Source: Bryobacteraceae bacterium
GTDB lineage: Bacteria; Acidobacteriota; Terriglobia; Bryobacterales; Bryobacteraceae
Direction: 5' to 3'
DNA: 64,000 nucleotides
Assembly (NCBI GenBank): GCA_019187195.1
Contig: JABAQT010000028.1
Coordinates: 4,202 to 68,201, forward strand
In this document: one piece after another, positions 1 through 64,000 of the stretch
Layout of the letters: each line of letters opens with the position of its first letter
Position numbering within the stretch: position 1 is the first letter of the stretch
Made by a program: the position numbers and the translations under genes
The notes under the pieces: model-generated
What the model was told of the DNA's origin: nothing
What the model saw: only the letters and a program-made list of their open reading frames with translations
Databases searched by the model: none

Positions 1-312
1 GGCAAGTTGGCGCGCCTCCTCCCTCTCCCGCGTAACAAAAAAGAACACTCCACTGATCACGGGCGGCGTGTCATCGAAAGGGCCGGCCGCGACCAGCACT
101 CCACGGCGGGCCATCTCACGGATATTCGCCATGTGAGCCGCCTGCATGCGGTTAGCTTCTTCCGTGCCCAGCGCCTTCCGCTCGGGATGACGTTTCAGAA
201 AGACGATGTGGTAAACGCGAGTCGCGTGAGGTCCGGAAAAGGATTGGGCGGCGGCTGGAAACGGCCCGGACCACACCAGAAGCTGCACAAGTGCCAGACA
301 GCGGCAAGCCAT
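1..312 (-). CDS. Exported YciI-like (YCII-related) domain protein, 3' end beyond the window
   Basis: An open frame starts at ATG 312 and runs off the left edge after 104 codons. The first ~23 residues form a signal peptide (hydrophobic LALVQLLVW stretch, then AAAQS). The mature part reads VYHIVFLK, then a conserved H/R-rich helix, then GVLVAAGPFDD and VFFFV. This is the beta-alpha-beta pattern of the YciI/YCII ferredoxin-like family, including its typical aGP-D turn. YciI proteins are small and mostly of uncertain activity, and an exported copy is unusual but known in bacteria of this type. It lies 39 bases after atpC on the same strand and could be read through from the atp operon. The domain call rests on motif pattern alone. 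Confidence 0.7.
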   Translation of the reverse strand, partial: MACRCLALVQLLVWSGPFPAAAQSFSGPHATRVYHIVFLKRHPERKALGTEEANRMQAAHMANIREMARRGVLVAAGPFDDTPPVISGVFFFVTREREEARQLA

Positions 313-351
313 AGCGCCATTATCGCCGGAAACTTCGCGCGCGGCGGGACT

Positions 352-750
352 CTACTGGGCAACCTTCAATCGCGCCTGCGCGCGGTTCAGCGCATTGAGC
401 GCCCGCGCGTAATCGAGATTCTCTTTCATCGTCGCCAGCCGTTCCATGGCGCGCTTCTCGGCGGCTTGGGCACGCGCCGAGTCGATCTCGGAAGGCTTCT
501 CGGCGGCCATCGCCAGCACGCGGCACGTCTCTGCCTGCACCTCGATCACCCCGCCCGCAACGGCCAGACGGTGCCGCTCCCCGTTCACGACATAACTCAG
601 CGCGCCGATTCCGAGTTCGGAAAGCAGGGGCGCGTGGCCCGGAAGCACGCCGATCTCCCCGCCGGCGGCGGGCAGTTGCGCCTCCGTCACCAACTCTTTC
701 ACAAGCAGGCGCTCGGGCGTGGCGATCTCGAGTTCGAAGGTGGCCGCCAT
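352..750 (-). CDS. atpC: F-type ATP synthase epsilon subunit
   Basis: This is the 132-residue epsilon subunit of the F1 central stalk, which couples rotation to catalysis and restrains ATP hydrolysis. The N-terminal beta-sandwich is clear (FELEIATPERLL, then GGEIGVLPGHAPLLSELGIG), followed by a C-terminal two-helix domain rich in Ala/Arg/Glu. I chose ATG 750, because the frame stays open further upstream but only into atpD, and the family sequence begins with MAATFELEI. The gap from the atpD stop is 8 bases, so translation is probably coupled. It is the last F-ATPase gene of the operon, and its length is normal for the family. Confidence 0.96.
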   Translation of the reverse strand: MAATFELEIATPERLLVKELVTEAQLPAAGGEIGVLPGHAPLLSELGIGALSYVVNGERHRLAVAGGVIEVQAETCRVLAMAAEKPSEIDSARAQAAEKRAMERLATMKENLDYARALNALNRAQARLKVAQ

Positions 751-758
751 GGGGCGCT

Positions 759-2210
<1,452 letters not shown>

Positions 2211-2214
2211 TTAC

Positions 2215-3075
2215 CTACTCCAGAGCGGCGGCGCCGCTGACGACTTCAATAATTTCGCGAGTGATGCTGGCCTGCCGCACGCGGTTGAGGAACAGCGTCA
2301 ATTGTTCAATCACCTTCCCGGCGTTGGTCGAGGCCGATTCCATGGCCACCATGCGCGCCGCGTGCTCGGCGGCGGCCGATTCGAGTATCGCCGCGTAGAT
2401 CATGATCGCTACATAGTTGGGAAGCAGGCGGCCCAATAACTGGTCCGGCGGCTGCTCGAAAATGTAGTCCATGGTCTTCCTGCCTTCCGGCACGGGAACC
2501 GGCAGAATCTTCTTCACCGTGAGCCGTTGCGACATCACGCTCTTGAACTCGTTGTAGAGGATGTAGACAGCATCCGCGTCCGAGTTCGCATAACGTCCGG
2601 CCGCCTTTTTCGCGATGCCGTCGGCGTCGGCGAACAGGCTCTTGTCGAAGATCCCCGTATGCTCGCCCGATATCGGCTGGTCGCGGCGGCGGAAAAAGTC
2701 GCGGCCCTTCCTGCCCACCGCTTCGATCTGCACTTCAACCCCGGGCTTGTCCTTGATGAACGACTGCGCGCCCTTGATGAGGTTCGAGTTGAACGCCCCC
2801 GCCAGGCCGCGGTCGGATGTCAGCAGTATGAGTTGAATCCGCTGCTCCTCGCGCACGGCAAGCAGCGGATGACTGGCGACGCGCTCATCCCCCGAAGCCG
2901 CCGCCACCACATCGGAGAGCAGCTTCTCGTAGCTCGAGGAAAACGGCCGCGCGGCAATCACACGCTCCTGCGCCCGCCGCAACTTCGCCGCCGCCACCAT
3001 CTTCATGGCCTTGGTGATCTGCTGCGTGTTCTTGACCGAACGAATCCGCCGGCGTAGGTCAATCAGGCTCGGCAT
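2215..3075 (-). CDS. atpG: F-type ATP synthase gamma subunit
   Basis: This 286-residue protein is the rotating central shaft of F1. The N-terminal helix begins LIDLRRRIRSVKNTQQITKAMKMVAAAKLRRAQ, the family signature, and the C-terminus ends in the long helix with the ATRMVAMESASTNAG-type pattern (here AARMVAMESAS). The central Rossmann-like part contains LTSDRGLAGAFNSN, also diagnostic. Length is typical. The gene lies 3 bases after atpA and 4 bases before atpD, so all three are almost certainly one transcript. Confidence 0.97.
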   Translation of the reverse strand: MPSLIDLRRRIRSVKNTQQITKAMKMVAAAKLRRAQERVIAARPFSSSYEKLLSDVVAAASGDERVASHPLLAVREEQRIQLILLTSDRGLAGAFNSNLIKGAQSFIKDKPGVEVQIEAVGRKGRDFFRRRDQPISGEHTGIFDKSLFADADGIAKKAAGRYANSDADAVYILYNEFKSVMSQRLTVKKILPVPVPEGRKTMDYIFEQPPDQLLGRLLPNYVAIMIYAAILESAAAEHAARMVAMESASTNAGKVIEQLTLFLNRVRQASITREIIEVVSGAAALE

Positions 3076-3078
3076 GGA

Positions 3079-4590
3079 TTAACCCTTGTTTGCCGCGAAG
3101 CGTTGCTTGAATTCCTTCAGCACCGAATTCAATTGTGCCTTGATCGAGTCGTCAATGTCCTTCTTTTCGCGGATGGCGGTAAGCAGGGCGGGATGTCCGT
3201 TCTCCGTATAGCGGACCAGTTCCTCCTCGAACTTGCGGCATTGCTCGACAGGCAGGTCATCCAGATAGCCGTTGGTGGCGGCAAAAATGATCAGCACCTG
3301 CTTTTCCACGGGCACGGGCGAAAACTGTCCCTGCTTCAGAATCTCGACCAGGCGCGCGCCGCGATTGAGCTGCTGTTGGGACGCCTTGTCGAGCTCCGAG
3401 CCAAACTGCGCGAAAGCGGCCAGCGCGCGGTACTGTGCCAGTTCCAACCGCAGCGTCCCCGCTACTTTCCGCATCGCCTTGATCTGGGCGCTGCCGCCCA
3501 CGCGGCTCACGGAAATGCCGACGTTGATCGCCGGACGGACGTTGCTGTTGAACAGATCGGCTTCCAGAAAGATCTGCCCGTCGGTAATCGAAATCACGTT
3601 GGTGGGAATGTACGCCGAAACGTCGCCGGCCTGCGTCTCAATGAACGGCAGCGCGGTCAGCGAGCCCCCGCTCTTCAGTTTCGCCGCGCGCTCCAGCAGG
3701 CGGGAGTGCAGGTAGAACACGTCGCCCGGAAAGGCCTCGCGTCCCGGAGGACGCCTCAGCAGAAGCGAAATCTCGCGGTAGGCCGCCGCCTGCTTCGAAA
3801 GATCGTCATAGATGCACAGCGCGTGCTGGTTGCGGTCGCGGAAGTACTCTCCCATCGCGCAACCCGAATAGGGAGCCAGGTACTGCATGGGAGCGGGATC
3901 GGACGCCGTGGCCGCCACCACGATCGTGTAATCCATGGCCCCATACTCCTCGAGCGTCTTCACCACCTGCGCGACCGTCGAGCGCTTCTGGCCAATGGCG
4001 ACGTAGATGCAAATCACGTCGCCGCCCTTCTGGTTGATGATGGTATCGAGCGCCACCGTGGTCTTCCCCGTCTGCCGGTCGCCGATAATTAACTCGCGCT
4101 GGCCCCGGCCGATGGGCACCATGCTGTCGATGGCCTTGATCCCCGTCTGCAGCGGTTCCTTGACGGGCATGCGCTCCACAACCCCGGGCGCGATGCGCTC
4201 GACCGGAAAATATTCGGCCGCCTCGATCGGCCCCTTGCCGTCAATCGGCTCACCGATCGCGTTTACCACGCGCCCCACCAGCCCCGGGCCCACGGGAACG
4301 GACATGATGCGCTTGGTCCGGCGAACTTCGTCGCCTTCCTTGATCATTTCGTAATCGCCGAACAGCACCACGCCCACCTGGTCTTCCTCCAGGTTCATGG
4401 CGAGCCCGGTCACGCCGTGTGGAAGATCCACCAGTTCTCCGTACATGACGTTCTCAAGCCCGTGGACACGGGCGATGCCGTCCCCTACCGAGATGATCGA
4501 ACCCGTTTCTTCAACGCTGATCGTCTTCTCAAAATGTACAATCTCCTCACGGAGTAGCCGCGTTATTTCATCCGCTCGAATCTGAGCCAT
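3079..4590 (-). CDS. atpA: F-type ATP synthase alpha subunit
   Basis: This 503-residue protein is the non-catalytic nucleotide-binding subunit of the F1 hexamer. Walker A is GDRQTGKT at residues 170-177, and the arginine-finger segment [10 protein letters not shown] is intact. The N-terminal domain opens [14 protein letters not shown], the part that contacts delta, and the C-terminal helical domain is full length. It sits between atpH (40-base gap) and atpG (3-base gap), as in most bacteria. Nothing is unusual in size or motifs. Confidence 0.98.
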
Positions 4591-4630
4591 AAATCCTTAC
4601 CTTACCTATGCGTCTTCGCCGAGACGTCTG

Positions 4631-5182
4631 TCAGGCGCCCGTGGACAGCTCGCGCCGCAGGGTTTCCAGTTGCCCGCGCACCGAACCATCGTAGACGGTG
4701 GAGCCGATGCGGGCCACCACGCCGCCAAGCAGCGCGGGATCGATCGTGTAGCTGCACTTCACGTGCTTGCCCGTCAGCCGGGAAAGCTGCGCCTCCAATA
4801 CCGGGCGCAGGGCGGGATTCAATTCGGAAGCCGAGGAGATCTCCGCGCGCGCCATGCCCGTACGCTCGTCCAGCAGACGCTCAAAGGCGTCCCGAATCTG
4901 CGGAAACAGGTCGGACCGCCGGTTCCGGACCACAATGAAAACAAAGTTGCGCACCAGCGGATGCACGTTCAGCATGTCGCAAATCCTGCCCATCACCGCC
5001 TTCTTCTGCGTGGGAGTGATGGCGGGAGTAATGAGAACACTCCGCAGTTCATTGGAACCCGCGACAGCGGCCTCGATATCACGAAGATTGCCGGCGATCG
5101 CGGCCGGCTCCATGCTTCCCTGCGAACTCATGACGACATCCACAAGGGCGTTGGCGTATCGGGTGGCGGCGGCAAGCGACAT
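4631..5182 (-). CDS. atpH: F-type ATP synthase delta subunit
   Basis: This 183-residue delta (OSCP) subunit joins the peripheral stalk to the top of F1. It begins AAATRYANALVDVV, the standard ARRYAxAL-type start, followed by a six-helix N-domain. The C-terminal hallmark is present as DPALLGGVVARIGSTVYDGSVRGQLETL, matching the GGxxxxxGxxxxDxSxxxxL pattern. Six bases separate it from atpF upstream and 40 from atpA downstream. Length and order are normal. Confidence 0.95.
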   Translation of the reverse strand: MSLAAATRYANALVDVVMSSQGSMEPAAIAGNLRDIEAAVAGSNELRSVLITPAITPTQKKAVMGRICDMLNVHPLVRNFVFIVVRNRRSDLFPQIRDAFERLLDERTGMARAEISSASELNPALRPVLEAQLSRLTGKHVKCSYTIDPALLGGVVARIGSTVYDGSVRGQLETLRRELSTGA

Positions 5183-5188
5183 GGCGTT

Positions 5189-5758
5189 TTAGTGGGAGAC
5201 CTTCTTTGCTGCAAGCTGCCCGGTGAAATCCGTGACCAGCTTGTCCTGGGCCGCCGGGCTGAGCTGATCCCTCAACCGCGCGGCCGCCAGTTGGATGGCG
5301 AGATCCGCCGAATAGACTTTCAACTCCTGGCGGGCGAACTTCGTCGCGGCGGCGATTTCATACTCCGCGTTGGCCTGCACCTTGGCCAGGATCTTTTCCG
5401 TTTCCGCGCGAAGCCGCTCTGCCTCGGCGGCCGCTTCCTGCTTCGCCGTTTCGCGCATCGCGTCCATATCCGCTCCCAGACGCGCCACCCGGCGTTCGAT
5501 GTCCGCCACGCGCGCCTCGGATTCCTCGCGCAGCTTGCGCGCTTCCTGTAACCCGCCGCGGATCTCCTTGTTGCGCGATTCGAAATAGGCCGGTGCGTGC
5601 TTCGAGATGAGATAACCAAGTCCCCCGGCGAGGACAGCGAAGTTTGCCCACTTCCACCAGATGCTCGGCTCCTTCATCCCCCCGCCATGTCCGCCGCCTT
5701 CCTCGGCCGCGAATGCGGGCGCCATCGCCAAAGCCAGCACCACCAGAATGCGCGTCAC
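5189..5758 (-). CDS. atpF: F-type ATP synthase b subunit (peripheral stalk) with signal-peptide-like N-terminus
   Basis: This 189-residue b-type stalk subunit opens with a cleavable-looking signal segment (residues 1-18, LVVLALAMAPAFAA). A short Gly/His-rich spacer follows, then a membrane helix (WWKWANFAVLAGGLGYLI) and a long charged coiled coil (residues ~60-150) containing LREESEARVADIERRVARL. An extra N-terminal signal-like segment before the b helix is seen in several non-proteobacterial phyla. Its ATG overlaps the stop of the upstream b' gene by 4 bases (ATGA), indicating coupled translation and a 1:1 heterodimer. Which of the two b-like genes is formally b or b' is a naming choice. Confidence 0.9.
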   Translation of the reverse strand: MTRILVVLALAMAPAFAAEEGGGHGGGMKEPSIWWKWANFAVLAGGLGYLISKHAPAYFESRNKEIRGGLQEARKLREESEARVADIERRVARLGADMDAMRETAKQEAAAEAERLRAETEKILAKVQANAEYEIAAATKFARQELKVYSADLAIQLAAARLRDQLSPAAQDKLVTDFTGQLAAKKVSH

Positions 5759-6204
5759 GCGGCTCTCCCCTGCAGGACGGTCTCCGCGATCTCGGCGGCC
5801 AGCGCCCCGCTTTCAGCTTCGAGCGCCTGGCGCGCGGCGGCGGCTTCGGCGGCAATCTGCTCCTTCGCCGCTGCCACCATCTCCTTGGCGCGCCGTGAGG
5901 CTTCGGCGATCTGCGCCGCCTGCCCCGCCTGCCATTTCTTGCGGGCCTCTTCCTGTTCCTTGTATATCTCGCTGCGAACCCGCCGCAGGGACTCCTCGTA
6001 CTGCTTTGCTTTTTCCTCGGCCTTGGCCAGGCTTTCCTGCGCGCGGCGCCGCGCGCCGGCCGTTGCCTCATCCCTTTCGTGCAACACCTTCTCGAGCGGC
6101 TTGAAGAATACGCCTTTCAGATAGAAATGCAGCAGGATGATGAGCAGGAAAGTCGGTATGGCGTTCAGCAGAATCCCACCGAGCGCGTTTAAAGTGGCTT
6201 CCAT
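5755..6204 (-). CDS. atpF': F-type ATP synthase b' subunit (second peripheral-stalk subunit)
   Basis: This 149-residue protein is the first gene of the atp operon. The membrane segment is at residues ~13-30 (AIPTFLLIILLHFYLKGVFF), followed by PLEKVLHERDEATAGAR, the typical b-subunit junction, and then an alpha-helical stalk rich in Ala/Glu/Lys. It has no signal peptide, unlike the following atpF. Paired b/b' genes are typical of phototrophs and of several other phyla. No atpB (a) or atpE (c) lies upstream; the neighbour is a TolC-family gene, so the membrane rotor genes must be elsewhere. Confidence 0.9.
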   Translation of the reverse strand: MEATLNALGGILLNAIPTFLLIILLHFYLKGVFFKPLEKVLHERDEATAGARRRAQESLAKAEEKAKQYEESLRRVRSEIYKEQEEARKKWQAGQAAQIAEASRRAKEMVAAAKEQIAAEAAAARQALEAESGALAAEIAETVLQGRAA

Positions 6205-6266
6205 TGCGGAGACTATTGGGAAATCGGAACTCTGCGGAGAGTATTACGTCCTCTCTGCAAACTGTC

Positions 6267-6295
6267 AGAATAGCACGCGCCTTTGTGGGGGTCAA
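6267..6295 (-). promoter_or_regulatory. Sigma-70-type promoter of the atp operon
   Basis: Read on the minus strand, TTGACC (6290-6295) and TATTCT (6267-6272) are separated by exactly 17 bases, a close match to the housekeeping consensus. Transcription would start near 6260, giving a leader of about 55 bases before the b' start codon. The site lies in the 152-base gap after the TolC-family gene. Confidence 0.75.
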
Positions 6296-6356
6296 CCGGA
6301 TCAAAAGCGGTTTTATCACGCGGTCTGAAGAGCTCGGCCGGCCCGCAATATCGTCT

Positions 6357-7631
6357 CTACTGCAGCGCCGCCTGAAGCGTGCCCATCATATGCAGAAGCT
6401 CCAGCCGCGCCTTCTCCGCCGTGTATTGCGCGTCAAAGTACAGAATCCACTTTTCCTGTTCCTGAAACCGGGCCTCCTCGAGTTGCCGTAGCGTGGCGCG
6501 CCCCTCCTCCACCTGTGCCAGGAAGATATTGACCTGGTCGCGAGCAATCTCGAGGTCCAGACGGGCAATCTCCCGGCTCTTGCCCGAAAGTTCCACCTGC
6601 CGGTATGCGTTCCCGGTATTCAGGGAGATCCGGTTCCTGGTTTGAGCGCTTTGCGTCCGCAGGGCGCTCAGTTCCCCCTCCGCCTGGGCGGCTTCGGCAA
6701 GCGAGGCGGCGCTTGGAAACAGTGGAAGCTGAAGAGAGATCCCGATCTGGCCGTTATTGCGCTGGAACTTGCGAAAGAAGTCCTCGTAGTTATTGAACCG
6801 CGCGAAAAGACCGTACTGTGCGACCAGATCCACGCTTGGCAAGTGGTTCGACCTGTACTGCCGAATCTCGTGCCGCTTGGCCAGCATCGCGGACTCCAGC
6901 CGGCGGAGTTCCTTGCTGTTATCGAGAGCCTGTTGCACGCTCGCCTCTTTCGATTGGGGAATGTCGGGAACGAACAGTTCGCTCGAGACCGAACGGACAC
7001 GCTCGCCCGCGGACAACCCGAGAACGCCCGCCAGCGCCCCCTCCGCGCTCTCGCGTTCCTGGCGGATCTGCTCCAGGCGGAGCAGGGACTTGGCCACGGC
7101 CAGCGCCGACCGTTTCGCTTCAATCGCCAGTTCCCTACCCTCCTTGACGCGCGCCTGCACGGTTTCATCCGTGTGCCGCAGGCTATCGATCTCGCCGCGC
7201 ACGGCCTCTTCCGTTCGCGCCCACCGCGCCGCGTCCAGATAGAGAGCGGCCGTCCTTAATACGATGCTGTCCCGTTTGATCTGAGTGTCGATGGCCGCCG
7301 TCCGGGCTTCCTGAATCGTCTGCGCCACATGAAACGAGTAAGAGCGATTGAAGATCGAAGAGACGGCTTTCGCCTGGACAATGCTCGGAGCCGCCCCCTC
7401 GATACTCATCGGAAAACCATTGCTGTAAGCAAGTCCGCTTCCGGCGAAGACCTTGGGACGAAACGGGTCCTTAGCTATGCGGATGGCAAGATTGGCCTTC
7501 TGTTCATCGATACGCGCCAGAATGAGGTCGGGGTTCTCACGCAGCGCGAGTTGGACCGCCTCCTTCAGGCTGATGGTTTTCGTTTCTCCAAATAGCGAAG
7601 CAGCAATGGCAAGTCCCAAGACAAATCGCAT
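6357..7631 (-). CDS. TolC-family outer-membrane efflux channel protein
   Basis: This 424-residue exported protein has a signal peptide (MRFVLGLAIAASLFG) followed directly by ISLKEAVQLALRENPDLILAR, the standard opening of the outer-membrane efflux protein (OEP) family. Two helical-hairpin repeats follow, the second ending SLNTGNAYRQVELSGKSREIARLDLEIARDQVN. TolC proteins form trimers spanning the outer membrane and periplasm for export by RND, ABC or MFS pumps. No pump or adaptor gene is adjacent. Upstream, 39 bases away, is a TPR protein, suggesting cotranscription. The substrate cannot be told from the sequence. Confidence 0.88.
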   Translation of the reverse strand: MRFVLGLAIAASLFGETKTISLKEAVQLALRENPDLILARIDEQKANLAIRIAKDPFRPKVFAGSGLAYSNGFPMSIEGAAPSIVQAKAVSSIFNRSYSFHVAQTIQEARTAAIDTQIKRDSIVLRTAALYLDAARWARTEEAVRGEIDSLRHTDETVQARVKEGRELAIEAKRSALAVAKSLLRLEQIRQERESAEGALAGVLGLSAGERVRSVSSELFVPDIPQSKEASVQQALDNSKELRRLESAMLAKRHEIRQYRSNHLPSVDLVAQYGLFARFNNYEDFFRKFQRNNGQIGISLQLPLFPSAASLAEAAQAEGELSALRTQSAQTRNRISLNTGNAYRQVELSGKSREIARLDLEIARDQVNIFLAQVEEGRATLRQLEEARFQEQEKWILYFDAQYTAEKARLELLHMMGTLQAALQ

Positions 7632-7670
7632 ATCCCCAGTATGGCCGAAGGGGAAACTAAGCGAGGAGTC

Positions 7671-8516
7671 TCAGGAACCGGCCTGGCGGAGCAGTTTCAG
7701 CGCTTCGTCCCGCGAAGGATCGTCAGGCGTAAGCGAGCATTGGAGATATCTCTTCAGCAGAACCTTCGCTTCGTCAATGTTACGTTTTGTTTCGATGTAG
7801 GTCGCGGCCCGCTCGAAAAGCACCTTGGGATTATTGGGAGCGATCTCGGCGGCCCGCTGGAACGCCGCTTCGCTCTCCTGATGACGCCCGTGCTTGGCCA
7901 GGAACTTGGCCAGATCAAGCACGCGCCCCACCTGCGAGGGTGCGGCTTCCACCGCCCGTCTCAGTTGCTCTTCGGCCGCCCCGAACTGCTTGTGATCTTC
8001 GTCAAGACGCGCCTGCGCGTAATGGCCTTCCGCCGGATCGAGCTTCGCTATGCGCTGCGCCAGCGCCTGGGCCTTATCCTTGCCCCCGCCAAGAAAACCG
8101 GGAGCCTCCATGTAGTATTCAAACAGATCGTTCATCGCCAGGATGTTCCGCGGATCCAGTTGCACCGCCGCCTCAAACTGCTGGCGAGCCTTGGAGGCAT
8201 AGCGGGGAGCCAGAAAGGGAGACGAGGTTTCCGCCCGGCGCCCGTAAGCCCGCCCCAGCCACAGATGCGCCATCGAGTCGTTCGGTTCGAGACTTACCAC
8301 TTTTTCAAAGACCTCGCCGGCCTTCTTGAATTCGCCTAACATGAACCAACTCTGCCCCATGAGCAGCAGCGAATCTGTATCTTTCTTGTCTTTGAGAAGT
8401 TGAATCGCCTGTTCGTATTGCGTCGATTGATACGCTTGCCGCGCCGCCGCGTAGTTACCCGGCTGCGCGGCCGCCCACGTACACAGTACGGCGGAAAGTA
8501 AGATCTGTTTCAACAC
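7671..8516 (-). CDS. Exported TPR-repeat protein
   Basis: This 281-residue protein has a signal peptide (KQILLSAVLCTWAAA) and several tetratricopeptide repeats. Repeat-like units include NYAAARQAYQSTQYEQAIQLL, FKKAGEVFEKVVSLEPNDSMAHLWLGRAYGR, and near the C-terminus RHQESEAAFQRAAEIAPNNPKVLFERAATY. TPR folds mediate protein-protein contacts and say nothing specific about function. I use the GTG at 8516, because a GAG-containing ribosome site precedes it and an extended -10 promoter lies just upstream. It probably forms a small operon with the TolC-family gene 39 bases downstream. Confidence 0.85.
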   Translation of the reverse strand: MLKQILLSAVLCTWAAAQPGNYAAARQAYQSTQYEQAIQLLKDKKDTDSLLLMGQSWFMLGEFKKAGEVFEKVVSLEPNDSMAHLWLGRAYGRRAETSSPFLAPRYASKARQQFEAAVQLDPRNILAMNDLFEYYMEAPGFLGGGKDKAQALAQRIAKLDPAEGHYAQARLDEDHKQFGAAEEQLRRAVEAAPSQVGRVLDLAKFLAKHGRHQESEAAFQRAAEIAPNNPKVLFERAATYIETKRNIDEAKVLLKRYLQCSLTPDDPSRDEALKLLRQAGS

Positions 8517-8539
8517 TTGCTTCTCACCCGGTTAGATGC

Positions 8540-8548
8540 AGTATACCA
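8540..8548 (-). promoter_or_regulatory. Extended -10 promoter of the TPR/TolC genes
   Basis: On the minus strand the sequence TGGTATACT is an extended -10 element (TGnTATACT). No good -35 is seen, which is acceptable for this promoter class. The start site would be near 8533, leaving a leader of under 20 bases before the GTG at 8516. Confidence 0.55.
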
Positions 8549-8621
8549 GGGAAAGGTATCCACATACGTATCATCGGCAACCGGCCACACCAAACTGTAC
8601 GATGCGGAAAGGAATTTCGTT

Positions 8622-9851
8622 TCAGGGAAATGCGGCGCAAGGCTTGCCGCCGGGCTCCTGAAGCGAAAGTTCGAGACATCCCCCTTCCTGGGGCTTTGCC
8701 GCCTGACTCCCGTTCCAACTGATCGAAACTGGAGCCCACGCCGGGGGAACCATGATCTTCAGAGCCGATACCGTGCGGCTAACGATCATGATTTCGCGCG
8801 AATCGGAGAAATACGATGCCTGCACGCGGGCGGTAAGTACTTCCTCCCGCTTACGGAGACGGTAGTGGGTGGTGAGGCGTATCTTCTCCTTCCCGCGCTC
8901 GATCGTCACCGTCACGGGCCGTTCCTCCGTGATATGGCCCATCAGTTCCCGGTAATGGCGCGGATCCGCGATGCGGGTCCCCGATAACATCAGGATGCGG
9001 TCGTGAAGCTGCAGCGGACCCTTATAGTCAGGCGGAAGCCACTCGACGGCCACCCCCGGACCTGGTTCGTCCGGCTTGAAACCGAAGCCGCCAAAATCGA
9101 GAGAAGCTCGCGGATCGGGCGGAATGCGGCTGGAAAGGACGGCGTCGTTGCGAAGCGAAGCGTCGAATCGTATCGGAACCACCCAGTAACAACGGGCGAG
9201 CGCCGGGTTCCCCGTCTCGCAATCGATCTTCGCCGGGTACTCCGTGTAGCGGTGGCCCGCCAGAAAATCGAGCGCGGCCTGCGTAGTGGGGGATTCGAGC
9301 CGCTGGATGTTGAACCCGCCCGTCAGTAGTTTCTGGTACGGTGCCGCATACGCCTCTTTCTCCTGCGGGGAAACAGCCCACGCCACGGGAACGAGGCTGG
9401 TGTTGGCCGCGAACAGACGGTCTGTGTCAATCGCAAGCTTCGGATCGCCGCCGATGGCGAGCCCCGCCGACCACAAGTAGGGCGCGCGCGCCACGGCGTA
9501 GAAAACCATCGGTGAAGCGGGACCGGAGCCGCACAGATACATGGGTGCGCTCGAAAGCTGCAACCGCCGCCGGACATCCTGCACCAGCGCGTCCAGCATC
9601 TTCACCCCGGCGTCGCCGCCGGCGATAGTCTGCGGCAGAACAAGCGTCCATTTGCGGATGCTCGCAATCTGTGACCAGTTCTTGAATTCGGCGGCAGCCG
9701 TCTCGGGCTGCGCCGGGAGCACGACAAGAACGGGCGCGCCGGCGTCTCCCGCGGCATGCAGGTAGGCAACTTCCTGTCCGGAAGCGGTAAAACGGATGGG
9801 CTCGGGCGATTGCGCAAATGCCGCGGCGGCGAGCAGGATAAGCGACAGCAT
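8622..9851 (-). CDS. Secreted alpha/beta-hydrolase-like protein with C-terminal PDZ-like domain
   Basis: This 409-residue protein has a signal peptide (residues 1-14, LILLAAAAFAQS). Residues ~25-200 look like an alpha/beta hydrolase of the PHB-depolymerase/feruloyl-esterase kind: a beta strand (APVLVVLP), then KWTLVLPQ, and a nucleophile-elbow region YLCGSGPAS around S109. The elbow is degenerate, with Cys where the first Gly of GxSxG would be, so activity is uncertain. Residues ~252-332 resemble a PDZ domain (LDFGGFGF, LHDRILMLSGTRI, RPVTVTIERGKEKIRL). A C-terminal beta-rich tail follows. The gene is 46 bases downstream of the peptidoglycan-binding gene. Substrate unknown. Confidence 0.65.
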   Translation of the reverse strand: MLSLILLAAAAFAQSPEPIRFTASGQEVAYLHAAGDAGAPVLVVLPAQPETAAAEFKNWSQIASIRKWTLVLPQTIAGGDAGVKMLDALVQDVRRRLQLSSAPMYLCGSGPASPMVFYAVARAPYLWSAGLAIGGDPKLAIDTDRLFAANTSLVPVAWAVSPQEKEAYAAPYQKLLTGGFNIQRLESPTTQAALDFLAGHRYTEYPAKIDCETGNPALARCYWVVPIRFDASLRNDAVLSSRIPPDPRASLDFGGFGFKPDEPGPGVAVEWLPPDYKGPLQLHDRILMLSGTRIADPRHYRELMGHITEERPVTVTIERGKEKIRLTTHYRLRKREEVLTARVQASYFSDSREIMIVSRTVSALKIMVPPAWAPVSISWNGSQAAKPQEGGCLELSLQEPGGKPCAAFP

Positions 9852-9897
9852 CTACTCCCAGTGTACGATCGCCGGGATGAAGAGCCTCCTCCCGCCG

Positions 9898-10257
9898 CTA
9901 CGCGCCGCGCGCCCGCGCCAGGTACACCAGGGCGTCCGCTGCGTGCTCATCGCCCCGGCGCTCCCGCCGCGCCTCCCCATGCCGGCCCGTCAAATCACCC
10001 GCCAGCGACGTGACAAACCCCATCACCAGCATCCGCAACGTCGCTCCGCCCGGCTCCACCACTCCGCTAACCTGTAGCCCCCCGCCGCGCTGAAACTCCT
10101 CGATCGTCCGGATGGTTTCCGCGTCCGCGATGCCGTCCACCGCAATGAAATGCGACGTGGACCGGGCAACGTAGTCGTTCAGCAATAACTGCACGAGGCG
10201 GACATCCTCCGAGCGATTCTGCCCGCCTCTACCGACTCCTCCTTGGATGAACTTCAT
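9898..10257 (-). CDS. Small peptidoglycan-binding-domain-like protein
   Basis: This 119-residue protein has no signal peptide. The middle reads DVRLVQLLLNDYVARS, then FIAVDGIADAETIRTIEEFQRGGG, the helical pattern of the PG_binding_1 fold (xVxxLQxxL...vDGxxGxxTxxAvxxFQ). The C-terminus is Arg/Glu-rich (GRHGEARRERRGDE) and not recognised. Without a signal peptide it either acts in the cytoplasm or is exported by a specialised system. The same fold is used for other partners in phage and type VI contexts, but none is nearby. It is the first gene of the minus-strand block and faces away from the riboswitch. Confidence 0.6.
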   Translation of the reverse strand: MKFIQGGVGRGGQNRSEDVRLVQLLLNDYVARSTSHFIAVDGIADAETIRTIEEFQRGGGLQVSGVVEPGGATLRMLVMGFVTSLAGDLTGRHGEARRERRGDEHAADALVYLARARGA

Positions 10258-10370
10258 TTCTCCATGCCTCGGTCATGAAAATAGTGAACCTGGGATGAAA
10301 AACGTTACACACCTCCGCGATTCACCCGCTATTCCGTTGACATCCACGCCGGCGCTGGCGGAAACTGAAG

Positions 10371-10560
10371 AAGTCGTTCGGTACGCCCACCTCAAAACGG
10401 GCGTGGCAAGAGGGAACCCGGTGTGAGTCCGGGACTGCCCCGCAGCGGTAACCAGGAACGAAAGCCGCATGAGACGCACTGGCGCTCGTTGAAGCAGCGC
10501 CGGGAAGCGGCGGCGAGTAGGAAAGCACAATGGCCTGGAAGTCCGAAGACCTGCCGGCGA
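10371..10560 (+). ncRNA. Cobalamin (adenosylcobalamin-class) riboswitch
   Basis: The conserved core of the cobalamin riboswitch is plain: AAGAGGGAACCCGGTG at ~10408-10423, then TCCGGGACTGCCCCGCAG and CGGTAACC (the B12 box region), then a variable arm, and finally GTCCGAAGACCTGCC at ~10541-10555. It lies directly upstream of a TonB-dependent receptor whose ribosome site (GAGGGGAAGG) is about 25 bases beyond the aptamer. Control is therefore probably translational, or by a short expression platform between 10556 and 10593. A consensus -35 hexamer TTGACA sits at 10337-10342, but I cannot see a good -10 for it. The rest of the gap from 10258 holds nothing I recognise. Confidence 0.95.
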
Positions 10561-10593
10561 TGTCCGCAGACGTGCGCCTTCGAGGGGAAGGAC

Positions 10594-12996
10594 ATGGCCA
10601 TAGCCAAACACCACTACGTTACACTCGCTCTTCTTGCAGCCACTGCCTGCCAGGCGGAAGAAATCCGCGGCAGGGTTCTTGATTCTTCTCATGCCGCCGT
10701 TCCGCGCGCCTGGGTCACGCTCTACTCTCAAAGCGGCCCCGATGCGCGCAACACGCGCAGTTCCGATTCCGGCGATTTCGCCTTCGCGCAAATCCCGCCG
10801 GGAGCGTACCTTCTATCGGCAAGCGCGGCGGGCTTCGCCCAAAGCCCACCTCTTCGTTTGCGCCTGGAAGGCGGGCAAACCGCGTCCCTGGACATCGTTC
10901 TCGATGTGAGCCGCGTCGCCCATCAGGTCACCATCACAGCCTCCGGCACGCCGCTCTCCGTCGATTCCACCGCCAAGGCCATCACCGTTCTCGACGCTGC
11001 CTCCATCGAGCGCCGCGAGGAGTTTTCGCTGAGCGAAGTCCTCAGGCAGGTTCCGGGAATGCGCGTCCAGCAGTTGGGCGGCCCCGGCGCTTTCACCCGC
11101 CTTCACACCCGCGGCCTCCGGTCTTCCGATACCGCCGTCCTCATCGATGGATTCCGCTTTCGCGATGCCGGCGCTCCCCAGGGCGACGCTTCGGCCTTCC
11201 TGAGCGACCTCCTCGTGGTGAACCCGTCCCGTGTCGAGGTTCTGCGCGGCTCGGGCTCCTCGCTCTACGGCACCCACGCCATCGCCGGCGTCGTGCAGGT
11301 GGTGACCGATCCCGGCGGCGGCCCCCTTCACGGTGAAGTCTCCGCCGAAGGCGGCGGACTCGGAATGTTTCGCGGGCTGGCGCGCATGGGCGGCGGAGCC
11401 CTCGATAGCCGGCTCCAGTTTTCCGCCGGTTTAACCCATCTCAACGTCACCCGCGGAGTGGATGGCTCCGACCAGGCAAGAAACACCAGCGGGCAGGGCT
11501 CGCTCCAGTACGCCTTACGCGGGAACACGCGCCTCAGCGCCCGTCTGTTTGCTACGGACGCTTATACCGCCCTGAACTCGACCCCCTTCGCCGGTCCTGA
11601 CGCCAACCTGCCGCCTTCCGGACTGGTCCCCGCCATCCCGCTCGCCTCCGGACAGATGGCCCTCGCCGACGCCGGGTTGCCCTACGCCTGGGGAAACGCC
11701 ACCTTCGCGCCTTCCCTCAATGATCCCGACGCGAGCCGCAAAGCGCGCGAGGTTTCTTCCCTCCTCAGCCTCACCCACAACTTCACCCCGGCCACCACTC
11801 TGCGCCTCGGCTACCAGGCATTGACCACATCCCGCGACAATTTCGACGGACCCGGCGGAGCGAGTTTCCAGCCGCTGTTCAACAACAACGCCCTCTATGA
11901 CGGCCGCATCGACAACGCGCAGGCCCGCGTCGATTCCCAGTGGGGAAAGCGCCACCTGCTCACCGCCGGCTATGAGTTCGAACGCGAGCGCTTCACGAAT
12001 CTCGCAACGGATCAGAATCCCGACCCCGCCTCGCGCGTCTTTGCCCGCGCCCGCGTCAGCGAAGCCTCCCACAGCGTGTTTGCTCAGGATCAGGCGCGCT
12101 TCTTCGACAGCCGGCTCCTGGTGTCCCTCTCCGCCCGCTGGCAGGGGTTCTCCCTCAACCAGCCAAAATTCGAGGGCGGCGCGCCGGTGTACGGAACGGG
12201 AGCGCTCTCCGCGCCGCCCGATGCCTTTACCGGCGACGGGGCCGTCGCCTGGATGGCTCGTGCCGGCACCAAACTCCGCGCCCACGTAGGCAACGCCTAC
12301 CGTGCTCCGGCGCTCTATGAACGCTTCGGCGCGTCGTTCTATAACGGCTCCTTCTTCGCCTATGGGGACCCGCGCCTGCGGCCCGAGCGCTCCATCGCCG
12401 TCGACGGCGGCGTCGATCAGTACTTCGCCAATTCGCGCCTGCGCGTCAGCGCGACCTACTTCTATACGCGCCTCCAAAGCGTCATCGCCTTCGGAGCCTT
12501 GCAGTTGGGGCTCGATCCGTTCGACCGCTTCAGCGGCTATCTGAATACCCGCGGCGGGCTGGCCCGCGGCTTCGAAACCAGCGCCGAAGCGAGCCTCATC
12601 CGCGGCATGAGCATCTCGGGCTCCTATACCTACACCCGCTCGCAGGAACGAACGCCGGTCTTTAGCGGCGGGCTCCTCCTCTCCCCGCGGATCCCCCGCC
12701 ACCTGGCCACCATCCTCATCACCAAGCGCTTCGGTAAACGCCTCGACGTCACCTCCGACATCGCGCTCGCCTCCAACTCGTTGACGCCTTTCTATACCGG
12801 AACAGGCACACGCGCGTTCGTGTTCCCCGGAGCCCGCAAGGCGGACCTTGCCGCGTCCTACTCCATCCTCGTACGCGACCGCGCATCCCTGCGGCTCTTC
12901 GCCCGCGTCGATAACTTCCTCAACCGCACATGGTATGAAGACGGGTTCCGCGTTCCAAAGGCGTGGGCCGTGGGCGGCATCAAACTTGTCTTCTAA
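10594..12996 (+). CDS. TonB-dependent outer-membrane receptor, probable cobalamin transporter (BtuB-like)
   Basis: This 800-residue protein has a signal peptide (VTLALLAATACQA). A carboxypeptidase-regulatory-like beta-sandwich follows (residues ~22-100, IRGRVLDSSHAAVPRAWVTLYS), then the plug (LSEVLRQVPGMRVQQLGG, RGLRSSDTAVLIDGFR, RVEVLRGSGSSLYG) and a 22-strand-type beta barrel ending in an aromatic residue (GGIKLVF). The start at ATG 10594 is set by GAGGGGAAGG just upstream; the frame is open further 5' but only through the riboswitch. Riboswitch control makes a corrinoid the most likely ligand. The extra N-terminal domain is not part of classical BtuB. No TonB box is obvious. Confidence 0.88.
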   Translation: MAIAKHHYVTLALLAATACQAEEIRGRVLDSSHAAVPRAWVTLYSQSGPDARNTRSSDSGDFAFAQIPPGAYLLSASAAGFAQSPPLRLRLEGGQTASLDIVLDVSRVAHQVTITASGTPLSVDSTAKAITVLDAASIERREEFSLSEVLRQVPGMRVQQLGGPGAFTRLHTRGLRSSDTAVLIDGFRFRDAGAPQGDASAFLSDLLVVNPSRVEVLRGSGSSLYGTHAIAGVVQVVTDPGGGPLHGEVSAEGGGLGMFRGLARMGGGALDSRLQFSAGLTHLNVTRGVDGSDQARNTSGQGSLQYALRGNTRLSARLFATDAYTALNSTPFAGPDANLPPSGLVPAIPLASGQMALADAGLPYAWGNATFAPSLNDPDASRKAREVSSLLSLTHNFTPATTLRLGYQALTTSRDNFDGPGGASFQPLFNNNALYDGRIDNAQARVDSQWGKRHLLTAGYEFERERFTNLATDQNPDPASRVFARARVSEASHSVFAQDQARFFDSRLLVSLSARWQGFSLNQPKFEGGAPVYGTGALSAPPDAFTGDGAVAWMARAGTKLRAHVGNAYRAPALYERFGASFYNGSFFAYGDPRLRPERSIAVDGGVDQYFANSRLRVSATYFYTRLQSVIAFGALQLGLDPFDRFSGYLNTRGGLARGFETSAEASLIRGMSISGSYTYTRSQERTPVFSGGLLLSPRIPRHLATILITKRFGKRLDVTSDIALASNSLTPFYTGTGTRAFVFPGARKADLAASYSILVRDRASLRLFARVDNFLNRTWYEDGFRVPKAWAVGGIKLVF

Positions 12997-13007
12997 CCAC
13001 AAGGCAT

Positions 13008-13037
13008 GGCGCGGCCGGCGCAAAGCGAGGCCGCGCC
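13008..13037. terminator. Bidirectional terminator-like hairpin between convergent genes
   Basis: A perfect 9-bp inverted repeat (GGCGCGGCC at 13008-13016, GGCCGCGCC at 13029-13037) with a 12-base loop lies between the stop of the TonB-dependent receptor and the stop of the kinase gene. There is no U-tract, so it may act with Rho or as an mRNA 3' end. Confidence 0.55.
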
Positions 13038-13058
13038 CTCAACCCTCTCGCTCCCCGC

Positions 13059-14720
13059 CTACCGCGTCCACGACAGATTGATATTCGTCACCGAGCCGTC
13101 CTTGATTTCGATGTCCTGCTCCTGCCTGTGGAAACCGTCCTTCACCAGCGCCAGTTTGTGCGCTCCCGCCAGCAGCGTGATCTGCGCCGGCGTCTTCTCG
13201 GGCCGCTCCCGCCCGTCGATGAATATGGCCGCGCCGGGCGGTGTGGTCTGAATGACCACCGTTCCCGTCGCTCGCTCCATCACCATCACCTGCGAGTTTT
13301 CTTCCGGCATCAGGAAAATCCGTTGCTGCTCGCGATAGCCGCTCGCCACCGTGGCCAGTGTATGGCGCCCCGCTGCCAGCGTCATTTCGCAAGGCGTGGT
13401 GCACATCAGATTCGGCTGCCCGTCGAACATCACCTTTATCCCCGGCGGGGACGTGACAACACGCACCGCCGCCTCCGCTGCCTGCGCCTCCTCCCTAACG
13501 GGCGTCTTGCGTGGCGCCGGTTCCGCTTCCGCTGTTGCCGGCTTTTCTTCCACGGGTGGCTTTGTCTGCTCCACCGGTGGAGGCTCGGGTTCGGGACGGG
13601 CCGCCGCCGGCCCCATGGCCGATGGCTTGGTCTCGTCGTTCACCGCCATGGGGACCGGTTGTTCTTCTGCTTTCCGCGCGGAATCGTTCCGGTATAGAAG
13701 CATGTTCAGGCCCGCCGCCATCAAACCCACCACGGCGAACCCCGCCAGAAATGCGAACACAGGCGGACGCCTGCGCCGTGTCGGAACCGGTTCCATGCCG
13801 CGCGGCGCGGCGGCGGCGGCGCCCGCGGGCTTCGCTGCCCGTGCCGGTTCCGCTACCGTCTCCTGCTCGTCGATCACTCCCTGGCGCGCCGGTTGCCAGT
13901 TCGGCCGCGCCTCACACGCGTTGCGCAGCGCCTTTACAAACGCCTCGCAGTTCGGAAACCGCGCCTTCGGGTCTTTGTTCAGCCCCCTCCGGATCACCAC
14001 GTCGACGGCCGCGCCGAGAGTCGAATTCAGCCGCTGCGGCGAAATGGGCTCTTCGTGCACGATCTTGAACATCAAAGCCGGCACCGTGTTCCCCGTAAAT
14101 GGTCTCTCCCCGGTGAGCAGTTGATAGGCGATAACCGCCAAGGAGAATTGATCGGCGCGCCCGTCCACGGGAAGATCCGATATCTGCTCCGGCGGCATGT
14201 AGCTTGGCGTGCCGAGCACCATGCCGGTGCTCGTCGCCTGCTGCGAGGTGAACTTCGCCACCCCGAAATCCGTGATCTTCACCGCTCCCGCCGAGGTCAG
14301 CATGATGTTCGCCGGCTTGATGTCGCGATGCACAATGCCACTGCTGTGGGCATAGTCGAGCGCCGCGGCCGCCTTATCGAGAATGTGAAACAGAAGGCGC
14401 TTGTCCACCGGCCTTTCCGCCATCAGCCTCTCGAGCGTCGGACCGTCGACATACTCCATGAACACGTAGCACACACCCTCGGATTCCTGGATGTCGTATA
14501 TGGTGACAATCCCCGGGTGCGAGAGAATGCCCGCCGAACGCGCCTCGCGGAACAGCCGGTCCCGCAAAAACTGCCGCTCCTCGTCGCTCGCCGCCTCCGA
14601 CAGGCGGATCGTCTTGATCGCCACCGTGCGCCCGATCGACGGATCCTCGGCCCGGTACACGACGCCCATCGCGCCTCTGCCGAGCTCCCCCGTGATCCGA
14701 TATCGCCCGATCTGTTCCAT
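13059..14720 (-). CDS. Membrane-anchored serine/threonine protein kinase with two PEGA domains
   Basis: This 553-residue protein has an N-terminal Hanks-type kinase domain: Gly-rich loop GRGAMG (15-19 region), VAIK lysine K36, HRDIKPAN catalytic loop (D133), DFG 151-153 and APE-like PPEQ. A Pro/Ala linker leads to a transmembrane helix at ~320-343. The outside part is a Pro/Glu-rich spacer and two PEGA repeats (~421-482 and ~487-552), which probably bind the cell wall or surface polymers. The start chosen is ATG 14720 (MEQIGRYR); an in-frame ATG at 14732 and a longer frame exist, but a -10-like TACAAT lies at 14736-14741. All catalytic residues are present. Targets are unknown. Confidence 0.92.
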   Translation of the reverse strand: MEQIGRYRITGELGRGAMGVVYRAEDPSIGRTVAIKTIRLSEAASDEERQFLRDRLFREARSAGILSHPGIVTIYDIQESEGVCYVFMEYVDGPTLERLMAERPVDKRLLFHILDKAAAALDYAHSSGIVHRDIKPANIMLTSAGAVKITDFGVAKFTSQQATSTGMVLGTPSYMPPEQISDLPVDGRADQFSLAVIAYQLLTGERPFTGNTVPALMFKIVHEEPISPQRLNSTLGAAVDVVIRRGLNKDPKARFPNCEAFVKALRNACEARPNWQPARQGVIDEQETVAEPARAAKPAGAAAAAPRGMEPVPTRRRRPPVFAFLAGFAVVGLMAAGLNMLLYRNDSARKAEEQPVPMAVNDETKPSAMGPAAARPEPEPPPVEQTKPPVEEKPATAEAEPAPRKTPVREEAQAAEAAVRVVTSPPGIKVMFDGQPNLMCTTPCEMTLAAGRHTLATVASGYREQQRIFLMPEENSQVMVMERATGTVVIQTTPPGAAIFIDGRERPEKTPAQITLLAGAHKLALVKDGFHRQEQDIEIKDGSVTNINLSWTR

Positions 14721-14735
14721 CCGGAAGGCCATTTT

Positions 14736-14777
14736 ATTGTAGCAACCGGCTTCGCCCGTCCACCGTGCTGGTACAAT
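14736..14777. promoter_or_regulatory. Divergent -10 elements between the kinase gene and ftsY
   Basis: TACAAT occurs once in each direction: on the minus strand at 14736-14741 (towards the kinase) and on the plus strand at 14772-14777 (towards ftsY). Neither has a convincing -35. Predicted leaders are very short: about 8 bases for the kinase if it starts at 14720, and about 12 bases for ftsY. Confidence 0.45.
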
Positions 14778-14796
14778 CGAATTTACACACACCATC

Positions 14797-15753
14797 ATGT
14801 TTCAATCGTTGTTTGGCTCGACCGCGGAGAGCGAGCCGAATCTCCTCGAACGTCTGAAAAAGGGCATCGAAAAAACCCGTACCGGCTTCGTGTCGATGAT
14901 CGAGGACACCCTCCAGGGAAAGAAGGAAATCGATTCCGACCTCCTCGAGGAACTCGAATATTCCCTCATTACCGCCGACATCGGCGTGCGCACTGCCACC
15001 GAGATCCTCGAAAGCATCCGCCAGCGCGTCGATCGCAAACTCGTGAATGACGCCGGCGAACTCCGCGCCATGATCCGCCAGCATCTCCTTGAAGTGCTCG
15101 AATCCGTCGAAAGACCGGTGCCCACCGTCACCCAGCCCCCGGCCGTCATCATGGTCGTGGGCGTCAACGGCGCGGGAAAAACCACCACCATAGGCAAACT
15201 GGCCCGCCGTTTCCACGACGAGAAACGCAGCGTCCTGCTGTGCGCCGCCGACACATTCCGCGCGGCTGCCATCGATCAGTTGGAAGTCTGGGGCGAACGC
15301 ACGAAAACCGAAGTCATCCGCCAACTGCCCGGCTCCGACCCGAGCGCCGTTCTCTTCGACGCCCTCCAGGCCGCTCGCGCGCGCAAAGTCGACTACGTCA
15401 TCGTGGATACCGCCGGCCGCCTCCACACCAAAGCCAACCTCATGGCCGAACTCGAAAAGATGGGCCGCACGGCCAACAAAGTCATTCCCGGCGCTCCCCA
15501 TGAGGTGCTGCTCGTGCTCGATGCCACCACCGGCCAGAACGGCCTCGAACAGGCCAAACACTTCACCCGGACCAGTGGCGTCACCGGAATCGTCCTCACG
15601 AAACTCGACGGCACCGCAAAGGGTGGCGTGGTCGTCGCCATCGCCCGCGAACTGAATCTCCCCATCCGCTACATCGGCATCGGTGAAAAAGTCGAGGATC
15701 TGCTCCCCTTTGAACCCGAACGCTTTGTAGAATCCCTGTTTGAAACCTCATAA
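14797..15753 (+). CDS. ftsY: Signal recognition particle receptor FtsY
   Basis: This 318-residue GTPase docks the signal recognition particle and ribosome at the membrane. The N domain (residues ~15-95) is followed by the G domain with GVNGAGKT at 122-129, DTFRAAA at 152-158, DTAGR, and [10 protein letters not shown] near the C-terminus. The acidic A domain found in Escherichia coli is missing, so the protein is of the short NG type, which is common outside the gammaproteobacteria. No strong ribosome site precedes ATG 14797. The downstream ribD starts 7 bases after its stop. Confidence 0.97.
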
Positions 15754-15760
15754 TCATTCC

Positions 15761-16882
15761 ATGGACCAGGATTACCTCGCCCAGGCGCTCGAACTGGCAA
15801 AGCAGGGAGTCGGGCAGACCAGCCCGAATCCAACCGTCGGCGCCGTCGTGGTGCGGGATGGCCAGGTCGCCGGCCGCGGCTTCCATGTCTATGCTCTGAA
15901 GAAACACGCGGAAATCGTGGCGCTTGAACAGGCGGGCGAACTCGCCCGTGGAGCCTGCCTCTACGTGACCCTCGAACCCTGCTCCCACCACGGCCGCACC
16001 GGCCCTTGCGCGGACGCCGTCATCGCCGCCGGCATCCGCAAAGTGACCGCCGCCATCGAGGATCCCAATCCCCTGGTCGCGGGTGAAGGCTTCCGTAAAC
16101 TCCGCGCCGCCGGCATCGAGGTGCAACTGGACGATCGCCATGCCGCCGCCGCCCGCAAGCTGAACGAAGCCTATATCCATTTCATGAAAACCCGCCGGCC
16201 GTTCGTTACCCTCAAATCGGCCCTCACGCTCGACGGTAAGATCGCCGCTCCCTACGATAACGATGGCTGGATCACCAGCGAGCGAGCGCGCGCTCACGTG
16301 CAGACCCTGCGCCATGCCTCCGATTGCATCCTCACCGGCATCGGAACCGTCCTCGCCGACGACTGCCTGCTCAATGACCGCTCCGGCCTCCCCCGCTCCC
16401 GCCCCCTCCTCCGCATTGTGCTCGACTCCCAACTCCGGCTGCCCCTCGCCTCGAAGATGGTCTCCAGTTGCCGCGCCGACGTGCTCGTGGTCACCACGTC
16501 CGCCGCCGCGCCCTCCCGCAAAGCCGCCCTCGAACAGGCCGGGGCCGAAGTGGTGGTAATGGACGGCAAGGACGGCCGCGTCGACCTTCGCGCCCTGGTG
16601 AACTGGCTCGGCCGCCGGGACTATCAGTCCCTCATGATCGAAGCCGGCAGCCTCGTCAACTGGGCGGCTCTCGAATCCGAAGTCGCCGACCGGGTCTTTT
16701 TCTACTACGCGCCGAAGATCCTCGGCGGATTGCAATCGCTCCCGGTCGCCGGAGGCAAGGGAAGACATCGCAGGCGTGACGCCATCCAGTTGGAGAACGT
16801 CACCCTGCATCAGATTCCGCCCGATGAATTCGCGGTGGAAGCGTATCTGAGGAAATCGGTGGATGTTCACGGGAATCATTGA
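15761..16882 (+). CDS. ribD: Bifunctional riboflavin biosynthesis deaminase/reductase RibD
   Basis: This 373-residue protein catalyses deamination and then side-chain reduction of the pyrimidine intermediate of riboflavin synthesis. The N-terminal deaminase has its zinc and catalytic residues: HAE at 49-51 and PCSHHGRTGPC with C74 and C83. The C-terminal reductase (from ~145) starts RPFVTLKSALTLDGKIA and contains ILTGIGTVLADD, both family signatures. The start ATG 15761 gives MDQDYLAQAL; the frame is open 7 codons further upstream inside ftsY. Its end overlaps ribE by 20 bases, indicating coupling. Confidence 0.95.
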   Translation: MDQDYLAQALELAKQGVGQTSPNPTVGAVVVRDGQVAGRGFHVYALKKHAEIVALEQAGELARGACLYVTLEPCSHHGRTGPCADAVIAAGIRKVTAAIEDPNPLVAGEGFRKLRAAGIEVQLDDRHAAAARKLNEAYIHFMKTRRPFVTLKSALTLDGKIAAPYDNDGWITSERARAHVQTLRHASDCILTGIGTVLADDCLLNDRSGLPRSRPLLRIVLDSQLRLPLASKMVSSCRADVLVVTTSAAAPSRKAALEQAGAEVVVMDGKDGRVDLRALVNWLGRRDYQSLMIEAGSLVNWAALESEVADRVFFYYAPKILGGLQSLPVAGGKGRHRRRDAIQLENVTLHQIPPDEFAVEAYLRKSVDVHGNH

Positions 16883-17504
16883 GGAAGTGGGCGTGGTGGA
16901 ATCGCTCGAGGCCCGCGAGGCCGGGGCGAGGTTGCGGGTTCGCTGCTCCACCGTTCTCGCGGACGCGGTGGAGGGTTGCAGCATCGCCGTCAACGGAGTC
17001 TGCCTCACCGCCGTCGGTCTGCAGCCCGCCTCCTTCGCCGCCGACCTCGCCCCGGAAACCCTTCGCGCCAGCGCCCTTGGCTCTCTGCGCGCGGGAGCCA
17101 GGGTGAATCTCGAACGCTCCCTCGCCGCCGGAGGACGGCTGAGCGGCCACATCGTGCAAGGCCATGTCGACGCCACGGCCTCGTTTCTCGGCCTCGAACC
17201 CCTTGGCTCGGATAACTGGTGGCTGCGGGTCCGCGTGCCTCCCGAAGCCGCGCGCCTGCTCGTCTATAAGGGCTCCGTGGCGATTGACGGCATCAGCCTC
17301 ACCATCGCCTCCATCGAAGGCGATGTGCTCTCCGTCACCATCGTGCCCCACACCTTCCGCCACACCACGCTCGGAACGCTCAGGACCGGCGATCGCGTGA
17401 ACATCGAATGCGATATTGTCGCCAGGTACGTGGACAAACTGCTGGGCCGGATCGAAGTGCCCGGCGGCCTGACCATCCACAAACTGAAAGACCTCGGCTA
17501 CTGA
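16863..17504 (+). CDS. ribE: Riboflavin synthase (alpha chain)
   Basis: This 213-residue enzyme dismutates two 6,7-dimethyl-8-ribityllumazines to riboflavin. It opens MFTGIIEEVG, the invariant start of the family, and has two lumazine-binding barrels; the second begins GHIVQGHVDATA. VNGVCLT in the first half and DGISLT in the second are the paired substrate-site motifs. It overlaps ribD by 20 bases. ribBA and ribH are not next to it, so the pathway genes are split. Its TGA stop abuts the TCA (reverse stop) of the convergent DHH gene. Confidence 0.96.
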   Translation: MFTGIIEEVGVVESLEAREAGARLRVRCSTVLADAVEGCSIAVNGVCLTAVGLQPASFAADLAPETLRASALGSLRAGARVNLERSLAAGGRLSGHIVQGHVDATASFLGLEPLGSDNWWLRVRVPPEAARLLVYKGSVAIDGISLTIASIEGDVLSVTIVPHTFRHTTLGTLRTGDRVNIECDIVARYVDKLLGRIEVPGGLTIHKLKDLGY

Positions 17505-18461
17505 TCAGCCGCTCTGTAACTCCATCATGATCTCGCGCGCCGCCTTGCGCGCCTCTTCCACCTGGTTGATCTCGAAACTGATGGCCCCCACCTTGGCATG
17601 CCCCCCGCCCCCGTAACGCTCGCAGATAGTGGCGAGATTGTGCGCCAGCGGCCGCGGAGCCCACGGATTGGATCCCACCGACACCTTCGTGCGGAACGTC
17701 GAAACGCTCACCGACACCGTGTACAGCGAATCGGGAAACAGGTGGTAGGGAATGAACTTGTTGTATCCGTCCAGGTCCTCCCCCACCAGGTCGAAAAACA
17801 CCACTCCGCCCTCGCACACCGAGCGTTCGCGTATCACGTCCACCGAACGCAGGTGGCGCTGGTAGAGAGGACGGTAAAGATCCTGCACCTCGGGTTTTTC
17901 TATGATCGCGCCCAAACGCTCATGCATCATCCAGCGGATCATGCTCTGCACAATATCGGATCCCTTGGATCCCTCGATAACCAGCGTCAGTTTCATCGCC
18001 GCCGCGCCCAGTTGCACCGCCTCCTTGGCGCTTGAATACTGCGCTCCGTCGATGATATCGGCCCACTCCACCAGCTCGCCGAGGTCCTCCGCGTTGTACC
18101 CCCACTTCTGCCTCGCCGCCGTCGCGATGAACTTCGTGCACGAGCGGAAACTCGGATCGTACAGCTTCTTCCCGCTCGTGTCACGATGGAAATGCTCGGC
18201 GTCTTCCACCGACAGAAACGCGCTCTGGTGATGGTCGAACCACCAGGTCAGCTTCGGGTTCGGCGAATACTTGAAGTCGACAATCGCGTTCTCGTCGCCG
18301 TCAAACAAGCCGTCCTCGAACAGTTGCGAAGCCTTGTGCGCCATCCCGGTGTACACAAACTCGGCATCCGGGGCGATCGTATCCCGGTAGAAGCGGCTGA
18401 AGAACGCCGCGGACGCTGCTCCATCGAAGCAGTGGTCATGGTAGAGGACCCTTACACGCAT
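17505..18461 (-). CDS. DHH/DHHA1-family phosphoesterase
   Basis: This 318-residue protein belongs to the DHH superfamily, which includes nanoRNase/pAp phosphatase NrnA and cyclic-dinucleotide phosphodiesterases. Metal-site motifs are present: YHDHCFDG (residues 7-14), DHH at 76-78, ADIID near 135, and the DHHA1 substrate loop GGGGHAKVGAISF near the C-terminus. There are no CBS or PAS domains and no membrane segments, so it is a soluble standalone type. Substrate choice (nanoRNA, pAp or a cyclic dinucleotide) cannot be decided here. It is monocistronic and convergent with ribE, with no base between the two stop codons. Confidence 0.85.
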   Translation of the reverse strand: MRVRVLYHDHCFDGAASAAFFSRFYRDTIAPDAEFVYTGMAHKASQLFEDGLFDGDENAIVDFKYSPNPKLTWWFDHHQSAFLSVEDAEHFHRDTSGKKLYDPSFRSCTKFIATAARQKWGYNAEDLGELVEWADIIDGAQYSSAKEAVQLGAAAMKLTLVIEGSKGSDIVQSMIRWMMHERLGAIIEKPEVQDLYRPLYQRHLRSVDVIRERSVCEGGVVFFDLVGEDLDGYNKFIPYHLFPDSLYTVSVSVSTFRTKVSVGSNPWAPRPLAHNLATICERYGGGGHAKVGAISFEINQVEEARKAAREIMMELQSG

Positions 18462-18572
18462 GGTTCGCTATGACGAGCGGAAAACTCATTAGCTTGCCTC
18501 AAATGCATGGGAAAAAGCAAGTGTGTGGGAATTGTCCGCCCGTCTCTTCCCCGCCTCCGGAACGTTCCGATG

Positions 18573-18578
18573 TACAAT
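18573..18578 (+). promoter_or_regulatory. -10 element of the Gfo/Idh/MocA gene, leaderless position
   Basis: TACAAT lies 8 bases before ATG 18587. A transcript from it would start at or next to the start codon. No clear -35 is seen. Confidence 0.4.
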
Positions 18579-18586
18579 ACAGGGCG

Positions 18587-19519
18587 ATGCGCACCGTTCT
18601 TCTCTTCCTGCTGAGCGCCGCCGTGGCGTTCTGCGAAATCCGTGTCGGCATCGTCGGCACCGATACTTCCCACGTCATTGCCTTCACCAGGATCCTGAAT
18701 GACCCCTCGAACCCCAGTCACGCCGCCGGGGCGCGCATCATTGCCGCCTACAAAGGCGGCAGCAAGGATGTGGAATCGAGCTATACGCGTGTCGACAAGT
18801 ACGCCGAGGAACTCAAAACCAAGTACGGCATCGAGATCGTTCCCGACATCGCCACCCTTTGCGGCAAGGTCGACGCCATCCTGCTGGAAAGCGTCGACCC
18901 GCGCCAGCACCTCGCGCAGTTCAAGGAGATCGTCAAGTCGGGCAAGCCCGTTTTCATCGACAAACCACTCGCGTCCACGCTCGAAGATGCCCGCGAAATC
19001 GCCCGTATCGCCAGGGAGAATCATGTCCCATGGTTCAGCACATCCAGCCTCCGCTACTCCGACGTCTGCCTGAACTGGCGGTCGGATCAGAACCAGGGAG
19101 TCATCACCTGGGGTCCGGGTCCTTTCGAAGAGCACCAGTATCTCGACCTCTCCTGGTACGCCATCCACCCTGTCGAAATGCTCTTCACTTTGATGGGCCC
19201 AGGCTGTGAAGAAGTGACCCGGGTTGCCGGCAAGAACATGGATGAAGTGACATGCCGCTGGAAGGGCGGGCGCATCGGCACGGTCCGCGCGCTACGCCCC
19301 TACGGCGAGTACGGAGCCGTGGTCTTCCGCCCCAAGGAAGTCCTTCAAAGCGGACCGAAGCTCAAGGTCGACTACGCGCCGATGATGAAACAGATCGTGA
19401 CGTTTTTTGAAACCCGGCAGCCGCCCGTGCCGAATGAAGTCACCCTCGAGATCTTCTCGTTCCTCGACGCCGCCCAGCGCAGCAAGGAAGCCGGCGGCAA
19501 GCCCATGCGGTTGCGTTAG
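18587..19519 (+). CDS. Exported Gfo/Idh/MocA-family oxidoreductase-like protein
   Basis: This 310-residue protein has a Sec-type signal segment (TVLLFLLSAAVAFC) running into the first beta strand of a Rossmann fold (IRVGIVGTDTSH). LLESVDPRQHLAQF and GKPVFIDKPLA correspond to the EKPxa motif of the Gfo/Idh/MocA family, with aspartate-lysine-proline kept. The nucleotide-binding glycines are partly altered (GTDTSH instead of GxGxxG), which is seen in exported family members. Such proteins are common in Acidobacteriota and Planctomycetota and are thought to act on sugars or other metabolites. The start at 18587 is preferred over the longer upstream frame because the signal peptide begins there. 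Confidence 0.78.
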   Translation: MRTVLLFLLSAAVAFCEIRVGIVGTDTSHVIAFTRILNDPSNPSHAAGARIIAAYKGGSKDVESSYTRVDKYAEELKTKYGIEIVPDIATLCGKVDAILLESVDPRQHLAQFKEIVKSGKPVFIDKPLASTLEDAREIARIARENHVPWFSTSSLRYSDVCLNWRSDQNQGVITWGPGPFEEHQYLDLSWYAIHPVEMLFTLMGPGCEEVTRVAGKNMDEVTCRWKGGRIGTVRALRPYGEYGAVVFRPKEVLQSGPKLKVDYAPMMKQIVTFFETRQPPVPNEVTLEIFSFLDAAQRSKEAGGKPMRLR

Positions 19520-19538
19520 CGCGCCGTTCAACCCGGCC

Positions 19539-20327
19539 ATGCCCCCCGAGGATTTCCCCGAACCAAGTCCTCACGACCTGCGGACCGTCGCCGCCATGGC
19601 CGTCATCGCATCCGCTGCGGCCACCTTCCTGCACGAAGCCGTCGGACATGGCCTGACCGCCTGGGTTCGCGGCGATATACCCACCGAACTCACCAGCAAC
19701 CATCTGTCTTCGGTGCGAACCGATCATTGGGTGGAAGCCGGCGGCACCCTCGTCAACCTCGCCGTGGGCGCGATTGCCCTCCTGCTCTCCCGCTCGCGCG
19801 GCGAACGCGCTCTCAGCCGCTACTTCCTCTGGCTTCTGGCCGCCCTCAACCTGTTGCCGGGAGCCGGATACTTCCTGTTCTCCGGTGTCCTCGGAGTAGG
19901 CGACTGGCAAGCGGTCATCAGCGATTCCTCCCACCAGACAGCGCTCCGTATAGTCATGGCGTCCGGCGGAACCCTGCTCTACATCGCCGCGGTCCGCTTG
20001 CTGGCGGTGGCGGTGAAGCCGTTCGTGAGCGAGAGAAAGATGTACAATCGCGTGGGCCGGTGGCCCTACTTCGTGGCGGGGCTATTCAGTTGTCTTGCCG
20101 GATTCTTCGATCCCATGGGTCTGCCGCTGCTCATCCAGTCCACTGTTCCGGCGGCGTTCGGAGGCTCCTCGGGACTGCTATGGGCGGACAGTCTCCTTCC
20201 CGGGGAAGACTCGAAGCTCCGTCTCACGGTCGGCCGCTCGCCGTTGTGGTGGGGCGCGGCGATCATCGCCGGCTTTGCCTACGTCGCCATTCTCGGACCC
20301 GGAATCCGCTTCGCGCCCGGGGGATAA
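19539..20327 (+). CDS. Multi-pass membrane protein, M50-like
   Basis: This 262-residue protein has about six hydrophobic segments. The first carries LHEAVGHGLTAW (residues 31-42), and a second segment reads AGGTLVNLAVGAIALLL, close to the AGPLxN motif of M50 site-2-type membrane metalloproteases. The histidine spacing is HExxxH (H32, E33, H37), not the canonical HExxH, so catalytic activity is doubtful or the family is only a relative. It begins 19 bases after the oxidoreductase gene and is probably cotranscribed. A convergent TolC gene ends 21 bases beyond it. Function unknown. Confidence 0.55.
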   Translation: MPPEDFPEPSPHDLRTVAAMAVIASAAATFLHEAVGHGLTAWVRGDIPTELTSNHLSSVRTDHWVEAGGTLVNLAVGAIALLLSRSRGERALSRYFLWLLAALNLLPGAGYFLFSGVLGVGDWQAVISDSSHQTALRIVMASGGTLLYIAAVRLLAVAVKPFVSERKMYNRVGRWPYFVAGLFSCLAGFFDPMGLPLLIQSTVPAAFGGSSGLLWADSLLPGEDSKLRLTVGRSPLWWGAAIIAGFAYVAILGPGIRFAPGG

Positions 20328-20348
20328 GACGGCCGGACGTCTCGATCC

Positions 20349-22079
20349 CTACGGCAGAACCACGCCCCGCTCGGCCAGCAACTCCCCGGTCCGCTGCATC
20401 AACAGCAGCATGTTCCGCCGGTAGCCGACGTTCTGCGTCACCAGGTTCGATTCGGCCTGCGTCAGGTCCGCCTGCGCCGACAGCACGAAAAAGATCGTCG
20501 TCGTGCCCAGTTCGTACTTCTTCTGCTCCGCCTCGACGCGCTTCTGAGCCAGGTCCCGCGCAATCACCGCCAGTTTCACGCTCGCCCGGCTCTGCTCCAC
20601 CTGGTTCACCGCCGTCAGCACATCGAGACGCGCCGTCTGCTGGTCGGTTCGCAGTTGCAGCATGTCGGCCTTGCGCTGCACGGCCGCATCCGCCAGATCC
20701 GCCGCCGCGCGCCGGTCGCGCAATGGAAAGCTCAAGGTCAGGCTGAAGTTGTAAGTCGGAAAACCAAACCCGAACATCTGATTGAAAGCGTCGCTGACGC
20801 CCCCCGGAATCGGCACGATCGGACCGGTCGAAGTGAGACTCGATCGTGGGAAGAACGTCCCGCCCCGCCCCGTCGTCGTGTATCCTCCGCCAAGGCTCAG
20901 ATTCGGCAGCAGGGCGTTCTTCGCAATGTGAATGTTCAGATCGTCCACATCGAGCGACTGCCGGTCTGACCGCAGATCGGGGCGCAGCATCATCGCCTTC
21001 TGGACCATCGCCTCCTTGTCGATCTCCGCGTTGTCCGAAGGAGCGGTCACCGGCTCGGTGAGCACCACCGGCAGTTTCCTCACCTGCGGATCGAGATCCA
21101 CGCCGATCTGCCGCCGCAGCGCGTCTTCGGTCTGAGCCAAACGGTAACGAGCCTGTGTCACGAAGATCTCCGCGTTGGCGTACACCGCCTGCGGCTGATA
21201 AATATCCAGTTGCGAGGAGGCGCCCAATTCGAGTTCCCGCTGCGCCCGCTTCAACGAAACGTCCGCCAACTCGAGCGCCTTCTCCTGCACCCTCAAATTC
21301 TCCCGCGCCTCGATCACGTTCCAGTATGCGGTCTCCGCCGTCGCCAGCAGCCGCAACATCGTATCGGCGAAATTGTACTGGCTCACCCGCAGCCGGCTCC
21401 GCGCCACGCTGATCGGCAGCATCGTCACCAGCTTGCCGCGGCCCCGCAACAGCGGTTGTGTAAACGACAGGTTCAGATTGGTGGTGAACGCCGGATTAAA
21501 CGTCACGAACTGGCTGTTGGTCGACAGTTTCTGCCCCGTGAACCCGCCGGTCACCTGCGCGCCCGTCGATAACGTCTGCTGGTATTGGAAATTCCACGGC
21601 TGCGAAAGCTGGCTCAGAGTCGCCGCGCCCGCCAGCAGGTCCGTCGAGGCCGAGTTCGCGCGCGTCGCCGCGAACCGCCCCTGAAACAGGGGATCGAAGA
21701 TCGACGCCGCCCGCGTAATCGCGTTGCGCGGCTGTTCCACGCTCAGGCGCTGGATCTCGATGTCCGTGTTGTTTATCAGCACCAGGTCCATGTAGTTCTT
21801 CAGCGACAACTCGAGTTTCCCGTTCACGATGAAGTCCTGAAGCCGCGCGGGCGGCCGCAACTCCACGTGCGGAATATGCGGCGTGAAATGCTGCCGCAGC
21901 CAGTCCTTCTTCGGAAACACCGGAACATTCAATCCCTCCGACAAACCTTTGTCGATGGGCGGATCCTTCAACTGCATGCCCGTCGATGGATTCTTCACCG
22001 GAATCCCGTCCGCGGACATCTGTTGGGCAACCATGGGCAAAGCCCCTGCGATCAGGGCACACAATAAGACCGTACGCAT
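20349..22079 (-). CDS. TolC-family outer-membrane channel of the efflux cluster
   Basis: This 576-residue protein has a signal peptide (VLLCALIAGALPMVAQQ). An unusually long N-terminal segment (~70 residues, LRQHFTPHIPHVELRPP) precedes the first OEP repeat. That repeat begins LELSLKNYMDLVLINNTDIEI, and the second contains AEIFVTQARYRLAQTEDALRRQIG and the Q/R-rich coiled coil to the C-terminus. It is the last gene of a five-gene minus-strand cluster with three adaptors and a permease, so it is presumably the outer-membrane exit duct of that pump. The gap to the permease is 29 bases. Confidence 0.9.
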   Translation of the reverse strand: MRTVLLCALIAGALPMVAQQMSADGIPVKNPSTGMQLKDPPIDKGLSEGLNVPVFPKKDWLRQHFTPHIPHVELRPPARLQDFIVNGKLELSLKNYMDLVLINNTDIEIQRLSVEQPRNAITRAASIFDPLFQGRFAATRANSASTDLLAGAATLSQLSQPWNFQYQQTLSTGAQVTGGFTGQKLSTNSQFVTFNPAFTTNLNLSFTQPLLRGRGKLVTMLPISVARSRLRVSQYNFADTMLRLLATAETAYWNVIEARENLRVQEKALELADVSLKRAQRELELGASSQLDIYQPQAVYANAEIFVTQARYRLAQTEDALRRQIGVDLDPQVRKLPVVLTEPVTAPSDNAEIDKEAMVQKAMMLRPDLRSDRQSLDVDDLNIHIAKNALLPNLSLGGGYTTTGRGGTFFPRSSLTSTGPIVPIPGGVSDAFNQMFGFGFPTYNFSLTLSFPLRDRRAAADLADAAVQRKADMLQLRTDQQTARLDVLTAVNQVEQSRASVKLAVIARDLAQKRVEAEQKKYELGTTTIFFVLSAQADLTQAESNLVTQNVGYRRNMLLLMQRTGELLAERGVVLP

Positions 22080-22108
22080 TCCTATGAAATCCTCACCTGG
22101 CTAAACAC

Positions 22109-23359
22109 CTATTCGTAGCGGATCGCCTCGATCGGATCCAGCTTCGCCGCCTGTACGGCGGGATAAATTCCGAACAATAACCCGATTCCCACCGACACGC
22201 CGAAAGCCACCGCGATCGACGACGTCGTCACCACCGTCGACCACCCGGCCGCCGCCGCGATTACCTTCGACAGCGTGAAGCCGAACGCGATGCCGATCAA
22301 CCCGCCAAGAATCGAGATGAGCACCGCTTCGGTCAGAAACTGGCGGACGATATCCGCCTGCCGCGCGCCGATCGCGCGCCGGATTCCAATCTCCCTGGTT
22401 CGTTCGAGCACCGTGGCCAGCATGATGTTCATGATTCCGATTCCGCCAACCAAAAGCGAAATCCCCGCGATACAGATCATCACGATGCTGAAAATCGACT
22501 GCGTCCGCCGCCGCTGCTCGAGTAATCCGGCGGGCACCGTAACGGTGAAGTCCCCGGCATCCTTGTGCGTCGCCGACAAAATCGCGCTCACCACGTTCGC
22601 CGTCTCGACGGAGTCGTTGTTTTGCCGCACCTTGATGTAGATTCCGTCAATCTCATCCTTCAGGTAGCTGTTGTTGTCCTCGAACCGCCGCATCACGGTG
22701 TTGAGGGGAGCGATCACGAGGTTGTTGCGGTTCACCACCTCGAGCCCTTCCACATCGGAATCGGCCGTCGCCTGCTGCGCCAGCACCCCCACCACCTGAA
22801 GCCAGACATCGTTCATCTTGACGTACTTTCCAACCGCGTTCTCATACCCGAGCAGGTTGACCTTTGCCGACTCCCCCAGCACGCACACCGTCGCCGAATT
22901 GGCGTTGTCGGTGTCGTTGAAGAATCGCCCCTCCACAACCTTGAGGCTGTTGATCTGTAGATAATTCGGATCCACTCCGATCAACAGCGGCGGGTCCTGC
23001 GCGGTCTTCGGAAGCACCTTTCCCGGCTTGAAACGTTTGCGCGGGGTGAGCGCTTCGATGCCCGGAACGTTCTCGGCAATCGCGCGGAAGTCACGAAACG
23101 TCAATCCCGGCGACACCTGGCGGCGCGCCTGCAACTCGTTGCGGTCCACCGCCTCCTTCGCCTCGATGATGATGTTGTTTACACCGAGCAGGTCAATATA
23201 GCTGATCATCTCCTTCTCGACCCCAGCCGTGATGGCAAGCATCGCCACCACCGCGCCAACGCCGAAAATCATGCCCAGCATCGTCAGCCCGCTTCGCAGC
23301 TTGTGCACCAGCAGGCTCGACAGCCCCATGTAAATTTCAGGCAGATAACCTGAGAGCAT
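22109..23359 (-). CDS. ABC transporter permease, MacB/FtsX type, lacking an ATPase domain
   Basis: This 416-residue permease has an N-terminal membrane helix (LRSGLTMLGMIFGVGAVVAMLAI), a periplasmic MacB-PCD-like domain (~45-265), and three C-terminal helices with the FtsX-domain pattern (IMNIMLATVLERTREIGIRRAIGA, typical EIGxRxAxGA). Members act as mechanotransmission pumps with an ABC ATPase, an adaptor and TolC. Here the ATPase, either fused as in MacB or separate, is not in the cluster and must come from elsewhere. It follows the third adaptor gene with a 2-base gap, so the two are tightly coupled. Confidence 0.92.
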   Translation of the reverse strand: MLSGYLPEIYMGLSSLLVHKLRSGLTMLGMIFGVGAVVAMLAITAGVEKEMISYIDLLGVNNIIIEAKEAVDRNELQARRQVSPGLTFRDFRAIAENVPGIEALTPRKRFKPGKVLPKTAQDPPLLIGVDPNYLQINSLKVVEGRFFNDTDNANSATVCVLGESAKVNLLGYENAVGKYVKMNDVWLQVVGVLAQQATADSDVEGLEVVNRNNLVIAPLNTVMRRFEDNNSYLKDEIDGIYIKVRQNNDSVETANVVSAILSATHKDAGDFTVTVPAGLLEQRRRTQSIFSIVMICIAGISLLVGGIGIMNIMLATVLERTREIGIRRAIGARQADIVRQFLTEAVLISILGGLIGIAFGFTLSKVIAAAAGWSTVVTTSSIAVAFGVSVGIGLLFGIYPAVQAAKLDPIEAIRYE

Positions 23360-23361
23360 CG

Positions 23362-25215
23362 CTACTTCTTCCCTCCCGGCAGCGCTCCCATGGCCCCGCC
23401 TTTCGTTTCGTTCGATCCCTTCTTGGCGCCTTCCTTGGCGAACGGATCCGCCAGCGCCACCAGTTCTCCCGGCGTCACTCCCGAAGTCAGCACCACGGTC
23501 GATTCCGTCCGGCGCGATACCACCACCGGGCGCTCCTCGAACACCTGGTGCTTGCGAATATAGACAAACGGCTTCCCTTCCCGCTCGAACAGCGCCTGCG
23601 ACGGAACGTGAACGGCGTTGGGAATCCTCTCAACGATGATCTCGACATCCGCCAGCATCCCCGGCCTGAGCAGCATTTCCAACTGCGCGTCATCCTCCGG
23701 CGGGGGAGGCAGTTTGGCCGCGTCGAGATCCTTCTGCGTATATCCGGTCCCCGGTTGCACACCGCTGAATCCGCCGCTGTCGCCGCCCCGGCGCCCACCC
23801 ATCATTCCCTGTGGCAGCTCGACTCCCGCCTTCTTCAACTCCACCTGGAGCTTCTTCCGGAATTCGGCCCTCTCGGCGTCATTCATGTCCGCGACGCTCT
23901 TGCCGCCCGATGCCTTCTGCGTCGCGGCGCGCATCTTCGCGCGCTGGTCCGCTGTCAGCCCTCCCATTCTGCCGCCTCCGCCGCCCCTCGTGAATCCGGA
24001 TGGCGAACGCCCCTGCGCCTCGCCTGGAGCCGAGCCAAACTGCGCCATTCCCTGCCCACCGGCCCCACCCGGCGCGCCCGCCCCGGCTGCGTTCATCATT
24101 ACCGCGTCGCCGCCCATCACGAACGGATTGGCCGCCACCGGCTTCTTGCGGTTCGCCTCCGCCGTCGCCAGCACCTTGTTGATCTGCTCGCTGGAAGCGC
24201 CCAAAGCCGTCAGCAGTTCCTTCATATCCACCGAAAACACGACATCGAACTTCTTCGCCGGATCATTCGAGAACACGTTCGCGCTCGCCGTTCCGCTCAT
24301 CGTCTTGATCTTGCCGTGCAGCGTCTTGTTCGGGATCGAATCGAGCCGCAGAATTGCGTCCTGGCCTTCCCTCAGGTTCGCCCTGTCCAACTCCCCCACC
24401 CGGCTGATCACTTCAAGCTCGGAAAGATCCAGCACATCCGCCACCGGCATTCCCGGCTGCACCTGGTCGCCCTCGCGAATGTCGGGTATCTGCATGCCCG
24501 GCACGAAAAAGCCGCCGGCGCGGTTCTGGCGGATCGCCACCAGCCCCGTCATCGGAGCGAGCAGCTTCACCTGCATCAGCCGCTGCCGCTCACGGTTCAA
24601 CTCCAGAATGGACTTGTTCTGCTGCTCCTGAAGCACCGCCAACTCGGCTTCCGCCTGCTGCAGCCGGCTCTTGATATCGCTCTCGAGCTGCTTCAGGCGC
24701 CTTCGCGCTTCCTCGAGATTCAAATCGTTCTTCTTCGCGTCGATGGCTGAGAGCAGTTCGTTGCGCTTCACTTCGAGCTCCGCGCGCCTCACCGCATATC
24801 GCGTGCGCAGCAGTTCCACTTGGTCCTGGTTGTTCCGGATGGCCAAATCGGCCTTCGATTTCTTGATCTGTTCTTCCGTCTGGTCGAGCGCCAGTTGTTT
24901 CTCCTCGATGCGGGACAGCAGTTCGGAATCGTCGAACTCCACCACGAGGTCTTTCTCCTTGGCCAGCGCCCCGAGCGACGCCATCCGCGTCACCTGCACC
25001 GTCCCAAACAGGTTGGGAGCCGTCAGCGTGACCGAACGCACCGCCCGCAATTCGCCGCGCGAGTAGGTGCGCACCACCACGTCGCTCTGCCGCACGGCCG
25101 TCGTCGCCACCTGCTGTTGCCGGTGCGGAAGAAGTTGGAAAAACCGGTAGGCGTAGTACGCGCCGCCCGCGACTATGCCCAGCATCACCAGCCGAAACAG
25201 TATTTTCTTGATCAC
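23362..25215 (-). CDS. Efflux periplasmic adaptor (HlyD/MacA type) with Gly/Met-rich insertion
   Basis: This 617-residue adaptor starts at GTG with a membrane anchor (residues 5-24). A lipoyl half-motif (VVEFDDSELL), a long coiled-coil hairpin (~100-215) and the second lipoyl part (LLAPMTGLVAIRQNRAGGFFVPG) follow, then a beta-barrel domain. Residues ~331-512 contain a large insertion: Gly/Met-rich segments around a helical piece (LTADQRAKMRAATQKASGG, NDAERAEFRKKLQVELKKAG) that looks like an independent small helical module. The membrane-proximal part resumes with LLRPGMLADVEI. It lies 18 bases after the second adaptor and 2 before the permease. Confidence 0.88.
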   Translation of the reverse strand: MIKKILFRLVMLGIVAGGAYYAYRFFQLLPHRQQQVATTAVRQSDVVVRTYSRGELRAVRSVTLTAPNLFGTVQVTRMASLGALAKEKDLVVEFDDSELLSRIEEKQLALDQTEEQIKKSKADLAIRNNQDQVELLRTRYAVRRAELEVKRNELLSAIDAKKNDLNLEEARRRLKQLESDIKSRLQQAEAELAVLQEQQNKSILELNRERQRLMQVKLLAPMTGLVAIRQNRAGGFFVPGMQIPDIREGDQVQPGMPVADVLDLSELEVISRVGELDRANLREGQDAILRLDSIPNKTLHGKIKTMSGTASANVFSNDPAKKFDVVFSVDMKELLTALGASSEQINKVLATAEANRKKPVAANPFVMGGDAVMMNAAGAGAPGGAGGQGMAQFGSAPGEAQGRSPSGFTRGGGGGRMGGLTADQRAKMRAATQKASGGKSVADMNDAERAEFRKKLQVELKKAGVELPQGMMGGRRGGDSGGFSGVQPGTGYTQKDLDAAKLPPPPEDDAQLEMLLRPGMLADVEIIVERIPNAVHVPSQALFEREGKPFVYIRKHQVFEERPVVVSRRTESTVVLTSGVTPGELVALADPFAKEGAKKGSNETKGGAMGALPGGKK

Positions 25216-25233
25216 AGCCTTATCCCGCTTCCG

Positions 25234-26541
25234 TCATAACTTCTTGGCGCGCTTGGCGGCTTCAATCGGATTCTCGAGGGCCACCATCTCGCCTTCCTTC
25301 ACGCCGCTCAGCACTACCATCTCGTTGTCGTTGCGCTTGCCCACCGTGATCTCCCGGATCACGAAATGCTGTCCCCGCTGCACGTACACCGCCGGCTTGC
25401 CGTTGTGCGTGAAACTCGCCCTGATGGGAATCAACAACGCGTTCGGCTGGCTCTCAATCACCACTTCCGCCGTCGCGCTCATCCCCGGACGCAGCCTCGA
25501 ATCCAGTTTCTTCAACTCCGCCCGCGCCGGAAACGTCTTCTCCGAAAGACCCATCCCGCGGTAGATCACCTGCGCGATCGGGCTGATCCAATCGAGCTCC
25601 GCGTGAAACTCCTTGTCCGGTATCGCGTCCACGTTGATCCGCAACTCCTGCCCCAGTTTCAGCCTTCCGCGGTCCACCTCATCCAGCTTCAGCTCGATTC
25701 GCATCTGGGAAAGATCGGGAATCTCGGCGATGGCCGCGCCGGTCCATGCCTGATCCCCTTCCTTGAAGGGCGGGGGGGTGCTGCCGAACGACCCCGAACT
25801 GCGGAAGTTCGGCAGAATATTCACGATCCCGTCATTTGGAGCCCGCAGCACCATCTTCGACAGGTAGCTCCGCGTCCGCTCCATATCCCGGATCGCCTTG
25901 TCCTTTTTCTGTTGTAGCCGGTCAAGATCGGATTTCTGCGTGACATCGTGCGACTTGACCGTGGTCTTCACCTGCCCCAGTTCCCCTTCGGAAATCCCCA
26001 CGTCGATGCGGTTCTTCGCGCCATCGATGACGCTCACCACTTCCGCCTTGCTCGCCTCGAGCTTCGCTCGCTCGAGGTTATACTCGGCCGTCATCAGGTT
26101 CATCCCGTCCATCTCGTCCACGATCCGGTGCGAGGCTTTCGTTTGCACCACCTCGCTGTCCACCGTGCGCACGCCCGTCTGCCGCTCGAGCAACGCCTGC
26201 TCCTGCGAGGCGGCGTCGAACTCCACCACCACTTCGCCCTTCCTCACGGGCCTGCCTGATTCCGCCAGCTTCACAATGCGTACGTCGGGCACCTGCGGCG
26301 CGCTCAGAACAACCGAATGCACGCTCTTGATTTCGCCGCGGGTCTTCACCGAAATCACGAACTCGCCCCGCCTCACCTTCTGTACCGGCACTTCCACCTT
26401 GGCGGTGCTTACATAGTATTTCTGATAGGCCGCATAACCGCCGGCGCCGAGCGCCGCCACGGTCACCGCCCAGGCAATGACTCGTTTTTTCCGGGAACCG
26501 GCCTGCCCTAATCTCTGCTTCGGCTTGACATCCTTCGACAT
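25234..26541 (-). CDS. Efflux periplasmic adaptor (HlyD/MacA type)
   Basis: This 435-residue adaptor has a membrane anchor at ~18-36 (RVIAWAVTVAALGAGGYAAY). The barrel-sandwich strand VVVEFDAASQEQALLERQ, a coiled-coil hairpin (~110-215), LRAPNDGIVNILPN as the second lipoyl half, and a beta-barrel with LRPGMSATAEVVIE follow. It is the most regular of the three adaptors and lacks low-complexity insertions. It is located 15 bases after the first adaptor and 18 before the third. Three different adaptors in a row suggest a heteromeric adaptor ring or alternative assemblies, but this is inference. Confidence 0.9.
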   Translation of the reverse strand: MSKDVKPKQRLGQAGSRKKRVIAWAVTVAALGAGGYAAYQKYYVSTAKVEVPVQKVRRGEFVISVKTRGEIKSVHSVVLSAPQVPDVRIVKLAESGRPVRKGEVVVEFDAASQEQALLERQTGVRTVDSEVVQTKASHRIVDEMDGMNLMTAEYNLERAKLEASKAEVVSVIDGAKNRIDVGISEGELGQVKTTVKSHDVTQKSDLDRLQQKKDKAIRDMERTRSYLSKMVLRAPNDGIVNILPNFRSSGSFGSTPPPFKEGDQAWTGAAIAEIPDLSQMRIELKLDEVDRGRLKLGQELRINVDAIPDKEFHAELDWISPIAQVIYRGMGLSEKTFPARAELKKLDSRLRPGMSATAEVVIESQPNALLIPIRASFTHNGKPAVYVQRGQHFVIREITVGKRNDNEMVVLSGVKEGEMVALENPIEAAKRAKKL

Positions 26542-26556
26542 AGTCCTGCTTTCGTC

Positions 26557-28356
26557 CTATACCCCCGGCTTCCCGGATGCTGCAACAGCGGACGGCTCCT
26601 CCGCGACGATCTCCCCGGCCTTGAGGCCGCTTTCCACCGCCACTCTGAGATTGTCCGCCGGTCCAAGACTCACTTCCCTCCGGGACCAGCGATCGCCGGC
26701 TTTCACGTATACATAGCTCTTGCCCGAAGACGAATCCTCAACTACCGAACCGAGCGGCACGATCGCCTCCGCCTCGCTCTCCTCCACCACGACATCCGCG
26801 CTGACGCTGAGGTCTGGAATAACGCGCGGATCCATCTTTTCCAGCTTCAGCCGCACCGCAATCTCTTTCAGAAAACTCTCGCGCGCGCTGTTGGTGCTGC
26901 TCGGCATCGCCGCCACGGAGTAGATCTTGGCCGGCAATACCAGGTCCGGAAACGCGTCGAATCTCACCGTCGCCTTCGCTCCCACGCGCATCCGCTCAAC
27001 GTCCACCTGGTTTACCTTCGCTTCCACCACCATCGAGTTTGTGTCCACGATCTGCATGAACGGCCTGCCCGGAAAGATCTGGTCGCCTTCCTGCACCTGC
27101 CCGCGATCCCCGCCCCGCCAGATCTGCATCATGACCGCGAGCCCCTCAATCGGGCTCTTCACCAGCATCTTGTCCGCGTTCTGCTCGGCCAGCCGTAATC
27201 CGAGTTTCGATTCCTGCAGGTCCATCTCGGATATTCGCACTTGTGCCTTTTCGCTGGCATTCACGTACGGAACCTCGGTCATCAACTGCTTCAGCCGCGC
27301 CTCGGCTTCCTCGAGCGCCAGCCGGAACCGCTCGCTGTCCATGGCGGACCGCACCGGTATGGTCTTCAAATCGAGCTTCGCCTTTTCCACGTCGGCCTTC
27401 GCCGAACGGATGGATTGCTCATGGGCCGTGCGCGTCACTTCCAGGTTGGCCAGCATGCTGCGCATGTTCAGCGCCTGCTGATCCACGCCGGACTTGTAGT
27501 CATCCACGCGCAGCAGCATGTATTGGCGGTCGAACTCCGCCACCGTTTCCCCCTTCTTCACCATCGCCCCGGGGAGAACCAGTTTCTGAAGGACGCTTCC
27601 AAAATCACGGCCACCACCGCCGCCGCCGCCACCGCCACCGCCGGGTATCGAACTGGCGGTCGAACCCAACCCGTCGCCCCCCATCGTCGTGCTCGACGTC
27701 GAACCTGCCGCCGTGGACGTGGCCGCGCCCCGCGACCGTCCGCTTCCGGAGGACGAACGGCTGGTTGCCGCCTTCAACGCATTGGCGGCGCTGCGAACGC
27801 CCACGCTCGAGGATGCCGTACTGCCCGTACTGCCGCCCGCGGACGAATCCGAACCGCCGCCCAAAACCGTGGAGTTGCTCGTCACCGTCCCCGTCGCCGA
27901 GGAACCCGAAGAAGTGCCGCTGCCCGTCGAACCGCTCGAGGAGGAGCCGGTGCTGGCGACGGACGTTGATCCACCGCCCCCTCCACCACCGCCCCGGTTG
28001 CCCATGAAAGCGCCACTGCCGCCCGAAAAGCTGCGGCTGCCGCGCAGCCGCGGCCCCGTGATGGTGACATATTTCTCGGGAGCCGTCGTGCCTGTCAACC
28101 GGATGGTCTGCGTCACCGTGCCGGCCGCCACCCTCGCCGTCCGTATGCTCGCCACGGCGGCGCGCTTCGCCGCTATGGCGTCCTCGGCCAGCGTCCGCTG
28201 ATAAGCCCAGTACAGGCCGCCGCACACGGCCGCCACTCCCAGCAGCCACAACCAACCGGTCCTTCTCGGCTTTTCGGGAAGTGGGGATACAGCGATCGGT
28301 TTTCGATCGGGTCCGGCCGGGCCCGGAACCGGCGCTGGGGCGCTACGTTGTTGCAT
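26557..28356 (-). CDS. Efflux periplasmic adaptor with ~145-residue Gly/Ser-rich insertion
   Basis: This 599-residue protein is the first gene of the efflux cluster. A Pro-rich cytoplasmic tail precedes a membrane helix (~34-52). The first half of the barrel-sandwich (VTQTIRLTGTTAPEKYVTITGPRLRG) is then interrupted at residues ~106-250 by a low-complexity Gly/Ser/Thr tract with runs of 8 and 11 glycines. It resumes with LQKLVLPGAMVKKGETVAEFDRQYML. A coiled-coil hairpin (~290-400), SPIEGLAVMM and the beta-barrel (VIPDLSVSADVVVEE) complete the adaptor fold. The insert sits where the lipoyl lip would contact neighbouring subunits. The frame is open throughout, so this is not a frameshift artefact. 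Confidence 0.85.
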   Translation of the reverse strand: MQQRSAPAPVPGPAGPDRKPIAVSPLPEKPRRTGWLWLLGVAAVCGGLYWAYQRTLAEDAIAAKRAAVASIRTARVAAGTVTQTIRLTGTTAPEKYVTITGPRLRGSRSFSGGSGAFMGNRGGGGGGGGSTSVASTGSSSSGSTGSGTSSGSSATGTVTSNSTVLGGGSDSSAGGSTGSTASSSVGVRSAANALKAATSRSSSGSGRSRGAATSTAAGSTSSTTMGGDGLGSTASSIPGGGGGGGGGGGRDFGSVLQKLVLPGAMVKKGETVAEFDRQYMLLRVDDYKSGVDQQALNMRSMLANLEVTRTAHEQSIRSAKADVEKAKLDLKTIPVRSAMDSERFRLALEEAEARLKQLMTEVPYVNASEKAQVRISEMDLQESKLGLRLAEQNADKMLVKSPIEGLAVMMQIWRGGDRGQVQEGDQIFPGRPFMQIVDTNSMVVEAKVNQVDVERMRVGAKATVRFDAFPDLVLPAKIYSVAAMPSSTNSARESFLKEIAVRLKLEKMDPRVIPDLSVSADVVVEESEAEAIVPLGSVVEDSSSGKSYVYVKAGDRWSRREVSLGPADNLRVAVESGLKAGEIVAEEPSAVAASGKPGV

Positions 28357-28567
28357 AGCTTAACCTTTCGGCCATGGTCTTTCGGATAGGTCTCCGCGAG
28401 GTTCTACGACGATTTGAGTTGAGAGACGTTGTAGCCTAAGGCTCTACTGTATCTCAGAAAGTAAGACGATGGGGAATCCGAAAAGGTTATTCAATACAGC
28501 AATCTTAGAGCCACACCGGCCCTTCGACGCCGCAAGGCCGCCCTGCCAGTCAATCTCGTGCAACTTC

Positions 28568-28597
28568 AGTATACGGGCGTCTCATTCGTAACAATAA
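28568..28597 (-). promoter_or_regulatory. Candidate promoter of the efflux cluster
   Basis: In the 291-base gap 28357-28647, the minus strand carries TTATTG (28592-28597) and TATACT (28568-28573) with an 18-base spacer. A start near 28561 would give a ~200-base leader. That leader contains the perfect inverted repeat AGCCT-A-AGGCT at 28433-28443, which could be an operator. No gene is seen in this gap. Confidence 0.45.
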
Positions 28598-28647
28598 TCG
28601 GTTCGCGAGGGGATCGCGCCCCGCTCTTTCACGGCAGTCCCTCTCCC

Positions 28648-30348
28648 TTACCCGCTCATCGATGCCAGAAATTCCATGTTGCTGCGCGTCTTGTTCAATT
28701 TGTCGAGCAATAACTCCATCGATTCGGTCGGCGACAGCGGATTCAGAACCTTCCGCAGCACCCACACACGGTTCAACTCCTCCCGCGGCAGCAGCAACTC
28801 TTCCTTTCGCGTTCCGCTCTTGTTGATGTCAATGGCGGGAAACACTCGCTTATCCACCAGCTTCCGGTCAAGATGGATCTCCATGTTGCCCGTTCCCTTG
28901 AACTCCTCGAAAATGACGTCGTCCATGCGGCTGCCGGTATCGATAAGCGCCGTCGCCACAATCGTCAGCGATCCGCCTTCCTCGATGTTCCGCGCCGCGC
29001 CGAAAAACCGCTTCGGCCGCTGCAATGCGTTCGAATCGACGCCGCCCGAGAGCACTTTGCCTGAGGGTGGAACCACCGTGTTGTAGGCTCGCGCAAGCCT
29101 CGTGATCGAGTCGAGCAGGATCACGACATCCCGCTTGTGCTCCACCAGGCGCTTCGCCTTCTCGATCACCATCTCCGCCACCTGCACGTGCCGCGCCGCC
29201 GGCTCGTCGAACGTCGAACTGATGACCTCCCCCTTCACCGACCGCTGCATGTCCGTCACTTCTTCCGGACGCTCATCGATCAGCAGCACGATCAGCACTA
29301 CTTCCGGGTGGTTTGTCGTCACCGAGTTCGCGATGTTTTGCAGCAACATCGTTTTTCCGGTGCGCGGAGGAGCTACGATCAGGCCGCGCTGCCCCTTCCC
29401 GATCGGCGTCAGCAAATCCATCACCCGGCCGCTGTAGTTGTCCCGCACGGTCTCGAGCTTCAACCGCGAATTGGGATAAAGCGGAGTCAGGTTGTCAAAG
29501 AAAATCTTGTTGCGCGCTTCCTCGGGCGGCTCGAAGTTGATCGCGTCCACCTTGATGAGAGCGAAGTAGCGCTCGCCTTCCTTCGGTGGCCGGATCTGAC
29601 CCGAGATCGTATCGCCGGTGCGCAAATCGAAACGGCGGATCTGCGACGGCGAAACGTACACGTCGTCGGGCCCCGGCAGGTAGTTGTACTCAGGCGCGCG
29701 CAGAAAGCCGAAACCGTCGGGCAGGCATTCGAGCACACCCTCGGAGAAAATCAACCCCGACTTTTCCGCCTGCGTTTGCAGAATCTTGAAGATCAACTCC
29801 TGCTTGCGCAACCCCGCCACGCCGGGAACTCCCAGGTCCTTGGCAATCTGGTTGAGCTTCTGGATCGACATGTCCTTCAACTCCACCAAATCAAGCGTCG
29901 GGGCCCCGTTCTTCGCCGTGCGCTCCGGCCGTTCCGGCCGCTCTCCGTGCGGCCGCGGGCCTTCGATCGGACGTGCCTGTGGTTCGGCGGGTTTGGGAGC
30001 CTCGGCAGCCGCCGGAGGAACCGCTGCCGGCGCGGGAGCCGGCGGCGTGGGAGCGTGACTCGCGCCCGCCTGGACGCTGCTCGCCCGCCTCCTGACAATC
30101 GGCCCCGTTTCGCTCCTGCCTTCCGGCTTCGCGTCCGGCTTGCCTTCCACCTTGGCTTCCACCTTGCTTTCCACCTTTGCCTCGCCCTTCGCATCGGGCT
30201 TGGCATCCGGCTTCGCCTCGGGCTTATCGGCCTTTGCCTCCGCCTTCTCGGCGCTCTTCGCCTCCCTCGGCTCGCTCTTTTCCGGCTGCTCAGCCGGCTT
30301 CTCCGTGGAGCCTGTCACGGGATCTTGATCTTCGAAATTGCTTGCCAA
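28648..30348 (-). CDS. rho: Transcription termination factor Rho with lysine/alanine-repeat N-terminal extension
   Basis: This 566-residue hexameric RNA helicase terminates transcription. The conserved core starts near residue 153 ([22 protein letters not shown], Rho_N), followed by the RNA-binding fold ([23 protein letters not shown]), Walker A APPRTGKT at 326-333, [13 protein letters not shown], and the R-loop around [14 protein letters not shown]. The ~150-residue N-terminal extension is disordered-looking, with PDAK/VEAK/AEAK repeats (residues ~29-76) then a Pro/Ala-rich part. The start codon is TTG 30348, preceded by GAGGG at a good distance and lying inside the end of engB (34-base overlap). 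Confidence 0.95.
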
Positions 30349-30890
30349 ATTTCCCTCACTCCCTGGCCTGTTCCGGCCGAGAAAGTCAGCGGCATCTGCT
30401 CCGGGTTTCCTTCCCGAAGCGCCGCCATCGCTTGAACCCTCTCGCGCTGAGTCTTCAGCTTATCCATCTTGGTGGCCACCACCAGGCACGGATGCCCTTG
30501 AAACTCCAGCCACTCCTTCAACTCCACGTCCATCTCCATCCAGCCGCGTCTGGCATCGAGCAGCAATAAGCACAACCGCAGGTTCTCCCGGGTCGTCAGA
30601 TAACTCTCGATCAGTTCCTTCCACCCTTTGGACTGTTGTCGGGAGACTTTCGCGTATCCATAGCCCGGCAGGTCGGCAAAATGCCACTTACCCTCTACCC
30701 GGTAAAACTGGATTGCCTGCGTGCAACCCGGAGTGGCGCTGGTTCGCGCCAGCCCTTTTTTTCCCACCAGGCAGTTGATCAGACTGGATTTGCCAACATT
30801 GCTCCGCCCGAGGAATGCGATCTCCGGCAATGTCCCCGCCGGAAAAAGCTCAGGCTTGACTGCCCCTATTATAAACTCAGCGGACATCAT
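30315..30890 (-). CDS. engB: Ribosome-biogenesis GTPase EngB/YsxC
   Basis: This 191-residue GTPase acts in assembly of the large ribosomal subunit. The G motifs are GRSNVGKS (28-35), a T-rich switch (SATPGCTQ), [14 protein letters not shown] and SAGTGQG. The start is taken at the first ATG of a tandem pair (30890), because upstream in-frame residues are not family-like; the second ATG at 30887 is equally possible. It is 63 bases after lon, and its 3' end overlaps the rho start by 34 bases, so rho translation probably depends on engB translation. Confidence 0.93.
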
Positions 30891-30953
30891 TTGCCGGACA
30901 CCCCCGCCGCGGCCCCGGTCCACGGCGGCGTTCCTCGTCTTCCCTGACGCCCC

Positions 30954-33371
<2,418 letters not shown>

Positions 33372-33500
33372 GTGTTTCAGGGGATTGACCTTCGCTTCAA
33401 ACAGTCCCGGCTTCGGAATACTTCTCTAACGGCGCCGCCCCGGGCGGCTCAGAGTCCGGTAACTCCACGAGGAAACCACGCGTGTCCGCGAGCGCCTCAA

Positions 33501-34775
33501 CTAACCTGCCTTCTCGAGCAAGGTTAAATTGATCTTCTGCGACAACACCATCTCTTTGGTCACGACGAACTCGCGAACCTTCTTATAGGAGGGGACATAG
33601 TACATCAGATCGAGCATCATGTCCTCGAGGATCATTCGCAATCCTCGCGCCCCCACCTTCCGTTCGAGCGCTAGCGACGCGATGGCATCCAGGGCGTCGT
33701 CCGTAAATTTCAGTCTAACATTTTCGTACTCGAACAGTTTCTGGTACTGTCGCGTGATGGCGTTCTTCGGCTTGGAAAGTATCTGGATCAACGCCTCTTT
33801 GCTGAGATCCTCGAGCACCGCCACCACCGGAAGACGTCCGATGAATTCAGGAATGAACCCAAACCGGATCAGGTCGATCGGCTGTATCTGCTCGAGCAGG
33901 TTCAGATCCCTGCGCCCGGAATAACTGGAAGCAGCCGCCTTCTTTTCGCCTTCTTCCCCGTTCCGGAACCCGATCGACCGCCGCCCCACGCGCCGCGAGA
34001 TGATCTTCTCGAGTCCAATGAACGCGCCTCCGCAGATAAACAGGATGTTTCCGGTGTCGACCGGCGTGAACTCCTGGTGCGGATGCTTGCGCCCGCCCTG
34101 CGGCGGAACGTTCGCCACCGTCCCTTCCAGGATCTTCAGCAGCGCCTGCTGAACCCCCTCCCCCGATACATCGCGCGTAATCGACGGATTCTCGTCCTTG
34201 CGCCCGATCTTGTCGATTTCATCGATGTAAATGATCCCCTGCTGGCAGCGCTGCACGTCCCAGTCGGCGTTCTGCAGCAGGCGCAGGATGATGTTCTCGA
34301 CATCTTCGCCCACATACCCGGCTTCCGTCAGTGTGGTCGCGTCCACGATCGCGAACGGAACATCCAGAATCCGCGCCAGCGTTTGCGCCAGCAGCGTCTT
34401 CCCCGTTCCCGTCGGTCCGATGAGCACGATGTTCGACTTCGACAGCTCGACCTCCGTCGTGCGCTGCTTGCTCATCTGAATCCGCTTATAGTGGTTGTAA
34501 ACAGCCACCGCCAGCTTCTTCTTCGTCGCTTCCTGCCCTATGACGTACTGATCCAGGTACTCCTTCAGCTCCAGCGGCTTGGGGAGTTTATGAGGAGCCC
34601 CATGGGAGTGATCCTGGCGGTCGTCCTCCAATATCGAGTTGCATACGGCGATGCATTCGTCGCAGATGTAAGCTCGGGGATAATCACTGGGGGAAGAAAT
34701 GAGCTTGCCAACTACGTCCTGACTCTTGTGACAAAACGAACATCGTAGCGTATCGTCAGAACTGGTACGTTTCAC
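33501..34775 (-). CDS. clpX: ATP-dependent Clp protease ATP-binding subunit ClpX
   Basis: This 424-residue unfoldase delivers substrates to ClpP. The N-terminal zinc-binding domain has C12, C15, C38 and C41 (CSFC and CDEC). Walker A is GPTGTGKT at 120-127, and the IGF-type and sensor segments ([23 protein letters not shown]) are intact. It starts at GTG 34775, with GGGAG about 8 bases upstream. clpP and tig, the usual upstream partners, are not present. Instead clpX is the first gene of a clpX-lon-engB-rho block with its own promoter. Confidence 0.97.
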
Positions 34776-34837
34776 AAATTAGGCTCCCACGCCGGAAGAA
34801 ACCCCGGCACTCACGAGCATCGGCATCCTACGCCCTT

Positions 34838-34866
34838 ATTATCTCCTGCCTCCGTCCGTCTGGCAA
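34838..34866 (-). promoter_or_regulatory. Promoter of clpX
   Basis: On the minus strand TTGCCA (34861-34866) and GATAAT (34838-34843) are exactly 17 bases apart. The start site would be near 34831, giving a leader of about 55 bases to the GTG of clpX. No heat-shock (sigma-32-type) or CIRCE element is obvious. Confidence 0.65.
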
Positions 34867-35075
34867 TGGACTTGTTTGGCTGGCTTTGTTTTCGTAACCT
34901 TAATTACAGTTCACGCCCCCCTTCCCACCCACTTCCCCCTCTCGAATTAGAAATCAAAAATTCACATACATTAATCTGTCACGTTTGCGATATTCATGTC
35001 ACAATTCTGTACGGAACGTGGTTGCCGTCCAACGGGTGCAAACCCCATGGCAAACCCCGTCCAGGAGCGCCGGGA
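34867..35075 (+). promoter_or_regulatory. AT-rich upstream region of the small protein/metzincin pair
   Basis: Within a GC-rich genome this stretch is markedly AT-rich, especially ~34948-35010, and contains no gene I can support. It holds TTGGCT-17-CTTAAT (34876-34904) as a weak promoter. It also has a direct repeat TGTCAC at 34977-34982 and 34997-35002, exactly 20 bases apart, which is the layout of an operator on one helix face. A frame open from 34866 into the downstream gene has no protein-like content, so it is taken as non-coding. Confidence 0.4.
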
Positions 35076-35375
35076 ATGCCTGTCTTGAAAGTGGATCTGC
35101 AAGAAGGTTTTTCGGGTGAGACCGTTGTTTTGCTCCTCAACGGGAGCGAAGTCTACCGGGGCACTCCGAAGACGCGTACGCAAATCGGCTTTGCCGACAC
35201 CCGTTCTTTCGATCTTCCTTCTCCGCAAGCCACGCTCGAGGTTTCCACTCCCCGGTCCGGCGCTTCGAAATCGACGGTCCTGGATCTCTCCCGGGACCTC
35301 TATGCCGGCGTATCGCTCGCCCCGGATGGCAGCATCGTGATCCATCCCTCGAGCGAGCCCTTCGGGTACGTCTGA
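35076..35375 (+). CDS. Small beta-rich protein of unknown function, upstream partner of the metzincin
   Basis: This 99-residue protein starts at ATG 35076 behind AGGAG. It has no signal peptide, membrane segment or cysteine. The sequence alternates hydrophobic and polar residues (VLKVDLQEGFSG, TVVLLLNGSEVYRG, TQIGFADTRSFDL, LEVSTPRSG, VSLAPDGSIVIHP), as expected for a beta sandwich. I do not recognise the family. It lies 161 bases before a large metzincin-type protein on the same strand, and its stop codon is built into a perfect 11-bp inverted repeat. An inhibitor, chaperone or structural partner of the protease is possible, but this is inference from position only. Confidence 0.65.
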   Translation: MPVLKVDLQEGFSGETVVLLLNGSEVYRGTPKTRTQIGFADTRSFDLPSPQATLEVSTPRSGASKSTVLDLSRDLYAGVSLAPDGSIVIHPSSEPFGYV

Positions 35376-35410
35376 CGCGCGCGCTTTTCCAGCGGTTCGG
35401 CGCGCGTCAG
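35372..35410 (+). terminator. Perfect 11-bp hairpin over the stop codon of the small gene
   Basis: CTGACGCGCGC (35372-35382) pairs without mismatch with GCGCGCGTCAG (35400-35410) around a 17-base loop. The TGA stop at 35373-35375 is in the left arm. No U-tract follows, so it may be an attenuator, RNA-stability element or Rho-assisted stop rather than a classic intrinsic terminator. Further palindromes lie in the same gap at 35479-35490 and 35492-35510. Confidence 0.55.
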
Positions 35411-35536
35411 GTTGCTCGCGATCAGTCAACTTCATTCGGCTCTCCGGGGAAAGGTGTTTCTTCACTCTCCCGGGGGCCGCCGCGCGCGGCACGGCATCCC
35501 CGCCATGCCGCACGGTTCAGAAAAAGGAGAGTAATC

Positions 35537-37645
35537 GTGGCAAATTCCCATTCCAAACACGACGCCATTCAGGAAGCCGTCGCCAGAATGAAAGCCGAGG
35601 AGACCATCGAGGCTACCAGCCTTCCAACCCCAACCATCCCTCTGCCGCTGTTTCTGCCCAACAGCGGCCTCTATACCTACTCGCTGCTGCTCCCCCTGGA
35701 GCCTCTCCCCTCCATCCCAACGCCGATTCCCGTCCCTATCCCCGGCCCCGCGCCCGGGAACGGCCCCACGGGCGGCGTGGAAGCGACGGAAGCCGTTGCT
35801 CCTTCGCCTGCCTCGCTGCTGCTTCCCTACGAGGAGCTGCGGCTCGACGTCGATGGCAACTACCCGCAAATGAAAGCCAGCGGACAGATATCCGGCTTCC
35901 GGGTCACCCCGGCCTACTGGATTGCCGACGTCGTCAAGACCGCCTCCAACACCTACGAGGGAAACATCTGGTACAAGGACGGCAATCTCTCTCTCATCCC
36001 TCAAACCAACGTCAGAATCGAAGTCAAGCGGACCCTCTTCTCCCCTCAAAGCGCCAAAGTCACCTTTACCGGGGGAGGAGCCTCGATCAAAGTCCGCGCA
36101 TTCAAATATAAGTCCCGGTATTTCCACCCCGTCAACTTTGAATTCGACACCGCCGAAGGCGTCACGCCGGTGCTCTCCTACAACACCGGCTCCCATCCGA
36201 ACCGCCCGGCTTCGCTCCCCGCCGAAAACCTCAGCATTGCCACCGTCTACCGCCGCACCGGCTTCAATGTCACCATCTCCGGATCGGGCGGCACGGTCCC
36301 CATCGCCGAAGCAGGAGCCAACGCCAAGTGGAGCGACATGGAAATGCATGACGCCATGCAGATCCACTGGTCCAAGTTCACCAACGCCCCCCGGTGGGCG
36401 CTCTGGACCTTCTTTGCCTCGCTCCATGAAATGGGAACCAGCCTCGGCGGCATCATGTTCGATGACATCGGCCCCAACCACCGCCAGGGCACTTCGCTGT
36501 TCCTCGATTCCTTCATCAAGAACGCCCCGGCCGGCGACCCCGCTCCCTCCGCCTGGGTCAACCGCATGATCTTCTGGACCGCCTGCCACGAAATGGGCCA
36601 CTCCTTCAACCTCGCCCACTCCTGGCAGAAGAACCTCGGAGTCCAGTGGATTCCCCTCGCCAACGAACCCCTCGAACGCAGCTTCATGAACTACCCCTAC
36701 AACGTCCCCGGAGGCACTTCCGCCTTCTTCTCGGACTTCGAGTTCCGTTTCAGCAACACCGAACTCCTGTTCATGCGCCACGCCCCGTTCCGTTTCGTCG
36801 AACAGGGCAACGCCGACTGGTTCGACCATCACGCCTTCCAGCAGGCCAACGTCTCGCCCGAGCCGAAATTCTCGCTCTCGGTCGAGTGCGCGGGCAAAAC
36901 CCCCACGTTCGAATTCCTCGAACCCGTCGTCGTGCACCTCAGCCTCAGAAACATCACTCCCCACCCGCAACTGGTCGAGCAGCAACTGCTCGCCTCGCCC
37001 GAGCATATGACCATCGTCATCAAGAAGCGCGGCAAGCCCGCCCGCGAATTGATCACCTTCTCCCAGCGCTGCTGGCAGGAAAACTCCAATGTCCTCATGC
37101 CCGGCGAGGAAATGAAGGATTCCGTCTTCCTTGTCGGCCGCAACGGGTGGGATATCGCCGAGCCCGGCTACTACACCGTCCAGGCCTGCGTTCATCTGCC
37201 CAACGAGGACATCGTCTCCGAGCCCGTCGCCATTCGCATCGCTCCGCCCAAGGGCTACGAGGAGCAGCACATCGCCCAGGATCTCTTCTCCGATTCGGCG
37301 GGGCGCGTGCTCAACTTCGACGGCTCGCGGTTCCTTCAATCGGCAAACGACACCTTGCGCGAACTCGTCGAGCGCTTCCCCAACTCGAAAGCCGCGATTC
37401 ATGCCGCGGTCGCCCTCGCCGGCCCCTTCGCCTCCGACTACAAACAGGTGGCCGTCGACGGGGCCAGGCACACCCTCAAGGTCAGCAAAGCCGATCAGAA
37501 AGAGGCTCGCCAACTGCTTTCTCCCCTCATCGATGAGCCGCAGAAGGCCGCCGCTACCCTCGGCCAGATTGACTACGATTACTACCACAATCGCTTCAAA
37601 CCGCTGCTCGAGGAAATGAGAAAGGCGGCCAGGGCGGGACGCTAA
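35537..37645 (+). CDS. Large metzincin-type zinc metalloprotease without signal peptide
   Basis: This 702-residue protein starts at GTG 35537 behind a strong AAGGAGAG. The full metzincin zinc motif HExxHxxxxxH is present as HEMGHSFNLAH at residues 351-361, followed by a Met-turn candidate SFMNY about 35 residues later. The N-terminus is hydrophilic, then comes a proline-rich region (~30-77, many P-x-P). There is no Sec or Tat signal, so it is either cytoplasmic or exported by another route. A second H-E-M-G-T-S segment at 297 resembles the zinc motif but lacks its second His. Beta-rich (~460-570) and helical parts complete the C-terminus. I do not recognise a named family. Confidence 0.8.
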   Translation: MANSHSKHDAIQEAVARMKAEETIEATSLPTPTIPLPLFLPNSGLYTYSLLLPLEPLPSIPTPIPVPIPGPAPGNGPTGGVEATEAVAPSPASLLLPYEELRLDVDGNYPQMKASGQISGFRVTPAYWIADVVKTASNTYEGNIWYKDGNLSLIPQTNVRIEVKRTLFSPQSAKVTFTGGGASIKVRAFKYKSRYFHPVNFEFDTAEGVTPVLSYNTGSHPNRPASLPAENLSIATVYRRTGFNVTISGSGGTVPIAEAGANAKWSDMEMHDAMQIHWSKFTNAPRWALWTFFASLHEMGTSLGGIMFDDIGPNHRQGTSLFLDSFIKNAPAGDPAPSAWVNRMIFWTACHEMGHSFNLAHSWQKNLGVQWIPLANEPLERSFMNYPYNVPGGTSAFFSDFEFRFSNTELLFMRHAPFRFVEQGNADWFDHHAFQQANVSPEPKFSLSVECAGKTPTFEFLEPVVVHLSLRNITPHPQLVEQQLLASPEHMTIVIKKRGKPARELITFSQRCWQENSNVLMPGEEMKDSVFLVGRNGWDIAEPGYYTVQACVHLPNEDIVSEPVAIRIAPPKGYEEQHIAQDLFSDSAGRVLNFDGSRFLQSANDTLRELVERFPNSKAAIHAAVALAGPFASDYKQVAVDGARHTLKVSKADQKEARQLLSPLIDEPQKAAATLGQIDYDYYHNRFKPLLEEMRKAARAGR

Positions 37646-37666
37646 CCAGTCCGCGCAGTCTCCCGG

Positions 37667-37694
37667 CGGGATGGCGCCCCATGCCGCCATCCCG
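37667..37694 (+). terminator. Terminator-like hairpin after the metzincin gene
   Basis: CGGGATGGC (37667-37675) and GCCATCCCG (37686-37694) form a perfect 9-bp stem with a 10-base loop, 21 bases after the stop codon. It is followed by GTCATTTCT, only weakly U-rich. Confidence 0.6.
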
Positions 37695-37736
37695 TCATTT
37701 CTGCGGGTGATCGATACTTGCTACTAGAATGAGATC

Positions 37737-38888
37737 GTGGTTCTCCACCGTCTTGCTCTTTGGCTCTGTCTCGCCCTTCTATTCACTGCCTGTGGCCGGA
37801 AAACCGCCGCTCAACAGGAACCGCCGCGTTCCCTCGATATTCCGCGCAGCGCCGCCGTCGATCAGGTAGCCCGCTTCCTCGGCGGCGTCAAATCCACCCC
37901 CGGCTCTCCTCTCGCCGGCCTCGAAAAAGATCCGGCCTGGCGCTGGCACCGCATCGACTTCAACCGCATGTGGGCCCGCTTCGAGCAGGACCGGCTTCCA
38001 AAGCTGCGCGACTTCCAACAGAAGTCCATCACCGGCCATTCCTTCCAATCCGCCACTCTCTTTTACCCCTTCGGCGGCCCGGACATCCTCACCGCCCACA
38101 CCTTCTTCCCCGATAAGAAAACTTACGTCCTCGTGGGCCTCGAACCGCCCGGCACTTTGCCCAACATGGACGCCATCCGCAAGCTGAATCTCGAACGCTA
38201 TCTGCCGCGCGTTCGCCGCACCCTCGGCAGTCTGCTCCGCAGCAGCTTTTTCATCACCGCCAACATGGATGCCCAGCTCCGCGGCCAGATCACCGACGGC
38301 GTCCTCCCGGTCCTGCTCGTGCAACTGGCGCGCATGAACTGCGATGTGCTCGGCTACCAGCCCGCGACGTTGGACCACTCGGGCCGGCTCACCGCCCGCC
38401 GGAAACAGGAAGGCCGCGCCTCGTCCCTGCGCAACGACGCCGTCGCGCTCGACTTCCGCTGCCCCGGAGCCGGCCCTCAGCGTCTCGTCTACCTCTCGGT
38501 GAACCTCAGCAACTCTCCTCTGCGCGCCAACTCTTCCTTCCAGGCCTACATTGACTCGCTCGAACCGGTTACCACCTTCATCAAGTCCGCCTCCTACCTC
38601 CCCCATCGCAAGGACTTCTCCGAAGTGCGCTCCCTCATCCTGAAGGGCAGCAGCGGAATTGTGCAGGACGATACAGGCATTCCTTTCCGCCTCATCGACA
38701 AAGGCAAATGGGACGTGCGCCTGTATGGAAACTATACCCGCCCCTATGGCGCCAGTTTCCGCTACCTCGAGCAGCCGGACCTCAGGAAAGAGTTCGAACA
38801 GGGCCACGGCGCTCCTCTGCCCTTCTTCATAGGCTACGGCTTTGGCCGCGCCCCCTCCACCCTCATGGTCTTCACCCGCAAGGGTTGA
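37737..38888 (+). CDS. Lipoprotein of unknown function
   Basis: This 383-residue protein starts at GTG 37737. It has a lipoprotein signal, LALLFTAC, with the lipid-bearing cysteine at residue 19. The mature protein is a mixed alpha/beta sequence with no motif I can name; it contains FYPFGGPDILTAHTFFP, YVLVGLEPPGTLP and a C-terminal FFIGYGFGRAPSTLMVF. An in-frame TAGAAT hexamer lies 6 bases before the start codon, so the message may be leaderless. It stands between the metzincin terminator and a Tat-exported deacetylase. Position and length argue for a real gene; no function is proposed. Confidence 0.75.
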   Translation: MVLHRLALWLCLALLFTACGRKTAAQQEPPRSLDIPRSAAVDQVARFLGGVKSTPGSPLAGLEKDPAWRWHRIDFNRMWARFEQDRLPKLRDFQQKSITGHSFQSATLFYPFGGPDILTAHTFFPDKKTYVLVGLEPPGTLPNMDAIRKLNLERYLPRVRRTLGSLLRSSFFITANMDAQLRGQITDGVLPVLLVQLARMNCDVLGYQPATLDHSGRLTARRKQEGRASSLRNDAVALDFRCPGAGPQRLVYLSVNLSNSPLRANSSFQAYIDSLEPVTTFIKSASYLPHRKDFSEVRSLILKGSSGIVQDDTGIPFRLIDKGKWDVRLYGNYTRPYGASFRYLEQPDLRKEFEQGHGAPLPFFIGYGFGRAPSTLMVFTRKG

Positions 38889-38941
38889 CCTCGCCTGTCT
38901 TTCCCCGATGGCCGCGAAAAAGTAGCGCCATTAGTAATACC

Positions 38942-39907
38942 ATGGAGCCGATGAACCGCAGAGGCTTCTTTTCCCGTTTCCTCGCGGCCGGAGCAGCTCT
39001 TCCGGCCGCCCAGGCCCAATCCGGCCGCCCCGTCGCGCCATACGACGATCACGGACCACTCGTCATCGAGCGCCCCCGCTCCGGCAAACCCCGCGCCGGC
39101 CAGGTCGCCGTCGCCATTCAACCGCATGCCGACGACATCCCCCTCTTCGCCGCGGGCACCTTCTTTAAACTGCTCGACGAGGGAGCCACCGGCTACATGA
39201 TCCGCGTCACCAACGATGACATGGCCGGTCCCGGCTGGTACGCCGAAACCGTCACCACCAACGAGCGCGACGTCAACGCGCTCGACAAGGTCCTCGGCGT
39301 CAGGAAGCGCTTCGACCTCAACTACAACAACCACATGATGGACAACATCGCCCGCTCGGAACTCCGCGCCCGCTTCATCTTCCTGTTCCGGCTCGTGAAA
39401 GCCGACATCGTCGTCTCCTACGATCCCTGGGGCCACTACGAGGAGAACCCCGACCACTACGTCACCGCCGCCTGCGTCGAAGCTGCCTGCTGGATGGCCG
39501 GAGGCTCCAAGGATTACCCCGAACACTTCGAGGCCGGCCTCAGGCCTCACGGCGTCCGCGAAAAATACTACTTCTCCCGGTTTCAGCAGCGCGTCAATCG
39601 CGTCGTGGACATCGCCCCCTGGGTCGAAAAGAAAATCGACGCCAACCTCCAGAACAAAGCCCAGGGACCGGCCGGCGAAAACGGAGCCCGCCTCCGCGCC
39701 CGCCTCGATAAGGAGGGCAGAACGCTTCCCCTGCTCGGCTCGAACGACGATACCGCCAACCGCAACTACATCCGCGAATTCGTCCTTGCCCGTGACCGTG
39801 AAATCGGCAAACGTTTCGGCCTGTCCTACGCCGAGCAGTACCACTACATCGGCCCCGAGGAAAATCGTATCGAAAATTACATCCGGCAAAACGCCAGGCC
39901 GCGTTAG
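38942..39907 (+). CDS. Tat-exported PIG-L (LmbE-like) family deacetylase
   Basis: This 321-residue protein has a twin-arginine signal (NRRGFFSRFLAAGAALPAAQAQ). The zinc motif of the PIG-L/LmbE N-acetylglucosaminyl deacetylase family appears as PHADD at 61-65 (usually PHPDD), and the third metal ligand is in NPDHYVTA. These enzymes remove acetyl groups from GlcNAc-containing or related substrates. The start is ATG 38942; ATG 38951 would keep the Tat motif but shorten the n-region. The gap to the upstream lipoprotein is 53 bases, so cotranscription is possible. The substrate is unknown. Confidence 0.85.
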   Translation: MEPMNRRGFFSRFLAAGAALPAAQAQSGRPVAPYDDHGPLVIERPRSGKPRAGQVAVAIQPHADDIPLFAAGTFFKLLDEGATGYMIRVTNDDMAGPGWYAETVTTNERDVNALDKVLGVRKRFDLNYNNHMMDNIARSELRARFIFLFRLVKADIVVSYDPWGHYEENPDHYVTAACVEAACWMAGGSKDYPEHFEAGLRPHGVREKYYFSRFQQRVNRVVDIAPWVEKKIDANLQNKAQGPAGENGARLRARLDKEGRTLPLLGSNDDTANRNYIREFVLARDREIGKRFGLSYAEQYHYIGPEENRIENYIRQNARPR

Positions 39908-39977
39908 CCGCGAAATTCTCCTCCGGCCCTATTAAGAAGTCCGAATTCCGCCGATCTCTGCTCCGAGCGCAATCACT

Positions 39978-41117
39978 ATGTTTCAGATCTTCCTGATTGC
40001 CTCCGATCATGTGCGGTTCCGGCTGCTGCAGTATGCCGCGGTCGATTCGAAAAAGGTTGGCCTCGTCCGGACCTTTGACCGCTACCCCATAGCCGGAGAA
40101 CTGTCTCGTCACCTTCACACCGCCCCCGATGCCGTCTTCCTCGATTTCGCCGATCGCGCCAAGGCGCTCGGCCTCGCCGCCGCCCTTCGCGCCGATTGCC
40201 CTGATATCCCCATCACCGCCATCATCAATGACCCGGAAGACAGATCCTGGCTGGCGGACGAAGGCATCGTCTCCACTCTGGTTTATCCCTGCACCACCGA
40301 AGATTTCGAGTTCGCCCTTCACGTAGCCATCCTGTCCGTCAAAACCTGCGTCAACCCCGATCTCTTCGCCTTCCTCCCCGCGAAAGCCGGCAGCGGTTGC
40401 AGCACCATAGTCCTCAACACCGCCGCCGCCCTTGCCAACAGGCTCGACCGCAAGACTCTTCTCATCGAGGCCGATCTTCGCTCCGGCGTCCTCTCCCTGG
40501 CCCTCAACTGTGAACCTCCAGGTTCCACCCAGCAGGCTGTCCGGCCCGAACAGGAAATCGACGCCTTCGCATGGGACCGCTGGTGCGCGTCCTACGGTCA
40601 ACTCCACCTCCTCCTCAGCAACCGCTCCATTCCCGAAACTCCACCGAGTTGGAGCGAATATCACGCGTTGCTCGACTGTGCCGCCGCCTGCTATCAGAAG
40701 ATCCTCGTGGACCTCCCGGAACTGGTGAATCCCGGAACCTCGGAAATCGTCCGCAACGCCGCGGCCGTCTTCGTCGTCTGCACGCAGGAGCTTCTCTCCC
40801 TCCGCCTCGCCGAACAACGCTTCAGGGAACTGGCCGGCTGGGGCGTCAGGGAGGCGAACATCCGCGTCCTCGTCAACCGCTGGCACGATACCGAACTCTC
40901 GCGCGACGATGTGCTTCGCACCCTCCGCCGCCCCATCGACGCCGTCTTTCCGAATAACTATCGCGCCGTTCGCAAGTCCCTCCTCGATGGAGAAGCCGTC
41001 GGCGAGGGGTCCACTCTCGGAGCCGCCTTCCTGCAGTTCGCCGGTAAACTCGCCGGCCTTCCCGCCCCTACCCATGGCCGCTGGTCGAGGGTCCTCCACT
41101 CCCTCGCCCGCCGCTAG
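39978..41117 (+). CDS. CpaE/TadZ-like protein: receiver-like domain plus MinD/ParA-type ATPase
   Basis: This 379-residue protein has an N-terminal receiver-like fold (residues 1-118: FLIASD, AVFLDFAD, ITAIINDP, TLVYPCTTEDFEFAL). A MinD/ParA-type domain with the deviant Walker A KAGSGCST (136-143) follows, then LLIEADLRSGVLSL, ILVDLPELV, and VFVVCTQELLSLRLAE. The second Walker lysine is replaced by Cys, as in many TadZ/CpaE proteins, so ATP hydrolysis is probably weak or absent. CpaE/TadZ localises type IVb (Tad) pilus machinery, but no other tad gene is near, which makes this an orphan copy. lhr starts 61 bases downstream. Confidence 0.8.
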   Translation: MFQIFLIASDHVRFRLLQYAAVDSKKVGLVRTFDRYPIAGELSRHLHTAPDAVFLDFADRAKALGLAAALRADCPDIPITAIINDPEDRSWLADEGIVSTLVYPCTTEDFEFALHVAILSVKTCVNPDLFAFLPAKAGSGCSTIVLNTAAALANRLDRKTLLIEADLRSGVLSLALNCEPPGSTQQAVRPEQEIDAFAWDRWCASYGQLHLLLSNRSIPETPPSWSEYHALLDCAAACYQKILVDLPELVNPGTSEIVRNAAAVFVVCTQELLSLRLAEQRFRELAGWGVREANIRVLVNRWHDTELSRDDVLRTLRRPIDAVFPNNYRAVRKSLLDGEAVGEGSTLGAAFLQFAGKLAGLPAPTHGRWSRVLHSLARR

Positions 41118-41178
41118 GCGACTCCCCGCTCCCCCTCGTAATCCGTAAACCCGGAATACGGCACAATGAAATCAAATC

Positions 41179-44100
41179 ATGCTCGCCGCCTTCGATCCGC
41201 TCGTCCGCCAGTGGTTCTCCGGACGGTTCCGCCAGGCGACCGAACCCCAGATCCGCGGCTGGGCCGAAATCGCGGCCGGCCGGGATACCCTCATCTGCGC
41301 TCCCACCGGTTCCGGCAAGACGCTCGCGGCCTTCCTGTTCTGCCTCGATGCTCTCGTGCGTGCCGCCCGTGATCACACTCTCGCCGCCGAAACCCACACG
41401 GTCTACGTCTCCCCTCTGAAGGCTCTCAGCAACGACGTCCACGGGAACCTCGAACTCCCGCTCAAGGAAATCGCGGACCTCGCCGAAAAGCAGCGGATCC
41501 CGCTCGCGCCCATCCACATCGCTGTCCGCACCGGTGACACCCCCGCCTGGGAGCGGCAACAGATGGGCCGCAAGCCGCCCCACATCCTCGTCACCACTCC
41601 CGAATCCCTGTACATCCTGCTGACCGCGGAGCGCTCCCGCCGGATGCTGCGCTCGGCGCGCACCCTCATCGTCGACGAGATCCATGCCGTTGCCGGTGAC
41701 AAACGCGGCGCTCACCTCGCGCTCTCCATGGCCCGCCTCGAAGCCCTCGCCGCCATCCGCCCGCAACGCATCGGGCTTTCCGCCACCGTCAAGCCGGTCG
41801 AGGAGATCGGCCGCTTCCTCGGCCCCGCCACCCGCCTCATCGACGCCGGCCACAGTCGCGCCTTGGACATCGCCGTCGAAGTGCCTCGGGATGAACTCGC
41901 CCCCGTCGCGAGCAATGAAACCTGGGCCGAACTCTACGATCGCATCGCCAACCTCATCCTCTCTCACCGCACCACTCTCGTGTTCGTCAACACCCGCCGC
42001 CTCGCCGAACGCGTCGCCCACGCCCTCGGCGAGCGCCTCGGCGCGGATCAGGTCATCGCTCACCACGGCAGCCTTGCCCGCCAGACCCGCCTCCGTGCCG
42101 AAAGCCGCCTTAAGAGCGGTGAACTGCGCGCCGTCGTCGCCACCGCCTCGCTCGAACTCGGCATTGACATCGGCGCCGTGGATCTCGTCTGCCAGATCGG
42201 CTCCACCCGCTCCATCTCCGCCGCCCTCCAGCGCATCGGCCGCGGCGGCCACAGGTTGGAAGCGATGCCCAAGGGCCGTATCTTCGCCACCACCCGCGAC
42301 GAATTGATCGAATGCGCCGCCCTCGTCTCCGCCATCCGCAACGGCGGCCTCGAGCGCATCGAAGTCCCGCAAAACGCCCTCGACATCCTGGCCCAGCAGA
42401 TCGTCGCCGCCGCCTCATCCGAACCCTGGGAAGAGGACAGGCTGTTTCAAACCGTCCGCTCCGCCTACCCCTACCGCGCCCTTCCCCGCGCCGATTTCGA
42501 CGCCGTCCTCGACATGCTCTCCGAAGGCATCGCCACCTCGCGCGGGCGCGCCGGGGCCCTCCTCCATCGCGACCGCGTCAACGGCCGCGTCAAAGGCCGC
42601 CGCGGAGCCCGCCTCGCCGCCATCACCTCCGGCGGAGCCATCCCCGACAACGCCAACTATGCCGTCATCGCCGAGCCGGACGGAAAATCCGTCGGTACTC
42701 TCGACGAAGACTTCGCTGTCGAAAGCATGGCCGGTGACATCTTCCTCCTCGGCACGCATTCCTGGCGCATCAAGCGCATCGAATCCGGCCGCGTCCGCGT
42801 CGAGGACGCCAAGGGAGCCCCTCCCACCGTCCCCTTCTGGTTCGGCGAAGCCCCGGGCCGGTCCGCCGAACTCTCCGCCGAAGTCTCCCGCATCAGGGAA
42901 GAGATAATCGGGCGCGGCGCGGAAGCCCCGCAATTCCTCATGTCCGAATGCGCCCTCGACGAAGCCGGCGCGCGCCAGGCCGTCACCTACCTCCAGGCGG
43001 CCGCCGCCGCTCTCGGAGCCCTGCCCTCGCGGAATACCATCGTCGCCGAGCGCTTCTTCGACGAATCCGGCGGCATGCAGCTTGTCCTGCACGCTCCCTT
43101 CGGATCCCGTATCAATCGCGCCTGGGGCCTCGCCCTCCGCAAGCGCTTCTGCCGCACCTTCAACTTCGAACTGCAGGCCGCCGCCACCGACAACGGCATC
43201 GTCATCTCGCTCAGCGACCGGCATGCCTTCCCCCTCGAACTCGTCTTCGAATTCCTCCGCCCCGATACTCTCGAAGACGTCCTCACGCAGGCTCTTCTCC
43301 CCGCTCCTCTCTTCACCGCCCGCTGGCGCTGGAATGCCTCCCGCGCTCTCGCCCTTCCCCGCTTCGCCGGTGGCCGCAAGGTCCCCCCGCCCATCCAGCG
43401 CATGCGCTCCGCCGACCTCCTCGCCGCCGTCTTCCCCGATCAGGTCGCCTGCGCCGAGAATCTCTCCGGCCCCATTCGCATCCCCGATCATCCCCTCGTC
43501 AGGGAAACCATCTCCAACTGCCTTCATGAAGCCATGGACATCGATGCGCTCCGCCGCATCATCACCGCCATTCATGACGGCGCGATCCGCGCCATCGCCG
43601 TCGAAACCACCCAGGCCTCCCCGCTCTCCCACGAAATTCTCAATGCCAATCCCTACGCCTTCCTCGATGACGCCCCGCTCGAGGAGCGCCGCACCCGCGC
43701 CGTGCAACTGCGCGGAGCCCTGGGAACCGACTTCTCCAAGGGAGTTGGCATCCTCGACCCCGCGGCAATCGATGAAGCGGGCCGCGATGCCTGGCCCACT
43801 GTCCGCGACGCCGACGAACTCCACGACGCGCTCCTGACCCTCGTCACCCTGCCCCCCGCCGCCGAATGGAGACCCTGGTTCGACGAACTCGCCGCCTCCG
43901 GCCGCGCATCCGCCATTACGCGCGGCGGAAAGACATTCTGGATCGCCGCCGAACGCCTTCCTCTCGCCTCCGACGCCGCCGCCACGCTCCGCGGCTGGAT
44001 GGAATCCACTGGCCCCGTCACCCCGCTCGCGCTCGCCGGTAAGCTCGCCTTCCCCATCGGCGAAATCCAGCAGGCGCTCGCCCTTCTTGAAGCCGAAGGC

Positions 44101-45249
44101 CAGGTCCTCCAGGGCTGTTTCACCGCCTCCGGCGGCGTCGAATGGTGCAACCGCCGCATCCTCGCCCGCATTCACCGCCTCACGCTCGGCCGCCTCCGCC
44201 GCGAAATCGAACCCGTCACCGCTCTCCAGTTCCATCACTTCCTCTACCGCTGGCAGCACGCCGCGCCCGGCGCTCAACTCCGGGGCGTCGAAGGCGCCCT
44301 CGAGGTCATTCGCCAGTTGCAGGGCTACGAGATCCCCGCCTCGGCCTGGGAGAGCGAGATCCTCCCCCGCCGCGTCCAATCCTACGACCCCGAATTCATC
44401 GATAGCCTCTGCCTCTCCGGCGAGCTCATGTGGGGCCGCGTCTCCCCGCACCCCGCCCTCGAAGAGGGAAACACCCGGCACATCCGCCCCACTCGCATCG
44501 CTCCCATCACCTTCTTCCTCCGTGAAGACGCCCCCTGGCTCATGTCGCCGCCCGTGTCTGGCACAGTCAACCTCTCCCACCCCGCCCGCGACGTGCTTAC
44601 CGCCCTCGAACAGTTCGGAGCCTGCTTCTTCGCCGACATCGTCCGCGCCGTCCGCCGCCTCCCGAGCGAAGTCGAGGACGCTCTCTGGGAATTGGTCGCC
44701 GCCGGACTCGTCACCGCCGACGGCTTCGAAAATCTCCGCGCCCTCATCGATCCCAAACGGCGTCGCGGTGAAGGCCGTAAACGCCTCGCCCGTCCCCGCC
44801 ACGCCGCCGGACGTTGGGCCATCCTTCGTCACATCCCCGCTACTCTCACCCTCTCCGAACGCGCGGAGTCCGTCGCCCGCCAACTGCTCCTGCGCTGGGG
44901 CGTCGTCTTTCGCGATCTGCTCACCCGCGAAACCATCGCTCCCCCCTGGCGCGACCTGCTCCCCGTCCTGCGCCGCATGGAAGCGCGGGGAACCATCCGC
45001 GGCGGCCGCTTCGTCGCGGGCTTCACCGGCGAACAATTTGCGCGCCCCGAAGCTCTCGATCTCCTCCGCGGGATTCGGCGCGAACTGCCGGAAGCCCTCT
45101 CCCCCCTCGATCCCGCTCCCGCCGATCCGCTCAACCTCGCCGGCATCCTCCTCCCCGGCCCTCGCGTCAGCGCCCTCACGGCGCGCCACGCCGGCCAACC
45201 CGCCGCCTCCCCACACACACCCACACCCGCTCCCCGCATGGCAGAATGA
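41179..45249 (+). CDS. lhr: Large Lhr-family ATP-dependent helicase
   Basis: This 1356-residue superfamily-2 helicase has motif I APTGSGKT at 41-48, YVSPLKALSND (Ia), TTPESLY (Ib), DEIH at 166-169 (II), GLSATV (III), and the second RecA domain with LVFVNTRRLAE, ATASLELGIDIG and QRIGRGGH (VI). A winged-helix and Lhr-specific domain follow to ~870, and the rest is the long C-terminal region found in bacterial Lhr. Lhr is linked to DNA repair and interstrand-crosslink responses. Its frequent partners, a metallophosphoesterase or LigD-type ligase, are not adjacent. CACAAT at 41162-41167 may be a -10 next to the start. Confidence 0.93.
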   Translation: MLAAFDPLVRQWFSGRFRQATEPQIRGWAEIAAGRDTLICAPTGSGKTLAAFLFCLDALVRAARDHTLAAETHTVYVSPLKALSNDVHGNLELPLKEIADLAEKQRIPLAPIHIAVRTGDTPAWERQQMGRKPPHILVTTPESLYILLTAERSRRMLRSARTLIVDEIHAVAGDKRGAHLALSMARLEALAAIRPQRIGLSATVKPVEEIGRFLGPATRLIDAGHSRALDIAVEVPRDELAPVASNETWAELYDRIANLILSHRTTLVFVNTRRLAERVAHALGERLGADQVIAHHGSLARQTRLRAESRLKSGELRAVVATASLELGIDIGAVDLVCQIGSTRSISAALQRIGRGGHRLEAMPKGRIFATTRDELIECAALVSAIRNGGLERIEVPQNALDILAQQIVAAASSEPWEEDRLFQTVRSAYPYRALPRADFDAVLDMLSEGIATSRGRAGALLHRDRVNGRVKGRRGARLAAITSGGAIPDNANYAVIAEPDGKSVGTLDEDFAVESMAGDIFLLGTHSWRIKRIESGRVRVEDAKGAPPTVPFWFGEAPGRSAELSAEVSRIREEIIGRGAEAPQFLMSECALDEAGARQAVTYLQAAAAALGALPSRNTIVAERFFDESGGMQLVLHAPFGSRINRAWGLALRKRFCRTFNFELQAAATDNGIVISLSDRHAFPLELVFEFLRPDTLEDVLTQALLPAPLFTARWRWNASRALALPRFAGGRKVPPPIQRMRSADLLAAVFPDQVACAENLSGPIRIPDHPLVRETISNCLHEAMDIDALRRIITAIHDGAIRAIAVETTQASPLSHEILNANPYAFLDDAPLEERRTRAVQLRGALGTDFSKGVGILDPAAIDEAGRDAWPTVRDADELHDALLTLVTLPPAAEWRPWFDELAASGRASAITRGGKTFWIAAERLPLASDAAATLRGWMESTGPVTPLALAGKLAFPIGEIQQALALLEAEGQVLQGCFTASGGVEWCNRRILARIHRLTLGRLRREIEPVTALQFHHFLYRWQHAAPGAQLRGVEGALEVIRQLQGYEIPASAWESEILPRRVQSYDPEFIDSLCLSGELMWGRVSPHPALEEGNTRHIRPTRIAPITFFLREDAPWLMSPPVSGTVNLSHPARDVLTALEQFGACFFADIVRAVRRLPSEVEDALWELVAAGLVTADGFENLRALIDPKRRRGEGRKRLARPRHAAGRWAILRHIPATLTLSERAESVARQLLLRWGVVFRDLLTRETIAPPWRDLLPVLRRMEARGTIRGGRFVAGFTGEQFARPEALDLLRGIRRELPEALSPLDPAPADPLNLAGILLPGPRVSALTARHAGQPAASPHTPTPAPRMAE

Positions 45250-45255
45250 ACCAAG

Positions 45256-46659
45256 ATGCCCCCGACCCGCCGCGCCTTTCTTGCCGCTCCTCTCGCTCCC
45301 GCGCTCGCCGCCGGCAAGCGTCCCACGGATATCCGCATCACGGACCTCGATTTCTCTTTTGAAGACTTCCTCTACCGCGCCCCCTACAAGTTCGGCGGCG
45401 TCCCTGTCGACCGCGCCACCATCCTCAATGTTCATTGCACCGTGCGCACCAACGCCGGCCGCGAAGCCAAAGGCTTCGGCTCCATGCCCCTCGGCAACGT
45501 CTGGAGTTTCCCCTCCCGCTCCCTCTCCTACGAAACCACGCTCGATGCCATGAAGAAGCTCGCCGCCCGCGTCGCCGCCGTCACCCGCTCCTACCCCGAA
45601 TCCGGCCATCCCATCGAAATCAACACCGCCCTCGAACCCGCCTACCTCCAGGCCGCCGCGGATGTTTCAAGAGAGATCAAGCTCTCCACTCCCATCCCCA
45701 AACTCTGCACCCTCGTCACCGCCAGCCCCTTCGACGCCGCCATTCATGACGCCTTCGGCAAAGTCCACAACCGTAGCAGCTTTCAATGCTATGGACCCGA
45801 TCTCATGAGCCGCGATCTTTCGGCCTTCCTCAATGCCGATTTCCGCGGCGAGCGGCTCAACCGCTACATCCTCCAAACGCCCACTCCGCGCATCAACCTC
45901 TATCACTCCGTCGGCGGAGCCGATCCCCTCCTCGCCCGCGACATCCGCAAGCGCATCAACGACGGCTTCCCCGAAACCCTCCCCGAATGGATCCGCTACA
46001 ACGGCCTGCACCACATCAAGATCAAACTTCAGGGCGACGAACTCAAGTGGGACATCGAGCGCGTCATCAACATCGACCGCATCGCCAATGATACCCGTCC
46101 CCAGGTCGACTGGCGCTACTGCGTCGATTTCAATGAGCGCTGCCCCAACGTCGGCTACCTCCTGGAATTTCTCCACAAAGTGAAGCAAGCCACCCCCAAG
46201 GGCTTTGAACGCATCGAATATATCGAACAGCCCACCGCGCGCGACCTCCAGGCCGATCGCCACAACGTCATGCACGAAGCCGCGAAACTCCGCCCCGTCG
46301 TCATCGACGAATCTCTCACCGGCCTCGACATGCTCCTGCTCGCCCGCGAAATGGGCTACACCGGTGTCGCCCTCAAAGCCTGCAAGGGCCAGAGCCAGGC
46401 CATGCTCATGGCCGCGGCCGGACAAAAATACAGGATGTTTCTCTGCGTCCAGGACCTCACCTGCCCCGGAGCCTCGCTCCTCCACTCCGCCGGAATCGCC
46501 TGCCACGTCCCCGGAGTCTCAGGCATTGAAGCCAACGCCCGCCAGTATCTGCCCGCCGCCAATAAGCCCTGGGAAAAGAAGTTCCCCGGCATCTTCGTCA
46601 TCAGGGACGGAACCATGGATACTTCCCATCTCACCGGTCCCGGCCTCGGAATCGTTTAA
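45256..46659 (+). CDS. Tat-exported enolase-superfamily (mandelate racemase/muconate lactonizing type) protein
   Basis: This 467-residue protein starts with a short twin-arginine-like signal ([19 protein letters not shown]). The capping domain (~25-150) precedes a barrel in which KIKL(Q), VDFNE (metal ligand), IEQP and VIDES follow in the order expected for the enolase superfamily. [13 protein letters not shown] near residue 370 is the C-terminal catalytic strand. Exported members of this superfamily are common in Acidobacteriota and Planctomycetota; their sugar-acid or other substrates are mostly unknown. The gene starts 6 bases after the lhr stop and is convergent with ftsZ (7-base gap). 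Confidence 0.85.
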
Positions 46660-46666
46660 CCCGCCT

Positions 46667-47965
46667 CTAAAAGAACGATCGCCGCCCGCGCCGCAGAAAC
46701 GCCGGCACATCCACCTCTTCCACTACCTTCGCCGGCTCGTCATGCGACACCTCGCCGGCCTCCCCGACCCCCTCCACCGGTTCCTCCATCGGCGCCGCGC
46801 TGCTCACCGGAAGAGGCTCCACCGCTGAAGGCTCCGCCGCCCCCTCGGGCATCATCGCCTGCTCCGCCGGCTTCTCGAACACTCCCCGCGCCGGTTCAAA
46901 CGGCTCCACCTTCGCCTCGTGCGGAAATCCCGTCGCGATCACCGTCACCTTCACTTCGTCATTCATCCGCTCATCAATCACGATCCCGAAATTCACCTGC
47001 ACGTCCTCGTTCTGCGCCGCGTCGCGAATCAGCGTGCACGCATCGTTGATGTCGTGCAGCGAGATGCGGCTCGATCCGGTGATGTTGATCAGGATTCCCC
47101 GCGCTCCCCTCAACTCCTCTTCCTCGAGCATCGGACAGTTGATCGCCTTCCGCGCCGCTTCCATCGCCGCGCCCTCGCCCTTCGCCACCGCCGTCCCCAT
47201 CATCGCGTGCCCCATCCCCTGCATGATCGCCCGGATATCGGAGAAGTCCCGGTTGATCAAACCCGGCGTGTTCATGATGTCCGAAATCCCGGTCACGGCC
47301 TGCTTCAACACATCATCGGCCACGCGGAACGAATCGAGCAGCGGCGTCCCCCGCGGCATCAGCGCCGTCAGCCGCTCATTGGGAATCTGGATCAGCGTGT
47401 CCACCGTCGAAGCGAGATGCGCCATCCCCTTCTCCGCCGCCTTCATCCGCCGCGCCCCCTCGAACAGAAACGGTTTCGTCACAACCGCCACCGTCAGCGC
47501 GTTCAACTCCTTTGCCAGCGACGCCACCACCGGAGCCGCTCCCGTCCCCGTTCCTCCTCCCAAACCCGCCGCCACGAACACCATATCCGCGCCGTTCAGT
47601 ATCTCGATAATCTGCTCGGTGTCCTCGAGCGCCGCCTCATGCCCTACGTTCGGGTCCGCGCCCGCGCCCAAACCGTTCGTCATCTTGCTGCCGATCAGCA
47701 GCCGGTTCGGGATCGGTGAGGTATGCAGCGCCTGCCGGTCCGTGTTGATGGCGTGAAACTCCACCCCCTTCACTCCATCCACGTACATCCGTCCCGCCGC
47801 GTTGCAGCCGCCGCCGCCCACTCCGATCACTTTGATCTTCGTCCCGGCGGGCGCGTCATCCTGAATCTCGAACTTGAGCGCGTCCATTCTCGAATCATTT
47901 TGACGCATTTCTTCTCCCGCTTCCCGTACCGGTTCGCTTTGGTCGCTGATCTCGTCAAATAACAT
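46667..47965 (-). CDS. ftsZ: Cell division protein FtsZ
   Basis: This 432-residue tubulin-like GTPase forms the division ring. A ~40-residue N-terminal extension precedes IKVIGVGGGGCNA. The tubulin signature is GGGTGTG (136-142), NTDRQAL and the T7-loop segment (NRDFSDIRAIM) are intact. A Pro/Glu-rich linker (~350-415) leads to the C-terminal peptide DVPAFLRR, which binds FtsA/ZipA-type partners. The start at ATG 47965 is fixed by GGGAGAGAG; the frame is open further upstream but only as a shadow of ftsA. It is the last gene of the dcw cluster, with ftsA 23 bases upstream. Confidence 0.97.
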   Translation of the reverse strand: MLFDEISDQSEPVREAGEEMRQNDSRMDALKFEIQDDAPAGTKIKVIGVGGGGCNAAGRMYVDGVKGVEFHAINTDRQALHTSPIPNRLLIGSKMTNGLGAGADPNVGHEAALEDTEQIIEILNGADMVFVAAGLGGGTGTGAAPVVASLAKELNALTVAVVTKPFLFEGARRMKAAEKGMAHLASTVDTLIQIPNERLTALMPRGTPLLDSFRVADDVLKQAVTGISDIMNTPGLINRDFSDIRAIMQGMGHAMMGTAVAKGEGAAMEAARKAINCPMLEEEELRGARGILINITGSSRISLHDINDACTLIRDAAQNEDVQVNFGIVIDERMNDEVKVTVIATGFPHEAKVEPFEPARGVFEKPAEQAMMPEGAAEPSAVEPLPVSSAAPMEEPVEGVGEAGEVSHDEPAKVVEEVDVPAFLRRGRRSFF

Positions 47966-47988
47966 CGGCTCTCTCCCTTCGTTCGAGA

Positions 47989-49200
47989 TTACTTGAGCAC
48001 CAGGCCCACCAGGCTCGGAACCTTGCGCTTCGGTTCCTTGTGGGATTTCACCCGCGCCGAGTACATCGCCAGTCCGGCGGCGGTGGTCCAGGCCGCGCCG
48101 TTGATCTCCTCGGGCCAATCTTCCACGCCTACCACCAGGCCGTTCCGCGCCTGGCAGTTGAGCACCCCCTCCGCCATGTCGCACATCCCGCTCAACAGCG
48201 CCCCGCCGCCCGTGAGTACGATCCCCTCAAACAGCGATTGCTCCATCCCCGATTTCGACAACTCGCCCTTCACGTGGCAAAACAACTCCTCCGCGCGCGC
48301 CTCGAGAATTTCGTTCAGCAGCCGCCGCGGGGCTTCGCGCGAAGCCCGCCCTTCAGGCGACGGCAGTTCAATGTAGCTGCTGTCCGAAGTAAAACCCGGA
48401 ATCGCGCACCCGTACTCCTCCTTCAACTGCTCCGCGTCCTCGTAGGCCACCTTCAACACCTGCGACAGGTCGCGCGTGAAGTGATCCCCGCCGATCGGAA
48501 TTCCCACCGCCCGCAGCAACGCGTCCCCGTCATGGATCACCAGGCTCGAGCCGTGCGCCCCGATATCGAGCAGCGCTACCCCGCGCGCCCTGTCTTCGCT
48601 CAGCACGCTCGCATACGCCGCCGCCACGGGCTCGAACACCGTCTCTTCCACCGCCAGGTGCGCCTGGTGGATGGCGCCCACCATCGCCTGGTGTTCCCTC
48701 GACGAGCACGTCACCACGTATACGTTCGCCTCGAGCCGCGAACAGACCGCTCCTCGCGGATTGCGGAACCCTGCCCTCCCGTCCAGCGTGAAATCCATCG
48801 GCATCATCTGGAGCACGAAACGGTCGTCCTCCAGCCGCACGCGCGATGCCAGGTGCACCGCGTAGCTCAGATCCCCCTGCTCGATGTGGCGCGGCCTCCC
48901 GAATTCATAGACCCCGCGGCTGCTGAAGCCCTGCACCGTTGTCCCGCTCACCCCGGCCACCACCGCTTCCACCGTCACCTTCGCCCTGCGCTCCGCTTCG
49001 CGCACGGCGTATTGGACGCTCTCCGCGATGGCCCCGGAATCCGCCACTCTCCCCTTCGTCCATCCCTTCCCCGGCGATTGCCCGTACCCGAGAAAGCGCA
49101 GGTTCCCGTCCTCGAGCGCCAGAATCACGCACCGTGTCCACGCGCTCCCCAGGTCCAGCCCGGCCGCCAGATGAAACTTGTGGTTATTGGCCACTTTCAT
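47989..49200 (-). CDS. ftsA: Cell division protein FtsA
   Basis: This 403-residue actin-like ATPase tethers FtsZ to the membrane. AAGLDLGSAWTRCVI is the phosphate-1 segment, VALLDIGAHGSSLVI is phosphate-2, and ILTGGGALLSGM is the adenosine-binding segment. A 1C domain with GVSGTTVQGF follows the first segment, as expected. The C-terminus ends KVPSLVGLVLK and shows only a weak amphipathic membrane-targeting helix. The start is ATG 49200 (MKVANNHKF), which overlaps the end of ftsQ by 17 bases; upstream residues in the same frame are not family-like. Confidence 0.95.
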   Translation of the reverse strand: MKVANNHKFHLAAGLDLGSAWTRCVILALEDGNLRFLGYGQSPGKGWTKGRVADSGAIAESVQYAVREAERRAKVTVEAVVAGVSGTTVQGFSSRGVYEFGRPRHIEQGDLSYAVHLASRVRLEDDRFVLQMMPMDFTLDGRAGFRNPRGAVCSRLEANVYVVTCSSREHQAMVGAIHQAHLAVEETVFEPVAAAYASVLSEDRARGVALLDIGAHGSSLVIHDGDALLRAVGIPIGGDHFTRDLSQVLKVAYEDAEQLKEEYGCAIPGFTSDSSYIELPSPEGRASREAPRRLLNEILEARAEELFCHVKGELSKSGMEQSLFEGIVLTGGGALLSGMCDMAEGVLNCQARNGLVVGVEDWPEEINGAAWTTAAGLAMYSARVKSHKEPKRKVPSLVGLVLK

Positions 49201-50113
49201 CTCCTTCCACGGCCGTAATCCGGTCGTCAATCCGCAGGTCGAACGTCCTTGCCTTCGGACGCGCATTGTGGATCCCCGGATAGTTCGCCACAAAATTCCG
49301 CACCCTCGAGTGGAAGTTCCGGTTCCCCATCCGCGCCATCACCACGTCCCCGTTTACCCGCATCGTCGCTTGCAGATTGTCCGGATCATGCACGTCCACT
49401 TCCGAAACAGCCGCCGCCTGCTCGCCCATCTCCCGCAGCATCCTCATCGCCAGCCGCACGCGCGCCTTGCGGTACGCCTCCGCCCCGCGTCCGCTCAGCC
49501 CCGTCAGCACTACGAAGTTCTCGAACTTCTCTCCCCTCGGCATCGGCAGCAATACGCCATCGGCATCGATCAGTTGAAACCGCGGAGCCCCCTCCGGCGA
49601 ACTCACCTGCGCGAACGCCACCGGCTTTCGCTCCACCAGGTTCACATCCACGCGGTTCGGCCATCTCCGCGACACCGTCGCCTCTTCCACCCACGTCACC
49701 GCCAGCAGGTTCCGTCTCCGCTCCTCCACCGGAAACAGGTACAGGCTGCGCCCGTAATCCGGCTCGAATACGCGCAGGATCTCCGCCTTCGATGCGCGAT
49801 GCATCCCCGTGATGCGCAGCCCCGGCGGATCCTGGCCGTATTCCTCCGGCCCCGCGAAGTGGAACCGCGCATCCTTCAGCAGGAACGACTCCACCTGGTG
49901 GAAGCCCAGCGCCAGCAGGAAAGCCGCCGCCAGCGCCGCGAACGGCAGTACCCAATAAAACAAACTGACGCGCGTCTTCTTTACAACCTGTCCGTCACGT
50001 TCCTTCCTCGACGTCCGGACGCGCCGCGCTCCCCGCGGCTGCGCCGCCTCCTGCCCCTCCCGCTGCTCGAGCAGCGGGTACTCCATCTCATCCGTCACCG
50101 ATCTGCGGGCCAT
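49184..50113 (-). CDS. ftsQ: Cell division protein FtsQ
   Basis: This 309-residue bitopic protein has a charged cytoplasmic N-terminus (~65 residues), a membrane helix (FYWVLPFAALAAAFLLALG), a POTRA domain (LRITGMHRASKAEILRVF, then WVEEATVSRRWPNRVDVNLVERKPVAF) and the FtsQ C-terminal beta domain. It links the early and late divisome. Its ribosome site is exceptional: AGGAGGT is formed by the last two codons and stop of murC, 4 bases before ATG 50113. It follows murC directly. murB and ddl, which often sit between the two, are absent. Confidence 0.92.
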   Translation of the reverse strand: MARRSVTDEMEYPLLEQREGQEAAQPRGARRVRTSRKERDGQVVKKTRVSLFYWVLPFAALAAAFLLALGFHQVESFLLKDARFHFAGPEEYGQDPPGLRITGMHRASKAEILRVFEPDYGRSLYLFPVEERRRNLLAVTWVEEATVSRRWPNRVDVNLVERKPVAFAQVSSPEGAPRFQLIDADGVLLPMPRGEKFENFVVLTGLSGRGAEAYRKARVRLAMRMLREMGEQAAAVSEVDVHDPDNLQATMRVNGDVVMARMGNRNFHSRVRNFVANYPGIHNARPKARTFDLRIDDRITAVEGDESGQ

Positions 50114-50114
50114 G

Positions 50115-51506
50115 TTACCTCCTGACTGCCTGCCTGGCGCGCAAACTCTCCAAAATTCGATCTCCCGCCTGTGAGACGCTCCCTGCTCCCAACGTGATCA
50201 CGGCGTCGCCGCTACGCGCCGCCTCCGTGATCAGGCGGATCCCTTCCTCCATCCCGCCGGCGTATTCCGCCGACTTGTGCCCGAAATTCCGCAACCGCTC
50301 CACCAGCGTCCTCGCGTGCACCCCCTCCATCGGCTTCTCCGAAGCCGCGTACACGTCCAACACCCACACCATGTCCGCATCGTGGAATGAACGCGCGAAG
50401 TCCTCCATCAGCGCCGCCGTCCGCGTATAGCGGTGCGGCTGAAACAATACCAGCACACGCTCATACCGGCATACGCGCGCCGTCGCCAGCGTCGCCCGGA
50501 TCTCCGTTGGATGGTGCCCGTAATCGTCGATTACCGTTACCCCGTCCACGCTCCCCCGTATCTGAAACCGCCGGTCCACCCCGCTGAAATTCTGGAGCCC
50601 TTCCCGTATCTTCTCGACCGGAACCTCCAGCTCCAGCGCCACCGCCGCCGCCGCCGCCGCGTTCAGCACGTTATGCCGCCCCGGCACGCACACCCGGAAT
50701 GTCCCCAGGTCCCGCCCCTGCAGCTTCAGCCCGAATTCGCTCTCCGCCGGCCCCGCCGCGCACGACGTGATGATCAGATCCGATTGCGGATTCACGCCAT
50801 ACGTCACGCATCGCCGCTGCACCCCCGGCAGGATCCGCTGCACGTTCTCATCGTCCAGGCAGAGAATCGCCGCGCCGTAAAAAGGCACCTTGTTTACGAA
50901 CTCCTTGAACGCCGCCAGAATCTCCTCGATCGAACGATAATGGTCCAGGTGCTCGCGGTCGATGTTCGTCACCACCGCCAGTATGGGAGCCAACTTCAGA
51001 AACGATCCGTCGCTTTCGTCCGACTCCACCACCAGAAACTCGCTCTTGCCGACCCGGGCGTTCGCGCCGCCCATGCCTCTCACTCTTCCCCCCACCACCA
51101 CCGTCGGATCGAGCCCCGCATGGCTCAGCACCGAAGCCGTCATCGATGTCGTGGTCGTCTTCCCGTGGCTCCCGCCCACCGCGATGCCGTACTTGAGCCG
51201 CATCAGTTCCGCCAGCAGTTCCCCGCGCGGAATCACGGGAATCTGCAGCCGCCGCGCCTCCACCACCTCCGGATTCATCGGATCCACCGCCGAACTCACC
51301 ACCAGCGCCTTCGCGCCGGCCACGTACGAGGCGTCGTGCCCCTCCCGTATCTTCGCCCCCAGCCCCGCCAGCCGCTCCGTCACCGGCCCCAGCTTGAGAT
51401 CCGATCCCGTAATCTCGTACCCCATGTTCAGCAACACCTCGGCGATGCCGCTCATCCCGATGCCGCCGATTCCCGTGAAGTGAAAACGCTGGGGCTTAAA
51501 AAACAT
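50115..51506 (-). CDS. murC: UDP-N-acetylmuramate--L-alanine ligase MurC
   Basis: This 463-residue ligase adds the first residue of the stem peptide. It begins HFTGIGGIGMSGIAEVL, the UDP-binding start, and has the ATP motif GGSHGKTTT, then DYGHHPTEI and LFQPHRYTRT, all typical of MurC. It lies 36 bases after murG, with a promoter candidate in that gap, and ends at ATG-overlapping distance of ftsQ. Size and motifs are normal. Confidence 0.97.
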   Translation of the reverse strand: MFFKPQRFHFTGIGGIGMSGIAEVLLNMGYEITGSDLKLGPVTERLAGLGAKIREGHDASYVAGAKALVVSSAVDPMNPEVVEARRLQIPVIPRGELLAELMRLKYGIAVGGSHGKTTTTSMTASVLSHAGLDPTVVVGGRVRGMGGANARVGKSEFLVVESDESDGSFLKLAPILAVVTNIDREHLDHYRSIEEILAAFKEFVNKVPFYGAAILCLDDENVQRILPGVQRRCVTYGVNPQSDLIITSCAAGPAESEFGLKLQGRDLGTFRVCVPGRHNVLNAAAAAAVALELEVPVEKIREGLQNFSGVDRRFQIRGSVDGVTVIDDYGHHPTEIRATLATARVCRYERVLVLFQPHRYTRTAALMEDFARSFHDADMVWVLDVYAASEKPMEGVHARTLVERLRNFGHKSAEYAGGMEEGIRLITEAARSGDAVITLGAGSVSQAGDRILESLRARQAVRR

Positions 51507-51517
51507 TTTTATGTCTA

Positions 51518-51546
51518 ATTGTTCCGGCTTCCCGCGCGGGTGTCAA
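51518..51546 (-). promoter_or_regulatory. Internal dcw promoter before murC, -35 overlapping the murG stop
   Basis: On the minus strand a consensus TTGACA (51541-51546) and AACAAT (51518-51523) are 17 bases apart. The TGA of murG lies inside the -35. Transcription would start near 51511, about 5 bases before the murC ATG, so the message would be almost leaderless and would cover murC-ftsQ-ftsA-ftsZ. Confidence 0.6.
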
Positions 51547-52697
51547 CTCCTTTTCCGCCTCCCGCCCGACGCCTCCTCTTCCAGAATCTCCGCCGCCCGC
51601 CGCGCCGCTCCCGGCCGCGCGAACTGCCGCGCCGCCTCTCCCATCCGCTCGAGCGCGCCCGGAGCCTCCGCCAGGCTCCGCACCGTATGAAACAGCTCCT
51701 CTCCCGTCATCTCCCTGTCCAGCACCAGGCGCGCCGCCCCCGCCTTCGACATCGCCTCGGCGTTCCGCAACTGGTGCTCATCCGCCGCGAACGGATACGG
51801 CGTCAGAATCGACGGCTTGCCCGCCGCCGCCAGTTCCGCCACCGCCCCCGCCCCCGACCGGCATACCACCAGGTCCGATTGCGCGAACGCGCGCGGCATG
51901 TTCTCGATGAACGGCGTCACCTGCCCGTCGCACCCCAATTCCCGGAACGCCTCCGCCAGCCGTGCGTAATCCTGGGAGCCCGTCTGGTGGATCCAGCGGA
52001 TCGCCACCTGGTTGGCGCGGAACAACCGCCAGCTCGCCTCCCCCGCGTCGTTCAACCGCCGCGACCCGCGGCTCCCGCCCGTCACCAGCACCGTCAGCTT
52101 CCCGCCCGGAGTCTTCTTCGGAATCTCGAAAAATTCGCTTCGCACCGGCAAACCCGTCATCTCGATCCGGTCCGCCGGAAAATACTCCCTCGCTTCCGGA
52201 AAGCTCAGGCATGCGCGCGCCGCGATCTTCGCCATGTAGCGGTTCGCCATCCCCGGCATCGCGTTCGGCTCCATCAGCACCACCGGCCGCCGCAGAATCC
52301 ACGCCGCCAGCGTCGCCGGACCCGCCACGTATCCCCCCATGCTGAATACCGCCGCCGGCCGGTACCGCCGGATCAGCCGCATCGATTGCGCCACCGCCGC
52401 CGGCAACTGCCACACCGTCCGCAGCGTCTGCTTCCACCCCACCCGCTTCAATCCACCGATCTCGATGAACTCCAGCGGTATGTTCTCCGGCGGCACCAGC
52501 TTGCTTTCGAGGCCCTCCCTTGTCCCCACGAAAAATGCCGCATGTCCGCGCCTGCGCAACTCCCGCGCCACCGCGATCGCCGGAAACACGTGCCCGCCCG
52601 TGCCTCCGCCCGTCAACAGAAACGTGAACCGCGCGCCGCCTTTCCCCGGAACGGACGTCTTCTTCCTCTCATACAGGTGGCGTATGCGTACTCTCAT
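51543..52697 (-). CDS. murG: UDP-GlcNAc:lipid I N-acetylglucosaminyltransferase MurG
   Basis: This 384-residue membrane-associated GT-B glycosyltransferase converts lipid I to lipid II. The N-domain motif GGGTGGHVFPA is at ~30-40, and the C-domain donor-site motifs are VTGGSRGSRRLND and CRSGAGAVAELAAAGKPSILTPYP. The N-terminus has ~25 residues (RIRHLYERKKTSVPGKGG) more than most homologues, but no better internal start is evident. It starts 7 bases after the ftsW stop. Confidence 0.95.
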   Translation of the reverse strand: MRVRIRHLYERKKTSVPGKGGARFTFLLTGGGTGGHVFPAIAVARELRRRGHAAFFVGTREGLESKLVPPENIPLEFIEIGGLKRVGWKQTLRTVWQLPAAVAQSMRLIRRYRPAAVFSMGGYVAGPATLAAWILRRPVVLMEPNAMPGMANRYMAKIAARACLSFPEAREYFPADRIEMTGLPVRSEFFEIPKKTPGGKLTVLVTGGSRGSRRLNDAGEASWRLFRANQVAIRWIHQTGSQDYARLAEAFRELGCDGQVTPFIENMPRAFAQSDLVVCRSGAGAVAELAAAGKPSILTPYPFAADEHQLRNAEAMSKAGAARLVLDREMTGEELFHTVRSLAEAPGALERMGEAARQFARPGAARRAAEILEEEASGGRRKRS

Positions 52698-52704
52698 CCG
52701 CTGC

Positions 52705-53844
52705 CTACCCCGCGTGATCGCTGACGCTCATCAGTATGCCGAGCAATGTCAGCGTGCTCAGCAGGGAACTTCCTCCATAGCTGATCATCGGAAGATTCAT
52801 CCCCTTGTTGGGAGCCATGTCCAGCACGACGCTCATATGAATCAGCGCCTGCGCCAGCACCAGCGTGCTCACCCCCAGCGCCAGAAACCTCCCGAAGTCG
52901 TCCGTAACCAGCCAGTACAGCCGGACCCCGCGATAAAAAATCAACACGAACACCGCCAGCACCCCTGCCGCGCCCACCAGCCCCAGTTCTTCCCCCACCA
53001 CCGCGTAAATAAAATCGTTGTGCGCCTCCGGCAGAAACAACAGCTTCTGCCTGCTCTTCATCAGCCCCAGCCCCCCAAACCCCCCCGATCCCACCGCGAT
53101 CTTCGATTGCCTCACCTGGTATCCCACATCCCGCGACGCCAGCGACTTGTCCGCCTGCTTCCGGATCCAGCCCTTGGGGTCGATCACGCTCAGCACCTTA
53201 TATTCCGGATCCAGGTACCCGATGACTCTCAGGATCCGGTACGGCTTCGAAAGGATGGCCGCCGACACCGCCAGCACCCCCGCCGCCAGCGCGATCAGAA
53301 AATACCGCCGGTCGAGTCCGGCGACATAAAATACCGCCGCCGCCGTTATCATCAACACCGCCGCCGTCCCCATATCGGCCACAATCACACTCCCCGCGAG
53401 CACGCTTAACGCCAGCGCCGCCGGCCCCACGGTATGCTTCGTGTTGATCGCGTTCAGCCGCCGTGTCACGAACCACGCCAGAAAGATCACCAGCGCCGGC
53501 TTGGCGAACTCCGACGGCTGGATGCCCGCCGTCCCGATATTCAACCACCGGTGTGTCCGCCCGTCGCGGAAATACGCCGCCACCAGCAGCCCCAGCACGA
53601 TTCCCAGCGGAGCAAAAGCCCACGTCGGTCCGTCCAGGCTGTGATAATCCTTCCGCTTGAAGTACATCAGAACCGCGAACGACACCACCGCCCAGCCCAC
53701 CTGGCGGTAGAGGAAATACTGCGGATTCCCGTAGCGTACGCCCGCCATCACGCTCGACGCGCTGTACATCATCACAATCCCGAAACACACCGTCAGCACT
53801 ACCGAGGTAAAAAGTATCCAATCCGTCTTGATCTGCTGGGCCAT
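52705..53844 (-). CDS. ftsW: Septal peptidoglycan glycosyltransferase FtsW
   Basis: This 379-residue SEDS-family polymerase has about ten membrane helices. RWLNIGTAGIQPSEFAKPALVIFLA and the late motif NKGMNLPMISYGGSS are the family hallmarks; the catalytic-type acidic residue is in the large loop (FLPEAHNDFIYAVVGEELG). ATG 53844 (MAQQIKTDW) is the chosen start; an upstream extension in the same frame lies within murD and is not conserved-looking. The gap to murD is 4 bases. Whether it is FtsW or RodA is settled by dcw context. Confidence 0.94.
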   Translation of the reverse strand: MAQQIKTDWILFTSVVLTVCFGIVMMYSASSVMAGVRYGNPQYFLYRQVGWAVVSFAVLMYFKRKDYHSLDGPTWAFAPLGIVLGLLVAAYFRDGRTHRWLNIGTAGIQPSEFAKPALVIFLAWFVTRRLNAINTKHTVGPAALALSVLAGSVIVADMGTAAVLMITAAAVFYVAGLDRRYFLIALAAGVLAVSAAILSKPYRILRVIGYLDPEYKVLSVIDPKGWIRKQADKSLASRDVGYQVRQSKIAVGSGGFGGLGLMKSRQKLLFLPEAHNDFIYAVVGEELGLVGAAGVLAVFVLIFYRGVRLYWLVTDDFGRFLALGVSTLVLAQALIHMSVVLDMAPNKGMNLPMISYGGSSLLSTLTLLGILMSVSDHAG

Positions 53845-53848
53845 GCGC

Positions 53849-55198
53849 CTATCGCTCCCCCCGGTTGATTCCCACAATCTTAGCAACAAATGTTTTAAAC
53901 ATTCTGCCCCGATGTTCGTAGTTCTCGAACTGGTCAAAACTGGCGCAGGCCGGGGCCAGCAGCACCGTATCCCCCGGCCGGGCGCGCCCGGCCGCGTACC
54001 GCACCGCGTTCTCCAGCGTCCCGCAGCGCTCCACCGGAGCCGCGTCCCCGATCTCCGAGGCGATCTTCTCCGCCGCCGCGCCGATCAACAGCGCCGCCCG
54101 CGCCTTCTCCTTCAGCGGCCCGGCCAGCGGCCTGTAGTCGCTCCCCTTGTCCTTGCCCCCCAGAATGATCCACAATCCGCCGCCGAATGCCGCGATCGCC
54201 TTCAGCGTCGCATCCACGTTGGTCGCCTTCGAATCGTTGTAATACGCCACTCCGTCCGCCTCGCGCACGAACTCGAGCCGGTGTTCGACTCCCGGAAAGC
54301 TCCGTACCGCCGCGCGGATCCCCTCCATCCCCGCGCCCGCCAAATGCGCCGCCGCGGCCGCCGCCATCACGTTCTCAATGTTGTGCCGCCCCCTCAACGG
54401 AATCTCCGTTGCCGGCATCAATCCCTCCCCGCCCCGCTCGATCCAGTCTCCTCTCAGCCGCCATTCCGCTTCCCGCCCCTCCACGCTGAACCATACCGGC
54501 GTCGACGAGATCCCCGCCGCGTATCCCCTCACCGTCGGGTCATCCGCGTTCAACACCGCCCAATCTCCCGCTCCCTGTGTCTCGAACAACCGCCGCTTCG
54601 CGGCCGCGTACGCCGCGAACGTATGATGCCGGTCCAGGTGGTCCGGTGTCACGTTCACGCACACCCCGATCGCCGCCCGGAACCGCTCCACGGTCTCCAG
54701 CTGAAAACTCGACAACTCGAGAACATTCCACTGGTCTTCCCGCGACGATCCCGTCATCCCCGCCGGAGCCAGCCCGATGTTCCCCCCCACTTGGCAGGCG
54801 ATTCCACACTCCTTCAGCAGGTGCCCTGTCAGCGCCGTCGTCGTCGTCTTCCCGTTCGACCCCGTTATCCCGATCACCGGCCCCCGCAGATACCACGAAG
54901 CCAGTTCCACCTCTCCAATGACCTTCGCCCCGCTCTTCCTCCCCGCCTCGACCTCCGGCAGATCCACCGGTACGCCCGGCGACAGCACGATCAGGTCGAA
55001 GCCCCGGAACAGGTCCACGCTCTGCGCCGAAAACGCCACGCCCAGCCGCTCCAACACCGCAACCGCGCCGGCAATCTGTTCCACCGGCCTCGAATCGGTG
55101 CCCTGAACCCGCGCACCCTTCTCCACCAGCAGTTCAATCGCCGCAAGCCCCGACTTGCCGAGGCCAACCACCAGCGCCTTCGAACCTGTAAGATCCAT
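53849..55198 (-). CDS. murD: UDP-N-acetylmuramoylalanine--D-glutamate ligase MurD
   Basis: This 449-residue ligase adds D-glutamate. ALVVGLGKSGLAAIELL opens the UDP-binding domain, the ATP motif is GITGSNGKTTTTAL, and NDSKATNVDATLKAI and LAPACASFDQFENYEHRG near the end are MurD-specific. It follows mraY (7-base gap) and precedes ftsW (4-base gap). Everything is typical in length and order. Confidence 0.97.
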   Translation of the reverse strand: MDLTGSKALVVGLGKSGLAAIELLVEKGARVQGTDSRPVEQIAGAVAVLERLGVAFSAQSVDLFRGFDLIVLSPGVPVDLPEVEAGRKSGAKVIGEVELASWYLRGPVIGITGSNGKTTTTALTGHLLKECGIACQVGGNIGLAPAGMTGSSREDQWNVLELSSFQLETVERFRAAIGVCVNVTPDHLDRHHTFAAYAAAKRRLFETQGAGDWAVLNADDPTVRGYAAGISSTPVWFSVEGREAEWRLRGDWIERGGEGLMPATEIPLRGRHNIENVMAAAAAAHLAGAGMEGIRAAVRSFPGVEHRLEFVREADGVAYYNDSKATNVDATLKAIAAFGGGLWIILGGKDKGSDYRPLAGPLKEKARAALLIGAAAEKIASEIGDAAPVERCGTLENAVRYAAGRARPGDTVLLAPACASFDQFENYEHRGRMFKTFVAKIVGINRGER

Positions 55199-55205
55199 CG
55201 CCCCG

Positions 55206-56339
55206 CTACCTCAACTTCAACGTCGTCAACGCGAACAGCGCCATCACCAGGCCCACGATCCAGAACCGCACAATCACCTTCGATTCGTGCCATCCGATCG
55301 CCTCGAAATGATGGTGCAGCGGGGCCATCTTGAAAATCCGCTTCTTCCGCAACTTGTAGCTGCCCACCTGCAGAATCACCGACAGGCATTCGATCACGAA
55401 CACCCCGCCCACGAACAACAGCAGAACCTCCTGCTTGATCAACACCGCGATCGTCCCCAACCCTCCCCCGAGCGAAAGCGAACCCACATCCCCCATGAAC
55501 ACTTCCGCCGGATGCGCGTTGTACCACAGAAACGCCAGCGACGCTCCGGTCATTGCCCCGCAGAACACCGTCAACTCGCTCGCGCCCGGCAACCGCGACA
55601 AGTCGAGATAGGTCGCAAACTGCGCGTGCCCGCTCACGTACGTCAGCACCGTCATCGCCCCCGACGCGATGATCATCAATCCGATCGCCAGCCCGTCCAG
55701 TCCGTCCGCCAGGTTTACCCCGTTCGCCGCCCCAACCAGCACCGTCTCGAGAAAAAGAAAGTAGAACACGAACGCCACCGGGTATGTCCAGGGGCTTCCC
55801 AACATCGAATTGATCAGCAGGTTCGGCCGGTAGGACTTCACAAACGGAATGTTCATCTCGGTCGAGTACATTCCCTTGGCGTGCAGCGCCAGCAGGAACA
55901 TTCCCACCACCAGGGCCGCCAGCACCTGAAGCAGAAACTTGCCCCGCGCCGTCAGCCCCAGGTTCCGCATCCGCTTCATCTTCGTGTAATCGTCATAAAA
56001 GCCGATCGCCCCGAAACTCAACAGCCCGAACAGCGCCACCCATACATATGGATTCCGTAGATTCGTGAACAGCAGCGTCGGCACCACAATCGACACCACA
56101 ATCAGCAGCCCGCCCATTGTCGGCGTCCCTGCTTTCTTCTGATGCGACTTCGGCCCGTCCTCCCGTATATGCTGCCCGATTTGAAAGTCCCGCAGTTTGC
56201 GGATCAGCACCGGACCAAGCAGGATGCCCAGCGCCAGCGCCGTCAGGCTCGCCAGCGCCGTGCGGAACGTGGCGTATCCGAACAGCCGGAACACGCTGAT
56301 ATTCGGGAATAGCTTTTCAAAAAACAGCCAGTACAGCAT
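55206..56339 (-). CDS. mraY: Phospho-MurNAc-pentapeptide transferase MraY
   Basis: This 377-residue integral membrane enzyme makes lipid I from UDP-MurNAc-pentapeptide and undecaprenyl phosphate. It has about ten helices. The catalytic segments are GLLSFGAIGFYDDYTK (DDxxK), NGVNLADGLDGLAIG, GDVGSLSLGG and the final APLHHHFEAIGWHESKVIVRFWI. The gap to murF is 3 bases. All aspartates and the HHH loop needed for Mg2+ and substrate binding are visible. Confidence 0.97.
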   Translation of the reverse strand: MLYWLFFEKLFPNISVFRLFGYATFRTALASLTALALGILLGPVLIRKLRDFQIGQHIREDGPKSHQKKAGTPTMGGLLIVVSIVVPTLLFTNLRNPYVWVALFGLLSFGAIGFYDDYTKMKRMRNLGLTARGKFLLQVLAALVVGMFLLALHAKGMYSTEMNIPFVKSYRPNLLINSMLGSPWTYPVAFVFYFLFLETVLVGAANGVNLADGLDGLAIGLMIIASGAMTVLTYVSGHAQFATYLDLSRLPGASELTVFCGAMTGASLAFLWYNAHPAEVFMGDVGSLSLGGGLGTIAVLIKQEVLLLFVGGVFVIECLSVILQVGSYKLRKKRIFKMAPLHHHFEAIGWHESKVIVRFWIVGLVMALFALTTLKLR

Positions 56340-56342
56340 CGT

Positions 56343-57692
56343 CTATCCCAATGCCCTCTCGAGGGCAAGCTCCACACGCGTGCCGCGCGATCCCTTCCAT
56401 AGGATGACATCCCCCTGGCGCGCCATCCCCTTCACGAACTCGCCCGCCTCCACCGGATCCTCGAAAAAATACGCCGACCCGGCCGGCAGGCCTGATTCCA
56501 CCGCCGCCTCCACCGCGCACCTCGCCGCGCCCCGTATCCCGACAAGTACATCCGTTCCATTCCTCGCGGCCTGGACTCCCATCTCACGGTGCAGCGGCTC
56601 CGACCACTTCCCCAACTCCAGCATCTCTCCGAGCACCGCGATGCGCCGCTTCGCCGGCGTGTCCGCCAACAACTCCAGCATCGCCCGCGCCGCCCCCGGA
56701 TTCGAGTTGTAGCAGTCGTTGATGTGTAGAATCCCGTTCCTCTCCACCACCTTCCCCCGCATCGCCCCGGGTTCGATCGCCTTTGCCGCCTCCACAACTT
56801 CCTCCGGACGGATTCCATACACCGACGCCACCGCGATCCCCGCAAGCAGGTTCGAAATGCCGTGGCGGCCGGCCAGCCTGCTTTCCATATAGGAGCCGCC
56901 TACGCGAAAACGCACTCCATCGAGAGAATACCGCACCTCCTCCGCCCGCACCTTCGCCCCTTCGGAAATTCCGTACGTCAACACGCGCCCTTTGCAGTGT
57001 TCCCCAAACCGCGCCACGCGCTCGTCGTCCGCGTTCAACACCGCCACGCCGTCCTCGGGCAGAGCCTCGATCAGTTCGCGCTTGGCCGCCGCCACTTCTT
57101 CCACCGAACTGAAGTTCTCCACGTGCGCGTACCCCACGTTGGTCACCACGCCCACGCGCGGCTTCGCAATCCGCGCCAGCGCCGCGATCTCTCCTCCGTG
57201 GTTCATCCCCATCTCCACCACCGCCGCCTCGCTCTCCTCGGCGAGCCGCAGCAGCGTCAACGGCACTCCGATGTGGTTATTCAAATTTCCCACGGTCTTT
57301 CCCACAGCCATCCGCACTCCGAGCATCGCCGCGATCACGTCCTTCGTGGTCGTCTTGCCCGCGCTGCCCGTCACCCCGATCACCTCCCTCCCCCATTGCT
57401 CGCGCGCCCAGGAACCGAGCGCCTCGAGCGCGCCCTGCGTATCCTCCACCACAACCAGCGTCCTTCCCGCCTCCCAATCCGGCGGCGCGTGATCCACCAC
57501 CGCCGCCGCCGCACCCCTCGCGAACGCCTCGCCCAAATAGGCGTGCCCGTCGTGATTGGGCCCGCGCAGCGCGAAAAACAGGTCCCCCCGCTCGAGCGTC
57601 CGCGTATCCACGCTCCACCCCGTGATCTCCGCGTCCGCCCCCGGAACCGCCGCGCCCAGCGCCCCGGCGACCTCTCTGATCGAAAACTTCAT
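56343..57692 (-). CDS. murF: UDP-MurNAc-tripeptide--D-alanyl-D-alanine ligase MurF
   Basis: This 449-residue ligase adds D-Ala-D-Ala. The ATP motif is GVTGSAGKTTTKD, preceded by the N-domain segment DTRTLERGDLFFALRGPNHDGHAYL. INDCYNSNPGAARAML and the ending LWKGSRGTRVELALERAL are MurF features. The ATG overlaps the murE stop by 4 bases (ATGA), so the two are translationally coupled. The enzyme needs D-Ala-D-Ala, but ddl is not in the cluster. Confidence 0.96.
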   Translation of the reverse strand: MKFSIREVAGALGAAVPGADAEITGWSVDTRTLERGDLFFALRGPNHDGHAYLGEAFARGAAAAVVDHAPPDWEAGRTLVVVEDTQGALEALGSWAREQWGREVIGVTGSAGKTTTKDVIAAMLGVRMAVGKTVGNLNNHIGVPLTLLRLAEESEAAVVEMGMNHGGEIAALARIAKPRVGVVTNVGYAHVENFSSVEEVAAAKRELIEALPEDGVAVLNADDERVARFGEHCKGRVLTYGISEGAKVRAEEVRYSLDGVRFRVGGSYMESRLAGRHGISNLLAGIAVASVYGIRPEEVVEAAKAIEPGAMRGKVVERNGILHINDCYNSNPGAARAMLELLADTPAKRRIAVLGEMLELGKWSEPLHREMGVQAARNGTDVLVGIRGAARCAVEAAVESGLPAGSAYFFEDPVEAGEFVKGMARQGDVILWKGSRGTRVELALERALG

Positions 57693-59176
57693 CCCTGCTT
57701 CCGGCGGTAGCCGAACTCCCGCAACACCTCCCGTGCCTTCTCTCCGTCATCGAAAAGAATCGTTTGATCCCGCAGAACCTGGTACGTTTCGTGCCCCTTC
57801 CCGGCGAGCAGGATCAGGTCCCCCGGCCGCGCTTCCTCCACCGCGAGGCGAATGGCGCGCGCCCGGTCGGCTTCCACCAGGTGCGGCGTGTCGTACCGCC
57901 GCAACCCCACCAGCGCGTCATTGATGATATTCAGCGGATCCTCCGAACGCGGGTTGTCCGACGTCAAGACAACGAAGTCGCTCAACTCGCCCGCCGCCAT
58001 ACCCATCAATGGACGCTTGGTCCGGTCCCGGTCCCCGCCGCAGCCGAAAACCGTGATCACCCTCTTCGGTTTCAGGCTCCGCGCCACCCGGATCGCGTTC
58101 CTCAACGCATCCGGCGTGTGCGCGTAATCCACTACAAAGAGAAATGGCTGGCCTTCGTCCACACGCTCGAAACGCCCCGCCACCGCCTCGCATTCCGCAA
58201 TTCCCGCTGCAATCATTCCCAATTCCAGTCCATATGAAATTCCCACTCCGCACGCGGCCAGAATGTTGTACACATTCACCTCGCCCACCAGCCGGGACCG
58301 CACCCCCGCCGCCGCTCCCCCATACCGCAGCGTGAACCGCAATCCGTCAAATCCAAGCTCCACGTCCTCCGCCCGTACCGCCGCGCCGCTTCCCAGCCCG
58401 TACGTGAGCGTCTTCGTCTCCTCCCCGGGAGCCAGCCGCCGCCCGTATTCGTCGTCCGCGTTGATCACCGCCCATTCCGGAGCCCCCGCTCCGTTGGCGA
58501 AAAACAGCGTCCGCTTCGCTTCGAAGTACTCCTCCATCGACGCGTGAAAGTCCAGGTGGTCCTGGCTCAGGTTCGTGAACACCACCGTATGAAACTGCAG
58601 CGCGTAGACCCGCCCCAGCGCCAGGCCGTGCGAGGAAACCTCCATCGTCACCTGCGTCCCGCCCCTCGCCCGCAACCGGTCGAACAACCGGTACAGATCG
58701 AGCGATTCGGGAGTCGTGTTCACCGCCTTCAGCCGCTCCCCAGCCACCTGGTTCCCAATCGTTCCCAGCACCGCGGTCACCTTCCCCGCATGCCGCAGCA
58801 CCGCGTCAATCAGGTAGGTTACCGTCGTCTTCCCGTTCGTCCCCGTGACTCCCGTCAACCTCAGGTCCCGCTCCGGCGCTCCATGGAAGTTCCGGCACGC
58901 CAGCGCCAGCGCTCGCCTTCCATGCTCCACCTGAATCCATGGAATTCCCTCGCCCTCCAACTCCGGCAGTTCGCTCACCACGGCCACCGCCCCGCTCTCC
59001 ATGGCCTGCCGCGCGTACCGCCGCCCGTCGTCCCGCGCCCCCGGAAACGCGAAAAACAGATTACCGGACCTTATTTTCCTGGAATCATACTCCAGCCCCG
59101 TTACCGCGCGATCCCGCACCTCCACCGGGATTCCGGTGCGCACGGGCACACCCGCAAGCACTGCTCTCGTGTCCAT
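57689..59176 (-). CDS. murE: UDP-MurNAc-dipeptide ligase MurE, probably meso-diaminopimelate-adding
   Basis: This 495-residue ligase adds the third residue of the stem peptide. It has the N-domain segment DSRKIRSGNLFFAFPGARDDGRRY, ATP motif GVTGTNGKTT, and FGCGGDRDRTKRP. The amino-acid-specificity motif is DNPR (in SDNPRSEDP), which in characterised enzymes goes with meso-diaminopimelate rather than lysine. It is 1 base after the ftsI-type gene and overlaps murF by 4 bases. Length is typical. Confidence 0.96.
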   Translation of the reverse strand: MDTRAVLAGVPVRTGIPVEVRDRAVTGLEYDSRKIRSGNLFFAFPGARDDGRRYARQAMESGAVAVVSELPELEGEGIPWIQVEHGRRALALACRNFHGAPERDLRLTGVTGTNGKTTVTYLIDAVLRHAGKVTAVLGTIGNQVAGERLKAVNTTPESLDLYRLFDRLRARGGTQVTMEVSSHGLALGRVYALQFHTVVFTNLSQDHLDFHASMEEYFEAKRTLFFANGAGAPEWAVINADDEYGRRLAPGEETKTLTYGLGSGAAVRAEDVELGFDGLRFTLRYGGAAAGVRSRLVGEVNVYNILAACGVGISYGLELGMIAAGIAECEAVAGRFERVDEGQPFLFVVDYAHTPDALRNAIRVARSLKPKRVITVFGCGGDRDRTKRPLMGMAAGELSDFVVLTSDNPRSEDPLNIINDALVGLRRYDTPHLVEADRARAIRLAVEEARPGDLILLAGKGHETYQVLRDQTILFDDGEKAREVLREFGYRRKQG

Positions 59177-59177
59177 A

Positions 59178-61259
59178 TCAGCGCCTGAACTCCACCACCA
59201 CGTGCTCGCCCGGACGCAGCGGCGCCCCCGGCGGCGGATCCTGCGCCCACGCCAGCCCCGATCCCCTCGCGTCCACCGCGATCCCCGCCGGAGCCGTCTC
59301 GTTCAGCACGTCGCGCATGGTCTTCCCCAACAGGTTCGGAACCCTCGGGCCTTCTCCCGGAAACGAAGCCATCTGCAATCGCGCGCTCACCGCGGGAGCC
59401 GGAGCCTCCGCATCCGCCGCGGCCCCTTCCGGAACCGGAGCCGGCGGCGCGCTCGCGGCGTCGTTGTCGTCCCCGCCCGCCGTCTCCGCTGGCGAACCCT
59501 TGGCAATCTGCACATCGTCAATGGGATCCTTCGGAACGTCCAGTATCCGCAGCGCCACCGCCGCCACCTCCCGGAACACCGGAGCCGCCACCGTCCCGCC
59601 CCAGTCCGGCGAGCCGTTCATCGTAACCGCCACCACGATCCTCGGATCGCTCATCGGGGCCATCCCCATGAACGACGCGTTGTACTTGTGCGTGTACGTC
59701 TTTGCCTGAAAATCGTATATCTGCGCTGATCCCGTCTTCCCCGCGACCGTGTACCCCGGAATCCGCGCCCTCGTCCCCGTGCCTCCCGGCAGCACGACAC
59801 CGTGCATCATGCTCCGCATCTTCGCGGCATTCAACGCGCTGATCACCTGCACCGCCGGCGACTCCGGCTCGACCTCCACCGGTTCCCCCGCCCGCTGCCG
59901 CCGCAGCACAATGCGCGGCTTCACCAGAAATCCATTGTTGGCCACCACCGAACAGGCTTGCGCCAGTTGCAGCGTCGTCACCGTTAACTCGTGCCCCATC
60001 GGCACTGATCCGATGGACGTCTTCCCCCACTTCCGCGGTTCAAATACCTGCCCCGGCGACTCCGACGGCAGTGGAATCCCCACCCGCTTGCCGAACCCGA
60101 ATCGGGTGATGTACTCGTACAGGTTCTTCACCCCCACCTGCATCCCGATCTGAATCGCCCCGACATTCGACGAATGCGCCAGCACCTCCCGCATCGGAAT
60201 CACGCCCAGCCCCGCGTGCGAATCGTGAATCACCCGTCCGTACAGGCTCATCACCCCTCCCATGCAGTTGATGGGCGATTCCGGCTGCAACCGCGTCGTC
60301 TCGAGTGCCGCCGATAACGTCACTACCTTGAATACGGACCCCGGCTCGAAGGGAGCCGCGATCGCCAGGTTCAGCCGCGCCGCCATGCCGTCCCTGCCCG
60401 ACGGCGGTTCATTCGGATCGAACGTCGGATAGCTCGTCATCGCCAGGATGTCGCCGTTGTGCGGATTCATCACCACCACGCTGCCCGTCTTGCAGCGGCA
60501 CGTCCCCATCGCTTTCCGCAACTCGCGCTCCGCCACGTATTGAATCCGCTCATCGATCGTCAGCGTGATGTCCTTGCCCGGCTGCGGCTTCGATTCCACG
60601 ATCGATTCATAGCCCCGGTTCGTGACATCCTTCATCACTCGAACCGAGCCCGGAATCCCTTCCAACTCCTCCTGAAGCCCCAATTCGATTCCGCCGTTGC
60701 CCCGCTCCTCGCTGTCCACCCCGCCCAGAATGTGCGCCGCCAGCGTTCCCTTCGGATACGTGCGCACCGTCTCGTCCCGGAACTCCACCCCGCTCAACTT
60801 CAACATCGCCACCCGCTCGGCTTCCTCGGTGCTGATGCGGTGCTTCACCCACATGAACCCCTTGCCGCTCGAGGCGTACGCCTGCAATCGATCGAGCAGT
60901 TCGCTCCTGTCCAGGTTCAATACGCGTGCCAGCACCTCCGCCGTCAGCGGCAAGTCCGGCATGTGTTGCGGGTTCGCCACCACGCTCTTCAGGGTCGTGC
61001 TTACCGCCAGCGCTTCGTCATTCCGGTCCAGAATGGATCCGCGCCGCGCGTGCGCCTCCATCACCTTCTGCTGCTGGTGTTGCGCCAGCATGAGGTATTC
61101 GCTGTTGGAAAAGACCTGCAGGTGGATCAACCGCAGGAAGACGATGAGGCACCAGCCGAGCCCGATACGCGCCAGCTTCCTCAGCCGCTTCGCGGCTGCT
61201 TCATCGGCCGGAGGCTCCGGATTACCCCCGAAATCTCGATTGCCCGGTGATCTCTGCAT
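59178..61259 (-). CDS. ftsI: Septal penicillin-binding protein (FtsI/PBP3-type transpeptidase) with C-terminal PASTA domain
   Basis: This 693-residue class B penicillin-binding protein has a membrane helix at ~31-50 and a dimerisation domain. Its transpeptidase carries SxxK as S308-VF-K311, SSN at 363-365 and KTG at 508-510. After ~560 a low-complexity acidic/Pro-Ala linker leads to one PASTA domain (~632-692, VPNLLGKTMRDVLN ... GEHVVVEFRR). PASTA on a division PBP is typical of Gram-positive PBP2x-like proteins (and SpoVD-type) and also occurs in Acidobacteriota. It crosslinks septal peptidoglycan. A 61-base gap separates it from ftsL. Confidence 0.95.
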   Translation of the reverse strand: MQRSPGNRDFGGNPEPPADEAAAKRLRKLARIGLGWCLIVFLRLIHLQVFSNSEYLMLAQHQQQKVMEAHARRGSILDRNDEALAVSTTLKSVVANPQHMPDLPLTAEVLARVLNLDRSELLDRLQAYASSGKGFMWVKHRISTEEAERVAMLKLSGVEFRDETVRTYPKGTLAAHILGGVDSEERGNGGIELGLQEELEGIPGSVRVMKDVTNRGYESIVESKPQPGKDITLTIDERIQYVAERELRKAMGTCRCKTGSVVVMNPHNGDILAMTSYPTFDPNEPPSGRDGMAARLNLAIAAPFEPGSVFKVVTLSAALETTRLQPESPINCMGGVMSLYGRVIHDSHAGLGVIPMREVLAHSSNVGAIQIGMQVGVKNLYEYITRFGFGKRVGIPLPSESPGQVFEPRKWGKTSIGSVPMGHELTVTTLQLAQACSVVANNGFLVKPRIVLRRQRAGEPVEVEPESPAVQVISALNAAKMRSMMHGVVLPGGTGTRARIPGYTVAGKTGSAQIYDFQAKTYTHKYNASFMGMAPMSDPRIVVAVTMNGSPDWGGTVAAPVFREVAAVALRILDVPKDPIDDVQIAKGSPAETAGGDDNDAASAPPAPVPEGAAADAEAPAPAVSARLQMASFPGEGPRVPNLLGKTMRDVLNETAPAGIAVDARGSGLAWAQDPPPGAPLRPGEHVVVEFRR

Positions 61260-61320
61260 TGACTGCCTTCCTCGCCCAGGATGTCCGGCCGGTGGGGGAT
61301 GCCCGGCTGGCTATGTTGTG

Positions 61321-61860
61321 CTACCGCGCGCCGGGATCCGCCGGAGCGCTTCCCGCTGGCGCCCCCAGCTTCACTTCACGCCCCATCGCCATCACCGGCC
61401 TGCTCTGCTCATCGAGATGAATCACACGCCCAGGGTCGGGATCCACGAATTCCTGCAGCCGCGCCAGTTCCGCCAGCCGCTCCGGACTCAGCAGTTTCGC
61501 TTCGCGCAGTTCCAACTCCGCGTTCAATGCCTGCAGCCGCTTGTACTCCTGCTTCAGATCTTCAATCTGGTAGCCCGCCATCCGGCGATAGCCGACAGGC
61601 AGCCCCAGCCCGATAACCAGCGCCGTGCACACGCTCGCCGCGCCGATCGTCTTCCAACAGAACTTGCCCGTCCGTGGATCCTGTTCCCGGATCACGTGGC
61701 TGTTATCGATCCTCTTGACATGAAAGCTCACGTCTTCATTTGGAAACGGACGCAGCCGGCTGTCCGTCACCTTCGGACGCGCCTCCATCCAGCGCGCGTC
61801 CACTCGTGTGCTGCCCTTCCCCAACAGGCGGTCATACAGTGTCGTCAGTGTTGCTGCCAT
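61321..61860 (-). CDS. ftsL: FtsL-like divisome protein
   Basis: This 179-residue bitopic protein has a ~70-residue basic cytoplasmic region, one membrane helix (~70-92, TIGAASVCTALVIGLGLPVGY), and a periplasmic coiled coil (YQIEDLKQEYKRLQALNAELELREAKLLSPERLAELARLQEF). The coiled-coil and the LSPERLAELA segment, which precedes a conserved P-x-P-type end, match FtsL. FtsL sequences are poorly conserved, so the call rests on topology and its place between rsmH (19-base gap) and ftsI. It is longer at the N-terminus than the Escherichia coli protein. Confidence 0.8.
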   Translation of the reverse strand: MAATLTTLYDRLLGKGSTRVDARWMEARPKVTDSRLRPFPNEDVSFHVKRIDNSHVIREQDPRTGKFCWKTIGAASVCTALVIGLGLPVGYRRMAGYQIEDLKQEYKRLQALNAELELREAKLLSPERLAELARLQEFVDPDPGRVIHLDEQSRPVMAMGREVKLGAPAGSAPADPGAR

Positions 61861-61879
61861 GCGATTTCCCTCTCTCCCG

Positions 61880-62749
61880 CTATGTCATCCTTACCGCGCG
61901 TAGCTTCGCGCTGCGCGACGCCGGATTCTCCAGCACTTCCTTCTCCGCCGGTTTTACGACGTGCTTTGTCAAGATTTGCGCCCGGCCTTCCCTGGCCAGC
62001 CGTTGAAACCCTTGCTTGACCGCGCGGTCCTCCGTCGACATGAACGTGATCACCACCATCCGCCCGCCCGCGGCCACCAACCCCGGTCCTGACTCGAGCA
62101 GCGCTTCCAGTTCCTCCCGCTCCCGGTTCACCGCAATCCGCAATGCCATAAAGGTGAGGGTCGCGGGGTGCAGCCGCCCCGTCCTCGGCACGGCCTCCTC
62201 GATCACACGCGCCAAATGTAGCGTGCCTCGAATCGGCCGCGCCCGGACGATTGCTCTGGCTATTCTCCGCGCCCTCCTTTCTTCGCCGAGTTGATAAATC
62301 AAATCGGCGAGCGCCTTCTCGGCTTCGAAATTGACGATCCCGGCCGCCGTCGGCCCTTCGGTGCGATTCATTCGCATGTCTAAAGGGCCGTCCGACTGCA
62401 GAGAAAATCCACGCTCTCCTTCTGTCAGTTGATAGCGGCTCACTCCCAAGTCCGCTACCAACCCGTCTACTTGTGCTACTCCACATGCTGCCAATGTCTT
62501 CGCCAACTGCGAAAAACTGCCCTGCCGGTACCGGATCCTTTCCGCCCACTCCCGCGTGTTCTCCCGCGCTATCTCGAGCGATTCCCCGTCCCGGTCGCTG
62601 GCGATTACCAAACCGCCCTCCAGCCGTTCCGCAATCAGCCTCGTATGTCCCCCGAGCCCGGCCGTCGCATCCAGATAAATTCCTCCCGGACGCACAGCCA
62701 AGTGCTCCATCACTTCCGCGCCCATCACAGGTATGTGAAGCGGCCCCAT
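61880..62749 (-). CDS. rsmH: 16S rRNA (cytosine1402-N4)-methyltransferase RsmH
   Basis: This 289-residue enzyme (formerly MraW) methylates C1402 of 16S rRNA. It begins HIPVMGAEVMEHLAV, with the SAM site DATAGLGGHTRLIAER, then GLVADLGVSRYQL, RMNRTEGPTAAGIVNF and the carboxy-terminal NPASRSAKLRAVRM (usually NPRSRSAKLR). Start ATG 62749 lies 6 bases after the mraZ stop. Size is slightly below average but all motifs are kept. Confidence 0.96.
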   Translation of the reverse strand: MGPLHIPVMGAEVMEHLAVRPGGIYLDATAGLGGHTRLIAERLEGGLVIASDRDGESLEIARENTREWAERIRYRQGSFSQLAKTLAACGVAQVDGLVADLGVSRYQLTEGERGFSLQSDGPLDMRMNRTEGPTAAGIVNFEAEKALADLIYQLGEERRARRIARAIVRARPIRGTLHLARVIEEAVPRTGRLHPATLTFMALRIAVNREREELEALLESGPGLVAAGGRMVVITFMSTEDRAVKQGFQRLAREGRAQILTKHVVKPAEKEVLENPASRSAKLRAVRMT

Positions 62750-62755
62750 ACATAC

Positions 62756-63247
62756 CTATTTGAGCCCCAGTTCTCTCAGATACGCTATCTTCGCCGCCAG
62801 GTCTTCCTCCGCCTCGCGGCATTTCTCCTCGAGCACCTGCTGGCTGTATACCAGGAACACCCCGTCGTGAGCTTCCATCCACACCTGGGCGTTCTCGATC
62901 CCCAGCCTCCGCCTCAGTGTCGTCGGCAACAGCAACCGCCCCGCCGAATCCATCTCCGAAAGGTCCCCGTACAGGTTCGCGCATAACAAGACCTGTTCTC
63001 CCACCGCTCCTGCGCGATTTGTCATCAAATCTTTGTTCGCCATCCACACCGGGAGAGTGTACACTTTGAGCGTGGGCAGTTTTAATGTCAGGTCCAAACA
63101 CGTCACAAACACTTTCGTCGCCTGCAGCGCCGTCAAGTATGAGGCAAACTGTACCGGCAGCTTCAAACGCCCTTTTTCGTCCACTTTGGCTGGATGCAGC
63201 CCCAGCGGCGGGTCGATTCGCGTCGGAGATGGGGGCGTCGAAACCAT
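62756..63247 (-). CDS. mraZ: Transcriptional regulator MraZ
   Basis: This 163-residue DNA-binding protein has two SpoVT/AbrB-like repeats. The first reads VDEKGRLKLPVQFASYL (~22-38) and the second MDSAGRLLLPTTLRRRLG (~99-116), both showing the DxxGRxxLP pattern. MraZ usually forms rings that bind phased repeats in front of the dcw operon, repressing or tuning it. Three such repeats lie directly upstream here. It has ~15 additional N-terminal residues and no Shine-Dalgarno sequence before ATG 63247. It is the first gene of the 14-gene cluster. Confidence 0.95.
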   Translation of the reverse strand: MVSTPPSPTRIDPPLGLHPAKVDEKGRLKLPVQFASYLTALQATKVFVTCLDLTLKLPTLKVYTLPVWMANKDLMTNRAGAVGEQVLLCANLYGDLSEMDSAGRLLLPTTLRRRLGIENAQVWMEAHDGVFLVYSQQVLEEKCREAEEDLAAKIAYLRELGLK

Positions 63248-63250
63248 TTT

Positions 63251-63280
63251 TTAACACATTCGACCACTTTCGGCCACCTG
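63251..63280 (-). repeat. Three 10-bp-phased MraZ boxes
   Basis: Read on the minus strand, CAGGTGGCCG, AAAGTGGTCG and AATGTGTTAA follow one another, with GTG at exactly the same place in each decamer (CAC on the plus strand at 63255, 63265 and 63275). MraZ operators elsewhere are GTGGG/AAAGTG-type boxes with a 10-bp period. The boxes cover the predicted start site and leader of mraZ, which fits autorepression. Confidence 0.8.
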
Positions 63281-63284
63281 AGCG

Positions 63285-63313
63285 ATTCTGACACATTCAC
63301 CTTTTCAAGGCAA
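63285..63313 (-). promoter_or_regulatory. Promoter of the dcw (mraZ) operon
   Basis: On the minus strand TTGCCT (63308-63313) and CAGAAT (63285-63290) are 17 bases apart. The start site would be near 63278, inside the first MraZ box. A 44-base tract, nearly all purine on this strand (63316-63359), with A-runs, lies just upstream of the -35 and could act as an UP element. Confidence 0.65.
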
Positions 63314-63359
63314 TACCTTTTTTCCCTCCTTTTTTTCGTTTCTCCTTTTGTTCTCTTCT

Positions 63360-63482
63360 ACATCCAGCCCTATCTACAAGTAGTAGCTGCACTCACCACA
63401 TCCACATCCCCTTGCACCCTCTTCCGTCATCCATAGCCATTCTTTCCGTTCCACCTTCCCTCTACGCTTCCCGCCTTCGCCC
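63360..63482. other. Intergenic region without a recognised gene
   Basis: This part of the gap between the divergent mraZ and SCO1-like genes is pyrimidine-rich on the plus strand and shows no coding pattern, RNA gene or clear hairpin. Confidence 0.5.
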
Positions 63483-63502
63483 GGTGGCCTAAAGTGGCGG
63501 TT
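63483..63502 (+). repeat. Two MraZ-like boxes in front of the SCO1-like gene
   Basis: GGTGGCCTAAAGTGG at 63483-63497 differs in one base from GGTGGCCGAAAGTGG of the mraZ operator and keeps the 10-bp GTGG period (63484 and 63494). It is on the opposite strand, about 60 bases before the SCO1-like start. A regulatory role is inferred from similarity only. Confidence 0.55.
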
Positions 63503-63560
63503 TCCAGTCCCCCCCGCCGCAAGTGAAATTTCTGCCACAATGCCTATGGAAGCAGTCCTC

Positions 63561-64000
63561 ATGAGCCCCTATCCATCCCGGCGTCATCTTTTCCTTACCT
63601 TCGCTGCCACCGCTTGCCGCCCTCCCATCGAACCGGAACTCCTGCCCGACGCCGGACAACTCCCCGACTTCTCCCTGTTCACCGAAACCGGAACCCCCTT
63701 CTTCCGCCGCGACCTTGCCGGCAAAGCCTGGGTCATGGATTTCATCTTCACCCGCTGCACCCTCGTCTGCCCCCGCCTCACCACTCAAATGCGCGCCATC
63801 GAACAGCAGGTGGACTCCCTCCCCGTTGGCCTGTTGTCCATCTCCATTGACCCTGAATACGACACCCCGCAACGGCTCCGCGCCTACGCCGCTCTACACA
63901 ATGCCCGCGCCCCCCGGTGGCGCTTCCTCACCGGCGAAAAAGCGGCCATTCGCGCCCTCCAGGTGAAAACCCAGCGCCATCTCGACCCGGAGGAAATCAC
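63561..64000 (+). CDS. SCO1/SenC-type thioredoxin-fold copper protein, 3' end beyond the window
   Basis: The visible 146 codons start at ATG 63561 behind GGAAG; in-frame ATGs at 63540 and 63546 are alternatives. The N-terminus (PSRRHLFLTFAATAC) resembles a lipoprotein signal with the Cys at residue 19. The mature part has LPDFSLFTETG, AWVMDFIFTRCTLVCPRLTTQM and LLSISIDPEYDTPQRL. The CxxxC (CTLVC) and the DPE-x-DTP segment are signatures of SCO1/SenC proteins, which deliver copper to cytochrome c oxidase or act as thiol-disulfide reductants. The third copper ligand (a His) would lie beyond the visible motif region. It is divergent from mraZ. Confidence 0.88.
   Translation, partial: MSPYPSRRHLFLTFAATACRPPIEPELLPDAGQLPDFSLFTETGTPFFRRDLAGKAWVMDFIFTRCTLVCPRLTTQMRAIEQQVDSLPVGLLSISIDPEYDTPQRLRAYAALHNARAPRWRFLTGEKAAIRALQVKTQRHLDPEEI

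Follow-up and report, generated by a model that had tools for sequence, protein, structure and literature searches.

A predicted metzincin without an export signal and its small beta-rich partner, encoded side by side in at least nine phyla

Metzincins have been studied as secreted enzymes with their own prosegments. That they are nearly always secreted, as a preliminary description of the locus reported here had put it, is a fair generalisation but not a rule. The zymogens of pappalysins are kept latent by a cysteine switch (short prosegment, Cys-Gly; PMC6949598), and cytophagalysin carries an Ig-like domain after its catalytic domain (PMC11674741). In Tannerella forsythia, potempin genes lie directly before the genes of the KLIKK proteases (PMC7296668), and the KLIKK targets of potempins include metzincins (PMC7296668; PMC6949598). 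Staphostatins are beta-rich, cytosolic and co-transcribed with the protease, and the genes of related inhibitors are located upstream or downstream (PMC3462683).

Here, a signal-less metzincin (M) with intact catalytic residues is reported together with the gene of a small partner (S). The two occur side by side in at least nine phyla, and their carriers include Nitrospira, cyanobacteria and soil actinobacteria. In the window, which is the whole analysed stretch of 64,000 nucleotides from a Bryobacteraceae genome, the two are neighbouring genes on the + strand with 161 nt between S and M. Both reading frames are open as first described, and both starts are kept in a sister genome of the Bryobacterales (L009), whose M is 91 % and whose S is 88 % identical to the window proteins. 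The locus comprises the following features:

35076..35375, + strand: S, with ATG at 35076 and stop at 35373-35375, 99 aa; homologues adjoin M in 53/83 loci
35537..37645, + strand: M, with GTG at 35537 and stop at 37643-37645, 702 aa; signal-less metzincin-type zinc peptidase
34900..35019, no strand: AT-rich stretch upstream of S, GC 0.42 vs about 0.6 around it
35372..35410, no strand: perfect inverted repeat of 11 bp spanning the stop codon of S, with a 17-nt loop and without a T-run
37667..37694, no strand: 10-bp perfect inverted repeat 3' of M, 8-nt loop, no T-run

A Shine-Dalgarno-like GGAG precedes both starts, in keeping with the ribosome sites noted previously, and the AT-rich upstream region, also noted then, is probably regulatory. 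The hairpins attributed to the two genes exist as inverted repeats, but as both lack a trailing T-run, they do not qualify as clear intrinsic terminators. Directly 3' of the pair, the window and L009 differ by an insertion or deletion, the next gene being about 90 nt away in the window (37645-37728) and about 5.4 kb away in L009 (2982-8440).

The AlphaFold model of M (pLDDT 85) consists of a leader, an N-terminal beta-domain, a catalytic domain, an Ig-like domain and a helical tail:

35537..35827, + strand: leader, residues 1-97, with predicted helix 7-28, SGLY motif 43-46 and disordered Pro-rich loop 51-97
35828..36226, + strand: N-terminal all-beta domain, residues 98-230 (LRLDVDG ...), from the secondary structure of the model
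36227..36811, + strand: metzincin catalytic domain, residues 231-425, with HEMGHSFNLAH 351-361 and Met-turn SFMNY 382-386
36854..37246, + strand: Ig-like domain, residues 440-570, nearest solved folds 3isy and AsaP1 (2x3a)
37256..37642, + strand: C-terminal helical domain, residues 574-702, from the model

Conservation was assessed in an alignment of 62 divergent relatives with 28-91 % identity to the window M; the first M alignment had been built from plasmid relatives (Rhizobium, Nonomuraea, Embleya, Arthrobacter, Methylobacterium and the archaeon Halocatena). The HExxHxxxxxH motif at 351-361 and the SFMNY turn, both recognised in the preliminary description, are present, with H351, E352, G354, H355, N358, H361, S382, M384 and N385 invariant in 62/62 relatives. 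H271, D309, R316, R414 and H415 are likewise invariant, Y386 of the Met-turn is kept in 61/62, and Cys512 of the Ig-like domain in 52/62. The canonical Gly of HExxHxxGxxH/D is replaced by Asn in all 62, as in ulilysin, which is an accepted metzincin. In the model, the zinc motif lies where the predicted active-site helix 337-356 ends. Alignment of the catalytic domain to PAPP-A (Z 8.3, 175 residues, rmsd 4.0) and to fragilysin (Z 7.6, 163 residues, rmsd 4.2) gives moderate scores, consistent with the position at a zinc site that was expected of the motif.

Sequence and model together characterise M as a predicted metzincin. Its family, which appears close to the pappalysins, has no name in the libraries searched. 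The core signature HExGHxxNLxHxW ... FMNY aligns with ulilysin in a weak profile match (E 0.04), the window M misses the family cut-off of the M43 Pfam model, and the nearest Pfam family is Reprolysin_4, matched by 20/62 members with a best E of 1.9e-5. No conserved Cys was found before the zinc helix save at the variable position 350, and 16/62 members have no Cys there at all. The Foldseek list for the whole of M, which was topped by GH3 beta-glucosidases with a TM of about 0.13, was judged meaningless. In Pseudonocardia (L080) and Geodermatophilus (L081), a Peptidase M28 domain precedes the M region in the same ORF, with a Pfam match in L080, which indicates that a deep clade has the two peptidases joined in a single chain. 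Nitrospirota (L125, L126, L127) have short remote relatives of the Ig/helical part, split over two ORFs and some with lipoprotein-like N-termini. In Arthrobacter sp. StoSoilB13 (L006:3410-6035), M is broken into several frames by frameshifts or sequencing errors, with S intact.

No convincing signal peptide was found across the 62 aligned relatives, which extends the earlier observation on the window M to this set. The top 12-aa hydropathy within the first 50 residues is at most 1.55 in 95 % of them vs 2.5-3.1 for two lipoprotein signals, and a hydrophobic leader segment is absent in 61/62, the outlier (L083) having an uncertain start. Lipoprotein-like N-termini were seen in some remote relatives of M without S. 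The leader sequences have an acidic character and are in many cases rich in Pro (PIPIPxPxP); an SG(L/R)Y motif stands ahead of the conserved core. In a trend that was found post hoc, is not phylogeny-proof and could be set against only 3-4 new M loci, too few for an independent retest, the Pro-rich loop has a median of 42 aa with S vs 16.5 without S (p 6e-5), and a Pro count of 8 vs 1.5. Where S is absent, no part of M is missing more often than this loop, and the loss of S tends to go with its shortening. The trend fits 7 of about 10 S-less clades, with the exceptions L049, L074 and L085, and the M loop is short despite the presence of S in L001, L083, L087 and L094.

S was confidently modelled (pLDDT 88) and is predicted to be an 8-stranded beta-sandwich. 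The earlier view that it belongs to no known family held in Pfam, NCBIfam, PHROGs and PADLOC, none of which gave a match, and its sequence found none in the PDB. Conservation peaks at residues 8-16 and 30-40 (mean 2.8 bits vs 1.9 elsewhere), in the region of the conserved loops QEGF (residues 9-12) and TRxQIGxA (33-40), which would both lie on one end of the sandwich if the strands alternate. A conserved C-terminal tail (EPFGYV in the window) always ends at the stop. The nearest solved structures are transthyretin, the luminal domains of PepT2 and HGSNAT, and TssJ (Z 7.5-9.6). These fold searches gave no hint of a function for S: many sandwiches are tied, and the fold is common and without functional meaning. 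It occurs outside the pair as well, as an S-like domain in a Longitalea lipoprotein (L117:7330-7797, - strand) that is encoded beside ABC transporter genes without an adjacent M.

A search of bacterial and archaeal genomes for M gave 207 relatives, the best 80 of which were combined with two plasmids and the window into a set of 83 loci, where S homologues were found with an iterated S profile. S adjoins M in 53 of these loci, in four gene arrangements: before M in 38, after it in 13, and convergent and divergent in 1 each. It is absent in 30, and in 25 of these M is flanked by 2.4 kb of sequence or more on either side. Co-directional gaps are mostly below 260 nt; the distance is wider on the Arthrobacter plasmid, with an opposite-strand gene in between. 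According to record titles, the S-bearing loci span at least nine phyla (Acidobacteriota, Chloroflexota, Nitrospirota, Pseudomonadota, Cyanobacteriota, Bacteroidota, Actinomycetota, Planctomycetota and Krumholzibacteriota). Because the two genes remain neighbours through changes of order and strand, selection for a functional link is a likelier explanation than a frozen operon. What looked like a natural M-S fusion in Microbacterium (L043) proved to be an artefact, as S lies there in a different frame just 3' of M.

Counts over whole genomes show a one-sided co-occurrence: S depends on M, and M does not depend on S. Among 245 Nitrospirota genomes, full-length M and S occur in the same 7, always side by side. 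Among 297 Acidobacteriota genomes, S occurs in 3, all with an adjacent M, and full-length M in one further genome, whose contig ends close to M. In the genus of the window, 2 of the 11 other genomes contain S, namely the sister L009 and one with an adjacent M-S pair of a different clade. Independent occurrence, which the preliminary description had taken to speak against the unit, is seen on one side only: 25 genomes have M without a neighbouring S and without S anywhere, whereas a lone S was seen once, in Longitalea, and a normal pair is present in that genome too. All M found in Bacillota are without S. Distances of M and S correlate, with a Mantel r of 0.50 for 41 pairs and of 0.43 (p 0.008) for 28 non-redundant pairs. 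The distribution is patchy, with about 0.5-5 % of the genomes positive in each of the phyla sampled.

No conserved third gene was found near the pair, where just generic ABC transporters and regulators recur; together with the adjacency over at least nine phyla, this supports the earlier notion of a self-contained two-gene unit. No other small partner is conserved beside S-less M. Near the pair on the Rhizobium leguminosarum plasmid pRL9b4 (430109-431795; L128:6523-8209), an apparently signal-less S8 serine peptidase gene is followed by that of a 92-aa protein, and the cluster also holds a tyrosinase, a radical SAM protein and a ferritin-like protein with BNR repeats. As a candidate for a second S-like partner, here of the S8 peptidase, this 92-aa protein was rejected, being unrelated to S. 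No paper naming the M-S pair was found in the literature searched, which covers few subscription journals.

Of the explanations offered initially, the best class is still that of a protease with an inhibitor or chaperone of its own. Within it, the best reading is that S would regulate M in the cytosol, as an inhibitor or latency partner like staphostatins or potempins. With slightly less than even confidence, M is proposed to be an active, zinc-dependent metzincin and S a dedicated cytosolic partner that binds M and holds it in check. M would be made without a Sec or Tat signal and would therefore fold in the cytosol, where it may be catalytically active in a zinc-dependent manner. S would bind M, most likely via the QEGF and TRxQIGxA loops and the C-terminal tail, and would check it until release or use, as staphostatins do with staphopains and potempins with KLIKK proteases, rather than assist or process it. 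Because S depends on and travels with M, and M has no cysteine switch, restraint of M by S in the cytosol is the simplest reading. Several points stand against it. Many genomes, including all Bacillota found, have M without S, so S is not needed everywhere, and an inhibitor for self-protection should be hard to lose. Furthermore, the nearest folds of S are not inhibitors, and the targets of staphostatins and potempins are exported, whereas S and M are signal-less. A further-reaching form of the proposal is doubtful, namely a widespread cytosolic pappalysin-like family in which latency is provided in trans by S gripping the Pro-rich leader and the active-site cleft, replacing the cysteine-switch zymogen of the secreted enzymes.

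The absence of a convincing signal on any aligned M, along with the lipoprotein-like N-termini of some remote S-less relatives, could also point to S as a folding chaperone or export escort, which would bind the Pro-rich leader or loop of M for a non-Sec exit or to keep M unfolded. The longer and Pro-richer loop in the presence of S would suit such a role, but the post hoc nature of this trend, its fit to only about 7 of 10 S-less clades, the lack of any secretion gene recurring near M-S loci, and the occurrence of pairs in Gram-negative and Gram-positive phyla alike make it conceivable but fairly unlikely. A stable enzyme made up of M and S as its two subunits, with S selecting substrates or localising M and neither inhibiting nor exporting it, is compatible with their co-inheritance, with the adapter-like small sandwich and with the S-like domain in a lipoprotein, which suggests a general binding module; nothing specific favours it over inhibition, and it is considered improbable.

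If S were instead a substrate, trimmed by M at its C-terminal tail, for example, so that a peptide or the mature beta-sandwich is released or activated, the dependence of S on M and not the reverse would be explained, as would the conserved tail that always ends at the stop. This is quite improbable, since S stands beside M without an export signal, length variation or a cleavable spacer, is conserved over two loops rather than one site, and the many S-less M would need other substrates. The toxin-like pair envisaged initially, or a defence module, draws on the combination of a small and a large gene and on the patchy distribution. It did not hold up and is highly improbable: M is common without S (25 genomes), neither PADLOC nor PHROGs gave a match to a toxin, defence or phage family, and no phage record was found, only one fragment at a viral contig end, so that a phage origin was rejected as well.

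The M-S pair suggests a proteolytic system that is intracellular or exported in an unusual way and that is nameless in the libraries searched. If S is an inhibitor, as the favoured reading would have it, it would offer a compact scaffold of a new kind against metzincins, some of which are drug targets in humans.

Compared with the potempins and KLIKK proteases, the pair shares a small gene directly ahead of the protease gene; potempins are lipoproteins and KLIKK proteases are secreted, whereas S and M have no signals. With the staphostatins of staphopains and the inhibitors of Bacteroides C10 proteases, S shares the properties of a beta-rich cytosolic protein of about 100 aa encoded before or after the protease, but the targets there are cysteine proteases with export signals, in contrast to the signal-less metzincin M. 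The Ig-like domain of M (442-569) resembles the Bacillus subtilis inhibitor IPI/BsuPI (3isy; Z 9.6, rmsd 3.3, 112/117 residues), a likeness that may reflect the common Ig fold only, as AsaP1 and RbmA score within about 0.6 Z of IPI; this domain sits inside M, and none of 62 members matches the Pfam family of the inhibitor at an E of 0.01. From the pappalysins (MEROPS M43: ulilysin, mirolysin, PAPP-A), M differs in its weak sequence match (E 0.04 to ulilysin, falling short of the M43 Pfam model), its lack of a signal peptide and of a cysteine-switch prosegment, its N-terminal beta-domain with a Pro-rich loop, its helical C-terminus and its dedicated small partner. Nevertheless, its zinc signature HExGH..NL.H.W and FMNY Met-turn align with those of ulilysin, its catalytic domain aligns to that of PAPP-A, and, as in cytophagalysin, an Ig-like domain stands behind the catalytic domain.

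Follow-up and report, generated by a model that had tools for sequence, protein, structure and literature searches.

RESULTS

Gene organization at the mraZ locus

The window (the whole 64-kb stretch of DNA analyzed here) carries mraZ, the first gene of a dcw cluster, head-to-head with a divergent SCO1/SenC-like gene, and two MraZ-like sites lie in and beside the intergenic region. MraZ is a ring of MraZ domains that represses its own operon through GTG boxes in Escherichia coli and other bacteria. The features that concern us, in window coordinates, are as follows.

61880-62749, minus strand: mraW, which comes after mraZ (Pfam PF01795)
62756-63247, minus strand: mraZ, 163 amino acids, first gene of the dcw cluster (Pfam PF02381, 36.8 bits)
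63244-63280, minus strand: mraZ operator, a row of four 7-nt boxes in 10-bp phase that ends over the mraZ start codon
63285-63313, minus strand: presumed mraZ promoter, read from the sequence
63374-63383, no strand assigned: palindrome CTACAAGTAG in the mraZ upstream region, conserved and unrelated to the MraZ boxes
63481-63497, plus strand: distal two-box MraZ-like half-site, CCGGTGG (63481-63487) and AAAGTGG (63491-63497), as located with the box model described below
63530-63541, plus strand: presumed SCO1 extended -10, TTCTGC-CACAAT, a conserved alignment block with this putative function
63561-64000, plus strand: SCO1/SenC-like gene (PF02630), which runs off the window

The nearest named match of mraZ is in a Bryobacter metagenome-assembled genome, at 38% identity, and the other named loci among the matches listed carry the titles Acidobacteria, Acidobacteriota, or genera of this phylum, to which the window probably belongs. 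The SCO1-like gene probably starts at the ATG at 63561, a choice guided by alignment with the ATG of relative G003 and the GTG of relative G009, and its open frame ends at position 1353 of L063. A beta-lactamase-family gene lies downstream of SCO1 in G009 and a frame of the same length in G003 (loci L063 to L065 compared), while a gene for an outer-membrane beta-barrel protein is found further downstream in the genome that contains the window (5.83 Mb, hereafter G000).

The site in front of mraZ

To score MraZ boxes, we used a model of seven positions with the consensus AAAGTGG, derived from the boxes that precede mraZ in relatives; 72 mraZ genes were examined and those with a good four-box array were used. 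The four boxes at the mraZ-side site are CAGGTGG (4.7 bits), AAAGTGG (11.8 bits), AATGTGT (6.4 bits), and AAAATGG (9.4 bits). As an MraZ operator, we counted a site with three or more boxes similar to AAAGTGG, phased at 10 bp and positioned just downstream of the -10 element, over the transcription start. Here, the presumed promoter consists of TTGCCT (63308-63313), a 17-nt spacer, and TGT-CAGAAT, with the -10 at 63285-63290; a strict consensus promoter scan missed it, and it is kept in both G003 and G009. The four boxes follow in phase, and their first GTGG follows the presumed -10 by 7 nt in G000 and by 8 nt in G003 and G009, which share the same four-box layout, so that the array would cover the presumed transcription start. 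Across the relatives, three or four boxes reach 1 bit or more in the best array upstream of mraZ in 94 of 149 cases, and one or two do so in the remaining 55.

This arrangement matches published operators, as far as the available text of the reports describes them. In Burkholderia cenocepacia, mraZ is preceded by four 7-nt repeats with 3-nt spacers, which follow the -10 and cover the transcription start (PMC7761207), and the MraZ motif of Mollicutes is (AAAGTGKN3)3 (PMC5282649). Judged by these accounts, the dcw operators of E. coli, B. cenocepacia, and Mollicutes share AAAGTG[G/T] in 10-bp phase with the mraZ-side site of the window. By its sequence, the latter is a canonical four-box MraZ operator of the ordinary autoregulatory type. 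An MraZ ring seated on the GTG boxes that cover the presumed transcription start would most likely bring about autorepression of the mraZ operon.

Two further observations concern the mraZ genes and their upstream regions. Genome G006 has a second, divergent mraZ copy on contig C78 (L160), of 29% identity, with AAAGTGG-like boxes in front. The palindrome CTACAAGTAG is kept in G003 and G009 and appears to be a site for a further regulator acting on the dcw promoter; exact copies of CTACNNGTAG are present in 6 of 151 regions upstream of mraZ, always at -100 to -200, and its matches with at most one mismatch also peak at that distance from mraZ.

A second copy of the first two boxes

An earlier note on this DNA had pointed out a 15-mer that occurs twice within 230 bases, with one mismatch and with GTGG units in the same phase. 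Both copies are indeed present: GGTGGCCTAAAGTGG lies at 63483-63497 on the plus strand, and its near-copy GGTGGCCGAAAGTGG lies on the minus strand at 63264-63278, two bases away from the 63266-63280 given previously. They agree at 14 of 15 bases in inverted orientation, start 219 to 220 bp from each other, and each holds two GTGG units 10 bp apart. The description of both as box pairs is accurate for the SCO1 side; the copy at mraZ is the first half of the four-box array.

With at most one mismatch, GGTGGNNNAAAGTGG has two matches in the window against 0.30 expected, a count reached in 3 of 100 shuffles, and the looser GTGGN6GTGG has six against 2.62 expected. In the whole of G000, GGTGGNNNAAAGTGG is found only at the two 15-mer sites, with none in the backwards control, which makes a second copy beside mraZ a striking coincidence. 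The pattern GTGGNNNRAAGTGG has six matches in G000 compared to nine in the backwards control, and the four that lie elsewhere are all within open frames of 323 to 464 codons. At this density, a further GTGGNNNRAAGTGG match no more than 300 bp from the first has a chance of about 2e-4, a value uncorrected for the post hoc choice of the pattern. A fairer base rate is the share of mraZ upstream intervals with an inverted pair, 11 of 150, described below.

Agreement at 14 of 15 positions in G000 could also mean that the 15-mers are the arms of an inverted repeat, either duplicated or hairpin forming, rather than protein sites. In both relatives, however, the boxes of the two copies agree while the spacers differ (GAT versus CCC in G003 and TCT versus CCG in G009), so pairing between the copies is not conserved. 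We therefore rejected a hairpin or duplication as a conserved feature and regard this explanation as very remote.

The half-site in front of SCO1

The SCO1-side site departs from an MraZ operator in both the number and the position of its boxes. In G000, its first box, CCGGTGG, scores 1.2 bits (1.6 bits in G009) and its second, AAAGTGG, scores 11.8 bits under the family box model; the in-phase neighbors score -20.8 and -11.2 bits on one side and -9.4 and -17.7 bits on the other. The array thus ends at two boxes in 10-bp phase by this model, short of the three expected of an operator. Its distance upstream of the presumed SCO1 -10, which reads TTCTGC-CAGAAT in G003 and G009, is 38 bp in G000, 46 bp in G003, and 42 bp in G009, so the site would not overlie the SCO1 transcription start. 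No -35 element was recognized at SCO1, and a consensus scan picked out no promoter there. Unlike dcw operators, the distal site is an inverted two-box element 220 bp upstream of mraZ, next to a non-dcw gene and off the presumed transcription start.

We found SCO1 head-to-head with mraZ in only 3 of the 151 relatives examined (G000, G003, and G009), and when the 12 genomes of the genus were searched at the DNA level, the pair again appeared in these three alone. Genome G010 was left out because its contig ends at SCO1, which is 88% similar, and no mraZ was found. The half-site is present in all three genomes with the pair, inverted relative to mraZ, as GTGGCCTAAAGTGG, GTGGGATGAAGTGG, and GTGATCTGAAGTGG. 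The outcome that the earlier note had named as refuting, absence of the second box pair from close relatives, was not observed: at a similar place, the site is intact in G003, and G009 has GTGA for GTGG in the first box, so both GTGG cores are whole in two of the three species, and the AAGTGG of the second box is kept in all three. Among the three sequences, 9 of 10 box positions are invariant compared to 1 of 4 spacer positions, the pattern expected of a protein site. The SCO1-side stretches of G003 and G009 are only 66 to 67% identical to that of G000. However, 78 of 129 other columns in the same intergenic stretch are also invariant and 3 of 59 other segments of it equal the 9 in 10 of the boxes, so this conservation offers modest support. 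We also considered coding conservation behind the AAGTGG block and thought it unlikely, since the distance from site to SCO1 start (77 nt in G000, 82 nt in G003, and 78 nt in G009) does not hold a reading frame.

These data bear on the proposal that weak binding of MraZ at the half-site leads to modest repression or tuning of the divergent SCO1-like gene, a control that would tie cytochrome oxidase copper assembly in this small group to the division operon. The site is 77 to 82 bp upstream of the SCO1 start in each of the three species, its boxes are kept while its spacer is not, and its presence coincides with SCO1-mraZ adjacency in three of three. On the other hand, it has two boxes only, with GTGA in one species, and its distances to the presumed -10 differ by 4 and 8 bp, which is not a helical turn, so that the helical face is not kept.

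Orthologues of SCO1 that are not linked to mraZ speak against the proposal as well. The earlier note had suggested a search for the motif upstream of related SCO1 genes, and none of the five unlinked orthologues (G001, G002, G004, G006, and G007; 42 to 60% identity) has a box pair in its promoter. In that order, the best direct-strand scores are 2.5, 3.0, 10.0, 11.7, and 1.2 bits, and the best inverted-strand scores are 3.4, 3.8, 5.1, 10.3, and 8.5 bits. The direct-strand matches of 10.0 bits in G004 and 11.7 bits in G006 lie about 490 bp before the SCO1 domain match and are read as falling in the preceding gene; the inverted-strand matches of 10.3 bits in G006 and 8.5 bits in G007 lie 314 and 449 bp before it. 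Taken with the box number and spacing, the unlinked genes lead us to consider tuning of SCO1 by MraZ rather unlikely.

Inverted box pairs upstream of mraZ in the wider family

An inverted site might instead serve mraZ itself as an auxiliary operator, with the MraZ ring at the four boxes also holding the half-site in a loop that tightens autorepression. In a survey of the interval from -140 to -320 in 150 mraZ upstream regions, 11 had an inverted 10-bp pair scoring 11.5 bits or more, compared to a mean of 2.7 regions and a maximum below 11 with 300 column-permuted models. Three of the 11 regions belong to the SCO1-mraZ group (G000, G003, and G009), and the other eight (G063, G020, G044, G048, G050, G104, G122, and G151) have no adjacent SCO1. 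In 79 held-out regions searched from -140 to -900 at 13 bits, there were four inverted pairs, compared to zero to two at nine other spacings, and no direct pairs. When the half-site is instead scored as a four-box array among the same intervals of 149 regions, it ranks 15th in G000, 5th in G003, and 19th in G009. The enrichment is therefore real but mild, and the site in G000 is not outstanding.

After the first 72 genes, we had suspected a trait of the family, namely, a distal site in inverted orientation around -210 to -280. The pair is absent, however, from the sister species G049 (compared to G048 and G050), G034 (compared to G122 and G151), and G125 (compared to G063), and two of the four held-out pairs are covered by open reading frames (260 codons in G070 and 303 codons in G151). 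The enrichment over permuted models stands, but because no conserved family trait emerged, we dropped the general rule. Distal matches in G082, G064, and G070, which are outside the counted interval of -140 to -320, likewise lie within open frames, of 386, 442, and 260 codons, respectively.

The absences in sister species also weaken the case for an auxiliary operator, as do the distances from half-site to mraZ operator, which at 220 bp in G000, 235 bp in G003, and 235 bp in G009 are not in phase with each other. In B. cenocepacia, MraZ did not bind a fragment from -386 to -136, according to the available text of that study (PMC7761207). Despite the enrichment of inverted pairs and their occurrence where SCO1 is not adjacent, we judge a looping auxiliary operator to be quite improbable.

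A regulon search with GTGGNNNRAAGTGG in 27 genomes gave per-genome counts that did not generally exceed those of the backwards control. In G000, G003, and G009, 17 of the 18 other GTGGNNNRAAGTGG matches lie in open frames of 218 to 667 codons, which indicates that matches of such strength arise by chance. Two-box matches of this quality occur in about 5 to 10% of mraZ upstream intervals and should not be taken for a regulon.

The survey turned up several other MraZ-like pairs. A strong one in G013 (19.5 bits; L099, 2223-2236) meets a divergent gene for inorganic pyrophosphatase at its stop codon, and another in G098 (21.3 bits; L254) lies at -830 from mraZ. Of 151 relatives, 18 have a pyrophosphatase gene upstream of mraZ, G098 included. 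In G044, which belongs to another family, several inverted GTGG pairs are found upstream of mraZ (L102, 1501-1740).

DISCUSSION

The action of MraZ is not strictly confined to the dcw cluster. The earlier note had described MraZ as classically local to the dcw operon, and the available text of the literature sides with this view in one organism and against it in another. In Mycoplasma genitalium, the motif is found only at mraZ and no change in transcription was observed beyond the cluster (PMC8475190), whereas in E. coli MraZ is stated to influence the expression of about 23% of genes (Eraso et al. 2014, cited in PMC7761207). In a search of one open-licence literature collection, we found no paper on MraZ control of SCO1 or on acidobacterial MraZ operators.

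The closest precedent for a two-box site comes from Mycoplasma gallisepticum. As the available portion of that study reports, its MraZ recognizes in vitro a site of two GTG repeats in the hsd promoter, but in vivo overexpression of MraZ leaves the hsd operon unaffected (PMC5282649). The half-site in the window resembles this HsdC site in consisting of two direct repeats with a GTG core; as described there, however, the HsdC site, (GTGTTAN5)2, has its repeats 11 bp apart and belongs to another regulator.

We give an even chance to the reading that the SCO1-side site is a fortuitous or vestigial half-site, which would play no part in regulation by itself. No more than two of the four boxes are matched, the first of them weakly; the site would lie upstream of the SCO1 -10, compared to 7 to 8 nt downstream of the -10 for the mraZ operators; unlinked SCO1 orthologues have no promoter site; GTGGNNNRAAGTGG in G000 does not exceed its backwards control; and binding in vitro with no effect in vivo has the M. 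gallisepticum precedent, as far as the available text goes. Several results count against this reading: GGTGGNNNAAAGTGG has no match in the genome beyond the two sites, all three SCO1-mraZ species have the half-site despite the low identity of its surroundings, its box positions are kept while its spacer is not, and inverted pairs are enriched upstream of mraZ, with which the held-out set weakly agrees. A fortuitous or vestigial half-site may have been inherited within the three-species group that shares the head-to-head gene pair, and MraZ perhaps binds it weakly in vitro, but its importance for regulation is probably small or nil.

The bolder claim is that, in a small Acidobacteriota-like group, MraZ also acts through a half-operator of two boxes to control the divergent copper chaperone of the SCO1 type, linking oxidase assembly to the division operon, with one MraZ ring possibly bridging both inverted sites. 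We consider this claim unlikely as a whole. The extension of MraZ to SCO1, or looping between the sites, which the earlier note had raised, finds no support in an element of two boxes that is misplaced for an operator and whose spacings vary.

If MraZ does act at the half-site, the locus would provide a defined and conserved non-dcw target and, for a regulator that forms a ring, a natural arrangement with two sites. The useful result for the bacterial family of the window is a clear four-box MraZ operator in front of mraZ.
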